Assembly: GCA_905182715.1 (NCBI GenBank)
Contig: CAJJCP010000013.1
Span: 1-64,000, forward strand
Length of the DNA stretch: 64,000 nucleotides
Source of the DNA: an uncultured Candidatus Poseidoniales archaeon
GTDB lineage: Archaea; Thermoplasmatota; Poseidoniia; Poseidoniales; Poseidoniaceae
Reading direction: 5' to 3'
Shown here: piece by piece, positions 1 through 64,000 of the stretch
How positions within the stretch are numbered: position 1 is the first letter of the stretch
How the letters are laid out: every line of letters starts with the position of its first letter
Made by a program: the position numbers and the translations under genes
The notes under the pieces: model-generated
Seen by the model: the letters and a program-made list of their open reading frames with translations, nothing else
Told to the model about the DNA's origin: nothing
The model's database searches: none

Positions 1-762
1 CACCTTATTGGATTGTCAGACCCAGAAGAATACGACCGTGTTGTCGCCGTTATCGGTGCACCTGCTGAAGCATCCTATGTGGACAAGACCGCAATCTTTG
101 ATGCTGCTGCAGGCTCTGTCAACGCTGCAATGATCATCTCAGAACCTTTCGCTGTTGCTTACGCACTCGACATGATTGAACACACCCTCGTCATCGACAT
201 CGGTGCAGGTACAGCTGACCTTTGCCGTGTCTACGGTACCATCCCTGGACCAGACGACCAAATGCACACCGGCCACGCTGGAGATTTCATCGACCGACAA
301 CTCATCAAGGAAATCCAATCCAAGTTCAACGGTGCTCAAATCACCAAGGACATGGCTCGCCGATGGAAGGAACAGTATTCCTTCGTTGGAACCCACACAC
401 CAGAATCTCCCGTTATGGTCGACTTCTCAATTGAAGGCAAGGCCATGAACCTCGACATCACCGACTGCCTTCAAGCAGCTTGTGAAGCAATTGTGGAGCC
501 AATCGTTGAAAACGTCAAGTTGTTGATTGCTGGATCAAACCCAGAGTACCACAATGAATTCCGCCGAAACATGGTTCTTGCAGGCGGCGGCTCCGGTATC
601 AAGGGCCTCGGTGCAATGATTGAGCGACGTTTGTCCGATATGGGCGACGTCAACGTTCACGTGGTCGATGACCCAGTGCGCCTCGGTGCAATGGGTGGTC
701 TACGATTGGCTATGGAAGTCCCAGAAGAAATGTGGAAGAACCTCACACTTGCTACACGCTGA
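1..762 (+). CDS. MreB/Hsp70-fold actin-like ATPase, 5'-truncated
   Basis: The reading frame is open from base 1, so the N-terminus lies outside the window; a TTG at 13 is only an internal codon. Two hallmarks of the actin/Hsp70/MreB nucleotide-binding fold are visible: a phosphate-2 loop DIGAGTAD near residue 66 and an adenosine loop LAGGGSGIKGLG near residue 195. Such proteins polymerise or act as ATP-driven scaffolds in the cytoplasm. The visible part lacks the substrate-binding domain of DnaK, so MreB/MamK-like is preferred. The exact subfamily cannot be fixed from a partial sequence. It converges on the proline-tRNA ligase gene across about 170 gene-free bases. Confidence 0.7.
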   Translation, partial: HLIGLSDPEEYDRVVAVIGAPAEASYVDKTAIFDAAAGSVNAAMIISEPFAVAYALDMIEHTLVIDIGAGTADLCRVYGTIPGPDDQMHTGHAGDFIDRQLIKEIQSKFNGAQITKDMARRWKEQYSFVGTHTPESPVMVDFSIEGKAMNLDITDCLQAACEAIVEPIVENVKLLIAGSNPEYHNEFRRNMVLAGGGSGIKGLGAMIERRLSDMGDVNVHVVDDPVRLGAMGGLRLAMEVPEEMWKNLTLATR

Positions 763-933
763 GATTCATACGAGTCCTGCCTACAAAGTTAGAAGTCTGC
801 CTTTTCAGTATTGATTGTAGATTCCAATTTGTTGGAGACATTAATTTGATTGATGCACAACTAAATTCACCGTTTTATAATACTGGTTTGAGTGAAGAGG
901 AATGATAGATTTCAATCCCACATTCGTCTTCGA

Positions 934-2462
934 TCAATAGGTCTTGGAAAGAATTACACGACGAGTCATCTTTCCACTCATGTGACAAGGCATCTCCTCA
1001 TCGAAATCTTCTGTCGAATCTCCGAGGAAGGTTAGGCTTGTTGCACGTTCAATTGCTTCTGCATGTGCATCCGTACCATCGAAAGGTATCTGGTAGATTT
1101 TCCCATCTTCAATTTCACCCTCCATTACCCAAGTCCCGTCATTTTCATTCAAAGGCGGGAAGAGGTTGTATGACATCTTCCATGTGGGCGGATGATCGCT
1201 TTCTCAACTCCTCAGCAATCTCGTCCAAGATTTGTCGGCATGCATTCGGTAAGTCATCCATTTGAATTGGCTCTTTGCCACCTGTCCTTCGTGCAGCGAA
1301 TGCAGTGCCCTGGGCAATGTCTCGTGGTCCAACATCGAGTCGGAGAGGTACACCTTTGATTTCCCAATCGTAGTACTTTCTGACCAGCGTGTATATCTCG
1401 AGTATCGACCTTGACACGCAATCCATGTTTGCGGAGTGTAACTGCCATCTCTTGGGCGACAGAAACTGTATCAACATCTGAGTTCTTTCGAATCATTGGA
1501 CATATGACGACCTGGAACGGTGCCACAGCTGGTGGCATAATGAGGCCATTTTCATCACCATGCATACCAACAACAGCGCCGAGTAGACGTTCTGACATAC
1601 CATAGGTCGTCTGGTGGCAGAACTGTTGTTTTGCATCGAGGTTCTCATATGAAAGGTCGAATGCTTTGGCCCATTGATCTCGGTAATGGTGGCATGAAGC
1701 GACCTGTAAGGGTTCGCCATTTGGCATGACTGCATCGATACCAATCGTGTACCATGCGCCTGGGAATGTATCCCAGACCGGTCGCTTTGCCTTGATAATT
1801 GGTAGGCATAAGTCGTGCATGACGTTATTGACAATCTCCAAATCTTGTTCGATTTGACGTGTTGCACCGTCTTCATCAGCATGTGCGGTATGTGCTTCAA
1901 AGAAATGAATTTCGCGTACTCGAATGAACGAACGAGTTTGCTTCGTTTCGTATCGGAATGTGTTGACCATTTGGTAGACTTTGAGTGGAAGGTCTTTGTG
2001 AGAACGAATCCAAAGAGGGAACATGGTATACATGGCCGTTTCAGAAGTAGGTCGCAGGAACATTGGAATATCCAATTCATTATCTCCAGCATGCTTTACC
2101 CAATAGACTTCTTTTTTGAATCCACCTTCTTCATCTTCATCACGGAGGTCATCAGGATCTACACCTTCTTCCCGAGCACGCTTCAACCGTGCCACGAGTG
2201 CATTTTCTTTCTCCAAGAGATTCTCTGGGATGAGCAGTGGGAAATTGACTTCTTCGTGTTCGGTTCGTTCCATTTCAGCATGCGTTAGAGAATCTATGAG
2301 CTTCATGGTCTTCCAGCCATAGGGTCTCCAGACATCCATGCCTTTGATTGGATAGCGCTTATCCACCAACTCAGCAGCCTCAACCATGAATGGATACCAT
2401 TCATTAAAATTCTCAGCCTTTGATGGAATACCGCGTTTGGCCTTACCTGGTCCTTGGCTCAT
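934..2462 (-). CDS. proS: Prolyl-tRNA synthetase (archaeal type), two frameshifts
   Basis: Class II aminoacyl-tRNA synthetase charging tRNA-Pro. The first ~360 residues read in one frame and include FRYETKQTRSFIR (motif 2) and the HTAHADEDGA region; the anticodon-binding domain continues in a second frame (EIKGVPLRLDVGPRD) and the C-terminal domain in a third, ending in the tyrosine typical of archaeal ProRS. The breaks fall at a three-base run near 1377-1379 and a GGG near 1157-1159. Removing one base at each site gives one continuous protein of about 508 residues, slightly longer than the usual ~480. Because the enzyme is essential, sequence error is more likely than a pseudogene. Start ATG at 2462. 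Confidence 0.9.
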
Positions 2463-2538
2463 GAACTCATCTCGGCCATCACTCGCACATCAAGATGACG
2501 CTTGGTACGGCCTGAATCTGGAGTTCTTTAACCAACTT

Positions 2539-2820
2539 TCAATCTTCCATTTCAGAGTCCTTCGATGGTTTATTCGATTCGCGACGTATGAATCCTGCTA
2601 CTGCAGTGAAAAACCAAGCAACTTCAAGAATTAAAAAAGCCCATTCTTCGATCAAGTAGGCCCGAATGGCCAAGATACCAGAACCGATTGCCATGAGCAT
2701 GAGATAGGAAGACGCTTTACTATGTATCACGCTTTGAGTTTCTAAAAAGAAGGCACAGAGTATTAAAAACATGCCAAGAAAGGCTATGGTTTCAGAATTA
2801 GACTGCAAAATCCATGACAA
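2539..2820 (-). CDS. Small multi-pass membrane protein
   Basis: A 93-residue protein with three or four closely packed hydrophobic segments (about residues 10-27, 38-56 and 62-80) and a charged C-terminal tail rich in Ser, Lys, Asp and Glu. The layout resembles small CBU_0592-type membrane proteins, but that match is from memory of overall pattern only. It lies seven bases downstream of another membrane protein on the same strand, suggesting co-transcription. No catalytic motif is visible and the function is unknown. Confidence 0.55.
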   Translation of the reverse strand: MSWILQSNSETIAFLGMFLILCAFFLETQSVIHSKASSYLMLMAIGSGILAIRAYLIEEWAFLILEVAWFFTAVAGFIRRESNKPSKDSEMED

Positions 2821-2826
2821 CCACGC

Positions 2827-3405
2827 TCATTTGCGCATTGTCATCAAGAGGGCAACGCCAAACACGATGACTGCAACAATATCCGGAACACCATATGCTC
2901 CAGTTTGAACAGGCTCAGACCAACCATATCCCGAATTTACTTTGTAAATCTCCATCAAATTGATTCTCGTATAACCATCTGTTGGGCACAAATCTCCCGC
3001 TTCACACAAACTTCCGAAGACATACGACCAAACTCCAACGAGATTGAGTAAAACGAATCCTAAACCGGCCAATACAATTCTTTGGAACCCCTTGCTCTTC
3101 TTGGCATCAATTGAGGGCAATGGTGTAAGTGGAGGAATTTCCATATTCGGTATAGGCAATGCAGGAGCTAAGTCACCTATCACTTCAATCAGCATATCGG
3201 TTGGCGGGGCAACTTCAGTAACTTCAGTCGGTTGAGGTACACCAGTAGATGATACGAAGTCACGTGGTTTCGTGGTAAGTACTGGATCAATCTTAATCCC
3301 GTAAATTCGTTCAGCAAGGCTGACCAGCATAGGATCATTTGCGATTTCGTCAGGCGAAAAATCACCAGATAAAAGCCGATTGAGTTTATCTTGTTCCGAT
3401 GACAT
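2827..3405 (-). CDS. Hypothetical membrane protein with proline-rich linker
   Basis: A 192-residue protein. The first ~100 residues are soluble, with a helical start and a Pro/Thr/Ile-rich linker (several PPxTP-like stretches). A hydrophobic segment follows at about residues 109-128, then a ~45-residue loop with two cysteines (CEAGDLC), and a second hydrophobic segment near the C-terminus (about 172-189). This predicts two membrane spans with an external, possibly disulfide-bonded loop. No family recognised. Same strand and 6 bp upstream of the small membrane protein at 2539-2820. Confidence 0.5.
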   Translation of the reverse strand: MSSEQDKLNRLLSGDFSPDEIANDPMLVSLAERIYGIKIDPVLTTKPRDFVSSTGVPQPTEVTEVAPPTDMLIEVIGDLAPALPIPNMEIPPLTPLPSIDAKKSKGFQRIVLAGLGFVLLNLVGVWSYVFGSLCEAGDLCPTDGYTRINLMEIYKVNSGYGWSEPVQTGAYGVPDIVAVIVFGVALLMTMRK

Positions 3406-3476
3406 CCTTCGACCTCCGTAAGTAAGCGGGTGAAGCCTTCCTTCAAGAAGCCTCCTTATGCCGAATCTTCAGTTAA

Positions 3477-4139
3477 TCAAGCATTTCCAGCCTTTTCGAC
3501 TTCTGCCCAATCCTTCATGAAACCCTCTAATCCACGCTCTGTGAGTGGATGCTTCATCAATTGGCGGAAGATTTTTGCTGGCATTGTTGCGGTGTGAGCG
3601 CCTAACTGTATGCACTGAAGTACATGTGTTGGGTGGCGAATCGATGCGGCGAGAACCTTGGTTGTAATCCAGTGATAATTCGACCATGTGTCCATGATTT
3701 CAGCAATAAGAGTCATTCCGTCGTGGCCAGTGTCATCGATACGTCCAATGAAGGGGGATACATAGGTTGCTCCAGCTTTCGCAGCCATCAGTGCTTGTGC
3801 AGCAGAGAAGATGAGTGTGACGTTTGTGTCAATTCCTTCTTCGGTCAATACTTTGGTTGCAGCCAGCCCTTCTGGAGTGCATGGGATTTTGATAATGACA
3901 TTCTCGGGCAATTCCGCTTTGAGTGCGCGTCCTTGTTCGATCATTCCAGCAGTATCCATTGCGGTGACTTCTGCGGAGATTGGACCGTCACAAATGGAGG
4001 CGATTTCTGCAACGACTTTCTTGAAATCTCTTCCGCTCTTCTTAATCAATGAAGGATTTGTTGTTACGCCATCGAGGATTCCCCAAGCGGCAATTTCTCG
4101 TATTTCATCTACGTCTGCTGTGTCAAGGAAGAACTCCAT
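3477..4139 (-). CDS. tal: Transaldolase (TalC/FSA-type, short form)
   Basis: A 220-residue TIM-barrel aldolase of the short transaldolase / fructose-6-phosphate aldolase family. It opens with the family signature [13 protein letters not shown] and has GVTTNPSLI, the Schiff-base lysine in IIKIPCT and the SPFIGRIDD loop. It interconverts sugar phosphates in the non-oxidative pentose phosphate pathway. The ATG at 4139 is chosen over an upstream in-frame ATG at 4184 because family members begin at this point. Its neighbourhood with both transketolase halves supports transaldolase over aldolase activity, but sequence alone does not separate the two. Confidence 0.9.
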
Positions 4140-4190
4140 ACTGCACTGTTGTGGGAGGCACTCTTTCAAGTATTTGCTCAACACATTGCC

Positions 4191-4565
4191 TTAGTTTTCG
4201 TAGGCAGTGTATTTTGCGGAATTTCCTTTTGCCTTTTCAATCGGATATTTGAGTCGATTTTTTTCGATTTTAGAGTTCATCATTTCAATAGGCTCAATGC
4301 CGAGAATTGAACATAAGCGGAGGCAATAGACCATGACATCAGCCAATTCGTCTCCAATGTCGGAAAGCAATTGAGGGTTCTCTTGAACTTCTTCTTGAGT
4401 TGGATTCGACCATTGAACAGTTTCGTTCAATTCACTCGCTTCAATTGAAACAGAAGCCATGAGGTTTTTTACACTGTGAAACTGTTCCCAATCCCGTTCA
4501 TTGGTAAATGCGTCAACTTTTCGCATTGTATTCACGAGGGTGTCTTCGTTCGACATGTATGGCAC
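4191..4565 (-). CDS. MazG-like nucleotide pyrophosphohydrolase
   Basis: A 124-residue all-alpha NTP pyrophosphatase. The metal-binding pattern of the MazG/dCTPase superfamily is visible: an EASELNE helix near residues 42-48 and a GDELADVMVYCLRL helix near residues 71-84, that is ExxE followed by ExxD. Such enzymes hydrolyse (d)NTPs to monophosphates and cleanse the nucleotide pool; small DCTPP1-like members prefer dCTP, but substrate cannot be read here. It lies between transaldolase and transketolase genes on the same strand. Start could be the first ATG or the one three codons later. Confidence 0.8.
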   Translation of the reverse strand: MPYMSNEDTLVNTMRKVDAFTNERDWEQFHSVKNLMASVSIEASELNETVQWSNPTQEEVQENPQLLSDIGDELADVMVYCLRLCSILGIEPIEMMNSKIEKNRLKYPIEKAKGNSAKYTAYEN

Positions 4566-4598
4566 ACATCGGTTTCAAATAAAGCATTTTCAGCAGGA

Positions 4599-5534
4599 TT
4601 ACTTACGGGAAATCGCCTTCTTTGCAGCCAATGCGATGTAATGAGCAGAAATCTGCATGACTTCGAGCATTTCATCTGCCTGTCCAGATTCACCGAATCG
4701 ATCTGGTACACCGACCATTTCGAGAGGGGCAAAGGTGTTGGCAACTAAATGCTCTGCAACCGCACTTCCAAGGCCGCCAATGACATTGTGATCTTCCGCA
4801 GTGACAAGTGCGCCGCATCGAGTCGCAATGGTGTCGATGAGTTCACCATCGATTGGTTTGAGAGTATGCATATCAACTACGGTTGCGTGAATTCCTTCAG
4901 CTTTCAATGACTCAGCAGCCTTGAGTGACTCAGATACGAGAACGCCACAAGCTACAATCGCGACATCATTGCCTTCTTTCAAAACAATTCCCTTACCGAT
5001 TTTAATTTCGTCTTCCCGTCCATCGTAGAGTACTGGGGTCTTGTTACGAGCGGTTCGCATATAGGATGGAGTTCCAAGTGCTGGAAGTTGCATGGTCAAC
5101 ACCCGTGTGCTTACATCATCACATGGATGCATAACCACAACATTTGGCAAAGTCCTGAAAATGCCTAAATCCTCAATCGATTGTGCAGAAGAGCCATCGG
5201 TACCGGTATGGGTGCCTCCGTGGCTGCCACACAAATGCACTGCAAGGTTTGGTCGGGCAATACCATTACGCATTTGTTCAAATGCTCTTTCAGTGAATAT
5301 AGCAAAGGTGCTGGCGAATGGAATGTAGCCAGATGCTGCCATACCTGCTCCAACAAGAAGCATGTTTTGCTCACCAATTCCGCATGAAATCGTGCGGTCT
5401 GGATAGGCCTTTCTAAAGTGAAGTGATTTGGTAGACTTTCCAAGGTCTGCTTCGAGAACAACGACTTTTTCATTACCCGCTAAATCGAGTAGTGCTTGAC
5501 CATAGCCATCTCGTGTTGCTGCCATTCTAGTCAT
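4599..5534 (-). CDS. Transketolase, C-terminal subunit
   Basis: A 311-residue protein equal to the pyrimidine-binding and C-terminal domains of transketolase: the central region has the family GIGEQNMLLVGAGMA stretch (catalytic Glu in GIGEQN), an SHGGTHTGTDGSSAQSIED loop, and a C-terminal domain with VVDMHTLKPID. It forms the thiamine-diphosphate active site with the N-terminal subunit encoded immediately upstream; the ATG overlaps that gene's stop codon by four bases, indicating translational coupling. Split transketolase is common in archaea and some bacteria. Role: non-oxidative pentose phosphate pathway. Confidence 0.93.
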   Translation of the reverse strand: MTRMAATRDGYGQALLDLAGNEKVVVLEADLGKSTKSLHFRKAYPDRTISCGIGEQNMLLVGAGMAASGYIPFASTFAIFTERAFEQMRNGIARPNLAVHLCGSHGGTHTGTDGSSAQSIEDLGIFRTLPNVVVMHPCDDVSTRVLTMQLPALGTPSYMRTARNKTPVLYDGREDEIKIGKGIVLKEGNDVAIVACGVLVSESLKAAESLKAEGIHATVVDMHTLKPIDGELIDTIATRCGALVTAEDHNVIGGLGSAVAEHLVANTFAPLEMVGVPDRFGESGQADEMLEVMQISAHYIALAAKKAISRK

Positions 5535-6364
5535 GCTTCCACCTCCCCAAGTTCAAGCATTGCTTGGTGGAACTGTTCATCATTTGGAGCCGCACCGTGG
5601 AAGGATGGGTTATTTTCCATGTATGAGATTCCCGCACCTTTGATGGTGTGTGCGATCAAGATTGAAGGTCCGTTACAATTTTCTGGTGCTTCTAAGAAAT
5701 CAAGCCCCTCCATGACCTCGGTCATGTTGTGTCCATCAATCTCCTTTACATTCCAACCAAATGCCTTCCATTTTGCAGGAATGTCAAACATTCGCATTTG
5801 AACTTCACAGAAATCATCGTTTTGGATACGATTACGATCAAGTATTACTTTGAGGTTGCCGAGTTCATGGTGTGCTGCTGCCATTGCCGCTTCCCACACA
5901 CTTCCTTCTTGCATTTCTCCATCTCCAATCATGACAAATGCACGACGGTCACTACCATCAAGACGGGCAGCAGTTGCACATCCCATTCCAAAAGAGAGGC
6001 CCATGCCGAGTGAACCTGCTGAGAAGTCAACACCAGGGCACCACTTCATATCGACGTGTCCTTGACAGACTCCACCAAGTACACGGTATGATTTCAAATC
6101 TTCATGAGAGATGAATCCCATTTCTGCGAGAATCGAATACATTCCAGGAGATGCGTGACCCTTCGAGAGAATAAACCTGTCACGGTCACCCCATTTTGGT
6201 TCATCCGGCCGGACTCGCATTCGAGTTGCATACAATGCTGCAAGTAAATCAATCTCAGACAAAGAGCCACCGGGGTGACCCGCTTGAGCGCGGTGAACCA
6301 TTTTGACAATTTCAACTCTGCACTTACGTGCAATTTCTTCTAAATCGGAGATTGACTTGGTCAT
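5531..6364 (-). CDS. Transketolase, N-terminal subunit
   Basis: A 277-residue thiamine-diphosphate-binding half of transketolase. HRAQAGHPGGSLSEIDLL, LSKGHASPGMY and the TPP/Mg site GDGEMQEGSVWEA followed by an Asn-containing LDRNRIQND loop are all in place. The ATG at 6364 is preferred to an in-frame TTG at 6379. It is the upstream partner of the C-terminal subunit in a tight same-strand group with MazG-like and transaldolase genes, which together cover sugar-phosphate rearrangement for pentose supply. Confidence 0.93.
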   Translation of the reverse strand: MTKSISDLEEIARKCRVEIVKMVHRAQAGHPGGSLSEIDLLAALYATRMRVRPDEPKWGDRDRFILSKGHASPGMYSILAEMGFISHEDLKSYRVLGGVCQGHVDMKWCPGVDFSAGSLGMGLSFGMGCATAARLDGSDRRAFVMIGDGEMQEGSVWEAAMAAAHHELGNLKVILDRNRIQNDDFCEVQMRMFDIPAKWKAFGWNVKEIDGHNMTEVMEGLDFLEAPENCNGPSILIAHTIKGAGISYMENNPSFHGAAPNDEQFHQAMLELGEVEA

Positions 6365-6446
6365 AGAATCGGCTCGCAAACCTTTGGCTTAGCGGGAGCC
6401 CTTTGATGGTTTTCATTCAAACAAGGTGAATACTTACTCGGATTTT

Positions 6447-8495
6447 TCACTTCAAGTTCTTGAGTTTGAAAGCATTAAAGAATTTCCACGTAATGTTTTT
6501 TAGAATAAAAGAAGCCTCGCTGAAGAGATTACCACCCTTCGGTAATGCTCGAGTTGCGAGCCAAATGAAGACTGCAACAAACCATCCAAAGAAGAGCAAT
6601 GAAAAGACATCATTGAGCGTAGTTACTCCAAATATGGCATCAAGCTTAATGTTCATGACAATGAGTACCGCAATGAATACGCCAAGAATAGATTCTCCTG
6701 CTATGAATCCTGCACCGATGAGTACACCTCTATTTTCGACATCCTTCCCAGCTTTCTCTGCTGCTTTCGAGGGTTTGCCATCGAGGTGTCCATCTATTCG
6801 AAGATAGGCTGAATTGAGTGCGAAATATGAGATGATACCACCGAGCATAATTGGCACAGAGAGGCCGAGTGGGAGATAGATTCCTATTGCAACACTCATG
6901 ACTGGCATTTTCAACATGATGAGTGCAACAGCAATAATTGCTCCGAGCATGACCATTTGGATATTCAAATCTCCACCAAACGCCCCTTGAACAATGGCAC
7001 CAATCAATTCTGCTTGTGGAGCGAATAACGCATTTGAACAGGTAGGATCATCTGGTAGAGGATTCATTTCGCAGGCTGTTTTTGAAATCCGGAATGCACT
7101 ATGGAGGAGCTGAAGTGTTGGTCCAATAATCACAGCCCCCGTTACAACGCCAATGATTTCTGCAGTTTGCTGGCGCCATGGTGTTGCTCCAACCATATGC
7201 CCCGTCTTGAGGTCCTGCATGACGTCTCCAGCTATGGCAGCCGATGAGGCAACAATTGCTGCAATGAGTAAAGTAGCGAGCATCAGTTCTTCAGTGGCTA
7301 AGCCGAGGAAGAAATCTCCAACGATCCATACCAGTGCAACGGTGAACAAAAGCGTAGCAATCGTCATTCCAGATACTGGAGAGTTTGAAGACCCAACAAC
7401 TCCAGCAATATATCCTGCAACTGCGGCGAAAAAGAAGGATACAACTCCGAGGAAAAGAGCACCTGCAAGTGCTAAGATTAGAGAACCGGTCGCCCACCAA
7501 TAGTAGAGGAATGTTAAACCAACAAGTACGCCACACACCATCAAAACCTTGTCAAGTGGTAAATCGATTTCAGTTCTAAGTAGGACTTCATCCTTATTTT
7601 CCTTCTTGATCAAGGCCTTAGAAAGTCCAGTGAAGATTGTTTTACGCATCGACCAAAGCGTATAGACGCCTCCTACGACCATTGCTCCTACACCTACATA
7701 TCGAATTTCAGAAGCCCAAATCGAATAAAAACCAGTGACCAAATCAGGAGAGTCGGGCCATCCGCGAATCAGCCCATACATTGGTACAAGTACTCCGAAA
7801 CCAATGACTCCGCCTAGGAAAATAAACGACGCAATCCGTATCCCAACGATATAACCGACTGAAAGAAGAGCAATTGAAAGGTCCATTCCGGCATAGAGTC
7901 GAGTTCCTAAAAACTCCCAAGCAGATTCAACATTGTGATGGGTTACTTTGAAACCTTTCACCATCAAACCATAAATCGCACCAATTCCGAGTGCGTAAAG
8001 AATTGCCAAGGCACCTTCTCCACCTTCTTCACCCGCAACAAGAACTTCCCGACAAGCAACGCCTTCAGGATAAGGAAGTGCTTCTTCAACAATGAATAAG
8101 CGTCGTAGAGCAATAGTAAACATGGTTCCGAGTAAACCGCCAAGAAGGGCTATAATCAATGTGTCAAGCCATTGGATTTCGTCCCAAATACCGATGACGA
8201 GAAGTGCGGGTACAGTGAAAATAACTCCTGCTGCAAGCGATTCACCAGCACTGGCCATTGTTTGAACAGCATTGTTTTCAAGAATGGAGACATCATTGAA
8301 CATTGTCCTCAGAATAATCATTGACATAACGGCAGCAGGAATACTTGCAGATACGGTCATCCCCGCATAGAGTCCCAAGTACGCATTCGCAGCAGTCATT
8401 AAGATTCCCAAAAGAATTCCAACGATGACAACACGCAGTGTAAGTTCTTTCGGAGACTCACTCGCTGGGATGTAAGGTTCACCCAAAGCGCTCAT
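6447..8495 (-). CDS. OPT-family oligopeptide/metal-chelate transporter
   Basis: A 682-residue, strongly hydrophobic protein with about 14-16 membrane segments. Family-typical stretches are MTAANAYLGLYAGMTVSASIPAA near the N-terminus, ENNAVQTMASAGESLAAG, and GDVMQDLKTGHMVGATP in the second half. OPT proteins import oligopeptides or metal-siderophore complexes using the proton gradient. Here the amino-acid catabolic genes elsewhere in the window favour peptide uptake, which is inference. It is divergent from the P-type ATPase gene; GAGGTGGC lies immediately upstream of the ATG. Confidence 0.9.
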   Translation of the reverse strand: MSALGEPYIPASESPKELTLRVVIVGILLGILMTAANAYLGLYAGMTVSASIPAAVMSMIILRTMFNDVSILENNAVQTMASAGESLAAGVIFTVPALLVIGIWDEIQWLDTLIIALLGGLLGTMFTIALRRLFIVEEALPYPEGVACREVLVAGEEGGEGALAILYALGIGAIYGLMVKGFKVTHHNVESAWEFLGTRLYAGMDLSIALLSVGYIVGIRIASFIFLGGVIGFGVLVPMYGLIRGWPDSPDLVTGFYSIWASEIRYVGVGAMVVGGVYTLWSMRKTIFTGLSKALIKKENKDEVLLRTEIDLPLDKVLMVCGVLVGLTFLYYWWATGSLILALAGALFLGVVSFFFAAVAGYIAGVVGSSNSPVSGMTIATLLFTVALVWIVGDFFLGLATEELMLATLLIAAIVASSAAIAGDVMQDLKTGHMVGATPWRQQTAEIIGVVTGAVIIGPTLQLLHSAFRISKTACEMNPLPDDPTCSNALFAPQAELIGAIVQGAFGGDLNIQMVMLGAIIAVALIMLKMPVMSVAIGIYLPLGLSVPIMLGGIISYFALNSAYLRIDGHLDGKPSKAAEKAGKDVENRGVLIGAGFIAGESILGVFIAVLIVMNIKLDAIFGVTTLNDVFSLLFFGWFVAVFIWLATRALPKGGNLFSEASFILKNITWKFFNAFKLKNLK

Positions 8496-8618
8496 GCCAC
8501 CTCCAAATCAAAGCAGTTGTTGAATACATCGCTTCTTAGAAAAGGGACTCCCACCATTATTATGATAAGTCAACTCTCATAGCGCAACGCATTCGGTTCT
8601 GCCGATAGGGTGTTTATT

Positions 8619-11506
8619 ATGAGTTCATGGCATGATTTAAATTCAGAAGAAACATTCCACACACTCGACACTGAATTGGATGGTTTAACGGAGCAAGAAG
8701 TACAAAAACGTCGTTCACGTTATGGAATGAACAAGTTGAAAGAACCAGAAAAGACATCTTCCATTCTTCGTTTCCTCTCTCAATACCATGACCCTTTGAA
8801 TTATTTATTGATTACAGCGGCCATTGTTGCCCTCCTGATTCATCCCGAACAACCAGGAGATGCAATCTTCATTTTTATCGTACTTACTGCAAATGCAACC
8901 TTTGGATTTTGGCAAGAAGGTCAGGCAGAGCAAGCCATGGATGCACTTAAACAGATGTCGGTGTCAACTTGTGTCGTTATACGTGAAGGCATCGAATGGT
9001 CGATTCCAACACCTGATTTAGTACCTGGAGACGTTGTAAAACTCGATGAAGGACTCAATGTTCCTGCAGATATTCGAGTTGTTGAATCGTATCAATGTAA
9101 AGTTGATGAATCTTCGTTAACCGGAGAATCCAACAGTATACTCAAATCTACAGATGCCCTTCCGTCTTCCACCCTTCTTGCCGACCGCAATAACATGGCG
9201 TACATGGGTACCTGTGTTTCGACTGGTCGTGCAATTGGAATTGTAGTTGAAACTGGGATGTCGACTGAACTGGGTCGTATTGCAAGTAATATCGTTGGTT
9301 CTGAATCACCCAAGACTCCGCTTGAATTAAAATTAGAATCTCTCGGTCGTTTCTTAGGGTTTATCGCTTTAATTGTGGCTACGCTTTTGGTTTCTATTAA
9401 GGTCCTCATCGCGTATGGAGATCCAGAAATTGATACAATTGGTCTTCGTGATGTGGCAGTCGAGCAATTTATTGTCGCCATAGCCATTTTCGTGGCAATT
9501 GTTCCAGAAGGGCTACCCATCATCCTCGTGATTACCCTCGCCTTGGGAATGCGCAACATGGCGCGTCACAAAGCGATCATCCGCAGAATGAAAGCCGTTG
9601 AAACATTAGGTTCAACTACAGTTATTTGTTCTGACAAAACTGGTACACTTACCAAGAATCAGATGACAGTTCGACAATTTACGACCACAGATGGGACATT
9701 TACTGTATCGGGTGAAGGATTCAAACCAAAAGGAAAACTTTCGTATGAAGGCGTCGAAGTATCCGATTCAAAATGGAAGAACTTCAGAGTGACCTCGCAT
9801 TTCGACTGTCAGCAGCTTGTTTGAGCCTATGCCACAATTCACAGATTTCGAAAGTTGAATCTCAATGGCAAGCCATTGGCAATCCCACAGATTCAGCCTG
9901 CGCTGTATTGGGATGGAAAATAAACGGTGATGTACGTAAATTTGCGCAACGCCATTCACGTATTCATGAGTTCTTTTTTGACACAACTCGAAAACGTATG
10001 TCTGTCATTCATGAATACGAAGGTGAACGTTGGGTCTTTTCGAAAGGTGGAGCAGGTGGCTATGTTTCACTTGCTGAATGGAAAATAAAAGATGGTGAAA
10101 TCGTCCCTATCGAACGAGATGATATCGAAGCCGCTTCACAGGTCAACAAAGATATGGCGAGTCAAGCAATGCGTGTTCTCGCCCTTTGTGCTCGTAAATT
10201 AGATGATGATGAGGATATTCATGATGTGAAAGTCGTTGAATCAGGTTTCATTTTCCTTGGCCTCGTTGGAATTATGGACCCACCTCGTGCCGAAGTGAAA
10301 GATGCAATAGCCATTTGTCAACAGGCAGGAATTCGAGTTAAAATGATTACAGGTGACCAGCAATATACTGCCGAGGCAATTGGTCGTGAATTGAACATCA
10401 CCGAAGGAGGAATCGCTCCAATCAATGGTAGCGTCCTTGCGACACTCGATGACGATGCCATCAGTGAGGCTGCTTCTCAAGCTAGTATCTTTTCGAGAGT
10501 CACTCCAGAACAAAAAATGCGTATTGTATCAGGACTTCAAGCACGTGGTGAAATTGTCGCAATGACGGGTGATGGTGTGAACGATGCACCTGCCCTTTCT
10601 CGCGCGAACATTGGTATTGCAATGGGGATCGCTGGAACAGATGTAGCGAAAGACGCCTCTGACATGGTCTTACAAGACGATAATTTTGCGAATATCGTTC
10701 ACGCAATTGAAGAGGGTCGTAAAATTTATCAGAATATTCGTAATTTCGTACGCTATCAAGTTTCGACAAACGTAGCTGCGGTCGCCTTAATCATCATCTC
10801 CACATTTATTTTCGGCTGGAACTTACCGCTCACCGCGACACAAATTCTTGTGATTAACATCTTGATGGACGGCCCACCAGCCGTTGCTCTCGGCGTTGAA
10901 AAGAAGCATGGCAATGTGATGTCACGCCCGCCGCGTCCTGTGAACGAAGGTCTTCCTAATTTCAGCGATATTGTTCTTATCTTTTGGTTAGGAGCAGTCA
11001 TGGTCACAGGGACGCTCTTGGTCTTCTTCCTTGCTGGAGGAGGCATAAACGGGGAACTCTGTGAAACAGCACCTCTTACCGACCTCGATACCTTTACTGG
11101 CTATGATATGGATGCGTGCATCGCAGGTGATACCGCTGCGTCAGAGGAATATGCAAACGCTAAATTTGCTTATGCTCAAACCATGACGTTCTCGGTCTTC
11201 ATCCTGTATCAACTGTTCAATGTCATCAATTGTCGTTCAAGCGATGAGAGTATTTTCAAACTTGGAGTTTTTTCCAATAAAGCGATTAATTATGCCCTCA
11301 TCATTTCTTTGAGCCTGCTTCTTTTCTTTGTTCAACTTTCAAATTATACCATTCCGGTTCTTGATGTTCAAATTGGCAACCTACTTTCGACTATGAGTTT
11401 GAAAGCAAGTGACTGGTTTGTGATCACTTTGGTTGCATCCGGCGTATTCATTGTTGATGAGTTCAGAAAATTCATTGTCAATTCTCGTTATTTTGCAGTT
11501 CAATGA
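8619..11506 (+). CDS. P-type cation ATPase (type II, Ca2+/PMR1-like), frameshifted
   Basis: P2A-type ATPase of about 960 residues if one frameshift is repaired. The first frame holds the cation-ATPase N domain, the TGES actuator motif in SSLTGESN, the PEGLPI transmembrane-4 motif near residue 296 and the phosphorylation site CSDKTGTLTKNQMT near residue 338. The second frame, from 9773, holds the nucleotide-binding domain, MTGDGVNDAPALSRANIGIAMG and the C-terminal membrane segments. The break is at the AAAA run 9770-9773; one extra A gives SKMEELQSD and full continuity. PEGLPI suggests Ca2+ or Na+ transport, though ion specificity is unproven. The ATG at 8619 is preferred to GTG 8610. Confidence 0.88.
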
Positions 11507-11568
11507 TTGTTATAATTCCCTTAAGGTAACAACCACATCTTGAAGAATGAAGCGCCACAGGTTAAGCC

Positions 11569-12783
11569 ATGTCAGCATGGGAATCTTCTACCCAAGATGC
11601 TGGTTCTAACATCGATTGGAAAGAGAACTTACCGAGTTTGGTCGGAGATTTATCTTCTTGGAGTGAACACATTCAGCCAATCGCTGAGAAAGTCGCTAAT
11701 GGTCAGCGTCTCACGCTCAGCGACGGTCTTCTCTTGTACGCTCACCCGAACCTATCTGAAGTTGGAAGGCTCTCCAATTGCGTCAGAACCGCACGATTTG
11801 ATTCGTACGCTTTTTTTAATTCAAATGTCCATGTCAATCAAACCAATGTCTGCGTTCTTGCATGCAAATTTTGTGCTTTTCGTCGCTCAAAACGTGCTTC
11901 AGATGCATATTCACTCGATGTAGAGGCTTACCTCGAAGATTTGGCGCAGTATGCAGACTTTGTTGATGAAGTTCATTCCGTGGGTGGCCTTCACCCTGAT
12001 TGGGATGTTGATCATTATGAATCACTCTTCAAGGCTTCAAGACAACGATTCCCCCATATCGCCATCAAGGCATTAACGGCTGTTGAAATTAAGCACCTTT
12101 CGCAACTGTCCAACATTTCGTTCAAAGAGACACTTCAGAGATTGAAAGATGCGGGACTCGGTTCGTTACCTGGCGGTGGTGCTGAAATTTTGGACGACGG
12201 CGTTCGAGCTGTGATTTGTAATGGTAAAGAAAGTTCATCCGAATACCTTGAGATTCATCGAACTGCACATGAGTTGAGTATTCCAACGAATTGCACGATG
12301 CTTTTCGGAACCATTGAGACTCTTGAACAACGGTTGATGCATATGATTCAACTGCGCGAACTTAACGATGACACCCATGGTTTCCAGTGTTTCGTACCAT
12401 ATCCATACCTACCAGACCATTCACGATTGCCAGAGGCTCAATTGGCAACAGGAAGTGAAATTCTACGTACCATTGCTATTTCACGTCTTATGCTTGATTC
12501 AATCCCACACATCAAAGCCTATCGGATGAATATCGGTGATGAATTGGCAGAACTTGCTCTACAATACGGAGCAGATGATATCGATGGCACGGTCCAAAAA
12601 GAATCAATTATGCACCTTGCAGGTTCAACTACGCCGCTGGATCACGACAGAATTCGTTTGGCTCGTCTCATCTCCGATGCCGGTTGCATACCTGTTCAAC
12701 GTAATACGACCTATGAAAAGTTCGAAATCTTTGTCCCTCCCGTTGTTAAACCGCGTGTCAAGTTGAAAATGGCGAACCTTTGA
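11569..12783 (+). CDS. mqnE: Aminofutalosine synthase (radical SAM)
   Basis: A 404-residue radical SAM enzyme. The cluster-binding cysteines are in CVLACKFCAFRR (residues about 95, 99 and 102). VHSVGGLHPDW, KALTAVEIKHLS, LPGGGAEI and the C-terminal YGADDIDGTV motif match aminofutalosine synthase rather than the cyclase MqnC or F420 protein CofH. It joins 3-enolpyruvylbenzoate, S-adenosylmethionine and bicarbonate to give aminofutalosine in the futalosine menaquinone pathway. MqnA is encoded nine bases downstream and MqnD about 3 kb further, supporting the assignment. Confidence 0.88.
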   Translation: MSAWESSTQDAGSNIDWKENLPSLVGDLSSWSEHIQPIAEKVANGQRLTLSDGLLLYAHPNLSEVGRLSNCVRTARFDSYAFFNSNVHVNQTNVCVLACKFCAFRRSKRASDAYSLDVEAYLEDLAQYADFVDEVHSVGGLHPDWDVDHYESLFKASRQRFPHIAIKALTAVEIKHLSQLSNISFKETLQRLKDAGLGSLPGGGAEILDDGVRAVICNGKESSSEYLEIHRTAHELSIPTNCTMLFGTIETLEQRLMHMIQLRELNDDTHGFQCFVPYPYLPDHSRLPEAQLATGSEILRTIAISRLMLDSIPHIKAYRMNIGDELAELALQYGADDIDGTVQKESIMHLAGSTTPLDHDRIRLARLISDAGCIPVQRNTTYEKFEIFVPPVVKPRVKLKMANL

Positions 12784-12792
12784 GTTGATTGT

Positions 12793-13590
12793 ATGCAGGA
12801 TTCACTATGGATGAAAACAATAGGAAGGGTTGCCTTTCTGAATTGTGATCCATTGTTTTACGGCCTTGACAAACAGTGGGAGGTCCTCGCAGCACCTCCA
12901 GCCTGGCTCACTGGTCACCTTCTACGGAAGGATTGCATCTTAGCACCGATTCCTGCTGCAGATTACGCTCGCCACTCCGATGAACTCATTCTCTTACCAG
13001 ATATTGGAATTTGTAGCCGAGGAGAAGTTGGAAGCGTATTGGTGTTTGGAAATATTCCTCTTGAAAGTATGAAATCAATTGCCCTCCCAACGGATTCTGC
13101 TACTTCGGTTCAACTCCTCAAATATCTTCTTGCTAAAAGAAATCTCAATCCTCATCTTGAACTCATGGGTCCAGACCTTGGAAGTATGCTAGCGAAATGT
13201 GATGGTGCATTACTGATTGGCGATAGGGCGCTTGAAGAAGCTAAGAGCAATCCTGCTTCTGTCCAACTCGACCTAGGTACTGATTGGCTGCGGTTCACTC
13301 AAAAACCAATGGTATTCGGTGTTTTTGCAGCACGCAAGGATACGCCACTGGAATCTCTCAGAATTGCACAAGGCATGCTCACTGAGAATCTTCGACTTTT
13401 CGAACAAGACACAAAGCAACGGGAAAAAGTCATTCAATGGGCTCTTTCACGTTCTGACCTTGATTATGAACGTCTTGACCGATATTTTGGTGAAGTCTTC
13501 AATCGAATGGATGAAGAACACCTTTCTGGATTGAATGAATTCCTCGTTGAAGCATGTGGATTGGACGATGGTGCAGAATTTGCCTGGTAG
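12793..13590 (+). CDS. mqnA: Chorismate dehydratase
   Basis: A 265-residue periplasmic-binding-protein-fold enzyme of the MqnA/MqnD family. The N-terminal IGRVAFLNCDPLFYGL and the LAPIPAADYAR segment are typical of MqnA, which dehydrates chorismate to 3-enolpyruvylbenzoate, the first committed step of futalosine-type menaquinone synthesis. It starts nine bases after mqnE and is likely co-transcribed. An in-frame ATG six codons later (just before KTIGRVAF) is an alternative start. It has no signal peptide, as expected for the cytoplasmic enzyme. Confidence 0.85.
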   Translation: MQDSLWMKTIGRVAFLNCDPLFYGLDKQWEVLAAPPAWLTGHLLRKDCILAPIPAADYARHSDELILLPDIGICSRGEVGSVLVFGNIPLESMKSIALPTDSATSVQLLKYLLAKRNLNPHLELMGPDLGSMLAKCDGALLIGDRALEEAKSNPASVQLDLGTDWLRFTQKPMVFGVFAARKDTPLESLRIAQGMLTENLRLFEQDTKQREKVIQWALSRSDLDYERLDRYFGEVFNRMDEEHLSGLNEFLVEACGLDDGAEFAW

Positions 13591-13619
13591 ATACCACTGA
13601 ATGATTACACAGGTCAGTA

Positions 13620-15758
13620 CTACTCTTCCTCAGCAGAATAGGTCACAACTCTTCGTGTTTTCACAACTTCAGACTTTTGAGGTTTGGAAACAACTTTCTT
13701 CTTTGATACCGTTTTCTTTCTCGAAACTATTTTTGGTTCCGATACGACGCTATCAAGCCGCTTCCGTTTTACTTTCGTAATCGGGCCATCTGTTCCAAGG
13801 GGTGATTGTTTGGCCTTTCGCCTGGGTTTGGCAGGTGCTTGAATAACTGGTTCATCTGCCACAACAGGTTCTTCATAAGGCTCTTCGGATTCATCTCCTA
13901 CCTCTTCTTTCCCGTTTGGATGGTGTTCATCATCAAAATCCATATCAATTGAATTCTGTATTCGAATGATAAAAACAATACCAGCTACGAGAAGTCCCAG
14001 TATCGGGACAAACAGTATCGGATAAGAAATGAGTATCTCCGATATTCTTTCTGAAACACTCGGTTCAGGCTCTATTTCTTCCTCCAATGTGAATGAAAGT
14101 TCACCTTCGATGACCCACCATGGTGACCAATGCTCTGATTGTGAATCCGTACTGTGTGCAGAGACATCGATTGGATGCATTTGAGCATGTTGAGCGAGTG
14201 AGGCATCCGTTGCTGTTGGTTGGGATTGGAGCGTGAATTCGAAGGGATAAGCCATGTTTTCACTCAAATTAAAGGTGAGGACATAGGTGAATGCGACATG
14301 TGTAGTTTGATCGTTTTTGGCAGTGAGTACCATTCCACTTTCAATCTGACATTCGACTTCTCCGTCTTGAAGTTGCCCAGATGAGAGTAGAATGACATTC
14401 TTCCATGAACTTATGTAGTGATTCTGATTCATATTTTTGCAGACGGTTTGAGCTAAGAAATCAGCCTCTTCTTGGCTGAGTTTTATATCTCCAATCAATG
14501 AACCTCTGGATAAATTCCTCAGGGCTGAAGAAGTTTGAGAGTCCAATGTATAGGTGTCCTCAATCTGGAAGGTATTTGCATCGACTGAAATCTCAACACT
14601 ACGAATTGTGTCGGTATTCGGAGATTTACTGCACATTTGTTCCAGTCCTGCGCACAACTTGTCATTTTCATCGAGTATGGCGTCCCCGTCATCGTCGTTA
14701 TCGAAAATATCTGGGATCTGATCGCCATCGAGGTCTGCTCCATTTTCACCATAGCCTGCGGGGATGGGCATTGTCCCATACACCGCGATGTGTCCGGTAT
14801 TTGTGGCTACAAAGGCCATATCACGAGTCGCATATGTGTTCTCGCGAACAGTGAAATCAAGCGCTTTGTGGGCGAGATAGATCGAAACTGAAGCATCCAA
14901 ATTTGTCGAATTCACAGTGAGTATCCGAGGAGAATTACCATTTTCTAATACGTGAATGACCTTATTATCGGATGACCAATATGATGCAGCACCACCATCA
15001 AATGTCACTTCAGATATCAAACCGCCTGCAAATGACCAGGTACTCAATTCTCCGTTCTCTGTTAACACTGCAAACCGCTCATCTACCGAATCAAAACTGC
15101 ATGATTGAATCTTCGAATTGAGATTCCATTCTTTGTCGGTTGGGTGTCCTTGAGAGGTCCACATGACCAGGCGTCCTGCTTCATCCCCGGTCAAGATGTA
15201 ACTTCCAAGGGAAGAAAAACCGATGCAAGTTACACGTGCGTTATGTTCTCCATTGAGCGTTCTTTCGATCTCCATATCAACAATGCGAATGAGGTCTATA
15301 CCATTGTTCATGTTCGGGACAGCAAGCATATTTGAGTCGGGAGACCACTGTATCATTTCCGGTTGAGAATTTGAACCATGTTGTTTCGTTGTTCGTTCCA
15401 TGGTATGCAAGTCAATCACCTGAATCGTATCAATCTCCGCAGAATTTCCTGAACGTGAAAACGCTAAAAATTGGCCATCAGGAGAAAATTCGACGTCTAA
15501 TACATCGTTTTCAACCGAGAAGGAGACAATCAGTTCGAGCGTTTCGACATCATGGATGGCAACGAGTCCATCATATGCACTTGCAAGATATGTTCCGTTA
15601 TGATTGATGTCTACAGCTTGTGAACCTGCCGCAGAAGCAGCATTTGTGGCATCGAGATAAGCGATGTCCGAATATTGTCCAGCGGCTGATGGGATTATAA
15701 TTAAACAGGTCATTAGGAGGCATATTTGTGCTTGGAATTTAGAAAGTCCCTCCAACAT
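13620..15758 (-). CDS. Secreted/membrane-anchored beta-propeller protein with Ca-type repeats
   Basis: About 712 residues. A signal-like segment (ICLLMTCLIIIPSAAGQ) follows the ATG at 15758; an upstream in-frame ATG at 15809 would bury it, so the later start is preferred. The next ~320 residues show repeated WD40-like blades (SPDGQFLAFS, SPDSNMLAV, SSLGSYILTGDEAGRLVMW). Around residues 340-365 lies a thrombospondin-3-like acidic repeat (DLDGDQIPDIFDNDDDGD) likely to bind calcium. One transmembrane helix near residues 575-597 is followed by an acidic then Lys/Arg-rich cytoplasmic tail. Function unknown; probably an envelope sensor or scaffold. It is antisense to and lies between mqnA and mqnD. 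Confidence 0.7.
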   Translation of the reverse strand: MLEGLSKFQAQICLLMTCLIIIPSAAGQYSDIAYLDATNAASAAGSQAVDINHNGTYLASAYDGLVAIHDVETLELIVSFSVENDVLDVEFSPDGQFLAFSRSGNSAEIDTIQVIDLHTMERTTKQHGSNSQPEMIQWSPDSNMLAVPNMNNGIDLIRIVDMEIERTLNGEHNARVTCIGFSSLGSYILTGDEAGRLVMWTSQGHPTDKEWNLNSKIQSCSFDSVDERFAVLTENGELSTWSFAGGLISEVTFDGGAASYWSSDNKVIHVLENGNSPRILTVNSTNLDASVSIYLAHKALDFTVRENTYATRDMAFVATNTGHIAVYGTMPIPAGYGENGADLDGDQIPDIFDNDDDGDAILDENDKLCAGLEQMCSKSPNTDTIRSVEISVDANTFQIEDTYTLDSQTSSALRNLSRGSLIGDIKLSQEEADFLAQTVCKNMNQNHYISSWKNVILLSSGQLQDGEVECQIESGMVLTAKNDQTTHVAFTYVLTFNLSENMAYPFEFTLQSQPTATDASLAQHAQMHPIDVSAHSTDSQSEHWSPWWVIEGELSFTLEEEIEPEPSVSERISEILISYPILFVPILGLLVAGIVFIIRIQNSIDMDFDDEHHPNGKEEVGDESEEPYEEPVVADEPVIQAPAKPRRKAKQSPLGTDGPITKVKRKRLDSVVSEPKIVSRKKTVSKKKVVSKPQKSEVVKTRRVVTYSAEEE

Positions 15759-15873
15759 GCCCTCCGCCCCAAACTCTCTTGGGTGCCTACACTTGAAAAC
15801 TTGGCGCATACTTCCTCTCTTCTCTATCTCTTGTCGGCGGTTGGTTCATCAAGGTCCCCAATGTGGGAGCATC

Positions 15874-16758
15874 ATGGTGGCACAGTTACCCCTCGATGAA
15901 GACGGCAACAAGATAGTTCGAATCGGGCATTCTCCCGATCCTGATGATGCATTTATGTTTCATGCCATGACAACTGGAGCATTCCCTACACCAGGCTACA
16001 ATTTCACTCACGAATTACAAGATATTGAAACACTTAATCATCGTGCAATGAAATCTGAACTCGAAGTTTCAGCAGTTTCTATTCATGCCTTCCCTGAAAT
16101 CTCCAAGGATTACGCTTTGATGAATTGCGGTGCTTCGATGGGTGAAGGATATGGTCCAATGATTGTTTCACTTCCAGGCACCTCTCTGGATGAAGTTCGT
16201 TCATCAACGATTGCAGTTCCCGGTTTGAAAACAAGTGCGTATTTGGGTTTGCGACTTTCTTGGGGCGATTGTGATATTGCTGTCGTTCCTTTCGATGAAA
16301 TCATTCCTCGAATTCTTGATGGCACTTACAAAAGTGGATTAATCATTCACGAGGGACAATTAACCTACGTCGATGATAACCTCTCAGTCCATCTTGATTT
16401 GGGAGTTTGGTGGAATGAGCGCACAGATGGGTGGCCAATGCCATTGGGCGGCAATGTTGTTCGGCGAGATCTCGGCCAACAAGTCATGGAAGATATTACC
16501 AAATATACGAAAATGAGTATTGAATTTGCATTGAAGTCACCCGATGAAGCTTTGGAATTTGCAAAGCAATGGGGCAGAGGAATCGATGATGAAACCAACC
16601 GCGAATTTGTGGGTATGTATGTCAATGATCGAACAATCGATTACGAAGCAGAAGGACGAGCATCGGTCCGTCGTTTTATCCGTGAAGGCCAAGAACTCGG
16701 TCTGATTCAATCCGACTTCGATACTGAATCGATGTCTTTTATCGGATCAGGTGAGTAA
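15874..16758 (+). CDS. mqnD: 1,4-dihydroxy-6-naphthoate synthase
   Basis: A 294-residue member of the MqnA/MqnD family. The N-terminal IGHSPDPDDAFMFHAMTTG is the signature of MqnD, which converts cyclic dehypoxanthinylfutalosine to 1,4-dihydroxy-6-naphthoate. HEGQLTY and LPLGG-like WPMPLGGNVV segments also match. The open frame extends upstream to 15664 but overlaps the opposite-strand gene; the ATG at 15874 fits the family N-terminus. MqnB and MqnC are not in this window. Confidence 0.88.
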   Translation: MVAQLPLDEDGNKIVRIGHSPDPDDAFMFHAMTTGAFPTPGYNFTHELQDIETLNHRAMKSELEVSAVSIHAFPEISKDYALMNCGASMGEGYGPMIVSLPGTSLDEVRSSTIAVPGLKTSAYLGLRLSWGDCDIAVVPFDEIIPRILDGTYKSGLIIHEGQLTYVDDNLSVHLDLGVWWNERTDGWPMPLGGNVVRRDLGQQVMEDITKYTKMSIEFALKSPDEALEFAKQWGRGIDDETNREFVGMYVNDRTIDYEAEGRASVRRFIREGQELGLIQSDFDTESMSFIGSGE

Positions 16759-16895
16759 GTTAGTTTCTTCAGGTGGATTTCTCTCGATGTACTCAATTGG
16801 AGTACCAGTGCAGCATGTGAAGTAGCGAAAGGTGAGTATTTTGAAACCTCAAGTTCAAAGACTCCATGCTTCTGCGTAGGAATGAGAGGGATTCC

Positions 16896-17102
16896 ATGCC
16901 ACACGAACATATTACGCTCGCCCAATCTCCAAACGGTGAAATTGGACCACGGTGTGAAAACTGCGGCATCCGCCTCACATTTGGAAATGCAATGGTTGTA
17001 GGGAAGTACTACATGTGCTGGGAGCATTATGTCGAAGCCACTGGTGCAGACACCTCAACAACTGTTGGAGAGGCGGAAGAACGCTTCTGGATGACCGAAT
17101 AA
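16896..17102 (+). CDS. Small zinc-ribbon-like protein
   Basis: A 68-residue protein with one CENCG knuckle near residues 20-24 and a later CWEHY (Cys-x-x-His), together giving a plausible CxxC...CxxH zinc site. No family recognised. It precedes the primase gene by about 50 bases on the same strand. The ATG at 16896 is favoured over an upstream ATG at 16866 because the conserved-looking region begins after it. Function unknown. Confidence 0.5.
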   Translation: MPHEHITLAQSPNGEIGPRCENCGIRLTFGNAMVVGKYYMCWEHYVEATGADTSTTVGEAEERFWMTE

Positions 17103-17154
17103 TTTCGGCGTGTATTCAATAACCCTCACCTCTTCCCTGTCTTCGGGGTATTCT

Positions 17155-18357
17155 ATGGCAACAGGATGGGCAAGATTTGCACACCGCTTTGGTGCGTACT
17201 ATCGAAGCGCTGAATTTTGGACTCCCCCTCGTTTGAAAACAAGAGAATGGATGTTCATTCCTTTTGGTGGCTCACCTCCAATACGTCACAAGGGATTCAG
17301 TGACATGAATTCAGTGCGCCAATTCATCACCGAACGATCGATGCATTCTTGTTTTTATTCTACGGCGTATTGGGACCGGCCTTTTGAACTCAAAATGTCT
17401 GACAAAATCTGGCGTGGAGCAGACCTTATTTTTGATTTGGATGGTGACCACCTTCCCGGAGTGACTGACAAAGATTTTCCTGGTATGCTTGAAGTGATTC
17501 AAGAACAAGCATGGTCTTTATGGAATGATTTTCTCGAACCGGAATTTGGCTTTGATGAAAAATATCTACAAGTTACTTTTTCCGGACACCGTGGATTCCA
17601 TTTGCACTATCGGGATCCTGCCTTGTTCCACCTTGATTCAGAGGCTCGGCGTGAGATTGTATCCTACATTCGTGGTGAAGGTGTCGATGTCAAAGGCGGT
17701 CTGGCACGCTATCACGATCTTACTTCGGAAGGTTGGACTCGACGCATACGCGATGGAATGGGAGATATGATTGAAAAGTTACGTACTATTTCACGTAAGG
17801 AACAAGGATATACCGCAGAAATAAATACACTTCATCAAGGACTCCTCAGTCAATCTCAGCGTGAAGGGCGAACATCGACGAAAGGTAAAGTCTCGATTCA
17901 AAAATTAGCTGATGTTGTCAACCATGATGCTCGTGCTCAGCGTCTACGGAATGGGAGTTTCGGGGTCTTAGAAAAACACGAAGGACTCTTTCTCGATTTA
18001 TTGAAAACAGATTCATCGGTTGTTCTCGGTTCAGCCGGTGAAACCGATGAAGTGGTAACCATCGATGTTAGAAGACAAATCCGTTGGCCAACATCGCTAC
18101 ACGGTAAGACTGGTATGCGAGTGAGTGAATTCCCACTCAGCCGCCTTGATCCGGATGGCTCGAATCCATATTCAGCCTTGCATGAAGCGGTTGTTCTCAA
18201 TCAACAAGACAAAATGGAAGTCGAAATGATTGTGGATGATTCGATCTGTAAATTCGGAGATAAAGTATTTGATAAACAATCTGGGGACCGATTTGAAATC
18301 CATGAAGCAGGAGCTACTTTCCTCATTCTGAAAGGTTGGGCGAAAGTAGTTTCCTGA
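17155..18357 (+). CDS. priS: DNA primase small (catalytic) subunit
   Basis: A 400-residue archaeo-eukaryotic primase. The catalytic acidic pair is in DLIFDLDGDHL near residues 98-108, SGHRGFHLHY gives the conserved Ser-Gly-x-x-Gly-x-His motif near residue 144, and VTIDVRRQIRWPTSLHGKTG is the third conserved block near residue 303. PriS makes primers for replication together with PriL, which is not in this window. The ATG at 17155 matches the family start (MATGWARFAHRFGAYYR). It acts in the cytoplasm at the replication fork. Confidence 0.92.
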   Translation: MATGWARFAHRFGAYYRSAEFWTPPRLKTREWMFIPFGGSPPIRHKGFSDMNSVRQFITERSMHSCFYSTAYWDRPFELKMSDKIWRGADLIFDLDGDHLPGVTDKDFPGMLEVIQEQAWSLWNDFLEPEFGFDEKYLQVTFSGHRGFHLHYRDPALFHLDSEARREIVSYIRGEGVDVKGGLARYHDLTSEGWTRRIRDGMGDMIEKLRTISRKEQGYTAEINTLHQGLLSQSQREGRTSTKGKVSIQKLADVVNHDARAQRLRNGSFGVLEKHEGLFLDLLKTDSSVVLGSAGETDEVVTIDVRRQIRWPTSLHGKTGMRVSEFPLSRLDPDGSNPYSALHEAVVLNQQDKMEVEMIVDDSICKFGDKVFDKQSGDRFEIHEAGATFLILKGWAKVVS

Positions 18358-18450
18358 TTTTTAGAACGCATCAAATTACCGTTATCTTGTACAATGTCGA
18401 AGGTAAGGTTCAAGACTCCACCCGCATCCAGCGGTTTAGAGGTGAACCAC

Positions 18451-19428
18451 ATGGGTCTACGCAAAGGCAAGAAAAAGAATGCTCAAAACCCCCCTGCTCC
18501 GGGTTTGCCACTGCCCCCGCTCGCTGGTATGCCTCTTCCAGCACCCGCTGGCCTACCATCTCCGCTTCCGGCTCCTGGTGCACTACCACTCCCTGCCGCA
18601 CCACTGCCACTCCCTGCCGCACCACTGCCACTCCCTGCCGCACCAACACCTCTCCCACTCCCCGATGCGACAGTTGCAAATTCCAAACCATCATCTGACG
18701 AGTATGGAAGTATGTGGGCCAAGCGTTCAGACAAACCCCTCCAACAAATCTACGGGCATATTGATCGATTAGCTAAAGGCGAAACTGGCTCACTTCTTGA
18801 CCGGTATTCCGAACGCTTTGGTCATTCACTCGACCGCGAAATCATTGTTCTTCGAAAAAAGGAACACGACTCGAAGGTTTCTGAAATCCGTGACGCACCT
18901 GTTGTGGAATTGCTTAGTGATGAAGGCTCCAGTGACTTACAGTCTCAACTCGCTTCCTTGGAAAAGGAACTTCGAACACTCAAACCTGAATACCAGGCAG
19001 CCAAATCTTCCGGAGATGCTGAACTTCTTGCACAACTCCGTCCTGTTCTCGAAGGGCTCATGTCGGAACGTAAGTTAGTCATGGCTATGATGGAAGAAGA
19101 AAATGAACCAACTGTTGCTGAAGAAGCACTCAGTTCAGAAATTTCGGGTGACACCGACGAACTCTTTGTTGCTTTCGTCGGTCTTGTTGACGAACTCCTT
19201 GGCTCAGACCTCCCAGAAGATGTCGTTTCAGCTTTCATTGCGAGCGATGAGTTTGAAATTTATCAAGAGGTCGGAAATGATCCAGCAGCTGCTGGAGACG
19301 AATTGCGCAGACAATTCGTTGCCATCGTCGATAATCAACTCGGGAACATGAGTGAAGAGTCAGTAACTGCTTTTGTTGAGTCCTCCAGTTTCGAGATGTA
19401 CAGTACAGTCGCAACACTCTATCAGTAG
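18451..19428 (+). CDS. Hypothetical protein with Pro/Leu/Ala-rich N-terminus and coiled coil
   Basis: About 325 residues. After a basic start (MGLRKGKKKN), residues ~12-70 are a low-complexity PLPAAP-type region with three tandem copies of a seven-residue unit. A helical region follows, with a likely coiled coil (LASLEKELRTLKPEYQ) and an acidic C-terminal pair of similar helices (ELFVAFVGLVDELLG and LRRQFVAIVDNQLG). The last two segments look like a duplicated module. GAGGTG seven bases before the ATG supports this start. Function unknown; it sits before a membrane protein that also has a repetitive N-terminus. Confidence 0.6.
   Translation: MGLRKGKKKNAQNPPAPGLPLPPLAGMPLPAPAGLPSPLPAPGALPLPAAPLPLPAAPLPLPAAPTPLPLPDATVANSKPSSDEYGSMWAKRSDKPLQQIYGHIDRLAKGETGSLLDRYSERFGHSLDREIIVLRKKEHDSKVSEIRDAPVVELLSDEGSSDLQSQLASLEKELRTLKPEYQAAKSSGDAELLAQLRPVLEGLMSERKLVMAMMEEENEPTVAEEALSSEISGDTDELFVAFVGLVDELLGSDLPEDVVSAFIASDEFEIYQEVGNDPAAAGDELRRQFVAIVDNQLGNMSEESVTAFVESSSFEMYSTVATLYQ
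18583..18645 (+). repeat. Three-copy 21-bp in-frame direct repeat
   Basis: A 21-base unit containing CCACTCCCTGCCGCA is repeated three times in a row inside the coding region, encoding the Pro/Leu/Ala heptads. The copies are nearly identical in DNA, suggesting recent slippage expansion. Confidence 0.85.
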
Positions 19429-19461
19429 ATGATAGTTGAAGAATGAATAGGAAGTGAAAAT

Positions 19462-20424
19462 ATGGGATTACTCGATAAAGCAAGTGATGTTGGCTCAAAA
19501 TCAGAAAAGAAGCCAGTCGCTAAGGCAGTACCAGTCGCCAAAGCTGTTGCCAAGGCAGCACCTGTTGCCAAAGCAGCACCTGTTGCCAAAGCAGTTGCAA
19601 AAGCAAAACCTGCACAGAAAGTAGTCGCAGCCAAGGCAGCCAAGGCAGCCAAACCGAAGAGAGTACGAGCCACACCAGCCGGGCTCCCTGTAGACTTTGA
19701 AATCGCATCTCCAAATGCACGCCGTATTGCCGGATTAACCAACTTCGTAGTAAATCTTGGACCTATCTTCGGATTTTTGTTCTCTGTGACAATTCTTGAC
19801 GCGTTCACAACAATATTCGCACTCGTCGCTCTTGCCGCATTGATCATGAATTTGGTAGTTGTACCAATTATGTCTGGTCGAACGCTTGGAAATTTTGTTT
19901 CCCGAACAAAGAACATTACTTCGAACGGAAATAAACCAATCTTTTTGCACGCTCTTTTTGTGAATTCAACAGGAATTCTTGCACTCTTGGGATTTATCTT
20001 CTTGATGATCTTCGCAGGTTCAATGTTTTCTACGAAAGGCAGCGAACAAATATTTGCATCTGTTTGGTCCATTCTCGGGATTATATTCATCATCCTCTAC
20101 TTCGTCAATTATTCATTTAAGAAAGGTAGTGAATTGAAACAAGGCCTTTACGACTCATTGTTTGGTGCGTTCCTTGTCAAGCACATACCTGCTGAAGGTG
20201 AAGTTTCAACTGGATTTATCGGCAAGCTCGAAGGCATGGCATCCTACGGCGACCGTTTCACACAACGTCAGGAAGAAAAAACTGCAAAGAGAGCTGCTAA
20301 GGTTGTTTCCGATGCCGAGAAAGCAAAAGAAGTAGCTGCTGATGTAAAAGACGAATCTTCCAAAGAAGAGAGTGAACCTGCAGACGATAAAAATGAGAAG
20401 AAAGACAAGAAGAAAACTAAGTGA
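19462..20424 (+). CDS. RDD-like membrane protein with Lys/Ala repeat tail
   Basis: A 320-residue protein. Residues ~16-70 are a basic low-complexity stretch built from PVAKA and VAKA units. Next comes a membrane domain starting with RRIAGLTNFVVNLGPIFGFLF, whose arrangement recalls RDD-family proteins (an Arg near the first helix, about four or five membrane spans). The C-terminal ~70 residues are charged and Lys/Glu-rich, probably cytoplasmic. Transport or scaffold role is unknown. The basic N-terminus could bind nucleic acid or membrane phosphates, which is speculation. Confidence 0.6.
   Translation: MGLLDKASDVGSKSEKKPVAKAVPVAKAVAKAAPVAKAAPVAKAVAKAKPAQKVVAAKAAKAAKPKRVRATPAGLPVDFEIASPNARRIAGLTNFVVNLGPIFGFLFSVTILDAFTTIFALVALAALIMNLVVVPIMSGRTLGNFVSRTKNITSNGNKPIFLHALFVNSTGILALLGFIFLMIFAGSMFSTKGSEQIFASVWSILGIIFIILYFVNYSFKKGSELKQGLYDSLFGAFLVKHIPAEGEVSTGFIGKLEGMASYGDRFTQRQEEKTAKRAAKVVSDAEKAKEVAADVKDESSKEESEPADDKNEKKDKKKTK
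19516..19640 (+). repeat. Low-complexity VAKA-coding repeat tract
   Basis: Degenerate direct repeats of a unit near GTTGCCAAAGCAG encode the Lys/Ala/Pro/Val-rich tail. Several copies are identical over 10 or more bases. Confidence 0.7.
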
Positions 20425-20441
20425 TGTTACTTGGTGATTCC

Positions 20442-21440
20442 ATGTCATTTTTTTCTACGAAGTGGATGCGTACGCACTTTTGGATTCTCACCTCAGTTTT
20501 CGTTGGCCTCTGCACTTGGAACCAATATCTGTTTCCTTCACCCATTCTTTGGATCATCATCGGTTCGTATTGTTTGTTGAATGCTTATATTGAATTCATG
20601 GTCATTGCACTCTTCATTCAACCAGGTCCAGCTAAAAAATCAATTGAATCGAGTGAATGGCAATCTCACTTCTGCGAATACGATTCACGAACGACACACA
20701 TTCAAACTTTGGAACAAGACCACATAGCGCCGCTCATTGTATTCATTCACGGCTGGAGAGGTTCTTCTGCTTCAGTTCTAGAAAGAGCACAGTGGTTTGT
20801 GGAAAAAGGATGGCATGTGGCTATCTGCGAGTTGCCTGGGCATGGTAAATCGACGGTTGTTCAACGATGGAATGCAATCACTGCTTCGAAGAACTTACAA
20901 CACCATATCAAAAACCTCCACACTCTAATCAAGCAAAAAAATGTTTCACACGTACTCTATTATGGTCACAGCATGGGAGGATATGTGTTCACGCGTATAT
21001 CCTCAGATGAAAGTAACACACCATTCAACTTACCACTGACTGGACTCATTCTTGAATCACCACTGCTATTGTATTCTCAAATACTTGATGAAATACGAGA
21101 CAAACTAAAGATTCCATTTGCGCTCCATCGTTTGCACCTACGTAGGGTCTTTCGCGATGTAAAAAACATGCACCCTTCTATTACATCTGAAAATCTCAAA
21201 CAGTTTGACATACCTCAATGGGGGGTGCCTACTGCTCCGACATTATGCCTTCAAGCTAAAACGGATTCACGTCTAGGAAGGGATCATTATGATGCTGCAG
21301 TTGAGGCATTTACCTCTAAGTGTGAATTTACACATCACTTGATTGAAAGTTTAACTCATTCAGGTGCAAAGACGAATGAGGAACGTGAATCGCTTCTTTT
21401 AGAATGGCTACAAACCTTTGAATCACTCATTCTCAGTTAA
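20442..21440 (+). CDS. Alpha/beta hydrolase, membrane-anchored
   Basis: About 332 residues. Two hydrophobic segments lie near the N-terminus (roughly residues 10-55). The hydrolase core has the oxyanion-side FIHGWRG motif and the nucleophile elbow GHSMGG near residue 175, with a late Asp in TDSRLGRDH and a His in LTHSGA as likely triad members. A lipase, esterase or lysophospholipase-like role at the membrane is plausible; the substrate is not known. The ATG at 20442 is preceded by GGTGATT as for other genes here. Its 3' end overlaps the opposite-strand CBS gene by 18 bases. Confidence 0.75.
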   Translation: MSFFSTKWMRTHFWILTSVFVGLCTWNQYLFPSPILWIIIGSYCLLNAYIEFMVIALFIQPGPAKKSIESSEWQSHFCEYDSRTTHIQTLEQDHIAPLIVFIHGWRGSSASVLERAQWFVEKGWHVAICELPGHGKSTVVQRWNAITASKNLQHHIKNLHTLIKQKNVSHVLYYGHSMGGYVFTRISSDESNTPFNLPLTGLILESPLLLYSQILDEIRDKLKIPFALHRLHLRRVFRDVKNMHPSITSENLKQFDIPQWGVPTAPTLCLQAKTDSRLGRDHYDAAVEAFTSKCEFTHHLIESLTHSGAKTNEERESLLLEWLQTFESLILS

Positions 21441-22457
21441 ATCTGCTTGTTCACGTGCGAGTTCTCGCATGTCATCAACTTCATCAAGTTCATCAACGAT
21501 TTCTTCACCCAAAAGCGTTTCAAGCACATCCTCCATGGTTACAATCCCCGCAGTACCACCAAACTCGTCTTGAACGAGAGCAAATTGCTGCCTTTCTTCG
21601 AGGAACATCTCGAGAACCTCATCAACGTTAGCCGTTGATGGTAACATGGTGACAGATTTCTTGAAATCACGCATAGGCAAATCCCATTCATCGCGGCTAG
21701 CAGCCATTAGAATTTCTGAACGAATCACGATGCCTGAAGCGTCATCGATTGTTTCATCAAAGACCGGAATCCGAGATACACGAATGATTTTGTGCTCATC
21801 TAACACTTCTTGAACAGTACTTGATGAATTGAATGCAGTCATCACGACCCGAGGGGTCATAATATCGACCACTTTGATCTCACGGAGTTTGAGTAGGTTT
21901 TGAATGACCTTACCTTCATCCTCCTCGATGATTCCTTCTTCTCCTCCAAGGTCGGCGAGTGCTGCAACATCATCACGTGTGACTAAAGCATGGTCGCCTT
22001 TTGGTAGAATCGCCTTGAGCGCTTGAATTGGGATAATTATAACCGCTAAAAGTTTAATCAAGATGTTCAATACTTTTCCTGTAAAAGGTGCCAATTTCTT
22101 CCAATATGCAGTTCCCAAAGTTTTCGGAATAATTTCAGACAAAAATAACACTGCAATTGTCAAAATGATTGAAGCTACTGTGAGGGCACTTTCTCCCCAA
22201 ATAGATTGTACTTCGGAACCAACACCAGCAGCGCCCATGGTGTGGGCGATGGTATTGAGTGTCAATATTGCAGTAAGTGGTTTGACGGCGTCATCTTCTT
22301 TGAGATTCGCCCAAATCGCACCACTTTTTTTACCATCCTTTTCCAATACGGCGATATAGGTATGTGGTATTGAAAGAACGACTGCTTCTAAAATAGAGCA
22401 GAGGAAGGAGACTCCGAGAGCGAGAGATGCATACAGGATTAAGGTGGTCATTGCCAT
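21423..22457 (-). CDS. CNNM/HlyC-CorC family protein with CBS pair
   Basis: A 344-residue protein: an N-terminal DUF21/CNNM transmembrane domain with about four hydrophobic segments (residues ~5-150, including SEIIPKTLG), then a tandem CBS module opening with VVDIMTPRVVMTAF near residue 195, and an acidic tail. No C-terminal CorC_HlyC transporter-associated domain is seen. Family members regulate or carry Mg2+ and similar divalent ions, with the CBS pair sensing adenine nucleotides. Located convergent to the hydrolase gene. Confidence 0.87.
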   Translation of the reverse strand: MAMTTLILYASLALGVSFLCSILEAVVLSIPHTYIAVLEKDGKKSGAIWANLKEDDAVKPLTAILTLNTIAHTMGAAGVGSEVQSIWGESALTVASIILTIAVLFLSEIIPKTLGTAYWKKLAPFTGKVLNILIKLLAVIIIPIQALKAILPKGDHALVTRDDVAALADLGGEEGIIEEDEGKVIQNLLKLREIKVVDIMTPRVVMTAFNSSSTVQEVLDEHKIIRVSRIPVFDETIDDASGIVIRSEILMAASRDEWDLPMRDFKKSVTMLPSTANVDEVLEMFLEERQQFALVQDEFGGTAGIVTMEDVLETLLGEEIVDELDEVDDMRELAREQADLTENE

Positions 22458-22622
22458 GTGACTTCTGGGACTCCTAGCGGGTGGCCTGTCTTTAGGAAGA
22501 GCAAGGGGTTATTGAAAATGTCCCTTCGTACACTTTGCAACATCGAATTATGAAGCAGTTGTTAAAAGAACAGGGGTGAAAGTCAAGAGGTGAGTGCATT
22601 TCCAACGAATTGAGGGGCCGTG

Positions 22623-24914
22623 ATGACCGATGAACATGTCTTGATTTGTGTCGCCTGGCCATATGCGAATGGCCCGCTACATCTTGGCCATGTTGCTGGG
22701 TGTTACCTTCCACCCGATATCCAAGCGCGCTTTGAACGGGCACGAGGAAATCGAGTACTCATGGTATCTGGTTCTGATGAACATGGTACTCCAATCACGG
22801 TCACTGCAGAACAGAACGGAATTACCCCGCAACAGGTTGTTGATGAGTACCACACCCTCAACGCAAAGGCCTTGTTAGACCTCGGATGCTCGTGGGAGCC
22901 TAAGGTAGATTCACGCGGAATTGAATTCGGTGGCTCTTTGTTTAACCGTACCACCGATCCACGTCACAAAGAAATGGTCCAAGAAAACTTTCTTCAATTG
23001 ATGAATGCCGGTCTCTTTGAAACCAAAACGATGGAACAATATTATGAGATTCACGCAGATGGCGGAGGTCGTTTCTTGCCAGACAGGTACGTGGAAGGCA
23101 TCTGCCCTGCCTGTTCCGCAGATGGTGCGAGGGGTGACCAATGCGACGAATGCGGTGCAACCTATGAATCATCTGAACTCAAAAACCCAGTTTCAAAGAT
23201 GAACCCTGGCGCTGCAATCGAAATACGAGATACCGACCACCTTTTCTACCGTCTCGACGCATTTCAAGGCGTTCTCGAACAACATGCTTCCAATCAGCAA
23301 GGCAGCTGGAAATCAAATGTCCGAGCAATGACCAAACAATGGCTCGATATGGGCTTGAGGCCACGTGCAGTCACCCGTGATCTGTCATGGGGCATTCCTT
23401 TACCAATGGATGGCGATGAATGGGATGGTAAGTGCGTCTATGTATGGTTCGAGGCAGTACAAGGTTATTCGACATGCGCCCGAATATGGGCTGAAGAAAT
23501 TGCAGCACCACACGACCACAGTCTCGGTAAGGATGCTTGGAAAAAGTGGTGGTGTGTAGCGGAAGATGGTACGATTCCTCGTCACTTGTATTTCCTTGGC
23601 AAAGATAACATTCCATTCCACACGGTCATTTGGCCTGCTCTCATCATGGGACTTAACCATGCAAAGAATGGCAAAACAATTGACGAACCGATTCAATTAC
23701 CGGGTCCGGGTGATTACGCATTAGAGTCAAATGTTCCTGCTATGGAATATTTGATGCTCGCAGGTGGTCAATTTTCTAAATCTCGGAAGCATGCTGTGTG
23801 GCTCCCATCTTTCTTGGAACGTTTCGACCCTGACACACTCCGCTACTATCTTGGAATTAATATGCCAGAAAACCATGACACGGATTTTAACTGGCCAGAC
23901 TTTGTTGAAAAAATCAACAGTGAACTTATTGCTGCATATGGTAATTTTGTTCATCGAGTTTTGACGCTTGGCGCCCGTTTACCATCATCTGAAACCGGTC
24001 CGTTCACTGCATTTGATCATCTCGTGAACACTCGTGAGACTCAACAGAAACTCGAAGCACTTCATGCATCGATTACCGAGTCTCTCTCACGACATCGATA
24101 CAAAGAAGCATTGAGGTTTGCAATGAATGCAGCTCAGGTTGGAAATCAATTGCTTCAATCAGCAACACCTTGGAAGTATCTTTCTGAATCTGATGATGGT
24201 TCGAACCCTCAGTATACCGATGAAAGGAATGCTGCAATGGCTTCTCTCTCCTTTGGTTGGCGCATTGCCAGATTCTTATCAATCACAATGCAGCCATTTT
24301 TGCCCTTCAGTTCTGCTCGACTCTGGTCATCGCTTGGCCAACCTGGAGATGTGTCACAAATCCCCTGGGATTCCGCAATCGATTGGACAGAACCAATGAC
24401 ATGGAATACTGCCAAACCCGAACCCTTGTTCCAACGTCTCGATTTAGAAGAAATTCTCGCCTCTGAACAGTCACTTGTTGACTCTTCGGAATCGAAAGAA
24501 CAGCCTGGCCACACAGTAAAAGGTGGTAAAAAGAAGAAGAAACCCACGGAGGAACCAAAGATGACAGACGCACCAGAAGGAATAACATACCTCGATTTCG
24601 AGACATTTATGGAAGTTGACTTACGAGTTGGAAAGATTACTACGGTTGAAGACCACCCGAATGCGGACCGTTTGTTCGTCGTATCAATTGATGATGGAAC
24701 TGAACAAGGCAGGACCATTTGTGCAGGTTTGAAGGAATATTATTCTGCAGAAGAGATGACCGGTAAATCAGTGGTATTTGTTGCGAATCTCAAACCGCGT
24801 GCTTTGCGCGGCGTCACTTCAGAAGGGATGATGCTCGCAGCAGATGACGGTGAGGGTAAGGTTCGCCTCATTACCATCGATGGTGATATTTCAACAGGTT
24901 CACAAGTACGTTGA
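22623..24914 (+). CDS. metG: Methionyl-tRNA synthetase with fused C-terminal tRNA-binding domain
   Basis: About 763 residues. The class I signature is ANGPLHLGHVAG near residue 20 (HLGH); the KMSKS-like loop is GGQFSKSRKH near residue 383. The zinc knuckle region has CPAC and CDECG near residues 160-178. A Lys-rich linker (GGKKKKKP) leads to a C-terminal EMAP-II/Trbp111-like OB domain from about residue 655 (VDLRVGKITTVEDHPNADRL). ATG 22623 is preferred to the adjacent GTG at 22620. In some archaea this OB domain is a separate protein; here it is fused. Confidence 0.95.
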   Translation: MTDEHVLICVAWPYANGPLHLGHVAGCYLPPDIQARFERARGNRVLMVSGSDEHGTPITVTAEQNGITPQQVVDEYHTLNAKALLDLGCSWEPKVDSRGIEFGGSLFNRTTDPRHKEMVQENFLQLMNAGLFETKTMEQYYEIHADGGGRFLPDRYVEGICPACSADGARGDQCDECGATYESSELKNPVSKMNPGAAIEIRDTDHLFYRLDAFQGVLEQHASNQQGSWKSNVRAMTKQWLDMGLRPRAVTRDLSWGIPLPMDGDEWDGKCVYVWFEAVQGYSTCARIWAEEIAAPHDHSLGKDAWKKWWCVAEDGTIPRHLYFLGKDNIPFHTVIWPALIMGLNHAKNGKTIDEPIQLPGPGDYALESNVPAMEYLMLAGGQFSKSRKHAVWLPSFLERFDPDTLRYYLGINMPENHDTDFNWPDFVEKINSELIAAYGNFVHRVLTLGARLPSSETGPFTAFDHLVNTRETQQKLEALHASITESLSRHRYKEALRFAMNAAQVGNQLLQSATPWKYLSESDDGSNPQYTDERNAAMASLSFGWRIARFLSITMQPFLPFSSARLWSSLGQPGDVSQIPWDSAIDWTEPMTWNTAKPEPLFQRLDLEEILASEQSLVDSSESKEQPGHTVKGGKKKKKPTEEPKMTDAPEGITYLDFETFMEVDLRVGKITTVEDHPNADRLFVVSIDDGTEQGRTICAGLKEYYSAEEMTGKSVVFVANLKPRALRGVTSEGMMLAADDGEGKVRLITIDGDISTGSQVR

Positions 24915-25544
24915 TCACTGAGACATACGCTCATGAACTGCATGCATAATTTTACGTGATATTTCACTGCACTCCATCCGGATAGCAGGTACTCGTTCTC
25001 TCATTTCGCCACCCATATCTTCCGGCAACGACTGTAGATTTATTTCGACATTGAAGAGTGCGCCTTTGACAGCAGCACTTGCTAAAAGTGCCGCAACACC
25101 TACGTCCGATACGGCATTTCCATTCCCATGTACGGCGAGTGCTTCTTGGCAACTGAGCAGTTCCATGCCGAGTACAACGGTTTCGTAAGGAATCTCGGAT
25201 GCTTTGAGCGTAGCCTGTCGAATACTGTTACGCCGTATTTGGATTTCTTCATCGTTTGACTTGGGGAGTCGGAATGCCGCCATTACTTGGTCAAAAGCAT
25301 CACTGTCAAGTTGTGCGAGTTCACCAGAACGACTGTATGTCTTGTCACAAATGGCTTCAGCTTTTTCAGCACCAATCCAACCTTCTTGCCATTTCTCTTT
25401 GCCTAAAGTCAATTGTGCGACCATTCGAGTGAGTGCAGTAGCTTGGCCCAATGCAACTGCTGCAGCAGTTCCCCCACCAGGGGTTGGGTCGGATGAGGCC
25501 AAAGCATCTTGGAAATCGCCAAGAGTCATGTCCATCCAGTTCAT
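24915..25544 (-). CDS. Formimidoyltetrahydrofolate cyclodeaminase
   Basis: A 209-residue all-helical FTCD_C-type protein. The signature SSDPTPGGGTAAAVALGQATAL lies at residues ~18-40. It releases ammonia from 5-formimidoyl-tetrahydrofolate to give 5,10-methenyl-tetrahydrofolate, the last step of histidine degradation. Its ATG overlaps the stop of the formimidoyltransferase gene by four bases (ATGA), so the two act as a translationally coupled pair, corresponding to the two halves of vertebrate FTCD. The ATG at 25544 is chosen over one at 25571 for this reason. Confidence 0.88.
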   Translation of the reverse strand: MNWMDMTLGDFQDALASSDPTPGGGTAAAVALGQATALTRMVAQLTLGKEKWQEGWIGAEKAEAICDKTYSRSGELAQLDSDAFDQVMAAFRLPKSNDEEIQIRRNSIRQATLKASEIPYETVVLGMELLSCQEALAVHGNGNAVSDVGVAALLASAAVKGALFNVEINLQSLPEDMGGEMRERVPAIRMECSEISRKIMHAVHERMSQ

Positions 25545-26587
25545 GCTTTCACCGCCTCGAGCAATGCCCATTCAATTATTCTTTTTTCAGGTACAAAGGT
25601 TTCAAGGCGACTTAATCCCAAACCTTCGATCGCTGCGTTCACAAGTATCCGTTCATCCATTTCTCCTTCTTCGGCATACCAGCGTCCTGATTCAAGCATT
25701 GCTTCAAGCGGAACTAATCCTACAAGTTCACTGCCTGGAGTTTCAATACCGTGATCGCTTGCAATACTTTTGCATGCTTCATAGGCTACATGCATAGGAC
25801 ATTGTTCGACATCTCGCAAATTCATCGAAACTTGGCTGATGCCATGGGTTTCAAGTGAGACGCCCATACCTTGTACCATCGGTAAAATACCACTGATGCG
25901 CATTTTTCTACCGTCTGGTTGTTTGATGAGCCGTCCAGTTGACCGAACAAGGGAACCGATTTTCTTTGCCACCACAGCATCAGGTTCACCGATATTGACG
26001 TTATATGCAACTAAGATTCCTCTCGCCCCAATCGTAATGCCGCCAGAGCGTTTGGCTTGTTCGGTCCACTCTTTTGGACCATAATCAGGAAAACGTGTGT
26101 TTTCTGAATGAGGCGTTACACCACCATTAAGCCGTGCCTCTAATCCTTCATATTGGCCCTTTCGAATTGTTGAAAGTAAATTCTTCTCATCATTCAACGC
26201 TGCCGCCCCATACAAAAATGTAGGGACATTACATTCATTCCCAACACGTTGTGCTAATGAATGAGCCAATTCCACACAATCGTCCATATCCATTCCTTTC
26301 AACGGGACAAATGGGCAGACATCTACTGCTCCAAGCCGTGGATGTTCACCTTCATGCCCCGTCATATCAATTTCTTCTGTTGCCTTTTGAATGAGTCGGA
26401 ATGCAGCCTCCTTGACCGCTTCTGGAGCCCCTGCAATGGTGATGACAGTTCTATTGTAATCGCTGTCAGGTTCTACGCCCAGAACTGCACACCCTTCTAT
26501 CCCGCGAACGACCGAAATAATGCGTTCGATTTTATCGGAATCGCGACCTTCGGATATATTCGGTACGCATTCAACTATTGCTTCCAT
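25541..26587 (-). CDS. ftcD: Glutamate formimidoyltransferase
   Basis: A 348-residue enzyme of the FTCD N-terminal family. It opens with MEAIVECVPNISEGRD, the family hallmark, and has DMTGHEGEHPRLGAVDVCPFVP with the catalytic-region histidine. It moves the formimino group from N-formimino-L-glutamate to tetrahydrofolate, releasing glutamate. With the coupled cyclodeaminase gene and the hutH, hutU and hutI genes elsewhere in the window, it completes histidine breakdown. The ATG at 26587 is chosen from alignment to the family start. Confidence 0.92.
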   Translation of the reverse strand: MEAIVECVPNISEGRDSDKIERIISVVRGIEGCAVLGVEPDSDYNRTVITIAGAPEAVKEAAFRLIQKATEEIDMTGHEGEHPRLGAVDVCPFVPLKGMDMDDCVELAHSLAQRVGNECNVPTFLYGAAALNDEKNLLSTIRKGQYEGLEARLNGGVTPHSENTRFPDYGPKEWTEQAKRSGGITIGARGILVAYNVNIGEPDAVVAKKIGSLVRSTGRLIKQPDGRKMRISGILPMVQGMGVSLETHGISQVSMNLRDVEQCPMHVAYEACKSIASDHGIETPGSELVGLVPLEAMLESGRWYAEEGEMDERILVNAAIEGLGLSRLETFVPEKRIIEWALLEAVKA

Positions 26588-26640
26588 ACGCCGAGGTTGA
26601 AGAGACGGGCTTTGAATGTTAACGCTTCGATTGAAGAAAA

Positions 26641-27924
26641 TCATCCATATAGGGCATCGGGTGAAGAGGTCACACCGCTGGTTGATTTCTTAATTTGAAT
26701 TCTTTCAACAGCGAGTAAGAGATCTGCCTGCGTGATTTTGTTCCGCTTGTCTCGAATTGCAACCATTCCTGCTTCGACGCATGTTGCTTTGAGTTCGGCA
26801 CCTGAATAGCCTTCAGTTTTATCGACAATCGCTTTCAAATTGACTCGTGAAGTTGACATTTTGGAGGTGTGGAGAGCAAGTATATCTTTGCGGCCTGCAG
26901 CATCTGGAAGCGGTATCGTCACAATACGGTCGAAACGACCTGGTCGTAACAATGCATCATCGAGAATATCGGGTCTGTTGGTTGCAGCAATAATCTTGAC
27001 ATTCTCAAGCGAGTCGAAACCATCGAGTTCTGCAAGTAATTGCATCAATGTTCGCTGAACTTCACGGTCCCCACTTGTAGAACCATCCAATCTTTTGGCA
27101 CCAATAGCATCAATTTCATCTAAGAAAATTATTGATGGTGATTTTTCTTTTGCCAAGGAAAATAATTCACGAACCATTCGCCCGCCCTCTCCGATGTATT
27201 TTTGCGCCAATTCGCTACCAACCATCCGAATAAATGTGGCATCTGTTTGATGAGCCACGGCTTTTGCGAGAAGTGTTTTCCCACAACCTGGCGGGCCGAC
27301 GAGTAAAATTCCCTTTGGTGGAATAATCCCAATATCGGTGAACAATTTCGGCTCGAGGAGTGGCAATTCAATCGCTTCTCGAATGGTTTGAATTTGCTCA
27401 TCAAGTCCAGCAACTGAATCATAAGTAACATCTGGTTTCTCAACCATTTCTGCCCCACTCACCATCGGGTCCCATGCTTCATGCAGTACTTCAATGACTG
27501 CCAAAGTATCTTGATTCAATGCAACGCGTGTACCTGGCTTCAATCGTTCAGGGTCTAAGCGTTGATTGAGGGAGACTTGGAATACAGTTCCATTCGATGA
27601 ACGAACGATTGCGGTACGCTCGTCGAGAACATCTTGTAAGTGTCCGATAATCAGTGGTGGAGTTTTCAACAATCGGACTTCATCATCGAGGCGTGTAGCT
27701 CTCTTCTTCAGTGTACGTATCTCTGTTTCCAAATATGAACGTTCATTGATTAAATTCTGAGAATCATCAAGAAGTTTTTGATAATCTTCTTCTAATTGTT
27801 TAATCTCATCATCAGAGTGTGATGGATGAGGGGTATTGCTTTTTTCAACCTCGGAACTCATTGGACTCAAACACTCGTCGTGGCTACAGTTTGTTAAGTC
27901 GTCGCTCTCGTAAATTGCTGTCAT
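26641..27924 (-). CDS. pan: Proteasome-activating nucleotidase (PAN)
   Basis: A 427-residue AAA ATPase. An N-terminal coiled coil spans residues ~40-85, an OB domain follows (HLQDVLDERTAIVRSSNG), then the AAA core with Walker A GPPGCGKT near residue 209, Walker B IIFLDEID near 265, and arginine fingers in LLRPGRFDR. The protein ends in LYG, a hydrophobic-Tyr-X tail of the type that docks into the 20S proteasome and opens its gate. PAN unfolds substrates for the proteasome. ATG at 27924 is preferred to an in-frame TTG at 27942. Confidence 0.93.
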   Translation of the reverse strand: MTAIYESDDLTNCSHDECLSPMSSEVEKSNTPHPSHSDDEIKQLEEDYQKLLDDSQNLINERSYLETEIRTLKKRATRLDDEVRLLKTPPLIIGHLQDVLDERTAIVRSSNGTVFQVSLNQRLDPERLKPGTRVALNQDTLAVIEVLHEAWDPMVSGAEMVEKPDVTYDSVAGLDEQIQTIREAIELPLLEPKLFTDIGIIPPKGILLVGPPGCGKTLLAKAVAHQTDATFIRMVGSELAQKYIGEGGRMVRELFSLAKEKSPSIIFLDEIDAIGAKRLDGSTSGDREVQRTLMQLLAELDGFDSLENVKIIAATNRPDILDDALLRPGRFDRIVTIPLPDAAGRKDILALHTSKMSTSRVNLKAIVDKTEGYSGAELKATCVEAGMVAIRDKRNKITQADLLLAVERIQIKKSTSGVTSSPDALYG

Positions 27925-27979
27925 TCCTTCCGAAGGCTTCAAAGACAGTCACCATGAGCACTATGTGGGACTGAGTGGC

Positions 27980-28483
27980 ATGGCAGATTGTGAATTATGT
28001 GGTGCAATGAAAGTCAGTGTCCGTCACGTCAAAATGGGGAAGGCAGAAGTTGCTGCTTGTGCCCGTTGTTCCGAAAAAATGAACCTCGGCCCTAAGGAAA
28101 CAGCACCCGGTTTAGCACGTGCTCAAAGTATGAATGCGCGCCCTGCTCACCTCACACCATATTCGGCGAAGGGTAAGAAAGGCAAAGACATCATGCTCAA
28201 ATCAACATTGGAACTCGTTGATGATTATGCTCTGCGTATTACAGCAGCTCGGAAGGCAAAGGGTTGGAACCAAGCAACGCTCGGTAAAAGAATGGCTGAA
28301 ACTGTGAACATTATCAAATCTACAGAAAGCGGTAAGAGGCCGACGGACTCTGTCCTCAAGAAGTTTGAACGAGTCCTTTCGATTACACTCTATGAGGCAT
28401 CCACACCCTCTCAAACACAACGAGTTGACACTTCAACAGGGCGTGGAATGACGCTTGGCGATTACCTTGATGACCTCAGGTGA
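27980..28483 (+). CDS. MBF1-like transcription factor (zinc ribbon + HTH)
   Basis: A 167-residue archaeal multiprotein bridging factor 1 homologue. The N-terminus carries a zinc ribbon (CELCG and CARC), followed by a flexible linker and an XRE/Cro-type HTH around residues 75-130 (RKAKGWNQATLGKRM... with an ESGKR recognition region). Archaeal MBF1 has been associated with ribosomes and transcription. It is divergent from PAN, with only about 55 bases between start codons. The next gene, Tsr3, begins five bases after its stop. Confidence 0.88.
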   Translation: MADCELCGAMKVSVRHVKMGKAEVAACARCSEKMNLGPKETAPGLARAQSMNARPAHLTPYSAKGKKGKDIMLKSTLELVDDYALRITAARKAKGWNQATLGKRMAETVNIIKSTESGKRPTDSVLKKFERVLSITLYEASTPSQTQRVDTSTGRGMTLGDYLDDLR

Positions 28484-28487
28484 TTCC

Positions 28488-29048
28488 ATGCCTAAGATTT
28501 CAGTTCACGCGGTTTGGCTTGCTCAGGATGACCCAAAGAAAAACACTGCAGTACTTGCTTCTAAAAGAGGCAATTTACGTCTTCACAAGCGACTTAACAC
28601 CCTTCCAAAGCGGGGCATTATCCTTGAACCATTGTGCGGAAAAGTGTTTGGGCCAGAAGATCATCAATTGCTTCTCAAAGGTGGTTCACTCGTTGGACTT
28701 GATTGCAGTTGGGCGCACATCGAAGAAAGTGTTCGGCAAGTGATGAAGAAAACGAGACTGCAACCTCGTATGCTTCCACTTCTCTTAGCCGCCAACCCCG
28801 TCAATTGGGGGAAACCCGGGCGCCTCACAACTGCTGAAGCGCTTGCAACAGTTCTGTACCTCATAGGCGAAAGGGAACAGGCGAGAGAGGTTCTGGGTGC
28901 ATTCCGTTGGGGTGAACGCTTTTTCGAACTCAACAAGGAGCCCTTAGACGCGTATGCTGAAGCGAAGTCGAGTAGCGAATTAGTCGATTTACAATTCGAA
29001 TTTTTTGATATTGAACGTCCAGATGAATCCGAAGAGACTTCAAGTTGA
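28488..29048 (+). CDS. Tsr3-like rRNA aminocarboxypropyltransferase (DUF367)
   Basis: A 186-residue protein of the Tsr3/DUF367 family, which uses the aminocarboxypropyl group of SAM to modify small-subunit rRNA (acp3 on a pseudouridine-derived base). Matching features are VGLDCSWAHIEE near residue 65 and LLLAANPVNWGKPGRLTTAEALATVLYL near residues 100-130, the latter a conserved block. It follows MBF1 directly. ATG 28488 is preceded by AGGTGATT, a recurrent ribosome-binding pattern in this window. Confidence 0.88.
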   Translation: MPKISVHAVWLAQDDPKKNTAVLASKRGNLRLHKRLNTLPKRGIILEPLCGKVFGPEDHQLLLKGGSLVGLDCSWAHIEESVRQVMKKTRLQPRMLPLLLAANPVNWGKPGRLTTAEALATVLYLIGEREQAREVLGAFRWGERFFELNKEPLDAYAEAKSSSELVDLQFEFFDIERPDESEETSS

Positions 29049-29064
29049 GTTTGTATAGCGAATC

Positions 29065-29835
29065 ATGGAGCGTAGCCGCCGCATAGGCATTCACCGATAT
29101 TCCGCAGGCAGCTCCCATCTTGCAGAAGACCATTTGGCCAGTGAAACATTAATTCACTTACATTCAGATGAGAAAAAAATTGCAAGTTTACTCGGAACAC
29201 CGATCGACCTCAAGGAATTGTTTCTCGGTCACGCATGCAGTGAAGGGTATGGGTGCTTTCCAGATGCAGAGATTGTAGCAGAACAATCGCAGAGTGGTTC
29301 TGTCAATGTTTCGCTGAACCAAGTTGTCTCTTCTCCGAATTCGAATCGACGAGTGATCACTTCCTCTTGCGGTGCATGTAATGCAGACGGATTAGAAGAA
29401 TTAATGACTGGTTTACCGATGTATTCCAGTAGCCATCCGCAAACCCAACACACGATACTTTACCAAGCCTTAGAGTCAATGAAATCACTCCAAATCGGTT
29501 TTGCTGAAACTGGTGGCATGCATGCAGCAGCACTTTGGAATCACCAATTTGGTTTGCGGCACCTGAAAGAGGATATTGGACGTCACAATGCTGTGGACAA
29601 AACGATTGGCAGTGGATTAATTGAAGGCGTTTCTTTTGGTGAGGAATTACTGTTCCTTTCGGGAAGGTGTGGATGGGATATTGTTGCGAAAGCGGCTCGC
29701 TCAGGCATCGGCACAATCGTCTGTATAGGTGCTTGCTCTACATTAGCAGCTGATACAGCTCGAAGCCTTGGTATGCGAATCTATTCATTCATGAAGCGTG
29801 AGAGTAGTGTCGCAATAGGCCTTGTTTCTCACTGA
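29065..29835 (+). CDS. fdhD: Formate dehydrogenase accessory sulfurtransferase FdhD
   Basis: A 256-residue FdhD. The sulfur-relay cysteines are in SSCGACN near residues 111-117, and GFAETGGMHAAAL and EDIGRHNAVDK are conserved family blocks. FdhD transfers sulfur from a cysteine desulfurase to the bis-MGD molybdenum cofactor of formate dehydrogenases. The molybdoenzyme gene follows with a short overlap, so this is a dedicated enzyme/maturation pair. Confidence 0.93.
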   Translation: MERSRRIGIHRYSAGSSHLAEDHLASETLIHLHSDEKKIASLLGTPIDLKELFLGHACSEGYGCFPDAEIVAEQSQSGSVNVSLNQVVSSPNSNRRVITSSCGACNADGLEELMTGLPMYSSSHPQTQHTILYQALESMKSLQIGFAETGGMHAAALWNHQFGLRHLKEDIGRHNAVDKTIGSGLIEGVSFGEELLFLSGRCGWDIVAKAARSGIGTIVCIGACSTLAADTARSLGMRIYSFMKRESSVAIGLVSH

Positions 29836-32176
29836 GAATACAACAAGGCTTGAGAACCCCCCCTACGCAGGACAACTTGGTGAGCGTATGAGGGATGATG
29901 TCCGAGCAGATACTCCACCCGACCAACGTTCATTGAAAATAAAGAAGCCAAAGAAAATGGCTGCTGGGATTCCGGCTGTTACCTCATCGATGTTGCATGG
30001 AATCAAAAAAATGGGATTGGTACGTTCTGCGAAAACACTCACCATGGTAAATCAGCAGAATGGTTTCGATTGCCCTGGTTGCGCATGGCCGGACCCGGAA
30101 CATCGTACACATTTCGAATTTTGTGAAAATGGGGCGAAGGCTGTAGCCGATGAAGCGACGAAAAGTAGAGTCACGCCTGCCTTCTTTGCAAAGCATAGCG
30201 TTCAAGAACTCGCTGAACAAAGTGATTACTGGTTAAACAAACAAGGTCGACTTACGCACCCTATGCATCTTGTCGAAGGCAGTTCGCACTATGCTCCAAT
30301 TTCTTGGGAAAGTGCTTTTGAAATCATTGCTGCAGAAATTAAATCAATGGAACACCCCGATCGTTCAGTGTTCTACACCTCTGGGCGAACAAGTAACGAG
30401 GCGGCATTTCTCTACCAAGCCATGGTTCGAAGTATTGGGACAAATAATCTTCCCGATTGCTCAAATATGTGTCATGAATCAAGCGGCAAAGGACTTGGCC
30501 CCACAATTGGAATCGGTAAAGGAACCGTCCATCTTGAGGACTTCAACCACGCTGATGTGATCATGGTCATTGGTCAAAATCCAGGTACAAATCATCCTCG
30601 AATGTTAACTGCCTTACGTGATGCTAAAAAGAAGGGTGCAAAAATAATTCACATTAATCCTCTGCCAGAGGCCGGTCTTGAACGTTTCAAACACCCACAG
30701 GATTACATGAAATTGGATTTCAGCACTACGAAATTAGCAGATTACCATCTACCAGTACGCATTGGTGGTGATGCTGCATTGATGAAGGGATTTATCAAAG
30801 TACATTCCGAATATGGAGGATTAGATCAAGATTTTATCGACAAGAGTACTGAAGGTTTTCGAACGATGGTCGAACAAGCTCAATCCTATACTTGGCCAGT
30901 CCTTGAATTGGATTCTGGCATTGAGGAGGAACACATTAGAGAAGTCGGCAAAGTTTTGGCGAGATCAAAAGCAACCATTGCTTGCTGGGCTATGGGTCTC
31001 ACTCAACAACCAAATGGAGTTTCAGTTATCCAAGAAATAGTCAATCTCCTGCTCATGGGGGGGCATGTCGGACGCCCTGGAGCAGGATTCTGCCCCGTAC
31101 GCGGCCACTCCAATGTCCAAGGTGACCGTACCGTCGGTATTTGGGAAGCAGCACCTCCTGAATTTATCAAAAAGATGGAAGAGGGGCTAAACATTTCCAT
31201 TCCAGAAGAACACGGTTATGATGTAGTGAATGCAATACATGCGATGAGGAAAGGCGAAGTTGATGTTTTCTTTTGCATGGGTGGTAATTTTATTTCTGCA
31301 ACCCCCGATACGCACGCCACTGCTGAAGGAATACGCAACGTTGGTCTCACCGTCCAAGTTTCGACAAAACTCAACCGTTCACACCTTGTAACCGGCAAGC
31401 AAGCTATTATCTTACCGTGTCTTGGACGTACAGAACTCGATATTCAGGGCGATACACCTCAATTCGTCACGGTCGAGAACTCTATGGGGATTGTTCACCA
31501 ATCTCGCGGAGGACTTCAACCAGCATCGAAGGAATTGCGAAGTGAACCCTGGATAGTGTCACATCTCGCATCACATCTGTTCACAGACTCTCCAATTAAG
31601 TGGCTCGAGATATCCGGTAACTACGATTATATTCGCGATTTAATGGAGCGTTCACTCTTCGGATTCGACAATTATAACGAACGAGTCAGGAATGAAAATG
31701 GATTCTTACTCCCGAACCCCCCTCGAGACTCTCGCACGTTTTCCACACCATCGGGTAAAGCACATTTTACCACACATCCACTTCCGAACCTTGCCGTGGG
31801 CGAAGATCGTTACATCATGATGACAATTCGGTCCCACGACCAGTATAACACAACAATTTACGATGTCCATGACCGCTATCGAGGACTCAGTGGGAATCGA
31901 AGAATCGTATTGATGAACGCACTCGACATGGTTGAAAGAGGTTGGAAAAACCGTCAACACATATCAATTACAAGTCACTTTGAAGGGGAGACTCGACACT
32001 CCACCGGTTGGCTGGTAGTCGCTTATGAAATTCCTCGTAAAAATATCGCCACATACTTTCCAGAGGCGAACTCATTGGTCCCATTGAATTCTACTGCTGC
32101 AGTTTCAAATACGCCCACTTCAAAATGGATCGAAGTATCGCTTGAATCAGATAAATCCCTCTTCGAATGGAGATGA
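29822..32176 (+). CDS. FdhF/YdeP-type molybdopterin oxidoreductase
   Basis: A molybdopterin-dependent oxidoreductase, up to 784 residues. The FDCPGCAWPDPEHR segment followed by FEFCENGAKA marks the YdeP/FdhF subgroup, which lacks the classic four-cysteine FeS ligand set. MGD-binding regions include SGRTSNEAAFLYQ and GQNPGTNHPRMLTALR. The typical activity is formate dehydrogenase or an undefined oxidoreductase; adjacency to fdhD supports sulfurated Mo/W-bis-MGD. No electron-transfer subunits are next to it. The start is uncertain: TTG 29822 overlaps fdhD, and ATG 29888 is an alternative that still keeps the cofactor domain. Confidence 0.87.
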   Translation: MFLTENTTRLENPPYAGQLGERMRDDVRADTPPDQRSLKIKKPKKMAAGIPAVTSSMLHGIKKMGLVRSAKTLTMVNQQNGFDCPGCAWPDPEHRTHFEFCENGAKAVADEATKSRVTPAFFAKHSVQELAEQSDYWLNKQGRLTHPMHLVEGSSHYAPISWESAFEIIAAEIKSMEHPDRSVFYTSGRTSNEAAFLYQAMVRSIGTNNLPDCSNMCHESSGKGLGPTIGIGKGTVHLEDFNHADVIMVIGQNPGTNHPRMLTALRDAKKKGAKIIHINPLPEAGLERFKHPQDYMKLDFSTTKLADYHLPVRIGGDAALMKGFIKVHSEYGGLDQDFIDKSTEGFRTMVEQAQSYTWPVLELDSGIEEEHIREVGKVLARSKATIACWAMGLTQQPNGVSVIQEIVNLLLMGGHVGRPGAGFCPVRGHSNVQGDRTVGIWEAAPPEFIKKMEEGLNISIPEEHGYDVVNAIHAMRKGEVDVFFCMGGNFISATPDTHATAEGIRNVGLTVQVSTKLNRSHLVTGKQAIILPCLGRTELDIQGDTPQFVTVENSMGIVHQSRGGLQPASKELRSEPWIVSHLASHLFTDSPIKWLEISGNYDYIRDLMERSLFGFDNYNERVRNENGFLLPNPPRDSRTFSTPSGKAHFTTHPLPNLAVGEDRYIMMTIRSHDQYNTTIYDVHDRYRGLSGNRRIVLMNALDMVERGWKNRQHISITSHFEGETRHSTGWLVVAYEIPRKNIATYFPEANSLVPLNSTAAVSNTPTSKWIEVSLESDKSLFEWR

Positions 32177-32182
32177 AGAGGA

Positions 32183-33430
32183 ATGACTAAGATTGGTTAT
32201 TGGGGTCTCATAACTTCAAATTCTAAATTCAGGCGGCTATGGCTGGCATCCGTCGTTTCGATGCTTGGTGAATGGTTCAATACGATTGCCTTGTTTCTTT
32301 TGATATTCAAATATACAGATTCGGAGTTTTTGCTTGGTATTTTGTTCACAGTACGGATGCTTTGCTTTGCTTTACTCCAACCGATCAGCGGTTTGCTTGC
32401 AGACAGAATGAATCGCAAACACATCATGGTGTGGTCGAATGTTCTCCAAATGTTTCTCGCTCTGGGATTCTTGGCAGTTGATGGCCCAGAGGATATTCCT
32501 TGGATGCTCGGATTATCGGGAATCATGATGCTGCTTCATGGCGCCTATGTAACTGCGGAAAGAGCTGCTTTACCGAATGTAGTTTCGAAAGAAGAATTGG
32601 CCACAGCCAATGCTCTCGATGCAGCTTCTTGGTCTACAGCACTGTGTTTAGGTGCTATGCTTGGAGGTATCGTCGTCGAATACTTTGGAACAGATGCCGC
32701 ATTTATAATCGACGCTGGAACGTTCTTATTCGGAGCAATACTCCTCATTCCATTGACGATTCCTCAAACTTTTGACAAAGAACTTTCAGGTCCATTGTTT
32801 TCAACTGCGTTCTCAAACATTCGCAAGGGTTGGGTTCGTATTGCCCAAGAAGCACGTTTGCTCAGGATTGTATTTGCTAAAGCCTCGTGGAATATCGCTG
32901 GAGGAGGTCTAGCAGGTGTATTCCTTGTGATAGCAGGTTCGAACGTCGATGGATTCGGCGTTGCACTTGGGTTCGGATTATTCTTTTTCGCTCGAGGAAT
33001 TGGCACAGGTACGGGCCCAATACTTGCGCGTAAATTCCTTACTGATCAAGATAAATGGCCAGTGCTCATCGGCGTTTTGGTAATGATATCCGGATTTTTC
33101 TACTTCTTCGTTGGGTATACGCTTGGAACCAATATTTGGCTGACCGTATTCTTGGTGATGCTTGCACACTCGGCGAGTGGTGCCAATTGGGTCTTGTCGA
33201 CCATATTGACTCAAATGTGGGTTGAAGATGAAATTCGAGGGAGAGTATTCTCGATTGACATGCTCATCATGTCCCTCACCTTCTCCATCTCAAGTGCGAG
33301 CGCCGGATATTTACTTGAAAAGGACATACTTTCTCTCCAACAAGGATTCCAAATTTTCGCCCTCCTCATGATGTGCTCGGGACTTATATTCACCCTGTGG
33401 AAGCCGGGGAATCTCTCTCGGGACATCTGA
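32183..33430 (+). CDS. MFS transporter
   Basis: A 415-residue major facilitator with about 12 membrane segments. The loop between helices 2 and 3 has the GLLADRMNRKHIM motif (GxLaDrxxRkxxm). Overall it resembles the MFS_3 / enterobactin-exporter-like group. It starts six bases after the molybdoenzyme gene. The substrate is unknown; proximity to hutU-hutH allows a link to histidine or urocanate, but that is only positional. GAGG lies a few bases before the ATG. Confidence 0.82.
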   Translation: MTKIGYWGLITSNSKFRRLWLASVVSMLGEWFNTIALFLLIFKYTDSEFLLGILFTVRMLCFALLQPISGLLADRMNRKHIMVWSNVLQMFLALGFLAVDGPEDIPWMLGLSGIMMLLHGAYVTAERAALPNVVSKEELATANALDAASWSTALCLGAMLGGIVVEYFGTDAAFIIDAGTFLFGAILLIPLTIPQTFDKELSGPLFSTAFSNIRKGWVRIAQEARLLRIVFAKASWNIAGGGLAGVFLVIAGSNVDGFGVALGFGLFFFARGIGTGTGPILARKFLTDQDKWPVLIGVLVMISGFFYFFVGYTLGTNIWLTVFLVMLAHSASGANWVLSTILTQMWVEDEIRGRVFSIDMLIMSLTFSISSASAGYLLEKDILSLQQGFQIFALLMMCSGLIFTLWKPGNLSRDI

Positions 33431-33495
33431 TTGCCTCCTCTGATTCGAGGAGTCGTCATAAGAATGCTCAAGGGCAATACCTCCAAGGAACAAAC

Positions 33496-35532
33496 ATGGG
33501 GGCCGAAACGTCTGCACTTCGTATGAGTCTCGGCGAAGGCATACCTGCGATAATCCCTTCACGCCCTGAATGGGATGAATCCGTCGACCATGCACCTCCT
33601 CGTCGTCAAATACTTACTCCAAAGGAGAAGAAACTCGCACTCCGCAATGCATTACGATATTTCCCTGAAGAACAACACGAAGTGCTTGCGAGTGAGTTCC
33701 TCGAGGAGTTGAACTCATTTGGTAGAATCATTATGTGGCGCTATCGCCCAACTGAGTATGAAATGCGCGCACATCCAATCGACGAATATCCAGCACAATG
33801 CAAACAAGCCGCATCGATTATGCTCATGATTCAAAACAATCTAGACCCAGCAGTTGCCCAATTTCCTCATGAACTCATCACCTATGGCGGAAATGGTTCA
33901 GTGTTCCAAAATTGGGCACAATATCGGTTGGTAATGGCCTATCTTTGCAAGATGACTGAATCACAAACACTCGTAATGTATTCCGGTCATCCACTCGGAC
34001 TCTTCCCTTCAATGCCTGAAGCGCCACGTGTTATTGTTACCAATGGTATGGTTATTCCAAATGCTTCTTCACAGGATAATTATGAGCGAATGAACGCTCT
34101 AGGCGTGACACAATATGGCCAAATGACTGCTGGCTCATACATGTACATTGGACCACAAGGAATTGTCCACGGAACCACAATCACTCTTCTAAACGCTGCA
34201 CGAGCCCACCTCGGCCTTGGTGGTGATGAGGGTCTCGGTGGAGTTACATTTGTGACCTCAGGACTCGGTGGAATGTCCGGGGCACAAGCGAAGGCGGCAG
34301 TAATTGCTGGAGCATCTTGTATCGTTGCAGAATCCAATGCGCATGCAGCTCATAAACGTCATGAACAAGGTTGGCTTTCAACAGTAACTGATGATGTTGA
34401 TGATGCTATTGACCAAATGGTGGAAGCGGCAGATAACAAAACACCTCTATCAATAGGCTATATTGGAAATATCGTCAAACTTTGGGAACGATTAGTCGAA
34501 CGTAAGATATCGGTCGACCTCGGCAGTGACCAAACCAGTTTACATAACCCCTTCCAAGGTGGCTACTTCCCAGTCGGCCACACCTATGATGATGCAGCAT
34601 CGATGCTTTCAAACGAACCGGAACGATTTGCTGAAGAAGTCCGCTCAACACTTCGCCGTCATGCGAATGCAATTAACCTCATGTCGGAGAATGGCATGTA
34701 TTTTTGGGATTACGGAAATGCGTTTTTGCTCGAAGCAAGCCGTGCTGGCGCTGACGTAATGGCTGACGATGGTGGGTTCAGATATCCAAGTTATGTCGAG
34801 GACATCATGGGCCCGATGTGCTTCGATTACGGTTTTGGACCCTACAGATGGGTCTGCTGTTCCGGTGATCCGGAGGATTTGAAAATTACTGATGATATTG
34901 CGTGTCAAGTACTTGAGGAAATGCTGCCAAACTCTCCAATTGAAATACAACAACAAATGATTGACAATATTCGTTGGATACGTGGTGCTGGGTCCAATGA
35001 CATGGTCGTTGGAAGTCAGGCAAGAATCCTTTATGCAGATGATGAAGGGCGTAGAAAAATCGCTTCAGCGATGAATACTGCCATTGGAAATGGACAACTT
35101 TCAGGACCTATTGTACTTGGACGAGACCACCATGATGTCTCAGGCACGGATAGCCCGTATCGTGAAACTGCAAACATTCGCGATGGTTCGATTCAAACGG
35201 CTGATATGGCCGTGCATAATTTCGTCGGGGATGCTTTTCGTGGCGCCACTTGGGTCAGCCTCCATAACGGCGGCGGTGTAGGCTGGGGTGAAGTTGTCAA
35301 CGGTGGTTTTGGAATGCTTCTCGATGGAACTGATGACTGTGAAGCGAGACTTCAACGAATGCTACACTGGGATGTTAACAACGGTGTTGCTCGAAGAGCA
35401 TGGGCGCGTAATGAAGGAGCTGAATTTGCCATTCAAAGGGCAATGGATTCGGAACCGTTGCTACGCGTCACTTTACCTCATCACATGAATGATGATTTAC
35501 TTGAACGATTATTCAAGGAGGACGGACAATGA
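33496..35532 (+). CDS. hutU: Urocanate hydratase (long, eukaryote-sized form)
   Basis: About 678 residues. YGGNGSVFQNWAQYRL, LYSGHPLGLFP-like MYSGHPLGLFPS, GLGGMSGAQAKAA (dinucleotide loop) and YNPFQGG-like LHNPFQGGYFPVG are diagnostic for urocanase. It adds water to urocanate to give imidazolone propionate with tightly bound NAD+. Bacterial HutU is usually about 555 residues; this one matches the ~675-residue type known from animals and some bacteria. Its stop overlaps the hutH start (ATGA). The open frame continues upstream to 33373, but ATG 33496 clears the preceding MFS gene. Confidence 0.93.
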   Translation: MGAETSALRMSLGEGIPAIIPSRPEWDESVDHAPPRRQILTPKEKKLALRNALRYFPEEQHEVLASEFLEELNSFGRIIMWRYRPTEYEMRAHPIDEYPAQCKQAASIMLMIQNNLDPAVAQFPHELITYGGNGSVFQNWAQYRLVMAYLCKMTESQTLVMYSGHPLGLFPSMPEAPRVIVTNGMVIPNASSQDNYERMNALGVTQYGQMTAGSYMYIGPQGIVHGTTITLLNAARAHLGLGGDEGLGGVTFVTSGLGGMSGAQAKAAVIAGASCIVAESNAHAAHKRHEQGWLSTVTDDVDDAIDQMVEAADNKTPLSIGYIGNIVKLWERLVERKISVDLGSDQTSLHNPFQGGYFPVGHTYDDAASMLSNEPERFAEEVRSTLRRHANAINLMSENGMYFWDYGNAFLLEASRAGADVMADDGGFRYPSYVEDIMGPMCFDYGFGPYRWVCCSGDPEDLKITDDIACQVLEEMLPNSPIEIQQQMIDNIRWIRGAGSNDMVVGSQARILYADDEGRRKIASAMNTAIGNGQLSGPIVLGRDHHDVSGTDSPYRETANIRDGSIQTADMAVHNFVGDAFRGATWVSLHNGGGVGWGEVVNGGFGMLLDGTDDCEARLQRMLHWDVNNGVARRAWARNEGAEFAIQRAMDSEPLLRVTLPHHMNDDLLERLFKEDGQ

Positions 35533-37076
35533 CACTCATTTCACTTGATGGAAACACACTCACTGCAGCAGAAGTAATGCGAGTTGCTACAGGTAACGCT
35601 CAAGTTTCACTTTCCTCTGACGCAATCCCTCGTATCGAAGCAGCACGCGCAGTTGTAGAGCGAATATTATCAAACAATGAAACGGTCTATGGAATCAATA
35701 CTGGATTTGGTGCACTTGTCCACCAACGGATATCTTCCGAAGACTTGGCTCAATTGCAAACGAACTTGGTCCGTTCACATGCGACTGCAATTGGCGAATT
35801 AATGTCAAAAGAATCTGTCCGCGCCATGATGACAGTACGTATCAACTCTCTTTCGAAGGGCAATTCAGGCGTGCACCCCGAGGTATTGCAACAGTTAGTT
35901 CATTTCTTGAATTATGATATCACGCCTGCAATTCCCCGTATAGGTAGTCTTGGAGCAAGTGGTGATTTAGCACCTCTCTCTCACATGGCTTTGAGTCTGA
36001 TCGGCGAAGGAGAAGTTTTGTCCGGCAATGGTGAGACCGAGCCAACTCTGAATCAAATGAAAAAGCATGGTTTAATTCCGCTTGAATTACGGGCAAAGGA
36101 CGGTTTGTCACTGATCAATGGTACAAGCCAAATGTGTAGTTTTTTAGTTTTAGCCGAGCAACGTATCGCTGACCTGCTGGTGTATGCCGACCTCGCACTT
36201 TGTACATCAATTGAAGCGCGTAAAGCAAGTGTCAAGCCATCGGATGTACGAGTTCATGATGCAAGACCGCACCCAGGGCAAGTACTGGTATCTCGACGTA
36301 TTCGAGCAATTCTCAAGGACTCCCCTATCATGGAATCGCACTCGAATTGTGAGCAAGTGCAGGATGCTTATTCATTCCGTTGTGCGCCACAAGTTCACGG
36401 TGCAATTTACGAACGATTATTGTCTTTGCAGAATACTTTGGATATTGAATTGAACAGCGCCACTGACAATCCACTCATATTCCCTGACCTTTCCAATCCA
36501 GGCTCGCATGAAGTTATTTCACAGGGCAACTTCCACGGCGAAGTCTTGGCATTGACTGCAGATGCGATGACAGCCGCGATGTTTGAACTCGGTTCTATTT
36601 CCGAACGTAGAATCGACCAGATGCTCGACCCTGCTCGAAGTGGTTTGCCGGCTTTTTTGGCCAAAGATTCAGGTCTTGAGTCTGGATTGATGATTGTACA
36701 ATATGTCGCTGGCGCCTCACTTGGTGAGCTCCATGGGCATGCAGCACCCCGCTCAATATTTTCGACTTCGACATCAGCTGGCCAAGAAGACCATGTGAGC
36801 ATGGGTGCGACAGCATGTTGGAACTTACTTCAAGCCACCAATCGTCTTTCCGAGGTATTGGCTTGTGAGTTCATAGTTGCATGTCAAGCATTAGAATTTA
36901 ATGACGTTCAACCTTCGAATGTGATTGTGGCTATGAAACAGCGAATTCGTTCAATCGTCGAGCCGTTAGAAGGAGATCGAAGTACAAGCGCAGATATTAT
37001 TTCTGTTGCGAACGAACTTCTCGATGGGGCATGGTTAGCAAGAGTTGAGGCCGAAGTAGGCCGCCTACCTCGTTAA
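35529..37076 (+). CDS. hutH: Histidine ammonia-lyase
   Basis: A 515-residue lyase. The MIO-forming Ala-Ser-Gly lies in GSLGASGDLAPLSH at residues ~143-145. YGINTGFGALVHQRI near residue 55, the FRCAPQVHG block and GNFHGEV are also conserved. It deaminates L-histidine to urocanate. Translationally coupled to hutU by a four-base overlap. Cytoplasmic. Confidence 0.94.
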   Translation: MTLISLDGNTLTAAEVMRVATGNAQVSLSSDAIPRIEAARAVVERILSNNETVYGINTGFGALVHQRISSEDLAQLQTNLVRSHATAIGELMSKESVRAMMTVRINSLSKGNSGVHPEVLQQLVHFLNYDITPAIPRIGSLGASGDLAPLSHMALSLIGEGEVLSGNGETEPTLNQMKKHGLIPLELRAKDGLSLINGTSQMCSFLVLAEQRIADLLVYADLALCTSIEARKASVKPSDVRVHDARPHPGQVLVSRRIRAILKDSPIMESHSNCEQVQDAYSFRCAPQVHGAIYERLLSLQNTLDIELNSATDNPLIFPDLSNPGSHEVISQGNFHGEVLALTADAMTAAMFELGSISERRIDQMLDPARSGLPAFLAKDSGLESGLMIVQYVAGASLGELHGHAAPRSIFSTSTSAGQEDHVSMGATACWNLLQATNRLSEVLACEFIVACQALEFNDVQPSNVIVAMKQRIRSIVEPLEGDRSTSADIISVANELLDGAWLARVEAEVGRLPR

Positions 37077-37959
37077 TCTTCAAAAAATTGATTTTCGAGT
37101 TCATCAAGACCAGTGAGTTGACGGATTCTGAATCGAGCAGTTGCATCATTGGATGCAGAGAGTGAAGTCGTGTTGAGGTTGAGATATTGTTCCAGTTCGA
37201 CTGCTCTTCGCACCTTCTCCTCAACCGCCGCGTACAATGCATATGCTTCATCAGGTTTGAAACTTAATGCCGCCTCAGCTTCAGAAACATCGAGACCCAT
37301 TCTCCTCCATTGGAGGATACGTTTACGAAGAAGTGACAGAGTAAAACCAGTTGAGGGTAGTCTCGACAGCATTACCAGTCGTGGTGTCCCATCCTCCATA
37401 ATTTCCAGCCCCTTCATTTCGATTTCTGAATCAAATTCTTCAATCGATTCGACCTCAGCGTGATTCACATTCTCTTGAGCAGCCTTTGGTAAAGTGAGGT
37501 CAATCGCAGGTGCTTCACGTCTTAGTCGAGCTAACCAGAGAGATTCGAATGCTAACGAACGTATCGGCATGATAATTGTCCACTGTGTCCGATGTACGGA
37601 TTCACGTAACTCACGTACGAAAGAAAGTACTGCATCCTCTCCGTTGATGGTCATGAGCCATTCAAGACCCTCAAGCACAACAATTCCTCCGTGGTTGGAA
37701 AGGTGCCTCAATATATGGTCGCGGATTTCACCAATGTCGGGACGTACTGCACCTTCGGTTGCTCTTTCTGTAAGCCAATAAGCTTCGACAGCATTGATGT
37801 CGAGGTGCTCAAGTAAACGTCGATGTGGTAATCTCGAAAAGAGGAGTATATGTTCCTCGGATGACTGACTTTCTCGATCAACCCAGCCGAGTGTTTCGTC
37901 ATCACTGATGAATTCGGTAGTAAATATTCGGCCTTTTTCGATGATCTCACCCCGCGCAT
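37073..37959 (-). CDS. DUF835-domain protein, start disrupted by frameshift
   Basis: The frame ending at 37073 stays open back to a stop near 37973 but contains no ATG, GTG or TTG before an internal TTG at 37711. An ATG at 37959 in another frame (MRGVRSSKK) would join it if the T-run at 37934-37938 had one more base. The joined protein would be ~295 residues. Its first half (SEEHILLFSRLPHRRL, AYWLTERA, GGIVVLEGLEWLMTINGE) matches DUF835, a domain frequent in archaea next to signalling modules. The C-terminal half is helical and acidic. Its role is unknown. It converges on hutH with a four-base overlap. Confidence 0.65.
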
Positions 37960-38042
37960 ACGACTGCTCGTATTACGGGTTCAGCGTTCAAAGTCTATGA
38001 ATCATTATATCCGAAGATGCGATGGGAGGAACAGGTGTGGTA

Positions 38043-38537
38043 ATGGCTGACGAAACCAAAGAAGAAATTGCAATGGCCGAATGTGGGGCTTGTAGAGCCA
38101 TCGTCCCGCTCAATTCCGATAACTGCCCCGAATGTGATATTTCCTTTTCGGGTGTATCTGACGAATCACTCGGCGAATGTGGAGCATGCCAAGGACTCGT
38201 GCCTTTAGATTCTACCAAATGCACCCATTGCGGTACAATATTCGTCGCTGATGATGTTGTTGATGTCTTGAGGAAATGGCTTGCTGAGACCGGTATTACA
38301 ATCCCGATTCTCTTCAAGAAATTCGATAAAGATGGAGACGGGCAAATTGATTCTGCTGAACTTAAAGCTGGACTTCTTAGCCTTAAGTTGGCAGACTTGC
38401 CACCTTCACAAGTTGAGCGCTTAATCGACACCATCGATGAAGACGGCGATGGTCAAATCGATCTTGCTGAATTACACGAAACAATTACTGGCGTGTCATA
38501 TTCTAAAGTTGCCAAAGAAGAAGACACCAACATCTGA
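38043..38537 (+). CDS. Double zinc-ribbon protein with EF-hand pair
   Basis: A 164-residue protein as read. Two CxxC-x(n)-CxxC ribbons come first (CGACRAIVPL...CPEC and CGACQGLVPL...CTHC), then a linker and two canonical EF-hand loops, DKDGDGQIDSAE and DEDGDGQIDLAE, about 37 residues apart. Together these indicate Zn2+ and Ca2+ binding. The stop at 38535 is followed by a GA-rich tract in which a shifted frame continues as TPTSDAAGEEEDEE, so this may be the N-terminal half of the next gene. A ribosome-binding GGAGG lies upstream. Alternative start GTG 38037. Confidence 0.7.
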   Translation: MADETKEEIAMAECGACRAIVPLNSDNCPECDISFSGVSDESLGECGACQGLVPLDSTKCTHCGTIFVADDVVDVLRKWLAETGITIPILFKKFDKDGDGQIDSAELKAGLLSLKLADLPPSQVERLIDTIDEDGDGQIDLAELHETITGVSYSKVAKEEDTNI

Positions 38538-38613
38538 TGCCGCTGGCGAAGAAGAAGATGAAGAGAGAAGATGAAGAAGAAGAAGGAGAAGAAGAGAGTC
38601 TTCTGAGGCCGAC

Positions 38614-39666
38614 ATGGAAACCGATGAAGAAGAAATTTCGGAAACCGAGACTGAAGATGTTGATGAGGACGATGATGAGTCTGAATTCGAAGATGAAGAA
38701 ATAGAAAACACTGTTGAATCTGAAGATGAAGAAACAGAAGACACTGATGAATCCGAAGACTCTGATCTTGATGACATGGATGATGTCCTCGATGATATCG
38801 AAGATGAAATGGATGAAGATGATGAGATGGAGGCAATTGATGTACCTAAACCACTTTCAATCTTGCACCTTATATCCGATGCAATGGATGATTCTGGTGA
38901 TTCACCAAACAAATTCTTTAATTCACTTGACAAAGATGGTGATGGAAATGTTTCTGTGGAGGAATTCACTGAGGCTATCGAAGGGCTCATTGATGAAGAA
39001 GTCACTTCCAAAGATATTGAATCCTTCCTTGTGAATGCAGATGACGATGGTGATGGTGCCATCGATATTATCGAATTCGTCACTGCTCTCGAATCATTAG
39101 AGGATGCTGACGAAGCCGTCGATGATGATTCAAGACTTTCGAAAAAGGTGGAGAAACCTTTCCCTACCGAAATGCAGCGAAAAATGATGGGCAAACAATG
39201 GAATGATATCGTTTGGCCACTGATTCATTTGGCTTTTGGCCTCTTCATTGCCGTATGGCTCATCAATGGACTTGGTGGTATTGGACCACTTGGAGTTGAC
39301 GGCTCAGGTGGAAACATAGCTCTCGAAACTGCTTATGAAATAGGGTTTGAAGATTGGAATGAAGGAGACATTTATCCTTGCGATGCTTCAGTTCAAGTCG
39401 GAGAATGTAAAAACTCACTCACACCATTCTCTGGATCTGCATCATCGATGCCTGCTGGATTCTATTGGGATGGGATTTTCTTGATGGCTCTTGGAGCCAT
39501 CGGACTCATTGCTTCACTCGGCATCCATCTTGCTATTGTCCCTGGATGGCGAGCACGTGCTAAAGCAATGAAAGAAGTCGAAGATGATACTGATGAAGCG
39601 CGCTCAGAAGATTCGAATGAAGAGGACGAAGACGGAATCGATGAAGATGATTCCGAGGACGAATGA
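38614..39666 (+). CDS. Acidic EF-hand membrane protein
   Basis: 350 residues. The first ~75 are almost entirely Asp/Glu. A pair of EF-hands follows (DKDGDGNVSVEE and DDDGDGAIDIIE). Two membrane segments come next, near residues 203-223 (LIHLAFGLFIAVWLINGL) and ~290-310, with an intervening external loop bearing two cysteines, and then another acidic tail. This fits a Ca2+-responsive membrane protein. Upstream in the same frame is only an Arg-coding artefact of the GA repeat, so the true start may lie in the preceding zinc-ribbon gene via frameshifts. Confidence 0.7.
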   Translation: METDEEEISETETEDVDEDDDESEFEDEEIENTVESEDEETEDTDESEDSDLDDMDDVLDDIEDEMDEDDEMEAIDVPKPLSILHLISDAMDDSGDSPNKFFNSLDKDGDGNVSVEEFTEAIEGLIDEEVTSKDIESFLVNADDDGDGAIDIIEFVTALESLEDADEAVDDDSRLSKKVEKPFPTEMQRKMMGKQWNDIVWPLIHLAFGLFIAVWLINGLGGIGPLGVDGSGGNIALETAYEIGFEDWNEGDIYPCDASVQVGECKNSLTPFSGSASSMPAGFYWDGIFLMALGAIGLIASLGIHLAIVPGWRARAKAMKEVEDDTDEARSEDSNEEDEDGIDEDDSEDE

Positions 39667-39890
39667 ATTTACTTGAAGGATTAGAAGATGAAGGCGATGA
39701 TGAAGATGAAGATGGAGAGGGATCTGATGATGAAATTGATATCGGATCTCATGTAGGAATCTCACTCGAAGATGAAGAAGTGTTTGGAGTTATCATCGAA
39801 TTTGACGATGATGAAGAGACCGTTACTATCAAAGAAGATGGTACTGGAGACCTGGTCACCGGATATCAAGAAGACATGTTTGTGGAGTGA
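39663..39890 (+). CDS. Small acidic protein
   Basis: A 75-residue protein, about half Asp and Glu in its first third, then a beta-rich tail (VGISLEDEEVFGVIIEFDDDEETVTIKED) resembling a small SH3/Tudor-like barrel. Its ATG overlaps the stop of the EF-hand gene by four bases, so it is probably translated with it. No family recognised. Confidence 0.55.
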   Translation: MNLLEGLEDEGDDEDEDGEGSDDEIDIGSHVGISLEDEEVFGVIIEFDDDEETVTIKEDGTGDLVTGYQEDMFVE

Positions 39891-39894
39891 AAGG

Positions 39895-40215
39895 ATGACC
39901 TCTCACGACACACTTGAGTCATTGAAAGGTAAATCGTCTTGTCCTGTTTGCGGTTGTATCGAGCAGGTAGGCAGCATCCGATGTTCTGAATGTGGAACTT
40001 TCCATTCGGGAATCCATCTCGAGGAACGTGAAGCACCAGCACCTAATTCAACACCTGAACGTGAAGTCATCGACCCTTCACTCTACTCTCTTTCCAATCA
40101 ACACGCCATACCTGAGGAAGATTTCGAAGAAAGTGAAAAAATATCATCATGGTCTGGCGGCTCCACTGACTTCACTATGACTGATGAGGAAGAGAAAGCC
40201 ATTGTCAAAAATTGA
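39895..40215 (+). CDS. Zinc-ribbon protein
   Basis: 106 residues with one clear ribbon at the N-terminus (CPVCG...CSECG, about residues 15-36) and an acidic, disordered C-terminal half. It is the last gene of the EF-hand/acidic cluster, four bases after the preceding stop; AAAGG lies just before the ATG. Function unknown; the shared ribbon type with the first gene of the cluster suggests a common role. Confidence 0.6.
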   Translation: MTSHDTLESLKGKSSCPVCGCIEQVGSIRCSECGTFHSGIHLEEREAPAPNSTPEREVIDPSLYSLSNQHAIPEEDFEESEKISSWSGGSTDFTMTDEEEKAIVKN

Positions 40216-40308
40216 TTCTGACGATTTAGTACTCCCCGAACCCGAATCCCTCGCCGATTGATTTACAGGCAATACTCTTTTGATTCGAAAAGAAAATAAT
40301 TGCCTTTC

Positions 40309-40314
40309 AAAAAA
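40309..40314 (-). terminator. T-run after tRNA-Val
   Basis: On the minus strand a run of six T begins about 38 bases beyond the tRNA 3' end. Archaeal RNA polymerase commonly stops at such T-rich tracts; no stem is needed. Confidence 0.4.
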
Positions 40315-40351
40315 CTAATGTCGAGAATTCATACGACTGGTTATTGAATGG

Positions 40352-40424
40352 TGGGTTCGGAGAGAATTGAACTCTCGATCTTCGCCATGTCAAGGCGACG
40401 TCATAACCCCTAGACCACGAACCC
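40352..40424 (-). tRNA. tRNA-Val (anticodon GAC)
   Basis: A 73-base cloverleaf without an encoded CCA. The acceptor stem is GGGTTCG paired with CGAACCC plus discriminator A. The anticodon stem TCGCC/GGCGA encloses the loop TTGACAT, giving anticodon GAC for valine codons GUC and GUU. The T stem GAGAG/CTCTC holds loop TTCAATT. No intron is present. Confidence 0.92.
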
Positions 40425-40451
40425 CTAGGTAGCCTGTCCACTGAAACGGTG

Positions 40452-40458
40452 TATTAAA
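40452..40458 (-). promoter_or_regulatory. TATA box for tRNA-Val
   Basis: TTTAATA on the minus strand is 28-34 bases upstream of the mature tRNA 5' end, the expected place for an archaeal TATA element. It lies inside the loop of an inverted repeat (40433-40441 with 40469-40477). Confidence 0.5.
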
Positions 40459-40482
40459 TCACATCGGTGTGGGCAGGTGAAT

Positions 40483-40635
40483 TCAACTCACGATCTTGGA
40501 AATCTTACCAGTACATCCAGGCTGTGAACAAACACCGCCCATTCGCGTTCTACCGTTTTTCATTTTTATGAGCTGACCGTCTTTAATCGGCCCATATGTT
40601 TTACACTTCAGGCAGAATCCTTCAACAACATCCAT
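40483..40635 (-). CDS. DUF5679-like small zinc protein
   Basis: A 50-residue protein: EGFCLKCKTYGPIKD, then MKNGRTRMGGVCSQPGCTGKISKI. The CxxC...CxxxxC arrangement and the KNGR(x)GxC core match the DUF5679 family, small zinc beta-ribbons widespread in archaea, whose function is not established. The frame extends upstream to 40905 but that part is unlike any protein; the ATG at 40635 is the natural start. The coding strand is the same as for tRNA-Val downstream. Confidence 0.75.
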   Translation of the reverse strand: MDVVEGFCLKCKTYGPIKDGQLIKMKNGRTRMGGVCSQPGCTGKISKIVS

Positions 40636-40901
40636 GAGAATCGTTCTTCCCACAGAGTCGTTCGTCTTAGATTCTTCGCAGAAGACATTCTTTTCGCCAG
40701 CAGTTGAAAATCTTAGGTTCTGGACACTCCGACCCCCTACTTTGCGTGGATATTTGCCAATATGTGTGCTCCTGATGAGCATGTTTGATGAAAAAGAGGC
40801 TACTGAGGCGCTATCTCGAATTACCCCCGCAACGTAAAACCGGTCCCATTTACGCCAATGTCGTATAACATACATTATGCGACATAACGGTCTATGGTAT
40901 T

Positions 40902-41246
40902 TCATTGGTTTTCAGTAACGCTGGCGAGGTTCAGTGCAGAAAGCGGAGATTCGAACATTCCAACAAGTGGTGGCCCTCCAATAACGCCTTCTAAACCACC
41001 ATCTTTAGAATCAAGTTTTTCAACGATCGATTTGGAAATGCGCTTCCAAGACTTTTTGTCTACAAATACCGAATGGACGAGAAATAATCCTTGACCATCA
41101 GTTGATTGTGCAATCCAAGCAGCGAGACAACCTGATTGTCTGCGTTTATATTCTTGGCGTACGTCGAGCATTCTTTTGAATCGAGCTTCTTTTCCAGGTG
41201 CACCCGAACAGACTACAGTTTCAATAAGCACAGTTTTGATTTTCAT
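40902..41246 (-). CDS. Hypothetical ~114-residue protein
   Basis: Starts at ATG 41246 (MKIKTVLIETVVCSGAPGKE). The alternating beta/alpha pattern (FKRMLDVRQEYKRRQSGCLAAWIAQ, GLFLVHSVFVDKKSW) is compatible with a dimeric ferredoxin-like alpha/beta-barrel protein such as an ABM-type fold, but no motif proves this. It lies between the DUF5679-like gene and hutI on the same strand. Function unknown. Confidence 0.5.
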   Translation of the reverse strand: MKIKTVLIETVVCSGAPGKEARFKRMLDVRQEYKRRQSGCLAAWIAQSTDGQGLFLVHSVFVDKKSWKRISKSIVEKLDSKDGGLEGVIGGPPLVGMFESPLSALNLASVTENQ

Positions 41247-41306
41247 TCTTTCCCCTCTCCCAAGTAAGTAGTAATAAATAGCATTCAAGAATCAATTAAA
41301 TATAAA

Positions 41307-42582
41307 TCAATGATGGATAAGTTTTCCATTCAAGCAGGTTGAAACGAATGGAGTATCAGATGGTTGCATACACCATGCCTCCCAATAAGGGGCGTTCAGT
41401 ATATTGAAATTCGCAACAGCGCCTTCTTCAATACGTCCATGTATTTTTCCAGTTGGATGCGGAGAGGTTTCGGAAGGGTTGCGCGTAGCAGCAACGAGAG
41501 CTGCAAGAGGATGTACCGAACAACGCTGGGCGAGAAGTGAGCCTACAAATGGTAAGCTGATTGTTTTACAATTCGGATTGAAATCAGTTGCGATACTCCA
41601 AGTGAAGTTATTATCAATCGCATCGTTAAAGTCAGGCCATTGAGCACCCATTGCATATGGAGTGCCGGGTAAGAAACCCGTATTGACGCCTGCCGCCTCC
41701 ATCTTCATTCTTGTATCATGGCCCGTATAGTGCGCATGATCGGCAGTTATCACTTTGAGTTCTGAAGCCAATCCTCCCCCTCCACCATCTGCAAACTCAT
41801 CAATATGCATTCGCAGGTCAAGCCCTCCTGCACGTGATGCTTTGAGGATATCTTCAGATTGTTCTAACGAGAACCAGCCGGGTTCACAAAACACATCAGC
41901 TGAACGAGCAATTCCTTGTTCCAACACTCTTGGCAATTGTTCGGATAATATTTGTTCGACATATGCATCGGCAGTCATTCCAGTTGGCGATATCGTGTGC
42001 ACCGAGCCATGTTAAATCCAGTGAAGGGAGGTGATTCATAGACTGCAGTTGTGATGCAATGCGTAACAATCTCAATTCCGATTCAGTTGAAAGCCCGTAT
42101 CCGCTCTTTGCCTCGAGATGAGTCGTACCGGAACGAAGAGCTGAACGCATCCGCTCATAACCCAGTTGCAAAAGGCGTTCGTCTGACACTTGAGATGTCG
42201 AACGGACAGTATCTTGAATCCCACCACCCAATTCCGAAATGTCCTTGTAAGATTTTCCTTCATGCCTCCATGAAAGTTCACGTGAACGGTCGCCTGCCCA
42301 CAATAAATGCGTATGACCGTCGACCAAGCCTGGGATAACTGCGTTACCATGTAATGAAAGAACAGTAACTTCTGATGTACTGTCCGGTTTGTCACTTGCG
42401 GCACCATATTCATCTTGGAGTTCTGCGGAAGATGCAATTTTCTCAATCGTATCACCGAGGACAACAATACCCATTCCCGGTGCATCGATTAATCCGTCAG
42501 AATCGAACAGAGAATGCCCTTGCAATGGGCCTTTTCCAGATAAATGCGCCATTGGTCCAACATCAAGGAAGACTGTGCGCAT
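41307..42582 (-). CDS. hutI: Imidazolonepropionase, one frameshift
   Basis: About 425 residues when joined. The first frame holds the metal site DGHTHLLWAGDR (HxH) and RSGTTHLEAKSGYGL; the second holds MHIDEFADGGG, ITADHAHYTG and the late ATDFNPN, all typical of the imidazolonepropionase amidohydrolase. The frames meet at TWLGAH / TISPTGMTADAY, where a two-base loss in the short GTGTG repeat at 41995-41999 would explain the break. It hydrolyses imidazolone propionate to formiminoglutamate, third step of histidine degradation. ATG 42582 is used; an in-frame ATG at 42615 is possible. Divergent from tsaD. Confidence 0.9.
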
Positions 42583-42640
42583 ATCTACTGCTAGAGGCTT
42601 AGGGTTGAAGAACAATGGCTCTCTGGCTTAAACGATTGAG

Positions 42641-43654
42641 ATGGGTGATTGGACACTTGGTATTGAATCAACGGCACATACATTGTCGTTCGGTCTCGTC
42701 GATATTGATGGAATCCCATATCCTGCTTGCTCAGATACCGTTCGCCCCGACAAGGGCGGAATACATCCGAGGGAAGCGGCGGATCACCACAAAGATGTAG
42801 CTCATTCTTTGTTTGATGCATTGCTCGAAAAATATGAATTATCGCCTTCTGATATTGGAACAGTTGCGTATTCACAAGGTCCTGGTTTGGGCCCGTGTCT
42901 ACGCGTAGGTGCAGCATTGGCTCGCGGGATTTCAAGTCGTTTATCAGTGCCATTAGTTGGAGTCAATCATTGCGTCGCTCATATTGAAATCGGCAGACAG
43001 CAATGCGGTTGTAATGACCCAGTGCTGCTCTATGTATCTGGAGGGAATACGCAAGTCATCGCACATCTCGATGGTAAATATCGCGTTTTAGGAGAGACAC
43101 TTGACATCGGCATCGGCAACATGCTCGACAAATTTGCTCGAACCCAAGGCATTCCATTCCCTGGCGGTCCAGTGATTGAAAAGCATGCTGCGGAATGGTT
43201 GGGACGCCAAGAGAATCCATCATTGGATGGACTTGAGTTACCGTTTGCAGTTCGTGGCATGGATCTTGCTTTTTCCGGTGTTATGACAGCAGCGCAACGC
43301 CTTATAGAAAATGGTGCAGAATTGGGAGCTGTTTGCTGGTCATTGCAGGAGCATGCATTTGCGGCATGTGTTGAAGTTGCCGAACGCGCACTCGCCCATA
43401 CGGGTAAGAATGAACTTCTCTTAGGAGGTGGTGTTGCGTGCAATACACGATTACGAACAATGTGTGAGCAGATGGCTGAAGAACGAGAAGCCACTTCACA
43501 TGCTCCACCAAGGATGTATTGTATCGATAATGGGACCATGATAGCGCTTCTTGGCAAGTTAGAACTCGAAAATGGAAGACACACGCCCTATGATGAAAGT
43601 GGCGTCGAGCAGTACCTGCGGACCGACCAAACACAGGTGACATGGGCCGTATAG
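42641..43654 (+). CDS. kae1: tRNA threonylcarbamoyladenosine transferase Kae1/TsaD
   Basis: A 337-residue ASKHA-fold protein. It begins LGIESTAHT, has the metal-binding HxxxH in VNHCVAHIE near residues 109-113, the nucleotide loop VSGGNTQV near 128 and LGGGVACNTRLR near 263. It is the catalytic subunit of the KEOPS complex making t6A37 on ANN-decoding tRNAs. In several euryarchaea it is fused to kinase Bud32; here it stands alone and Bud32 is not adjacent. Confidence 0.94.
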   Translation: MGDWTLGIESTAHTLSFGLVDIDGIPYPACSDTVRPDKGGIHPREAADHHKDVAHSLFDALLEKYELSPSDIGTVAYSQGPGLGPCLRVGAALARGISSRLSVPLVGVNHCVAHIEIGRQQCGCNDPVLLYVSGGNTQVIAHLDGKYRVLGETLDIGIGNMLDKFARTQGIPFPGGPVIEKHAAEWLGRQENPSLDGLELPFAVRGMDLAFSGVMTAAQRLIENGAELGAVCWSLQEHAFAACVEVAERALAHTGKNELLLGGGVACNTRLRTMCEQMAEEREATSHAPPRMYCIDNGTMIALLGKLELENGRHTPYDESGVEQYLRTDQTQVTWAV

Positions 43655-43703
43655 CCTTTCACATTACGCTAATTGTTTTTAAGTAGTCAATGTCGAGAAG
43701 TGA

Positions 43704-44618
43704 TTGGGGGAATCTACTATCAGCGGTGAGAAGCGGAAAAAGGATGAGCCATTCAACCCATTTGCTCGCGATGCGAGTGCTCAGCGTAACAAACGCATGA
43801 GCGAACGTTCTCAAGCACAACGCCGAAACGCCCCTGCTCCCAAAACCGCTCCTCGCCCAGAACAAAACAACCAATCTGCACATAATGAATTGGCCAAAAA
43901 ACGCCAAGAAGCTTTGAGCAGATTAGGTACGCAAGAAAAAAAGCAGCAACCAAAGGCAAAACCAAAACCTCAACCACAGTCACAACCAGAGGTCGTTGAA
44001 GAACCAACATTTACCACCTCAGTTGAGAAACAAGAGATGTCAGCACCAAAAGTTTCTCGCGAAGATCGCATGGCTGAGTTAAGACGTAAATCTGAAGAAT
44101 CTCGTAAAAATGCAAAAGCTCAACGGAATATGGGTGCTGCTGTAGCAGTTGAGCCGATTGCAGTTGAATCAGAACCCGTCATCGAATTTGTTTCGGCGGA
44201 ACAGACTTCGGTCCCTGCCCATATTCAGCCAGCTACCGATAAAGCAAGTGCGGACTTAAAATCTCGAAACGATGTATTCAAAACCATTCAAACTGAAGTT
44301 GCAAAGCCTTCTTCAGACCGACGCCGAAAAAGACGCCGTGGAGATAAGAAAGGTGGCGGCCGTCAAAAGCAAGAAAAGAAACTCAACCGTCAAAAATACC
44401 TCGAGTACAAATATGCAGCTCGGGCAATTTTAGATAATGATTCAATCGCAGAAGAACAACGTTCCAATGTACTTGGGCAAGTTTGGGCGAAAGGTGAACG
44501 AATGGGTGTTACAGATTCACTCGAGTTCATCGAACTCAAGGTAGAAGAAGAAATTCTACCACGTCAAGTCGCTGATAAACTAAGAGATTTAGTTTCTCGA
44601 ATGACAACAAGAAGGTGA
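43704..44618 (+). CDS. Basic, disordered protein with helical C-terminal domain
   Basis: About 304 residues from TTG 43704. The first ~230 residues are highly charged and low-complexity, with Lys/Arg/Gln/Pro blocks (KPKPQPQSQP, RRRKRRRGDKKGG). The last ~70 form a regular helical domain (YLEYKYAARAILDND ... VADKLRDLVSRM). An ATG at 43690 (MSRSDWG) would join this frame if the G-run at 43706-43710 had one more base, so the true start may be there. RNA binding is plausible from the basic blocks, but no family was recognised. It is four bases upstream of the FKBP gene. Confidence 0.55.
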   Translation: MGESTISGEKRKKDEPFNPFARDASAQRNKRMSERSQAQRRNAPAPKTAPRPEQNNQSAHNELAKKRQEALSRLGTQEKKQQPKAKPKPQPQSQPEVVEEPTFTTSVEKQEMSAPKVSREDRMAELRRKSEESRKNAKAQRNMGAAVAVEPIAVESEPVIEFVSAEQTSVPAHIQPATDKASADLKSRNDVFKTIQTEVAKPSSDRRRKRRRGDKKGGGRQKQEKKLNRQKYLEYKYAARAILDNDSIAEEQRSNVLGQVWAKGERMGVTDSLEFIELKVEEEILPRQVADKLRDLVSRMTTRR

Positions 44619-44622
44619 AATT

Positions 44623-45129
44623 ATGACAGAATTAACAGTAAAAGAAAATATGGTAGCAAGCGTGCATTACACCGGAACTCTCCCCGATAGCGGGGAAGTT
44701 TTTGACAGCAGCGAAGGCCGAGAACCACTCTCATTCCTCGTCGGACACAAGCAAATGATCCCTGGTTTTGAAGAAGAAATCATGGGCGCTAAAGTTGGTG
44801 AAAAGAAGGAGTTTACCCTCTCCTCAGAGAGAGCTTACGGAGACCGTGACGATGAAGCTGTCATGGAAATCCCAAGAGAACAATTCGCTCAACTTGAAGA
44901 AGAAGCGTCTTTGGAAGTTGGTATGCAACTCGTTGCCCAGATGCCTCATGGCCCATCCCCATTCACAATCACAACACTTACGGCAGAAGCAGTAACTGCA
45001 GATTTCAACCATGCTCTTGCAGGACAAGCGCTCACATTCAATGTGGAAATCGTTGACCTTCGAGAAGCAACAGCTGATGAACAATCCCACGGCCATGCTC
45101 ATGGTGCAGATGGCCAGCACCAACATTGA
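44623..45129 (+). CDS. FKBP/SlyD-type peptidyl-prolyl isomerase with His-rich tail
   Basis: 168 residues. VHYTGTLPDSGEVFDSSEGREPLSFLVG and MIPGFEEEIMGAKVGEKKEF are the FKBP core; the insert-in-flap domain (~residues 75-130) matches SlyD-like archaeal FKBPs. The C-terminus is rich in His (HGHAHGADGQHQH), as in SlyD where it binds nickel or other metals. It speeds proline isomerisation and acts as a chaperone. It overlaps the extended frame of the mutase gene by a few bases. Confidence 0.92.
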   Translation: MTELTVKENMVASVHYTGTLPDSGEVFDSSEGREPLSFLVGHKQMIPGFEEEIMGAKVGEKKEFTLSSERAYGDRDDEAVMEIPREQFAQLEEEASLEVGMQLVAQMPHGPSPFTITTLTAEAVTADFNHALAGQALTFNVEIVDLREATADEQSHGHAHGADGQHQH

Positions 45130-45170
45130 ACCGTGCGAGTGTTGATGAAGTCCCTCTTCATGGAGGGTAC

Positions 45171-46772
45171 ATGGTCAGTCAACGTAAAGAAGACTGGAAG
45201 ACACTAAGTGGTCTTGATTTGGAGTTGCAAAGCAATCCTGACACACTTGGACAACTTGGTGCAGATGTTTCAGAGATTGGCAATGCGGGGAGCCCTCCAT
45301 ACACACGTGGAATTCATCCCACGATGTACCGCTCACGTTTGTGGACCATGCGGCAATATGCTGGTTTTTCAAGTGCAAAGGCTACGAATGAGCGATTCAA
45401 ACTCTTGCTTGAGCGCGGGCAAAAAGGACTTTCTGTAGCCTTTGATTTACCTACGCAACTCGGCCTTGATGCCGACGATGAGATGTCTCTCGGAGAGGTT
45501 GGTAAGGTAGGTGTGTCCATTTCAACTGTTGATGACATGCGTCAACTCCTCCAAGGTATTCCATTGGATAAGGTAAGCACTTCAATGACAATTAATGCCC
45601 CTGCAATGATTTTACTTGCCATGTACATTGCAGTTGCGGAAGAACAGGGTGTTTCATCTCACGAAGTATTGGGTACGATTCAGAATGATATTCTAAAAGA
45701 ATACATTGCCCGAGGAACATATGTATTCCCTCCAAAAGAGAGTATGCGGCTCATAACCGATATTTTCGAATACTGCTCTGAACATGTACCTAAGTGGAAT
45801 ACCATTTCCATTTCGGGCTATCACATACGTGAAGCGGGTTCAACTGCCGTACAGGAAGTTGCTTTTACACTTGCAAATGCCCTTGCTTATGTCGAGGCAG
45901 CCATCGATAATGGGCTCGATGTCGATTCATTTGCACCACGACTTTCCTTTTTCTTCAATTGTCATAATGATTTCTTTGAAGAAGCATCGAAGTTCCGAGC
46001 AGCACGTTCATTGTGGTATGAATTGATGACATCGAGATATGCGCCAAAGAATCCAAAGTCCTCAATGTTAAGGTTCCATACACAAGTAGCCGGCGTAAGC
46101 CTTACTGCTCAACAACCACTGAATAACATTGCTCGTGTCACTATTCAAGCGTTAGCGGCAGTATGTGGTGGAACGCAAAGTTTACACACGAATTCATATG
46201 ATGAAGCGCTCGGATTACCGACCGAAAAGTCTGCAACCGTTGCGTTAAGAACTCAACAAATCATCGCAGAAGAGAGTGGAGCAGCCGATGTGGTCGATCC
46301 ACTCGGCGGGTCATACCACGTCGAAGCATTGACCAAACAAATTCATGATTTAGCATTGGAGCAAATAGAGAAAATCGAATCTCTTGGTGGGGCTTTGAAA
46401 GCCATTGAACAAGGTTGGCAACAACGTGAAATTCACAATGCTGCCTACCAACACCTCAACGATGTAGAATCCGAACGGAGAAAAATCGTAGGAGTCAACC
46501 ATGGGCTCATGGATGACGATACGGTAACTGAAGTGCTCAAACTCGACCCGTCCGTAGGCGAAGAACAATGCAGCCGATTAAAGAAATTACGTAGTTCGAG
46601 GGATTCAGAAACTGTACAGAACTGCCTTGCCGCTATTGTTAAGGCTGCAGAATCCGACGACAATCTCTTCCCTCACGTACTCTTTGCTGTAAAGAATGAT
46701 TGTACGCTCGGAGAAATTGTACAGGCAATGAAGGATGTCTTTGGAACTTGGATGGCTCCAAGTGGATTTTGA
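45171..46772 (+). CDS. Methylmalonyl-CoA mutase, large (catalytic) subunit
   Basis: A 533-residue TIM-barrel domain without a cobalamin-binding domain. It has TMRQYAGFSSAKATNERFK, LSVAFDLPTQLGLDADD, SISGYHIREAGST (substrate-binding His) and AVCGGTQSLHTNSYDEALGLPTE. It interconverts (R)-methylmalonyl-CoA and succinyl-CoA together with a separate B12-binding small subunit not in this window. ATG 45171 is favoured by GGAGGG upstream, over a TTG at 45126. The epimerase gene follows at once, so this is a propionyl-CoA/methylmalonyl-CoA unit. Confidence 0.93.
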   Translation: MVSQRKEDWKTLSGLDLELQSNPDTLGQLGADVSEIGNAGSPPYTRGIHPTMYRSRLWTMRQYAGFSSAKATNERFKLLLERGQKGLSVAFDLPTQLGLDADDEMSLGEVGKVGVSISTVDDMRQLLQGIPLDKVSTSMTINAPAMILLAMYIAVAEEQGVSSHEVLGTIQNDILKEYIARGTYVFPPKESMRLITDIFEYCSEHVPKWNTISISGYHIREAGSTAVQEVAFTLANALAYVEAAIDNGLDVDSFAPRLSFFFNCHNDFFEEASKFRAARSLWYELMTSRYAPKNPKSSMLRFHTQVAGVSLTAQQPLNNIARVTIQALAAVCGGTQSLHTNSYDEALGLPTEKSATVALRTQQIIAEESGAADVVDPLGGSYHVEALTKQIHDLALEQIEKIESLGGALKAIEQGWQQREIHNAAYQHLNDVESERRKIVGVNHGLMDDDTVTEVLKLDPSVGEEQCSRLKKLRSSRDSETVQNCLAAIVKAAESDDNLFPHVLFAVKNDCTLGEIVQAMKDVFGTWMAPSGF

Positions 46773-46781
46773 GGTGATTGA

Positions 46782-47213
46782 ATGGATTTTGGACCCATAC
46801 ACATCGACCACATTGGTATAGCAGTTGACTCACTTGACGAAGGTAGTACGTTTTGGAGGTTGCTTGGATTGATTGAACGCGGTGAGGATGAACTGGTCGT
46901 AGACCAAGGTGTTACGACTCGGTTTTTCTCGACAAGTCATTCTGTTGAACAAGACCATCCAGTACAGATCGAATTACTAGAAGCTACAGGGCCAGATACC
47001 CCAATCGGGAAATTTATTTCTAAAAAAGGCAAAGGTGTGCAACAAATTTGTTTCCGCGTAGGCGATTTAATTGGTCTCATAGCGCACCTCCTTGAACATG
47101 GGGTCCACATGATAGATACTGTACCTCGGAAGGGTGCTGGCGACAAAATGATTGCCTTTGTTCACCCACGTTCAACTGGTGGGGTTTTGGTTGAATTGAC
47201 TCAGGCCGCATGA
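46782..47213 (+). CDS. mce: Methylmalonyl-CoA epimerase
   Basis: A 143-residue vicinal-oxygen-chelate protein. IDHIGIAVDSLDEGSTFWRLLG at the N-terminus, QICFRVGDL and the C-terminal FVHPRSTGGVLVEL, with metal ligands His near residue 8, His in the middle and Glu near the end, match methylmalonyl-CoA epimerase. It interconverts the S and R forms for the mutase encoded nine bases upstream. GAGGTG precedes the ATG. Confidence 0.92.
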   Translation: MDFGPIHIDHIGIAVDSLDEGSTFWRLLGLIERGEDELVVDQGVTTRFFSTSHSVEQDHPVQIELLEATGPDTPIGKFISKKGKGVQQICFRVGDLIGLIAHLLEHGVHMIDTVPRKGAGDKMIAFVHPRSTGGVLVELTQAA

Positions 47214-47217
47214 GAGT

Positions 47218-47565
47218 TTGAGGGTAAGCATCATATCTTTGCATCCCCACAATGAATTGATGCGAACCTGTGTTGACAACCTCATCGCTCTACCCCATAT
47301 CGATGGCCCACGAATCCGTACTGAAGTTGAATTCTTGGCAAACCGCCTGGAACTGTTGCGTCAAAACCGACAAATTACGAATGAAGCATATCTTGATGCT
47401 GGAGCAATCCAAGGTGCCTTTGATATGATTGGAAATTTGGTAGAAATGGGTGTTCCACAACAAGAGGTTTTTTCTCAGATCAAGCAACAGTTGGAACGAG
47501 CATGTAATCTGGAAGTGAAACATCCAGGTTTGAATCAAGCCATAGAATCCGGCCGCGTTTCGTGA
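47218..47565 (+). CDS. Hypothetical helical protein
   Basis: Up to 115 residues; the start at TTG 47218 is uncertain and ATG 47260 is an alternative. The sequence is mostly helical (TEVEFLANRLELLRQNRQ, AFDMIGNLVEMGVP). No cysteines for metal binding apart from two isolated ones and no membrane segment. It sits between the epimerase and the ABC ATPase on the same strand with overlaps at both ends, suggesting one transcript. Function unknown. Confidence 0.5.
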   Translation: MRVSIISLHPHNELMRTCVDNLIALPHIDGPRIRTEVEFLANRLELLRQNRQITNEAYLDAGAIQGAFDMIGNLVEMGVPQQEVFSQIKQQLERACNLEVKHPGLNQAIESGRVS

Positions 47566-47573
47566 GGGATTTG

Positions 47574-48407
47574 ATGCCGGAATCTCTTCTCTCAATTCAA
47601 GGTGTGACCAAGAACTTCGCTGAAGTTCAAGCGTTGCATGAAATAAACTTGGAGATTCATTCTGGTGAAATTGTTGGCTTAGTCGGTAGCAATGGTGCTG
47701 GGAAAACAACACTGTTGCGGCTCATGGCGGGCGTCTACAAACCATCGAGCGGAACAGTCAATCTGAGCAACGGAGAGCCTGTTACAACTATGCGGCACGA
47801 ACTTGGAGTCGTCCCTGAATCGACTGGATTATATTCAAGACTCACCGCCTGGGAGAACATCCGATATCACAGCCGCATGCATGGGATTCCAGACTCGATT
47901 TCATGGGCACGAACCGAAAAGTTCGCTGAACATTTGGACATGAAAGAGAATTTGAGCAGACATACGAAAGGATTCTCCAGAGGTATGAAGCAAAAAACAG
48001 CCTTGTTGCGGGCATTGGCACACGGTCCGAATATACTCCTGCTGGATGAGCCAACTGCTGGACTCGACATTACGAGTGCGAGAACTGTACGTGCACTCGT
48101 TCGGCAATTGCGCGATGAAGGGGGCACTGTGATTTATTCCACTCATCAACTTGCAGAAGCACAACAAGTGTGTGACCGAATTGTCATCATCCACAATGGT
48201 GAGATTCGCGCAGATGGTTCACCGTTTCAACTTTTGAACGATACAGATACAGATTCTCTTGAAGAAGCATATGTTTCACTTACGCAAGACCAAGCGAGAA
48301 CTCGTAAGGAGGACAACGATCGTGAAAGTGCATTCACAGGCTGGTGGCGTCGATTCTTCACTCCAAAAACTCCTAAAACCACTCGTGAGGTGATGGAAAG
48401 TGAGTGA
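47574..48407 (+). CDS. ABC transporter ATPase (NatA-type)
   Basis: A 277-residue ATPase. Walker A GSNGAGKTTLL near residue 38, signature SRGMKQKTALLRAL near 136, Walker B ILLLDEPTAGLD near 155 and the switch His in STHQLAEAQ. The sub-type is that of ABC-2 exporters such as NatA. The C-terminal ~40 residues carry charged and Trp-rich sequence (GWWRRFF). ATG 47574 is preferred to GTG 47562. Its stop overlaps the permease start, so the two form one exporter. Confidence 0.9.
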   Translation: MPESLLSIQGVTKNFAEVQALHEINLEIHSGEIVGLVGSNGAGKTTLLRLMAGVYKPSSGTVNLSNGEPVTTMRHELGVVPESTGLYSRLTAWENIRYHSRMHGIPDSISWARTEKFAEHLDMKENLSRHTKGFSRGMKQKTALLRALAHGPNILLLDEPTAGLDITSARTVRALVRQLRDEGGTVIYSTHQLAEAQQVCDRIVIIHNGEIRADGSPFQLLNDTDTDSLEEAYVSLTQDQARTRKEDNDRESAFTGWWRRFFTPKTPKTTREVMESE

Positions 48408-49623
48408 CGGTAGTTTCCTGAGGGTACGTGCCATTGCTAAGAAAGAAGTCGTTGAGTTCACTCGAGACTGGCGGACTATTATCGCTATTATCGTCATACC
48501 ACTGCTCATGTTTCCTCTTTTGTTTATTCTCTTTCCAGTCTTACTTGAATCTGAAACTGCAGAACTCGATGCTCTCGAACTCTCAATTGTGATTCAGACG
48601 GACGGCCTTCCAGAGAATCTCGCTGAGAATATTTCTCTCAGCAGCATGGATTATTCAATTGAATTGTTACCGAACTTAACGAGTTTATCTGAACCGGGGC
48701 AAGACCTTGAACGGGTCAGAAACAGTTCGACAGATGCAATATTACGATTTGAGTCAAGTGAAGATGTGTGGGACTTTGCTATCCTTCACCTCTCGACTTC
48801 CGAACGTTCGAACGAAGCTCGTAACCGCCTGTTGATCACACTATCAGAATGGGAGAGTTCCGAAATCCGAGTACGAATCGTTGAAGGTGGAATGGATGTC
48901 AATACCACACTCGACCCATTGAGATGGGATGGTGAAGTTTCTTCAGGGGATGTGGCAACTTCTGGTGAACAGTCCGGCATGATTCTTTCAATGTTCATCC
49001 CCTTAGTCTTAGCAATTTGGACTTATTCGAGTGCAATTCAACCATCGATAGACATGACTGCTGGAGAACGTGAGCGAGGGACACTCGAAGCATTGCTCTG
49101 CCTCCCATGTACGCGTATGGAACTCTTATTCGGAAAATGGCTCGCTGTAGCGACGATTACAGGCGTTGGAGTTCTGTTACAGATATTCGGGCTGTTATTT
49201 GCGATTGGATATCTCGCATCTTCGTCAAGTTTCATTGGCGTACCGCAACTCTCGATGATCTCAATCGGCCTCATTGTTCTTTCAATCATGCTCTTTGCCA
49301 TCATGGTTGTCGCATTTGAATTAGCTTTGGCAATGCGTTCCCATAGTGTAAAGGAAGCAGGTTCAATATTGGCTCCAGCCTTGATGCTCATCCTCTTCCC
49401 AGCATTGTTCACCCAAGTTATCAACCTAGATGGTATTGAAGGGTTCTGGTTTGCAATACCTGTAGTGAATATTCTCTTGGCATTGCGTGAACTCCTGATG
49501 AACCGAGTCATCACAGAACACGTATTGATTTGGGGATTCTCATCAATAGTTTACGCAACTCTCGCAGCCTACTATGCCTCTCGACAATTCAATCGAGAGG
49601 ATATTGTTACTTCCCTTTCTTGA
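48400..49623 (+). CDS. ABC-2 type permease (NatB-like)
   Basis: A 407-residue permease. One hydrophobic helix near residues 22-46 is followed by a large ~150-residue external domain, then five or six membrane segments from about residue 190 to 390, with the TAGERERGTLEALLCLP motif that is typical of NatB/ABC-2 exporters. Paired with the ATPase by an 8-base overlap. Substrate unknown; Na+ or a hydrophobic compound are the usual options for this family. Confidence 0.88.
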   Translation: MSDGSFLRVRAIAKKEVVEFTRDWRTIIAIIVIPLLMFPLLFILFPVLLESETAELDALELSIVIQTDGLPENLAENISLSSMDYSIELLPNLTSLSEPGQDLERVRNSSTDAILRFESSEDVWDFAILHLSTSERSNEARNRLLITLSEWESSEIRVRIVEGGMDVNTTLDPLRWDGEVSSGDVATSGEQSGMILSMFIPLVLAIWTYSSAIQPSIDMTAGERERGTLEALLCLPCTRMELLFGKWLAVATITGVGVLLQIFGLLFAIGYLASSSSFIGVPQLSMISIGLIVLSIMLFAIMVVAFELALAMRSHSVKEAGSILAPALMLILFPALFTQVINLDGIEGFWFAIPVVNILLALRELLMNRVITEHVLIWGFSSIVYATLAAYYASRQFNREDIVTSLS

Positions 49624-49624
49624 A

Positions 49625-51118
49625 TTAAGAAAAGTGATGGAAGGAAGCACGGACAACATCGATAATCGCATCGATTTCAGCCGAGGTAATTCCGAAATGA
49701 GGCGTGAAACGAAGAGCGTTTGTTCCTCCGTGTATGACACCGAGCCCATGTTTACGGCACCATGTCTCAACAGCATCGAATCCAACGACTGGGAATTGGC
49801 TTGGTTCGAGTTCTGCACTCAATAATAATCCAGTGCCTTGAACTTGAGTGATGATACCTGGCATCTCGAGAGCTAAGAGTTCCAATTTTTCTACAAACTC
49901 TGCGCCTCTGTCACGAATGTTTGCACGTAATTCTGGAGTGATTTGGTCGAGCACTGCACATGCAGTTTCGAGCGCACGAGGATTCGTAGTCATGGTATTT
50001 CCGTAAATCCCAACAACATAGTTTTCTGATGCCCTTTGATTGAGACCAAGTACTGATAATGGGTATTGGCCAGCATTCAGTGCTTTTGACCATGTTTCTA
50101 AATCAGGACATACGGCATCTTGGAAACCATCATAGTCGATAATTGAAAGACAGCCTTGGCCTCGAATTCCTGCTTGAATAGAATCGACAAGTAGCATCGA
50201 GCCATGTTCAAGAGTGAGGCGGCGAGCAGCATCGTAGAAATCACGCTCAACACATGAACCTGGGTTTCCTTCTCCTTGAACTGGTTCTATTGCCATGAGT
50301 TCGATAAAGTATCCATCAGATTCAGCTTTTGCATATGCAGCCTCAAGAGCGGCAACATTGTTCGCTGGAACGAGAATCAAATTGTCGCGATTCCTGAATG
50401 TTGCGAGGTTTTTATCGTATGCAGTCATACATGAATGCGAAATTTGTGCAGGGCGGTCAGTACGTCCATGGAATGCCTTTTCAACAGCCATGAGTTTGAT
50501 TTCTTTGCCTTCGTGCGGGCCACCAGGGCCAGTCATTTTACGTGCATTAACGTCAGCAATCCGTAGGCTAACCGTAACTGATTCCGATCCACTGTTCATG
50601 CAGATAAAGCGAGTAAAAGGGCATGAGCCTCGAGTATGCCCGAGTTCGCTTTGCAAGCGCGTTGCGAGACGCTTATGGCTGTAAGAAGGAGTCATGACGT
50701 TCGCCATTACCCAATTCTGCGACATAGAGGAAATAATCGTGCTCGGTCCGTGGCCACTACCAAGCATCCCGTAGCCCCCGTTGTCGTGAAGAACTGCACC
50801 ATGAGCCGTAATAATCCAAGGTCCACGGGCAGCAAGGGCCACATAAGGGTTAACTGTGGCTGGGGCATAAAAATTGATGTAGTCCGATTGCAGTTCTTTA
50901 ACCAAGTCTGATTCCGAAAGATTCAACAAATCATTACCGAATTCATCTTTGAGGTGGTTTCTTCGGGCCACTGCTTCTGTAATAGCCATCCCCAAAGTCG
51001 AGTCGCTGGAAAGAAAACTTTGAATCACATCATCCGTTAAACCAACGGTATCTCGATGACCTGAGAGGTTTCGTAAATTTTGAAGATGGGCGAAAGCATC
51101 TACAGCATGTTGAGTCAT
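49625..51118 (-). CDS. Class III PLP aminotransferase (lysine 6-aminotransferase-like)
   Basis: A 497-residue fold-type I aminotransferase. FICMNSGSESVTVSLRIADVNARK, AFHGRT, the PLP Asp in LLVDSIQAGIRGQG and the Schiff-base Lys in TWSKALNAGQYPLS are visible. The overall length and the order of blocks recall lysine-epsilon-aminotransferases, but substrate cannot be settled from sequence; ornithine or another omega-amino donor is possible. Start ATG 51118 is preferred to GTG 51136. Divergent from the RHH gene across an AT-rich regulatory region. Confidence 0.78.
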   Translation of the reverse strand: MTQHAVDAFAHLQNLRNLSGHRDTVGLTDDVIQSFLSSDSTLGMAITEAVARRNHLKDEFGNDLLNLSESDLVKELQSDYINFYAPATVNPYVALAARGPWIITAHGAVLHDNGGYGMLGSGHGPSTIISSMSQNWVMANVMTPSYSHKRLATRLQSELGHTRGSCPFTRFICMNSGSESVTVSLRIADVNARKMTGPGGPHEGKEIKLMAVEKAFHGRTDRPAQISHSCMTAYDKNLATFRNRDNLILVPANNVAALEAAYAKAESDGYFIELMAIEPVQGEGNPGSCVERDFYDAARRLTLEHGSMLLVDSIQAGIRGQGCLSIIDYDGFQDAVCPDLETWSKALNAGQYPLSVLGLNQRASENYVVGIYGNTMTTNPRALETACAVLDQITPELRANIRDRGAEFVEKLELLALEMPGIITQVQGTGLLLSAELEPSQFPVVGFDAVETWCRKHGLGVIHGGTNALRFTPHFGITSAEIDAIIDVVRASFHHFS

Positions 51119-51204
51119 CAGTTTATTGCCACCCACGGGGTTCTTTGAACGTTCGCTTCAATTTTACTGAGAATCTGCTGGAAGATGAGTGTTTTTTGCA
51201 TTAG

Positions 51205-51240
51205 AGTAATACTATAGTAATACTCAGCGAATACTTATAT
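51205..51240 (+). promoter_or_regulatory. Tandem operator and TATA box of RHH-folE promoter
   Basis: AGTAATACT occurs at 51205-51213 and again at 51216-51224; a weaker copy, GCGAATACT, follows at 51227-51235. Spacing is exactly 11 bases. Each full copy is the odd palindrome AGTA-N-TACT. A TATA-like TTATAT (51235-51240) lies 23-28 bases before the RHH start codon, implying a leaderless mRNA. Binding by the RHH protein is inference. Confidence 0.5.
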
Positions 51241-51262
51241 GCTCTGGGCCGAACCATCAATC

Positions 51263-51424
51263 ATGCCGAAAATCTCTTTGGACATGCCAGCGGAATTGGT
51301 TGAAGACCTCCGCAAACATGTCGGAGACCAACATAAATTTGTGAGTTTGGCGGATGCGGTACGTACTGCATGCCGTAAACTCCTCGATCAGTTGGATGAA
51401 ATTGATGCTCGGCATGGAAGGTAG
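51263..51424 (+). CDS. Ribbon-helix-helix (CopG/NikR-type) regulator
   Basis: A 53-residue protein whose pattern (PKISLDMPAELVEDLRKHVGD...LADAVRTACRKLLDQLDE) fits the RHH fold: a short N-terminal strand that reads DNA bases, then two helices. It is likely a DNA-binding dimer. It heads folE and the queuosine-type genes (nine bases to folE), so it probably controls that cluster. No extra metal domain like NikR is present. The start follows closely after the TATA box, giving a leaderless transcript. Confidence 0.75.
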   Translation: MPKISLDMPAELVEDLRKHVGDQHKFVSLADAVRTACRKLLDQLDEIDARHGR

Positions 51425-51432
51425 TGAATCAT

Positions 51433-52002
51433 ATGGTGACAACAGAAGAAGCAGAAAACGCAGTGAAAATCTTGCTCGAGTACCTTGAGGGCGATGCTCA
51501 ACGTGAAGGATTGCAAAAGACTCCTCGACGTGTCATTGAATCATGGGATGAAATATTTTCCGGGTATACGACCGATACTGAAGAACTTCTCCAATCGACA
51601 TTCAATGGCGAAGGATATGATGGCATAGTTCTCCTCCGCGATATTGAATTTCATTCGACATGTGAACATCACTTACAACCATTTAGTGGTCGTGCACATA
51701 TTGCATACATCCCCGTAGATCGTATTGTTGGAATCAGTAAATTAGCACGTATTGTTGACGCTCACGCTCATCGATTACAGAATCAAGAACGCATTACCAA
51801 AGGCATCGCAGATGACCTGGAAAAGCACCTCAATCCGCTTGGTGCAGCAGTCATCCTTGAGGCGTCGCATGGCTGTATGCGTTGCCGTGGTGTACGAAAA
51901 CAAAACTCAGTCATGACGACATCGGCAATGCGCGGCGTGTTTTTCGATAAGGCAGAACCTCGCCAAGAACTCATGCAGCTCATACAATCAAGACCACTCT
52001 GA
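51433..52002 (+). CDS. folE: GTP cyclohydrolase I (FolE type)
   Basis: A 189-residue enzyme. Zinc ligands are in FHSTCEHHLQPF and CMRCRG; VGISKLARIVDAHAHRLQNQERIT is the family core block. It turns GTP into 7,8-dihydroneopterin triphosphate, the entry to pterins and to 7-deazaguanines. Many archaea use a different enzyme (MptA), so the bacterial-type FolE together with QueD, QueE and QueC here points to preQ0/archaeosine synthesis. ATG 51433 is preferred to GTG 51424. Directly after the RHH gene. Confidence 0.92.
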   Translation: MVTTEEAENAVKILLEYLEGDAQREGLQKTPRRVIESWDEIFSGYTTDTEELLQSTFNGEGYDGIVLLRDIEFHSTCEHHLQPFSGRAHIAYIPVDRIVGISKLARIVDAHAHRLQNQERITKGIADDLEKHLNPLGAAVILEASHGCMRCRGVRKQNSVMTTSAMRGVFFDKAEPRQELMQLIQSRPL

Positions 52003-52078
52003 GGCGTTAATATGACCGAGCATATCTTGTGAACTCTCGGGTAAGCATACCGTTGATTCGGCTTCGGACCTCGGAACC

Positions 52079-52674
52079 GTGTACAAGATTGTCGAAATAT
52101 TTCATTCCGTCCAAGGAGAGGGCGTACATGCAGGAATACCTCATGTATTCATCCGCTTCGGGAAAATGTAACCTCCAATGCGAATGGTGTGATACCGACT
52201 TCGAAACATTTGATGAAATGGCTGCAGTCGACATACTCGGTGAGGTAATGAAGTACCCTTCGAAAAGAATTATCTTTCACTGGTGGTGAGCCGATGCTGA
52301 ATGATTTATGGCCACTCCATCGTTTGTTGAAGTCCAGAGGATACCAGTTATCCTGTGAATCAAATGGGACCATCGAGATTCCAGAAGATTTACTCGATTG
52401 GATCTGTATCTCCCCTAAAGACCAGATGTACCCTCAAGTGAAAATTCGACAACGTACGGGGGATGAACTCAAATGCGTTTATGTTGGTCAAGATTTAACA
52501 CTCTATGATGGATTAAAAGATGGCTTCAACCACCACTTCTTGCAACCTTGTTATATCGATTCTGAAAGTGTAGAATGGAATGGTAAGAATTTTGCAATGA
52601 CTGAAGCCGTTGTGAAACAATCACCGCCTTGGCGTTTGAGTCTCCAAACGCATAAGTGGATGGGGGTTGACTGA
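52079..52674 (+). CDS. queE: 7-carboxy-7-deazaguanine synthase, frameshifted
   Basis: Radical SAM enzyme making CDG from carboxytetrahydropterin. The pieces KIVEIFHSVQGEGVHAGIP, HVFIRFGK, CNLQCEWCDTDFE and FTGGEPML lie in shifting frames; single-base removals at 52160-52166 (GGGAAAA) and 52275-52277 (TTT) give a continuous ~198-residue protein. The SAM motif here is Cx2C preceded by a more distant site; the usual first cysteine of CxxxCxxC-like QueE loops (GxNC) needs the corrected frame to judge. A GTG at 52079 fits the QueE start, but an ATG at 52012 after GAGGCG could be the true one with a third one-base slip near 52028-52030. Confidence 0.85.
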
Positions 52675-53826
52675 ATGAAACGAGCAGTCATGGCACTCTC
52701 TGGTGGAATGGATTCGACCGCACTCTTGATGCGGCTTTTAGCCGATCAATACAAAGTAGATTGTATCTCGTACAATTACGGTCAAAAGCACAGTGTGGAG
52801 TTGGAACGAGCGCAATTGAACATCAAATATCTTGCATCAAAAGGATTCGAAATTGAACATAAAATAATCGACCTTTCGAGTGCAATGGGTGCGTTTGAAA
52901 GTTCACTTCTCAGAGGAGGTGAAGACATTCCTGAAGGCCATTATGAGGCTGAACAAATGAAGTCAACCGTGGTGCCGAATCGGAATGCTATATTCGCCTC
53001 AATAATGTATGGATATGCTCTCTCAGTTTCGAATCGTGAGAGTTGCAAAGTTGAAATTGCTCTCGGTGTTCATTCCGGAGACCATGAAATCTATCCGGAT
53101 TGCCGACCTGAATTTTATCAGGCAATCGAACACGCTTTTGCCATTGGAAATTGGGACAGTGAAAACATCTCATTCACCCTACCCTATCTCGACGGTGATA
53201 AGGCATCCATACTCGAAGATGCCCAAAAGGCCATTCTTCAGCTTGACCTTGAATTCAACACGGTGTTTGCGAATACAAATACCTCCTATAATCCTGATGA
53301 AGAAGGGCGAAGTTCTGGAATGAGTGGCGCCGATATTGAGCGTATTCTTGCCTTCCACAGCCTTGGACTCACCGACCCCGTCGATTACCAAACCACTTGG
53401 GAAGAAGTGCTTAGAAACGCCCTCGAGGTTGAAAAATCGCATAAGGAAGAAGATTACCGTCAACGTCTCACTGAAGAACAATACTTAGTCACACGTCAAA
53501 GTGCTACAGAACGCGCCTTTACGGGGATCTATTGGGATGAAAAAAGAGATGGCGATTACTTTTGCATCTGTTGTGGTCATCTTTTGTTTACTTCTTCTAT
53601 GAAATTCGATTCAGGTTGCGGTTGGCCATCATTCCACACGGAGCATCCCGATGCAGGAATCAAGCACATCGAGGATTACACGCATGGAATGCAAAGAGTT
53701 GAAGTTCAATGTTCAAAGTGTGACGCACATTTAGGACATATCTTCGAAGACGGGCCACGAGCATTCGGTGGGCAAAGGTATTGCATCAATTCAGCTTCAC
53801 TGGATTTTGAGGAGATGGAAGAATGA
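52675..53826 (+). CDS. QueC-like preQ0 synthase fused to MsrB
   Basis: 383 residues. The N-terminal ~260 residues are QueC: PP-loop LSGGMDSTALL at residues ~8-18, SYNYGQKHSVEL, VVPNRNAIFASI and LGLTDPVDYQTTWEE. The region that normally carries four zinc cysteines reads TSYNPDEEGRSSGMSGADIER, with Ser, Ser, Ser and Asp in their places. Residues ~275-380 form a complete MsrB: zinc pairs CICC and CSKC, SGCGWPSF, and the catalytic Cys in RYCINSASL near residue 370. QueC converts CDG to preQ0; MsrB reduces methionine-R-sulfoxide. The fusion and cysteine loss are both unusual. ATG overlaps TGA of queE. Confidence 0.88.
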   Translation: MKRAVMALSGGMDSTALLMRLLADQYKVDCISYNYGQKHSVELERAQLNIKYLASKGFEIEHKIIDLSSAMGAFESSLLRGGEDIPEGHYEAEQMKSTVVPNRNAIFASIMYGYALSVSNRESCKVEIALGVHSGDHEIYPDCRPEFYQAIEHAFAIGNWDSENISFTLPYLDGDKASILEDAQKAILQLDLEFNTVFANTNTSYNPDEEGRSSGMSGADIERILAFHSLGLTDPVDYQTTWEEVLRNALEVEKSHKEEDYRQRLTEEQYLVTRQSATERAFTGIYWDEKRDGDYFCICCGHLLFTSSMKFDSGCGWPSFHTEHPDAGIKHIEDYTHGMQRVEVQCSKCDAHLGHIFEDGPRAFGGQRYCINSASLDFEEMEE

Positions 53827-54272
53827 CAACACGTATACGAAGATTTGTAGAGACTGACACAGGGCACAGAGTTCCGAATCATAAAAGTAAATGCCGACAC
53901 ATGCATGGTCACCGTTACCGTTTCGAAGCAGAAATTGAAGGCGATACTGTCCAAGAATCAGGCGTCAGTGAAGAAGGAATGTTGATGGATTTTTCAGATG
54001 TGAGTGCGATACTGATGGAACATGTTCATGACATCGTAGATCACGCATTTGTGGTATATGAAGGCGATTCTGAAGCAAGAAACGCTTGTGCTGCAATGGG
54101 CGACGGGCATCGGACAGTTGTAGTACCGTTCATCCCCACTGCAGAGAATCTCGCCAAATGGGCTTTTGAGCAGGTTCAACCACATATCACGACTGCTTAT
54201 GGAAATCGATTGAAACTCGTTGCTATGCATGTGCGAGAAACTCCGAAGAGTACGGCATCATGGATTCCATGA
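53823..54272 (+). CDS. queD: 6-carboxytetrahydropterin synthase
   Basis: A 149-residue tunnelling-fold enzyme. His in DTGHRVPNH, CRHMHGHRY (catalytic Cys and two zinc His) and FIPTAENLAKWAF are the family blocks. It converts dihydroneopterin triphosphate to 6-carboxy-tetrahydropterin, feeding QueE. It overlaps the queC-msrB stop by four bases and ends the preQ0 operon; it abuts the convergent methyltransferase gene. Confidence 0.93.
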   Translation: MTTRIRRFVETDTGHRVPNHKSKCRHMHGHRYRFEAEIEGDTVQESGVSEEGMLMDFSDVSAILMEHVHDIVDHAFVVYEGDSEARNACAAMGDGHRTVVVPFIPTAENLAKWAFEQVQPHITTAYGNRLKLVAMHVRETPKSTASWIP

Positions 54273-55112
54273 TTACTCTTCTTCTGTCGGCGTAATTTTA
54301 CGTCGTCGTTGGCTTTTCCATTCAGCATTTCCTGCGACGTATTGGAGAGCAGTCGTCGCATCGAGGATACCACCTATGAGGCGTGTTGCCTCATCATCCG
54401 TAGGCATGGAACGCATTAAATTCCGCCTTAAATTCTGTGAAAAACTTTCTCTTCGGTCGTCATTACCCGGCAAGACTTGGCCAAATTCCAAAATCCCTTG
54501 GTTGAGAATACGCTTCAGAGTGGGATTCATGCTTCTTTCGAGTGGTACGATATTGGGGATGCCGGGATTCGAACCCTGTGATGAACGTACAGTTGAGCGA
54601 TGGAGTTCATAGACACAAGCATTGACTGCATGTGATAAATTCGCAATTGGATAGCCTTCCCATGTGGGCAAGGTCACCAAGAAATCACAGAGTGCAAGGG
54701 ATTCTGTAGACAGCCCCATTCCCTCTTCTCCAAATACAAGCGATACTGATTCGGTAAAAGAGTCCAATCGTTCCGCCATTTCCCACGTATAGGTGAAGTG
54801 ACGAAAGGTCGTCTTTGCACCGATTTCACGCTTACCTGAAGTTCCGATTGTCAAACTGCAATCGGCTGTTGCAGCTTCGAGTGTGTCGAATACTTGACAA
54901 GTATCAAGGACGCGTCCAGCATGCTTTGCTCGATTCCTTGCTTCAATATCATCGGGTGAGCAAGTGGGCGATACAAGGCGAAGAGAATCAAATCCATAAT
55001 TCAGCATCGTTCTACACACTGCCCCAAGGTTTCCAGGGTGAGATGCTCCCACCAATACGATATGCAGGGAATAGTTTCGGCGAGGAAGTTGGAGAGTTTG
55101 TCGATCGCCCAT
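54273..55112 (-). CDS. trmJ: SPOUT RNA methyltransferase, TrmJ-like
   Basis: About 279 residues. HIVLVGASHPGNLGAVCRTMLNYG near the start, SLVFGEEGMGLSTE and LPTWEGYPIANLSHAVNACVYEL form the knotted SAM site of the SpoU/TrmH family; the arrangement fits TrmJ, which 2'-O-methylates position 32 of tRNAs. A helical C-terminal extension (~75 residues) follows. ATG 55112 is chosen because GGGAGG is nine bases upstream; ATG 55121 would sit directly on it. Confidence 0.85.
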   Translation of the reverse strand: MGDRQTLQLPRRNYSLHIVLVGASHPGNLGAVCRTMLNYGFDSLRLVSPTCSPDDIEARNRAKHAGRVLDTCQVFDTLEAATADCSLTIGTSGKREIGAKTTFRHFTYTWEMAERLDSFTESVSLVFGEEGMGLSTESLALCDFLVTLPTWEGYPIANLSHAVNACVYELHRSTVRSSQGSNPGIPNIVPLERSMNPTLKRILNQGILEFGQVLPGNDDRRESFSQNLRRNLMRSMPTDDEATRLIGGILDATTALQYVAGNAEWKSQRRRKITPTEEE

Positions 55113-55113
55113 C

Positions 55114-55347
55114 TCACTCATCCTCCCTAACTTCAGGCATCAGTTCCTCGAATTCTAAGATCCATTTAGGATTACAAGGTTGGTAGATAAAAAAGAGATA
55201 CCCGCCTTCATCTCGGTCTTTCATAACAAGTGAACGTTTTCGGACACCGTATTTATTACGAAGATGGAGTATCAATGTCTCCAGAATATCTTGATCATCA
55301 TGATGAACTGAAACGGGAGTGCGGTCCCAATTGACGCGCACAGTCAC
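55114..55347 (-). CDS. Hypothetical 77-residue protein in ribosomal operon
   Basis: A small alpha/beta protein from GTG 55347 with strong charge (HHDDQDILETLILHLRNKYGVRKRSLVMKDRDEGG). No family recognised. It is 13 bases downstream of S17e and runs into the TrmJ-like gene, so it belongs to the ribosomal/RNA operon. A translation-related role is inferred from position only. Confidence 0.55.
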   Translation of the reverse strand: MTVRVNWDRTPVSVHHDDQDILETLILHLRNKYGVRKRSLVMKDRDEGGYLFFIYQPCNPKWILEFEELMPEVREDE

Positions 55348-55360
55348 TTCATCGCCTCAA

Positions 55361-55552
55361 TCAGTCGACTCTACGCTTACGGTAGGTTGTGACGTAGCCA
55401 GCAATCCAGTTGCGTAACTTTTTCGATTCAACGTCAGTGAGTTCTTGAACCATCTTCTTGTTGTGATCGAAATCTGCGGTGAATTTCTCACCATGATCTT
55501 CCACTAGATGGATGGCTCGGATTTTGATAAAACTTGGTCGGATATTTCCCAT
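55361..55552 (-). CDS. rps17e: Small-subunit ribosomal protein eS17
   Basis: 63 residues starting [20 protein letters not shown] and containing [30 protein letters not shown], the eS17 core. Archaeal/eukaryotic protein of the 30S subunit. ATG 55552 is preceded by GAGGAG; GTG 55561 is a less likely start. In the same transcript as L31e. Confidence 0.93.
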
Positions 55553-55557
55553 ATGAT

Positions 55558-55833
55558 TCACTCCTCAAATAATTTGACTTCGATTGGAATATCAGGTTCG
55601 TCGTGTCGAGTGACCTGCAAGCGAATCTTGCGAGGTGGGTTTTCGATACCACGGGCCCAGATATGTTCGTTGACACTTGGGTCAATCCAAACTTCTTCAT
55701 CTTCACGAACTTTCAAGTGATGAATCACATGTTCACGGATGATTTGGATTGCACGAGGTGCACGCTTGTAGCGGGTAATGCTCCACGCTTTGCGTAGGGG
55801 GACAGTTAATTCGGATTCATTTGCACGTACCAT
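55558..55833 (-). CDS. rpl31e: Large-subunit ribosomal protein eL31
   Basis: 91 residues: [32 protein letters not shown] matches eL31, followed by [26 protein letters not shown]. Binds near the exit of the peptide tunnel. GAGGTG precedes the ATG. It follows rpl39e by ten bases. Confidence 0.95.
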
Positions 55834-55843
55834 ATCATTCACC

Positions 55844-55999
55844 TCATCGTTGGAGCTTACTACGGCGCCAGTGGTGTCTCTTAGGGTGGGACACAGTATT
55901 TCGGTCGGTCTTCAACATGACCCAAACGGGGACACGCCGATTTTGCTTCCCCACTTTCATGAGGCGTATTTTCTTAGCTGCTGGTTTATTTCGGGACAT
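55844..55999 (-). CDS. rpl39e: Large-subunit ribosomal protein eL39
   Basis: A 51-residue basic protein ([15 protein letters not shown] ... [12 protein letters not shown] ... [11 protein letters not shown]). NRRVPxWVMLKT and the C-terminal RRHWRRSKLxx-like stretch are hallmarks of eL39, which lines the peptide exit tunnel. Too short for ordinary ORF calling but clear. Between PDCD5 and L31e. Confidence 0.95.
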
Positions 56000-56013
56000 G
56001 TTCGAGCACCTTC

Positions 56014-56373
56014 TCAGATTCTTCGGATGGACGCACTACGGCGGCTCTTCGATTGGGATTGGAGCAATTGTTTCAATTGCTCATCATTCATTATTGTGTT
56101 CAACTTACCTTGGCTGTGGAGTTGAACGATTGTTTGTTTGATCATTTCAGCACGCTCAGGCGTAGCCAAAGCGATTGCGGAGATGCGGGAACGGGCTTCT
56201 GGGGAAACTAAGTTCTTCATTGCAGCATCAAGGTTTTGAGAAACCAACTGTGCTTCTTGTGCTTGAACTTCAGCATTGGCTTGTTGGGCGGCTTGCTGTT
56301 CGAGTTGTTGTTGAAGTGCCATGCGTCGTTGTTCACGAAGTTGATTCAACTCATTGTCTTGAGTCGAAACCAT
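56014..56373 (-). CDS. PDCD5-like DNA-binding protein
   Basis: A 119-residue helical protein. The N-terminus is Gln/Ala-rich ([22 protein letters not shown]), followed by the conserved three-helix core with [22 protein letters not shown] and a Lys/Arg tail. Archaeal PDCD5 relatives bind DNA; in archaea the gene lies between rps19e and rpl39e, as here. GAGGTG precedes the ATG at 56373. Confidence 0.9.
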
Positions 56374-56396
56374 GCTTGTCACCTCATTCACTTCCT

Positions 56397-56891
56397 TCAG
56401 TACTTAGAGAGTCCTGGATATTGTTCATCAGCGATTGGACGACACTCATGTGCAACATTGTCAATCATTTTGTGACCAGCAGCAGTAATGCGGCGGCCTT
56501 TGAACAGTTGGAGTGAATCACCATTTTCGTCCTCGACAATTCGTCCAGCAACTTTCTCGACTAAACCTGATTCTTCGAGTTGTTGGAGTGCGGTGCGGAT
56601 GATGTGTCGTGATGCAACACCGGGAGTATTTGGGCTTGCACCGTTATCCTTGCGTCCACCGAATGCTTGAGCCAAATGGGTTACACCGATTGGCCCATCA
56701 CGGGAAACCTTGCGCAGAATAGCGGCAGATCGAAGAAACCACCAGTTTTCTTGTGAAGGAGGGCGTTCTCGGTCGACACCGGTTTTAACGAATTCAGCCC
56801 ATTCAGGGGTTGAAACGCTCTTTGTTTCTTCGAGTCGCGCTGCAAGAGCTGGGCTAAGGATTTCAGCGGGTATATCGTATAGAGTCGTCAT
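56397..56891 (-). CDS. rps19e: Small-subunit ribosomal protein eS19
   Basis: A 164-residue protein with TPEWAEFVKTGVDRERPPSQENWWFLRSAAILRKV, the eS19 core, and RHIIRTALQQLEESGLVEK. It belongs to the 30S head and heads the operon with PDCD5, L39e, L31e and S17e. ATG 56891 fits the family start (MTTLYDIPAEIL); the longer frame up to 57005 is not coding. Confidence 0.94.
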   Translation of the reverse strand: MTTLYDIPAEILSPALAARLEETKSVSTPEWAEFVKTGVDRERPPSQENWWFLRSAAILRKVSRDGPIGVTHLAQAFGGRKDNGASPNTPGVASRHIIRTALQQLEESGLVEKVAGRIVEDENGDSLQLFKGRRITAAGHKMIDNVAHECRPIADEQYPGLSKY

Positions 56892-57038
56892 GATAAGACA
56901 CCGAGCAATTTGCCGACCGAACTCCCCTATATGAAGAGAACGGCTAAAACGCACCGGCGAATACATGTCATCCTCGTTCGGTTGTGCGAAAAAGGGATAG
57001 AACAAGGGTTCAATACAGGAGGGCTCTTGGCAAGGATA

Positions 57039-57857
57039 ATGAAGAAGGCCTTGGCACAGAATCCCAACCTTTTGCGTACTTTACTTGGGTTGTCCGTGAC
57101 ACTCATTGTTTTACTCTCATATGCAGTCTATGGAGCAACAGTCTCCCCTTCATATTATCTTTATACGACTGAATCAACAGAAACTGATCACGAAATTGGA
57201 GAGCCTATTCGGATCTATCAGGAATCTTCGAACACCACAACATGGTCTTGGGACATTCCTGCAAACAGTTCGAATCTGACGTGGGTTCACCTCTCTGCAG
57301 TCGAACTTTCATCCAATGCGAAAGTGAGATTGATTAATTCAGCCGGACTCTACAGCCATCGCCTTCTTGGTGTTGAATCCGACCAAGCATTCAGTTGTGC
57401 TGAACAATGTCAAAAAAATTCCACGCATGAAGTCGAATCACCCAATGGTGATACAATTGTCATTCATGCATTGACCTCGTACGACCCTGCACGAAGGAAT
57501 AACGGGACTGTATATGGCTCAGATCTCGCTGAAGCGACTTTGAAAGCAAAGGACTTGATCGCATATGAACACAGCCCTTCTTTACTGCGCGTCGAGATTA
57601 TCGAGCAAGGTGACCGACTCACATCGCCTGAAATTATGATGTTGAGCGTTAACGAAGAGTTTGACTCAATAAAGGTATTTTCAGTCGATGCAGCAACAGA
57701 ATTCATGTGGGCTCTGGCCGCAGTAGTTGGATGCTTTTCCATGGTCTTAATCCCGTCATTTACGGTCTATTTTGCTGCAAAAGCGAAAGAAAAGAAGGAC
57801 CAAGTGAAATTACAAGATTCAGAAAATCAGGTCAAAGCCTCGATTGAAAAATCTTAA
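57039..57857 (+). CDS. Two-span membrane protein with external domain
   Basis: About 272 residues from ATG 57039 (MKKALAQNPN). One hydrophobic segment at about residues 16-36 is followed by a ~180-residue Ser/Thr/Asn-rich external domain containing CAEQC (a possible disulfide), then a second segment near the C-terminus (residues ~225-248) and a Lys-rich cytoplasmic tail. No family recognised. It lies just upstream of the large surface protein on the same strand, and could be co-expressed. Confidence 0.55.
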   Translation: MKKALAQNPNLLRTLLGLSVTLIVLLSYAVYGATVSPSYYLYTTESTETDHEIGEPIRIYQESSNTTTWSWDIPANSSNLTWVHLSAVELSSNAKVRLINSAGLYSHRLLGVESDQAFSCAEQCQKNSTHEVESPNGDTIVIHALTSYDPARRNNGTVYGSDLAEATLKAKDLIAYEHSPSLLRVEIIEQGDRLTSPEIMMLSVNEEFDSIKVFSVDAATEFMWALAAVVGCFSMVLIPSFTVYFAAKAKEKKDQVKLQDSENQVKASIEKS

Positions 57858-57907
57858 GCTCAACTTGTTCCCCAATTGCCTCATATATATTGAAGCCATG
57901 TGATGCA

Positions 57908-60900
57908 ATGAGCGTCATGCAGAAGTTCGTAGCATTCATCTTCCTTGCCCTCTTGCTGGGGAGCAGCATGCCGACTTGGCATGATGTGGAAGTGGGTGAT
58001 GTATCTCCACATTCAACATCAGCCCGTGCAACGGGAGTTGATGTTACCGTCACTGATGTTTCCTTTTCGTATACAACTGCAAGTGATGAAGAACAATATC
58101 GCATGTTTTCCTCAAACTATCCAGTTCCAGGATTTAACCGACCCGAAATGCTCTATGTTGTTGACGCTGTCATTAATGTCCCAATACAACTGGATCTTAT
58201 GATTGAAAACCTTGGAACCGTTTCTTCAGGAACAATTGACGTGAATGTCAAGGTACTTCATAATGAATATGCTTTGTTTGAAATGGTCAATCAAACGGTA
58301 CAATTAGGTGCATTGAGCGGTGGAAACTCAAATTCAGTTGCAACGACAATAACACCCACCTATTCAGGTAACCATACACTCGTGGTACGAGCTACCTCAA
58401 CCGTGCTTGACGACAACCCACAGAATGATGTCAAAACCGGTAGTTTTACCGTGGCGAGTATGTACTTCAATTGTGATTCACTGGTTGGATGGACCCCCGG
58501 GGCACAGTGGGGGCTGAGTACTGATACTGGTCTTTCTATGGGAAGCAGTTGTCATATAGGAAACGGTCAATCTTCGAGTTATACAAATAACCTTGCAACA
58601 TCATTGGTGACGCCAGTCATGGATATGTCGGATGTGGCATCAAATCCAACGCGCACCAATGGTTTAAGTTTCTATTATACTGGAAGTGCCGCTTCTGGAG
58701 ATATTATGAAAATCGAAGTTCTGACTGCAATGGGTGGTTGGTTTCAGTTAGGAAGCATTAGTAATACGATTGACCAAGATTTTGTCGATGGCCAGGATTA
58801 CCAAACGTTTTCTGTCAATAATGCCGGTGCAACTTCACCACTTATCCCGGTACCGAATGAACATTTCCACAGTCAAACTCAATTTCGATTCTTGTTTGAA
58901 TCAGATGCATCCGGTACAGATATTGGTTACTATCTCGATGAACTTGTATTTGTATATGACCAGAAAGTACGTCAAGATGAATACGCTCTCTCATCAAGCG
59001 GCATCTCCACAGTAGGCTCTGTTGCTGGCCAATGGGGCACTGTACGAGTGGAAATTACCAATGATGGGAATATATCAGATTCAGTGTTGCCAGGGATTTC
59101 TGGATTACCTGATGGCTGGGATGTCTATTTCGCACACCCGAGTGGTGTTTCCATCAATACGCAAAATGGAGTTTTGTTAGCGCCGGGTGAATCTAAATTT
59201 ATTGATGTAAAAATTCAACCGGACCCGAATGCAACGACTGGGCTTCAACAGATGACGTTCATAGGGACCTCAAGTCAGCATTTGGTGGTCAACACGACGC
59301 TGCCAATGCAATTCCAAGTTATACCGGACAGAGAGCCCTTCATTGTAAAACCTGAAACTTCAGTAACATGCTCTCCTGGAAGCTCATGCCCGTTTTCGAT
59401 CGAAATTCAAAACTTAGGAGACGCGACTGATGTATTTGATTTGTCAATCGATACTTCCGCACTGCCTGCAAATTGGATGGTGAACTTGGCATGGACACAG
59501 GAATCCAGTGTACTTGTTCGAACAGATACACCAGTAATGGTTGATTTCACCTTAACTATACCGACAGATGCCATACCTGATTCAATGTTCAGTTTTGCTT
59601 TAACGGCCCTTTCACAAAACAATTCCATCCGAAGCCACACACAAAACATCGATGTATCGGCTTCGATGATTAGTAATGCAACAGTTGGAATATCTGAATA
59701 TCAGATGCAACAGGATACGACGGTTGACGCAGGAGAATCAATCTCAATAGAATTCACCATTTGGAACAATGCAAGCCGGCAAGATATATTTTCCATTGCT
59801 ATCCTACATGGACCGGCTGGTCTGTGGGTCATCGGACAACCAGCACTGAACAATGCCGTTATTAACAGCCAGTCATCGACATCATTCAGCATTGAAATCA
59901 CCGCTCCTATAACTGGTCAAGCTGGAGACACTGCCCCTACAATCACGCCCAGCATTACATCCACGCGAAGTGGAATGGAATACCAAGGAATGCCATATGA
60001 TGGGATTGTTGTAAGCACCGTAAGTGACCTCGAATTAAGACTTCTCGAATCACCCCGTAAATTGACTCCGAGTGTTCCGACGATGGTGCTGTTAGAAGTT
60101 GAGAATAATGGCAATGGACAGGTATCAGCACTACTTACCAGTTCTACGATACCCGATGAATGGGATTGGTGGTTAAGAATCGACGACTCAAACCATTCAG
60201 GACCAATTGAATTATCAGCGCCCTATGATGCTGAAGATGTTGTAACCATCGAAGTGTGGATCCTCTTGCCGAGTTCTGAAAAGGCAAGTGAAGTCAATAC
60301 CATTGAATTTACAGTGATGAACGGTGACGGAATAAGTGACCTCAAAATTGAAGATAACAGCATATCATTTGATTCGATTACAGCTTCAATCCGTAAACCG
60401 ATGTTAATTGCGAATCAAAGTGAAACAACTGCAGGCGTCGGCGGTGTTGCATCTGTGAATGTTACTCTGAAAAATATTGGAAATGCTGCGGATGATCGAT
60501 TCATGGTAATGGCGTCATTATCAACATCTCCACCGAATCAGAATGTGATTGCCTTCCTCAATATTGGGACTCTTGAAGAGTACAACCAATTAACGATGGC
60601 TGCTGGTCAAGAAATGGTTGTTACAGTCGACTTGATGATTCCAGACGATATGCCCCTTAACACCAGGATCGTCATCTCATTTGATGTTCAGGCCGGAGAG
60701 GACTTTGAGTCAAAACCTTACGAATTACATCACGATATTTTGGTTCTCGTTGATACTCAACGGGCGATGGTAGCAGAAATGAGTCTTCAATCTGAGCAAA
60801 CGTTCACCGATGGAATGCCAGCACCATTCTGGATTAATGTCACATCCTCTTCAACTCAAGTCGAACAATATGTGATTACGGTAAATCAACCCGAACAGTG

Positions 60901-61468
60901 GCGTACTGTATGCCAAGGTGTGTTCATGAATGAGTCAGGACAAGAGCTTGAACACAGTGCAGGCCACATGACTCCGAAATATACCGATATGTTGTGCGAA
61001 TTGCATCGTATTGGAGGTGATTCAAATGGGGAAGTGACCGTCACAGTTGAATCAATCGACGGCGTCTTAAGTTGGTCCGACAGTCGCACTTTCCAATTCC
61101 GCATTACAGAGGATGATGGCTTTAATTTGAATACCGAAGTGATTGCATCTTCAATTGCAGGGGTACTCTTTATTGCTCTCCTCTTGACACTACTTTTGAG
61201 GAAGCGACGGGAAACTGAAAAAAAATATCTGCATTTCAATCAAGAAGAAATTGTGGAAAGTGAAGCACTTGTTCAACCAACAACGGATGGTCCACCAACG
61301 AGTACTGGTGGCCCTCCTGTTACAAACTTCAATCACCATGAAAAAATGCCGGAATCAACAGAATCCGATTCATCAGGCCCGCAATTACCTGCAGAAGGGC
61401 TACCGCCGGGCTGGACGAGCGAACAATGGCAATACTATGGCCAGCAATATCTCGATACGAAACAGTAA
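57908..61468 (+). CDS. Large surface protein with CARDB/Ig-like repeats and C-terminal anchor
   Basis: About 1186 residues. A signal peptide (FVAFIFLALLLGSSMP) comes first, then repeated beta-sandwich domains with the CARDB/NEW3-type pattern (LMIENLGTVSSGTIDVNVKV, LEVENNGNGQVSALL, VTLKNIGNAADDRFMV) and a jelly-roll-like block near residues 190-360. A single transmembrane helix near residues 1077-1100 precedes a short cytoplasmic tail ending with the Trp-rich motif WTSEQWQYYGQQYL. Low Cys, high Ser/Thr/Asp/Asn. Probably displayed on the cell surface; could be an adhesin or scaffold. Two nearby in-frame ATGs (57908, 57917) are equally possible starts. Confidence 0.75.
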   Translation: MSVMQKFVAFIFLALLLGSSMPTWHDVEVGDVSPHSTSARATGVDVTVTDVSFSYTTASDEEQYRMFSSNYPVPGFNRPEMLYVVDAVINVPIQLDLMIENLGTVSSGTIDVNVKVLHNEYALFEMVNQTVQLGALSGGNSNSVATTITPTYSGNHTLVVRATSTVLDDNPQNDVKTGSFTVASMYFNCDSLVGWTPGAQWGLSTDTGLSMGSSCHIGNGQSSSYTNNLATSLVTPVMDMSDVASNPTRTNGLSFYYTGSAASGDIMKIEVLTAMGGWFQLGSISNTIDQDFVDGQDYQTFSVNNAGATSPLIPVPNEHFHSQTQFRFLFESDASGTDIGYYLDELVFVYDQKVRQDEYALSSSGISTVGSVAGQWGTVRVEITNDGNISDSVLPGISGLPDGWDVYFAHPSGVSINTQNGVLLAPGESKFIDVKIQPDPNATTGLQQMTFIGTSSQHLVVNTTLPMQFQVIPDREPFIVKPETSVTCSPGSSCPFSIEIQNLGDATDVFDLSIDTSALPANWMVNLAWTQESSVLVRTDTPVMVDFTLTIPTDAIPDSMFSFALTALSQNNSIRSHTQNIDVSASMISNATVGISEYQMQQDTTVDAGESISIEFTIWNNASRQDIFSIAILHGPAGLWVIGQPALNNAVINSQSSTSFSIEITAPITGQAGDTAPTITPSITSTRSGMEYQGMPYDGIVVSTVSDLELRLLESPRKLTPSVPTMVLLEVENNGNGQVSALLTSSTIPDEWDWWLRIDDSNHSGPIELSAPYDAEDVVTIEVWILLPSSEKASEVNTIEFTVMNGDGISDLKIEDNSISFDSITASIRKPMLIANQSETTAGVGGVASVNVTLKNIGNAADDRFMVMASLSTSPPNQNVIAFLNIGTLEEYNQLTMAAGQEMVVTVDLMIPDDMPLNTRIVISFDVQAGEDFESKPYELHHDILVLVDTQRAMVAEMSLQSEQTFTDGMPAPFWINVTSSSTQVEQYVITVNQPEQWRTVCQGVFMNESGQELEHSAGHMTPKYTDMLCELHRIGGDSNGEVTVTVESIDGVLSWSDSRTFQFRITEDDGFNLNTEVIASSIAGVLFIALLLTLLLRKRRETEKKYLHFNQEEIVESEALVQPTTDGPPTSTGGPPVTNFNHHEKMPESTESDSSGPQLPAEGLPPGWTSEQWQYYGQQYLDTKQ

Positions 61469-61493
61469 GGGACTCGATTCAAGAGGCTTAGGT

Positions 61494-61673
61494 ATGGAAT
61501 CAGCGTCATATCCACCGGCGTGGTACTTACTATGGCTTATCATTGCCGTTTGTGGCGTAGGTACGTGGTTTCTACGGAATTTTACTGAACGAGTTGATGC
61601 AACCAGGCTTGTTGCCTTTACCGGAGTTGCTTCAATGACAACGATGGTCATTTGGACCTTTACACAATTTTGA
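61494..61673 (+). CDS. Small two-span membrane protein
   Basis: 59 residues with two hydrophobic segments (PAWYLLWLIIAVCGVGTWFL and VAFTGVASMTTMVIWTF) separated by a short charged turn. It follows the surface protein gene and precedes the PqqD-like gene by nine bases. No family recognised; shortness lowers certainty. Confidence 0.5.
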   Translation: MESASYPPAWYLLWLIIAVCGVGTWFLRNFTERVDATRLVAFTGVASMTTMVIWTFTQF

Positions 61674-61682
61674 GGTGTTAAC

Positions 61683-62237
61683 ATGGAACTTGCAGATGCA
61701 GATCGCCACCAATACGCTGATACTTACCCGTGTAGATTACCAGTATGGTGGGCACGTGTGGGAGAAATTGGACCTCATATTGAAGAGGATGGGATTACAG
61801 GGAAAAATGTAGTTCTTCGGATTGAAAAGAGATTTACGAGATTTGAAAGGCTTTTGGCAAAACTTTTCCGCGCTCCTCGAGAGGTACGTAGACCGCTTGA
61901 TACAATGAACAGTATGTTATGGGAATTGTGTGATGGTTCGAGAAACTTCCAATCCATTTGCGTTGCGATGGACGAAATATTCCATGAAGACATAGCTCCG
62001 GCCGTAGATAGGACTGCATCTGGAATAGATTCACTACGAACTCGAAACATGGTGACGTGCCTCGGCCAACCGTTTATGCTCAAATGGAACATTGGGCCTG
62101 GACAAACTCCAAAACACCAGACTCTCACAGCGATCAATGAAAAAAGCGGTTATGATATCGAGCCACGAACGAAAGCTGAGAAGAACTTCATTGAAGAAGA
62201 TCAATCAGAGCCTCAACTGGACGTCCAATCCGAGTAG
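61683..62237 (+). CDS. PqqD-like protein
   Basis: 184 residues. The central part (LDTMNSMLWELCDGSRNFQSICVAMDEIF) matches the PqqD fold, a peptide-binding chaperone domain found with radical SAM peptide-modifying enzymes. Upstream residues include RIEKRFTRFERLLAKLFRAP. No radical SAM enzyme or precursor peptide is adjacent, so it may act alone or with a distant partner. GAGGTGTTAAC precedes the ATG. Its 3' end overlaps the convergent ArsC-like gene by about 50 bases. Confidence 0.65.
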   Translation: MELADADRHQYADTYPCRLPVWWARVGEIGPHIEEDGITGKNVVLRIEKRFTRFERLLAKLFRAPREVRRPLDTMNSMLWELCDGSRNFQSICVAMDEIFHEDIAPAVDRTASGIDSLRTRNMVTCLGQPFMLKWNIGPGQTPKHQTLTAINEKSGYDIEPRTKAEKNFIEEDQSEPQLDVQSE

Positions 62238-62538
62238 AAATTCCGTTATCAAGCCAAGGGCGTTCCATTAAATGGCCGTTGTTTGAAAGAAAGCGTGCGA
62301 TTGATTCAATGCTGGTTCGGTCAACATCAGGGTTTGCAATCTTTTTGAATGACGTATCCTTCCACCGAATGGCAAGGTGAAGTTCACCATCAAGGCGAGA
62401 AAGAAGCGAATGAAGCGTGTCATAATCAAGAGGCTTTGTGAGATAGGCATGCACCTGTACATCTTGCGGTGATGCTTCGCAAAGGGCAAGGGCCTCCCGT
62501 GATTTGGAACAGCGGGGATTGTGATAGAGAATGGCCAA
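62188..62538 (-). CDS. ArsC/YffB-like reductase
   Basis: About 116 residues from TTG 62538, giving AILYHNPRCSKSREALALCE; the single active-site Cys sits in NPRCSKS as in glutaredoxin-coupled arsenate reductases of the ArsC/Spx family. The partner pattern IRWKDTSFKK and GRPVEAL near the C-terminus agree. An upstream in-frame ATG at 62598 would overlap the FGE gene. Arsenate as substrate is the family default, but other roles are known for this fold. Confidence 0.75.
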   Translation of the reverse strand: MAILYHNPRCSKSREALALCEASPQDVQVHAYLTKPLDYDTLHSLLSRLDGELHLAIRWKDTSFKKIANPDVDRTSIESIARFLSNNGHLMERPWLDNGISTRIGRPVEALIDLLQ

Positions 62539-62557
62539 AAGAATATCTCCAAAAACA

Positions 62558-63292
62558 CTAAACTGGTTGCCATACAAGACGGAATCCAATACCATCACTG
62601 CGGAGCGTCATCAAAGCAGAGCCTCTTGACGAACAGCGAGTTGAATCAGATTCGGTGAACCACGAGCCACCACGATGAATACGACGCAAGGAATCTCCCT
62701 GCATCGGTGACTGAATGCCTTCATGAGATTCATAATTTGGAGTAAAAGCATCTTCACACCATTCTGATACTTGGCCATGGAGGTCCAAAAAACCCCAAGG
62801 ATTTGCTTTCTTTTGCCCAACTTCGCGGGTACTTGCTCCTGAATTACCTGCATGCCAACCATAATCGCTCAAATCACCATCTCTGTCACCAAAAGCCCAA
62901 CGTGATGTGGTATTCGCACGTGAGAGGAACTCCCATTCTGCTTCAGATGGAATTCTCCAAACGCCACGTACTCCGAGACGTTCAGTGTCTTGATCAAGTT
63001 CATTCAACTGAGTGAGAAATTCATGAACATCATTCCAAGATACTTGTTCAACTGGACGCAGGCCAGCAGCCCAGCCTTCGGTAAAGGCCGAAGGGTTGTC
63101 ACCCATTATGGTCTGCCAATGAGCTTGCGTTACTGGTCGCTCGCCGCAAAAAAAAGGTTCGGTAATACTGACTTTGTGAAGAGGTTTTTCTGAGCGAGTA
63201 CCCTTTTCATCCCCCATCATGAAGTCGCCGGGTTCAACCAAGAGGTAGCGCCCACCATATTCATCATCGAAAAACGGGCGTTGCTCAGCCAT
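62558..63292 (-). CDS. FGE/SUMF1-like formylglycine-generating-fold protein
   Basis: About 244 residues. GGRYLLVEPGDFMMGDEKGTRSEKPLHKV, RPVTQAHWQTIMGDNPS, RPVEQVSWNDVHEFLTQL, RIPSEAEWEFLSRA, NPWGFLDLHGQVSEWCED and HRGGSWFTE are the usual blocks of the FGE-sulfatase family. The second Cys of the FGE copper site is not obvious, because RCSSRG replaces the common RxGxR context, so formylglycine formation is not certain. No sulfatase gene is nearby. Ends 20 bases from the ArsC-like start. Confidence 0.85.
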   Translation of the reverse strand: MAEQRPFFDDEYGGRYLLVEPGDFMMGDEKGTRSEKPLHKVSITEPFFCGERPVTQAHWQTIMGDNPSAFTEGWAAGLRPVEQVSWNDVHEFLTQLNELDQDTERLGVRGVWRIPSEAEWEFLSRANTTSRWAFGDRDGDLSDYGWHAGNSGASTREVGQKKANPWGFLDLHGQVSEWCEDAFTPNYESHEGIQSPMQGDSLRRIHRGGSWFTESDSTRCSSRGSALMTLRSDGIGFRLVWQPV

Positions 63293-63297
63293 TCGTC

Positions 63298-63855
63298 TCA
63301 CTCACTCTGAGTCGCAAAAAGAGATGAAGTCTCCATCACAGAATCAACCAATGCGTGAAGTCGATTTTGCATATCTTCGTCAGTCAAACTCCCTTCGCCA
63401 TCAAATGCCTCTTTGACATGCCCGACTGCTAACTGCTCGGGCACAGGCCAAGCATGTAGCCAGCGAAGCATGATACGCATATGGTTGAGGGTATTCGAAT
63501 TTTGCATCCCACCAAGAGTACACATGAGTCCGAATACCTTGCCTCCAACGTGTTTATCATAAAGCCAATCAAAGGTATTTTTCATCACACCCGACATAGT
63601 GCCGTGGTATTCAGGTGAACAAATTAAGAAAGCATCACATGAAGATGCAAGTTCTTGAAATTCTTTGACATGAGCATTCTCCCAACACCCATCTTCTCCA
63701 ACGAAGGGGAGTGGTTTCTCAGCACAATCCCAAAACAGGACTTCTGCACCTTTTGACTCAGCATAAGCGAGAGCCAAGTTTACCAACATTCCACTCTTCG
63801 AAGTTGGGCGATACTCTCCAGAGAGTCCGAGAATACGAAGCGAGGTCTGAGTCAT
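63298..63855 (-). CDS. NADPH-dependent FMN reductase
   Basis: A 185-residue flavodoxin-like protein. LGLSGEYRPTSKSGMLVNLALAYA is a phosphate-binding loop variant and ICSPEYHGTMSGVMKNTFDWL is the hallmark of the NADPH-dependent FMN reductase/azoreductase group. It reduces flavin or quinone-like compounds. It is in a same-strand group with the FGE-like and ArsC-like genes, six bases from the FGE start. Confidence 0.9.
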   Translation of the reverse strand: MTQTSLRILGLSGEYRPTSKSGMLVNLALAYAESKGAEVLFWDCAEKPLPFVGEDGCWENAHVKEFQELASSCDAFLICSPEYHGTMSGVMKNTFDWLYDKHVGGKVFGLMCTLGGMQNSNTLNHMRIMLRWLHAWPVPEQLAVGHVKEAFDGEGSLTDEDMQNRLHALVDSVMETSSLFATQSE

Positions 63856-63960
63856 ACCTCACGATTTTGCCGGCGGCATTTGAATATAGTGCTCATTTCC
63901 ATGGCACGCCGAGAAGCAATGCTTATGCCGGTCGCTTAATTGGTAAGGCTTGGTGACACT

Positions 63961-64000
63961 ATGAACGGAACCGGTGCAGAATCCCCAAATCCTACAGATA
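63961..64000 (+). CDS. Possible start of a truncated gene
   Basis: An ATG at 63961 begins an open frame that runs off the window (MNGTGAESPNPT). Only 13 codons are visible, so no function can be assigned. Confidence 0.25.
   Translation, partial: MNGTGAESPNPTD

Follow-up and report, generated by a model that had tools for sequence, protein, structure and literature searches.

RHH repressors of bacteria and phages such as CopG, Arc and MetJ are short dimers that bind tandem sub-sites and repress their own genes, MetJ requiring a corepressor. Bacterial queuosine genes are controlled by preQ1 riboswitches, which are RNA-based and located in the 5′ leader. In archaeal viruses, RHH proteins bind strong distal sites and oligomerise from these onto degenerate proximal sites at BRE/TATA, and with BRE/TATA occupied the initiation complex cannot assemble; the gene affected is often the protein's own (PMC5569661). 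F55 of SSV1 binds tandem repeats, those at its own promoter included (PMC5569661). Most binding of haloarchaeal CdrS lies 41–110 nt upstream of start sites, and the protein promotes ftsZ gene expression (PMC8406309, PMC7439475).

The locus described here is the promoter and operon of a small RHH gene in the window, i.e. the whole stretch of 64,000 nucleotides of Poseidoniales DNA that was analysed. An earlier note had reported two perfect odd palindromes and a weaker third copy, on an 11-bp pitch and running into TTATAT and a start codon, and this arrangement was confirmed in the sequence at the coordinates below.

51205..51213, no strand: candidate operator copy 1, AGTAATACT, a perfect odd palindrome (sequence, shuffles, relatives)
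51216..51224, no strand: candidate operator copy 2, AGTAATACT, starting 11 bp after the start of copy 1 (same basis as copy 1)
51227..51235, no strand: candidate operator copy 3, GCGAATACT, with left half-site GCGA, overlapping both BRE and the first T of TTATAT (sequence, relatives)
51234..51241, + strand: TATA box (CTTATATG), from conserved columns −33 to −24, centre about −25.5 from ATG
51263..51424, + strand: gene of the 53-aa RHH protein MPKISLDMP..., heading the operon (homologues in relatives, profile comparisons)
51433..52002, + strand: folE, GTP cyclohydrolase I, start at 51433 or at 51424/51436 (family searches)
52029..52674, + strand: queE, here in pieces through single-base insertions, intact in relatives (position, relatives)
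52675..53826, + strand: queC fused to msrB (SelR domain) (family searches)
53823..54272, + strand: queD, 6-carboxytetrahydropterin synthase (family searches)

The exact sequence AGTANTACT occurs four times in the 64 kb, two of these in the array, and a pattern scan found the two-copy array at a single position in the 1.78-Mb assembly. Further two-copy matches with up to 2 mismatches showed no excess over a reversed-pattern control in the whole assembly. The best pair in the window scored 26.6 bits (at 51205) and the next non-overlapping pair 6.8 bits, and the best triple reached 34.0 vs 1.5 for the next. The upstream region in the window scores 25/27 consensus bases, a value reached by none of 20,000 dinucleotide shuffles.

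TTATAT was located at 51235–51240, and the 53-aa protein begins with the ATG at 51263. The TATA centre is about 25.5 bp upstream of the first base of this ATG, a spacing that fits a leaderless archaeal promoter, as had been proposed. The in-frame ATG at 51239 was rejected as the start of the RHH gene: its position falls within the TATA element, and the protein is conserved only from 51263 onwards. Neither a riboswitch nor any other Rfam family was matched at E≤1 in 50900–54400, and this search thus gave no sign of control of the operon by a preQ1 riboswitch.

The array was compared in the upstream DNA of 83 loci from two families of Poseidoniales, Candidatus Poseidoniaceae and Thalassarchaeaceae (Marine Group II, a group that includes the MG-II chromosome CM001443), and in an extended set of 103 loci, which adds 20 more and includes a third family of the class. 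A triple on the 11-bp pitch that matches the consensus at 20 or more of 27 bases was present in all 83 loci vs 0.12% of shuffles; the spacing of the copies is thus conserved in relatives, and the RHH gene was directly downstream in all loci, which ties the conservation of the repeat to this gene. Neither of the two outcomes that the earlier note had named as refuting its reading was therefore seen. At pitches of 9, 10, 12, 13 and 15 the same score was reached in at most 2.4% of the loci. The 39% of loci reaching it at pitch 14 are taken to reflect an echo of the internal similarity of the repeat at a 3-bp offset, since spacings of 3, 14 and 25 form minor peaks. Pair spacings peaked at 11 (125), 22 (59) and 33 (11) in the 83 loci, with 168/82/13 for the same spacings across the 103.

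The array started exactly at −58 in 56/83 loci, and column information was near 2 bits in the three site cores and for the most part under 0.3 bits in the flanking DNA. The centre base of sites 1 and 2 was A or T in nearly 50:50 proportion, and this strand symmetry is as expected for a symmetric dimer site. Most loci carried three copies (range about two to five), and in L070, L077, L188 and L040 the copies continued beyond the TATA element. The third family of the class retained the array. It was weakest in genus g14 (L194), and genus g16 (L186, L190, L191) had a weakened array of two diverged copies around TATA; in both genera the 11-bp two-copy pattern was still legible by eye.

In copy 3 of the window 6/9 positions match, with a perfect right half that runs into TTATAT. 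Across the 83 loci, the left half of this copy was AGTA or GGTA in 36 and GCGA or ACGA in 29, the latter being mirrored in the right half of site 1 in 9/83. GCGA/ACGA recurs as an alternative half-site and does not reflect simple decay. The third copy is therefore weaker by match, as the earlier note had it, but not by random decay. Copy 3 overlaps BRE/TATA, so that some of its conservation must be due to the core promoter.

The RHH protein was present in 84 of 100 related genomes, covering 12/12 sampled genera, and a profile search of 146 genomes of the class recovered it in 110, with no match outside the class among the genomes listed for the phylum sample. A Pfam search of the 53-aa protein of the window matched no family, and this protein alone gave 0.012 against the CdrS model. 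Several family members matched the same model at E = 2.9e-5 to 1.4e-4, thereby providing a profile match to a recognised RHH family, and hhalign against the second, CdrS-like RHH of Poseidoniales gave E = 2.6e-5 with a probability of 75%; on these two comparisons the gene at 51263 stands as an RHH gene. It is not CdrS (NF058555), because the scores were far below the cut-off (at most 30 bits in 31 genomes vs 100) and the operon is different, with folE, queE and queC, not ftsZ2, in the loci of sufficient length. The second RHH of Poseidoniales (MVSLRIPEDHLLE...) is longer and has a C-terminal domain (L115, L116, L119, L122, L124, L126).

On the basis of 106 aligned rows (103 distinct loci), the candidate DNA-contact residues K3, S5 and D7 were invariant, as was Cys37 (all 106/106). 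The AlphaFold monomer had residues 1–7 extended and helices at 8–20 and 23–50, with a pLDDT of 82. Sequence and fold searches of the PDB with the RHH protein returned nothing significant; the fold search, made with the monomer model, is uninformative because the RHH fold arises by dimerisation, its sheet forming only in the dimer.

The order RHH-folE-queE-queC was kept in nearly all sufficiently long loci of both families and of the third family, which upholds the claimed link between the RHH gene and the preQ0 cluster. Exceptions, judged by match only, were L016, L039 and L046, where later genes were unmatched or displaced. A membrane-protein gene of about 250 codons lies between the RHH gene and folE in L178, L180 and L181, a lineage of the third family; by eye, its product resembles NfeD-like proteins. 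The broken gene in the window is presumably queE, by its position and a CxxxCxWC-like motif, and a Pfam search of its C-terminal piece gave no match. In comparison with congeners at least two insertions lie inside the gene and probably a third near its start, and the break is probably a sequencing or assembly error. The product of queC is fused in frame with MsrB/SelR (methionine-R-sulfoxide reductase), and a downstream MsrB match was found in many relatives too.

Among the checked genomes that have no RHH gene, only three had FolE: G071 and G091, both with folE at a contig edge, and G100, which has a divergent, unrelated folE on a high-GC contig without the RHH gene. Because genomes without the RHH gene are mostly without folE, the preQ0 cluster seems to be absent as a whole, through loss or through omission in assembly. 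Some genomes without the cluster retain the archaeosine transglycosylase gene. G072 and G073 (genus g8), for instance, are devoid of the RHH gene, folE and full-length queC and retain the archaeosine tRNA-guanine transglycosylase, as if preQ0 were salvaged or the cluster were missing from the assemblies.

Pattern scans for a second two-copy array in relatives gave counts equal to the reversed-pattern control, and 19 of the 20 sampled two-copy matches outside the RHH promoter were inside long ORFs. From these scans, the RHH protein looks like a one-promoter regulator, and it may have single-site targets elsewhere. The promoters of tgt (archaeosine TGT) were examined as co-regulated targets and carried no array. 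The one sampled match outside long ORFs, an isolated intergenic near-match with a further AATACT downstream, was seen before another gene at L325:1512–1550 (G016), which is a possible extra target in this one genome.

A tandem one-turn repeat stands class-wide at the RHH promoter, and the RHH protein therefore very probably controls its own operon. Binding of the array by the encoded protein is, in our judgement, highly likely, and cooperative binding of neighbouring dimers is strongly suggested by the pitch. Given binding, repression is judged likely with moderate confidence, because the array overlaps BRE/TATA and the archaeal RHH repressors studied act in this way; as in archaeal RHH autorepressors, the candidate sites lie at the protein's own promoter and overlap BRE/TATA. 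Taken together, the array probably serves as operator for a dedicated RHH autoregulator, which would repress its own preQ0 operon from BRE/TATA. The proposed operon is headed by its regulator (RHH-folE-queE-queC/msrB-queD). Each odd palindrome would be contacted by one RHH dimer via its two-stranded sheet, and the 11-bp pitch would set adjacent dimers on the same side of the helix, allowing them to bind cooperatively. Starting at the strong copies upstream, they would then extend onto the copy overlapping BRE/TATA. TBP/TFB would thereby be kept off, with less transcription of both the regulator and preQ0 synthesis, and the likely outcome would be an operon held at a steady low level (homeostasis). 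That this class-wide, single-promoter repressor family also senses the state of deazaguanine synthesis, or redox, is a distinctly unlikely extension; redox relief could be compatible with the invariant Cys37 and the queC-msrB fusion, and alternatively preQ0 or a pterin intermediate could be the ligand. If true, this would be the first dedicated archaeal archaeosine/preQ0 transcription factor with ligand or redox input.

The region is A+T-rich, as a chance or low-complexity repeat would be, but the probability of such an origin is practically nil, as it is excluded by the shuffle tests and by conservation in the relatives. A shared control region governing also the divergent class-III aminotransferase, as the earlier note had considered, is most improbable. 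The aminotransferase gene is divergent across the same intergenic region in the window and in many congeners, but the upstream neighbour varies, and the array persists next to an ABC permease gene as well as next to a co-directional gene for glyoxalase; in the window it is about 86–116 bp upstream of the likely start codon of the aminotransferase (51119). Since the array is kept while the upstream gene changes, it belongs to the RHH/preQ0 operon and not to the aminotransferase. Very improbable, too, is a repeat bound by another, global factor, or representing a strong core-promoter architecture, with the RHH gene as a mere neighbour. Binding by the RHH protein is what we infer and copy 3 does overlap core promoter elements, but the array was confined to the RHH promoter in the scans, it accompanies the RHH gene in no fewer than three different upstream settings, and palindromes at a one-turn spacing, as it has, are typical of RHH operators.

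The sign of regulation is a separate matter, as the RHH protein could use the same sites as an activator, with copies 1 and 2 recruiting TFB/TBP in positive autoregulation of the preQ0 operon. These copies occupy positions −58 to −39 immediately before BRE, which is where archaeal activators bind. The alternative is also kept because the CdrS sites of haloarchaea are mostly upstream of promoters, and in Haloferax knock-down of CdrS lowers ftsZ1 (PMC8406309). Activation is nevertheless unlikely: the gene-proximal copy overlaps BRE/TATA in nearly all loci, and copies lie past or around TATA in L070, L077, L188, L040 and L191, both of which favour occlusion. Autorepression from BRE/TATA is thus the reading retained here.

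Repressor control had been described as not known for archaeal deazaguanine genes, and in the open-access literature, outside which most subscription journals lie, no dedicated regulator of archaeal preQ0/archaeosine synthesis was found. Nothing relevant was found there on queuosine with RHH, Poseidoniales with archaeosine, or Marine Group II promoters. The mechanism is of a known kind, but neither this RHH family nor archaeal deazaguanine synthesis as its target seems to have been described before. Protein, candidate operator and target operon are all defined for an archaeal group that is uncultured and among the most abundant in the ocean. The locus also suggests that the oligomerising RHH mode of archaeal viruses may serve a cellular biosynthetic operon.

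Of the known systems, the preQ1 riboswitch is similarly placed at deazaguanine synthesis genes, whereas the operon here has a leaderless promoter and no Rfam match. CopG, Arc and MetJ are alike in their tandem sub-sites and in the autorepression proposed here, but the half-site is different and there was no PDB sequence match. CdrS of haloarchaea (NCBIfam NF058555) is likewise a small cellular archaeal RHH protein and, though weakly, the nearest named model; it differs in heading the ftsZ2 operon and in its 18 binding sites in Haloferax (PMC7439475, PMC8406309), scores at most 30 bits with the family described here against a cut-off of 100, and has a separate, longer counterpart in Poseidoniales. 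SvtR and AvtR of archaeal rod-shaped and filamentous viruses are RHH transcription regulators as well. SvtR is a repressor of its own promoter, for which polymerisation that starts at strong distal sites and extends over BRE/TATA has been proposed, much as for the present array, while both proteins are viral, with imperfect inverted-repeat consensus sequences and other targets (PMC5569661). F55 of Sulfolobus spindle-shaped virus 1 is also a small archaeal RHH repressor, and its tandem repeats (consensus ATAGATAGAGT) lie in or beside promoters, its own among them, and are alike in layout and different in sequence (PMC5569661). It acts as a viral lysogeny switch at several target promoters, whereas the protein described here is cellular, with one promoter and a biosynthetic operon as its proposed target.
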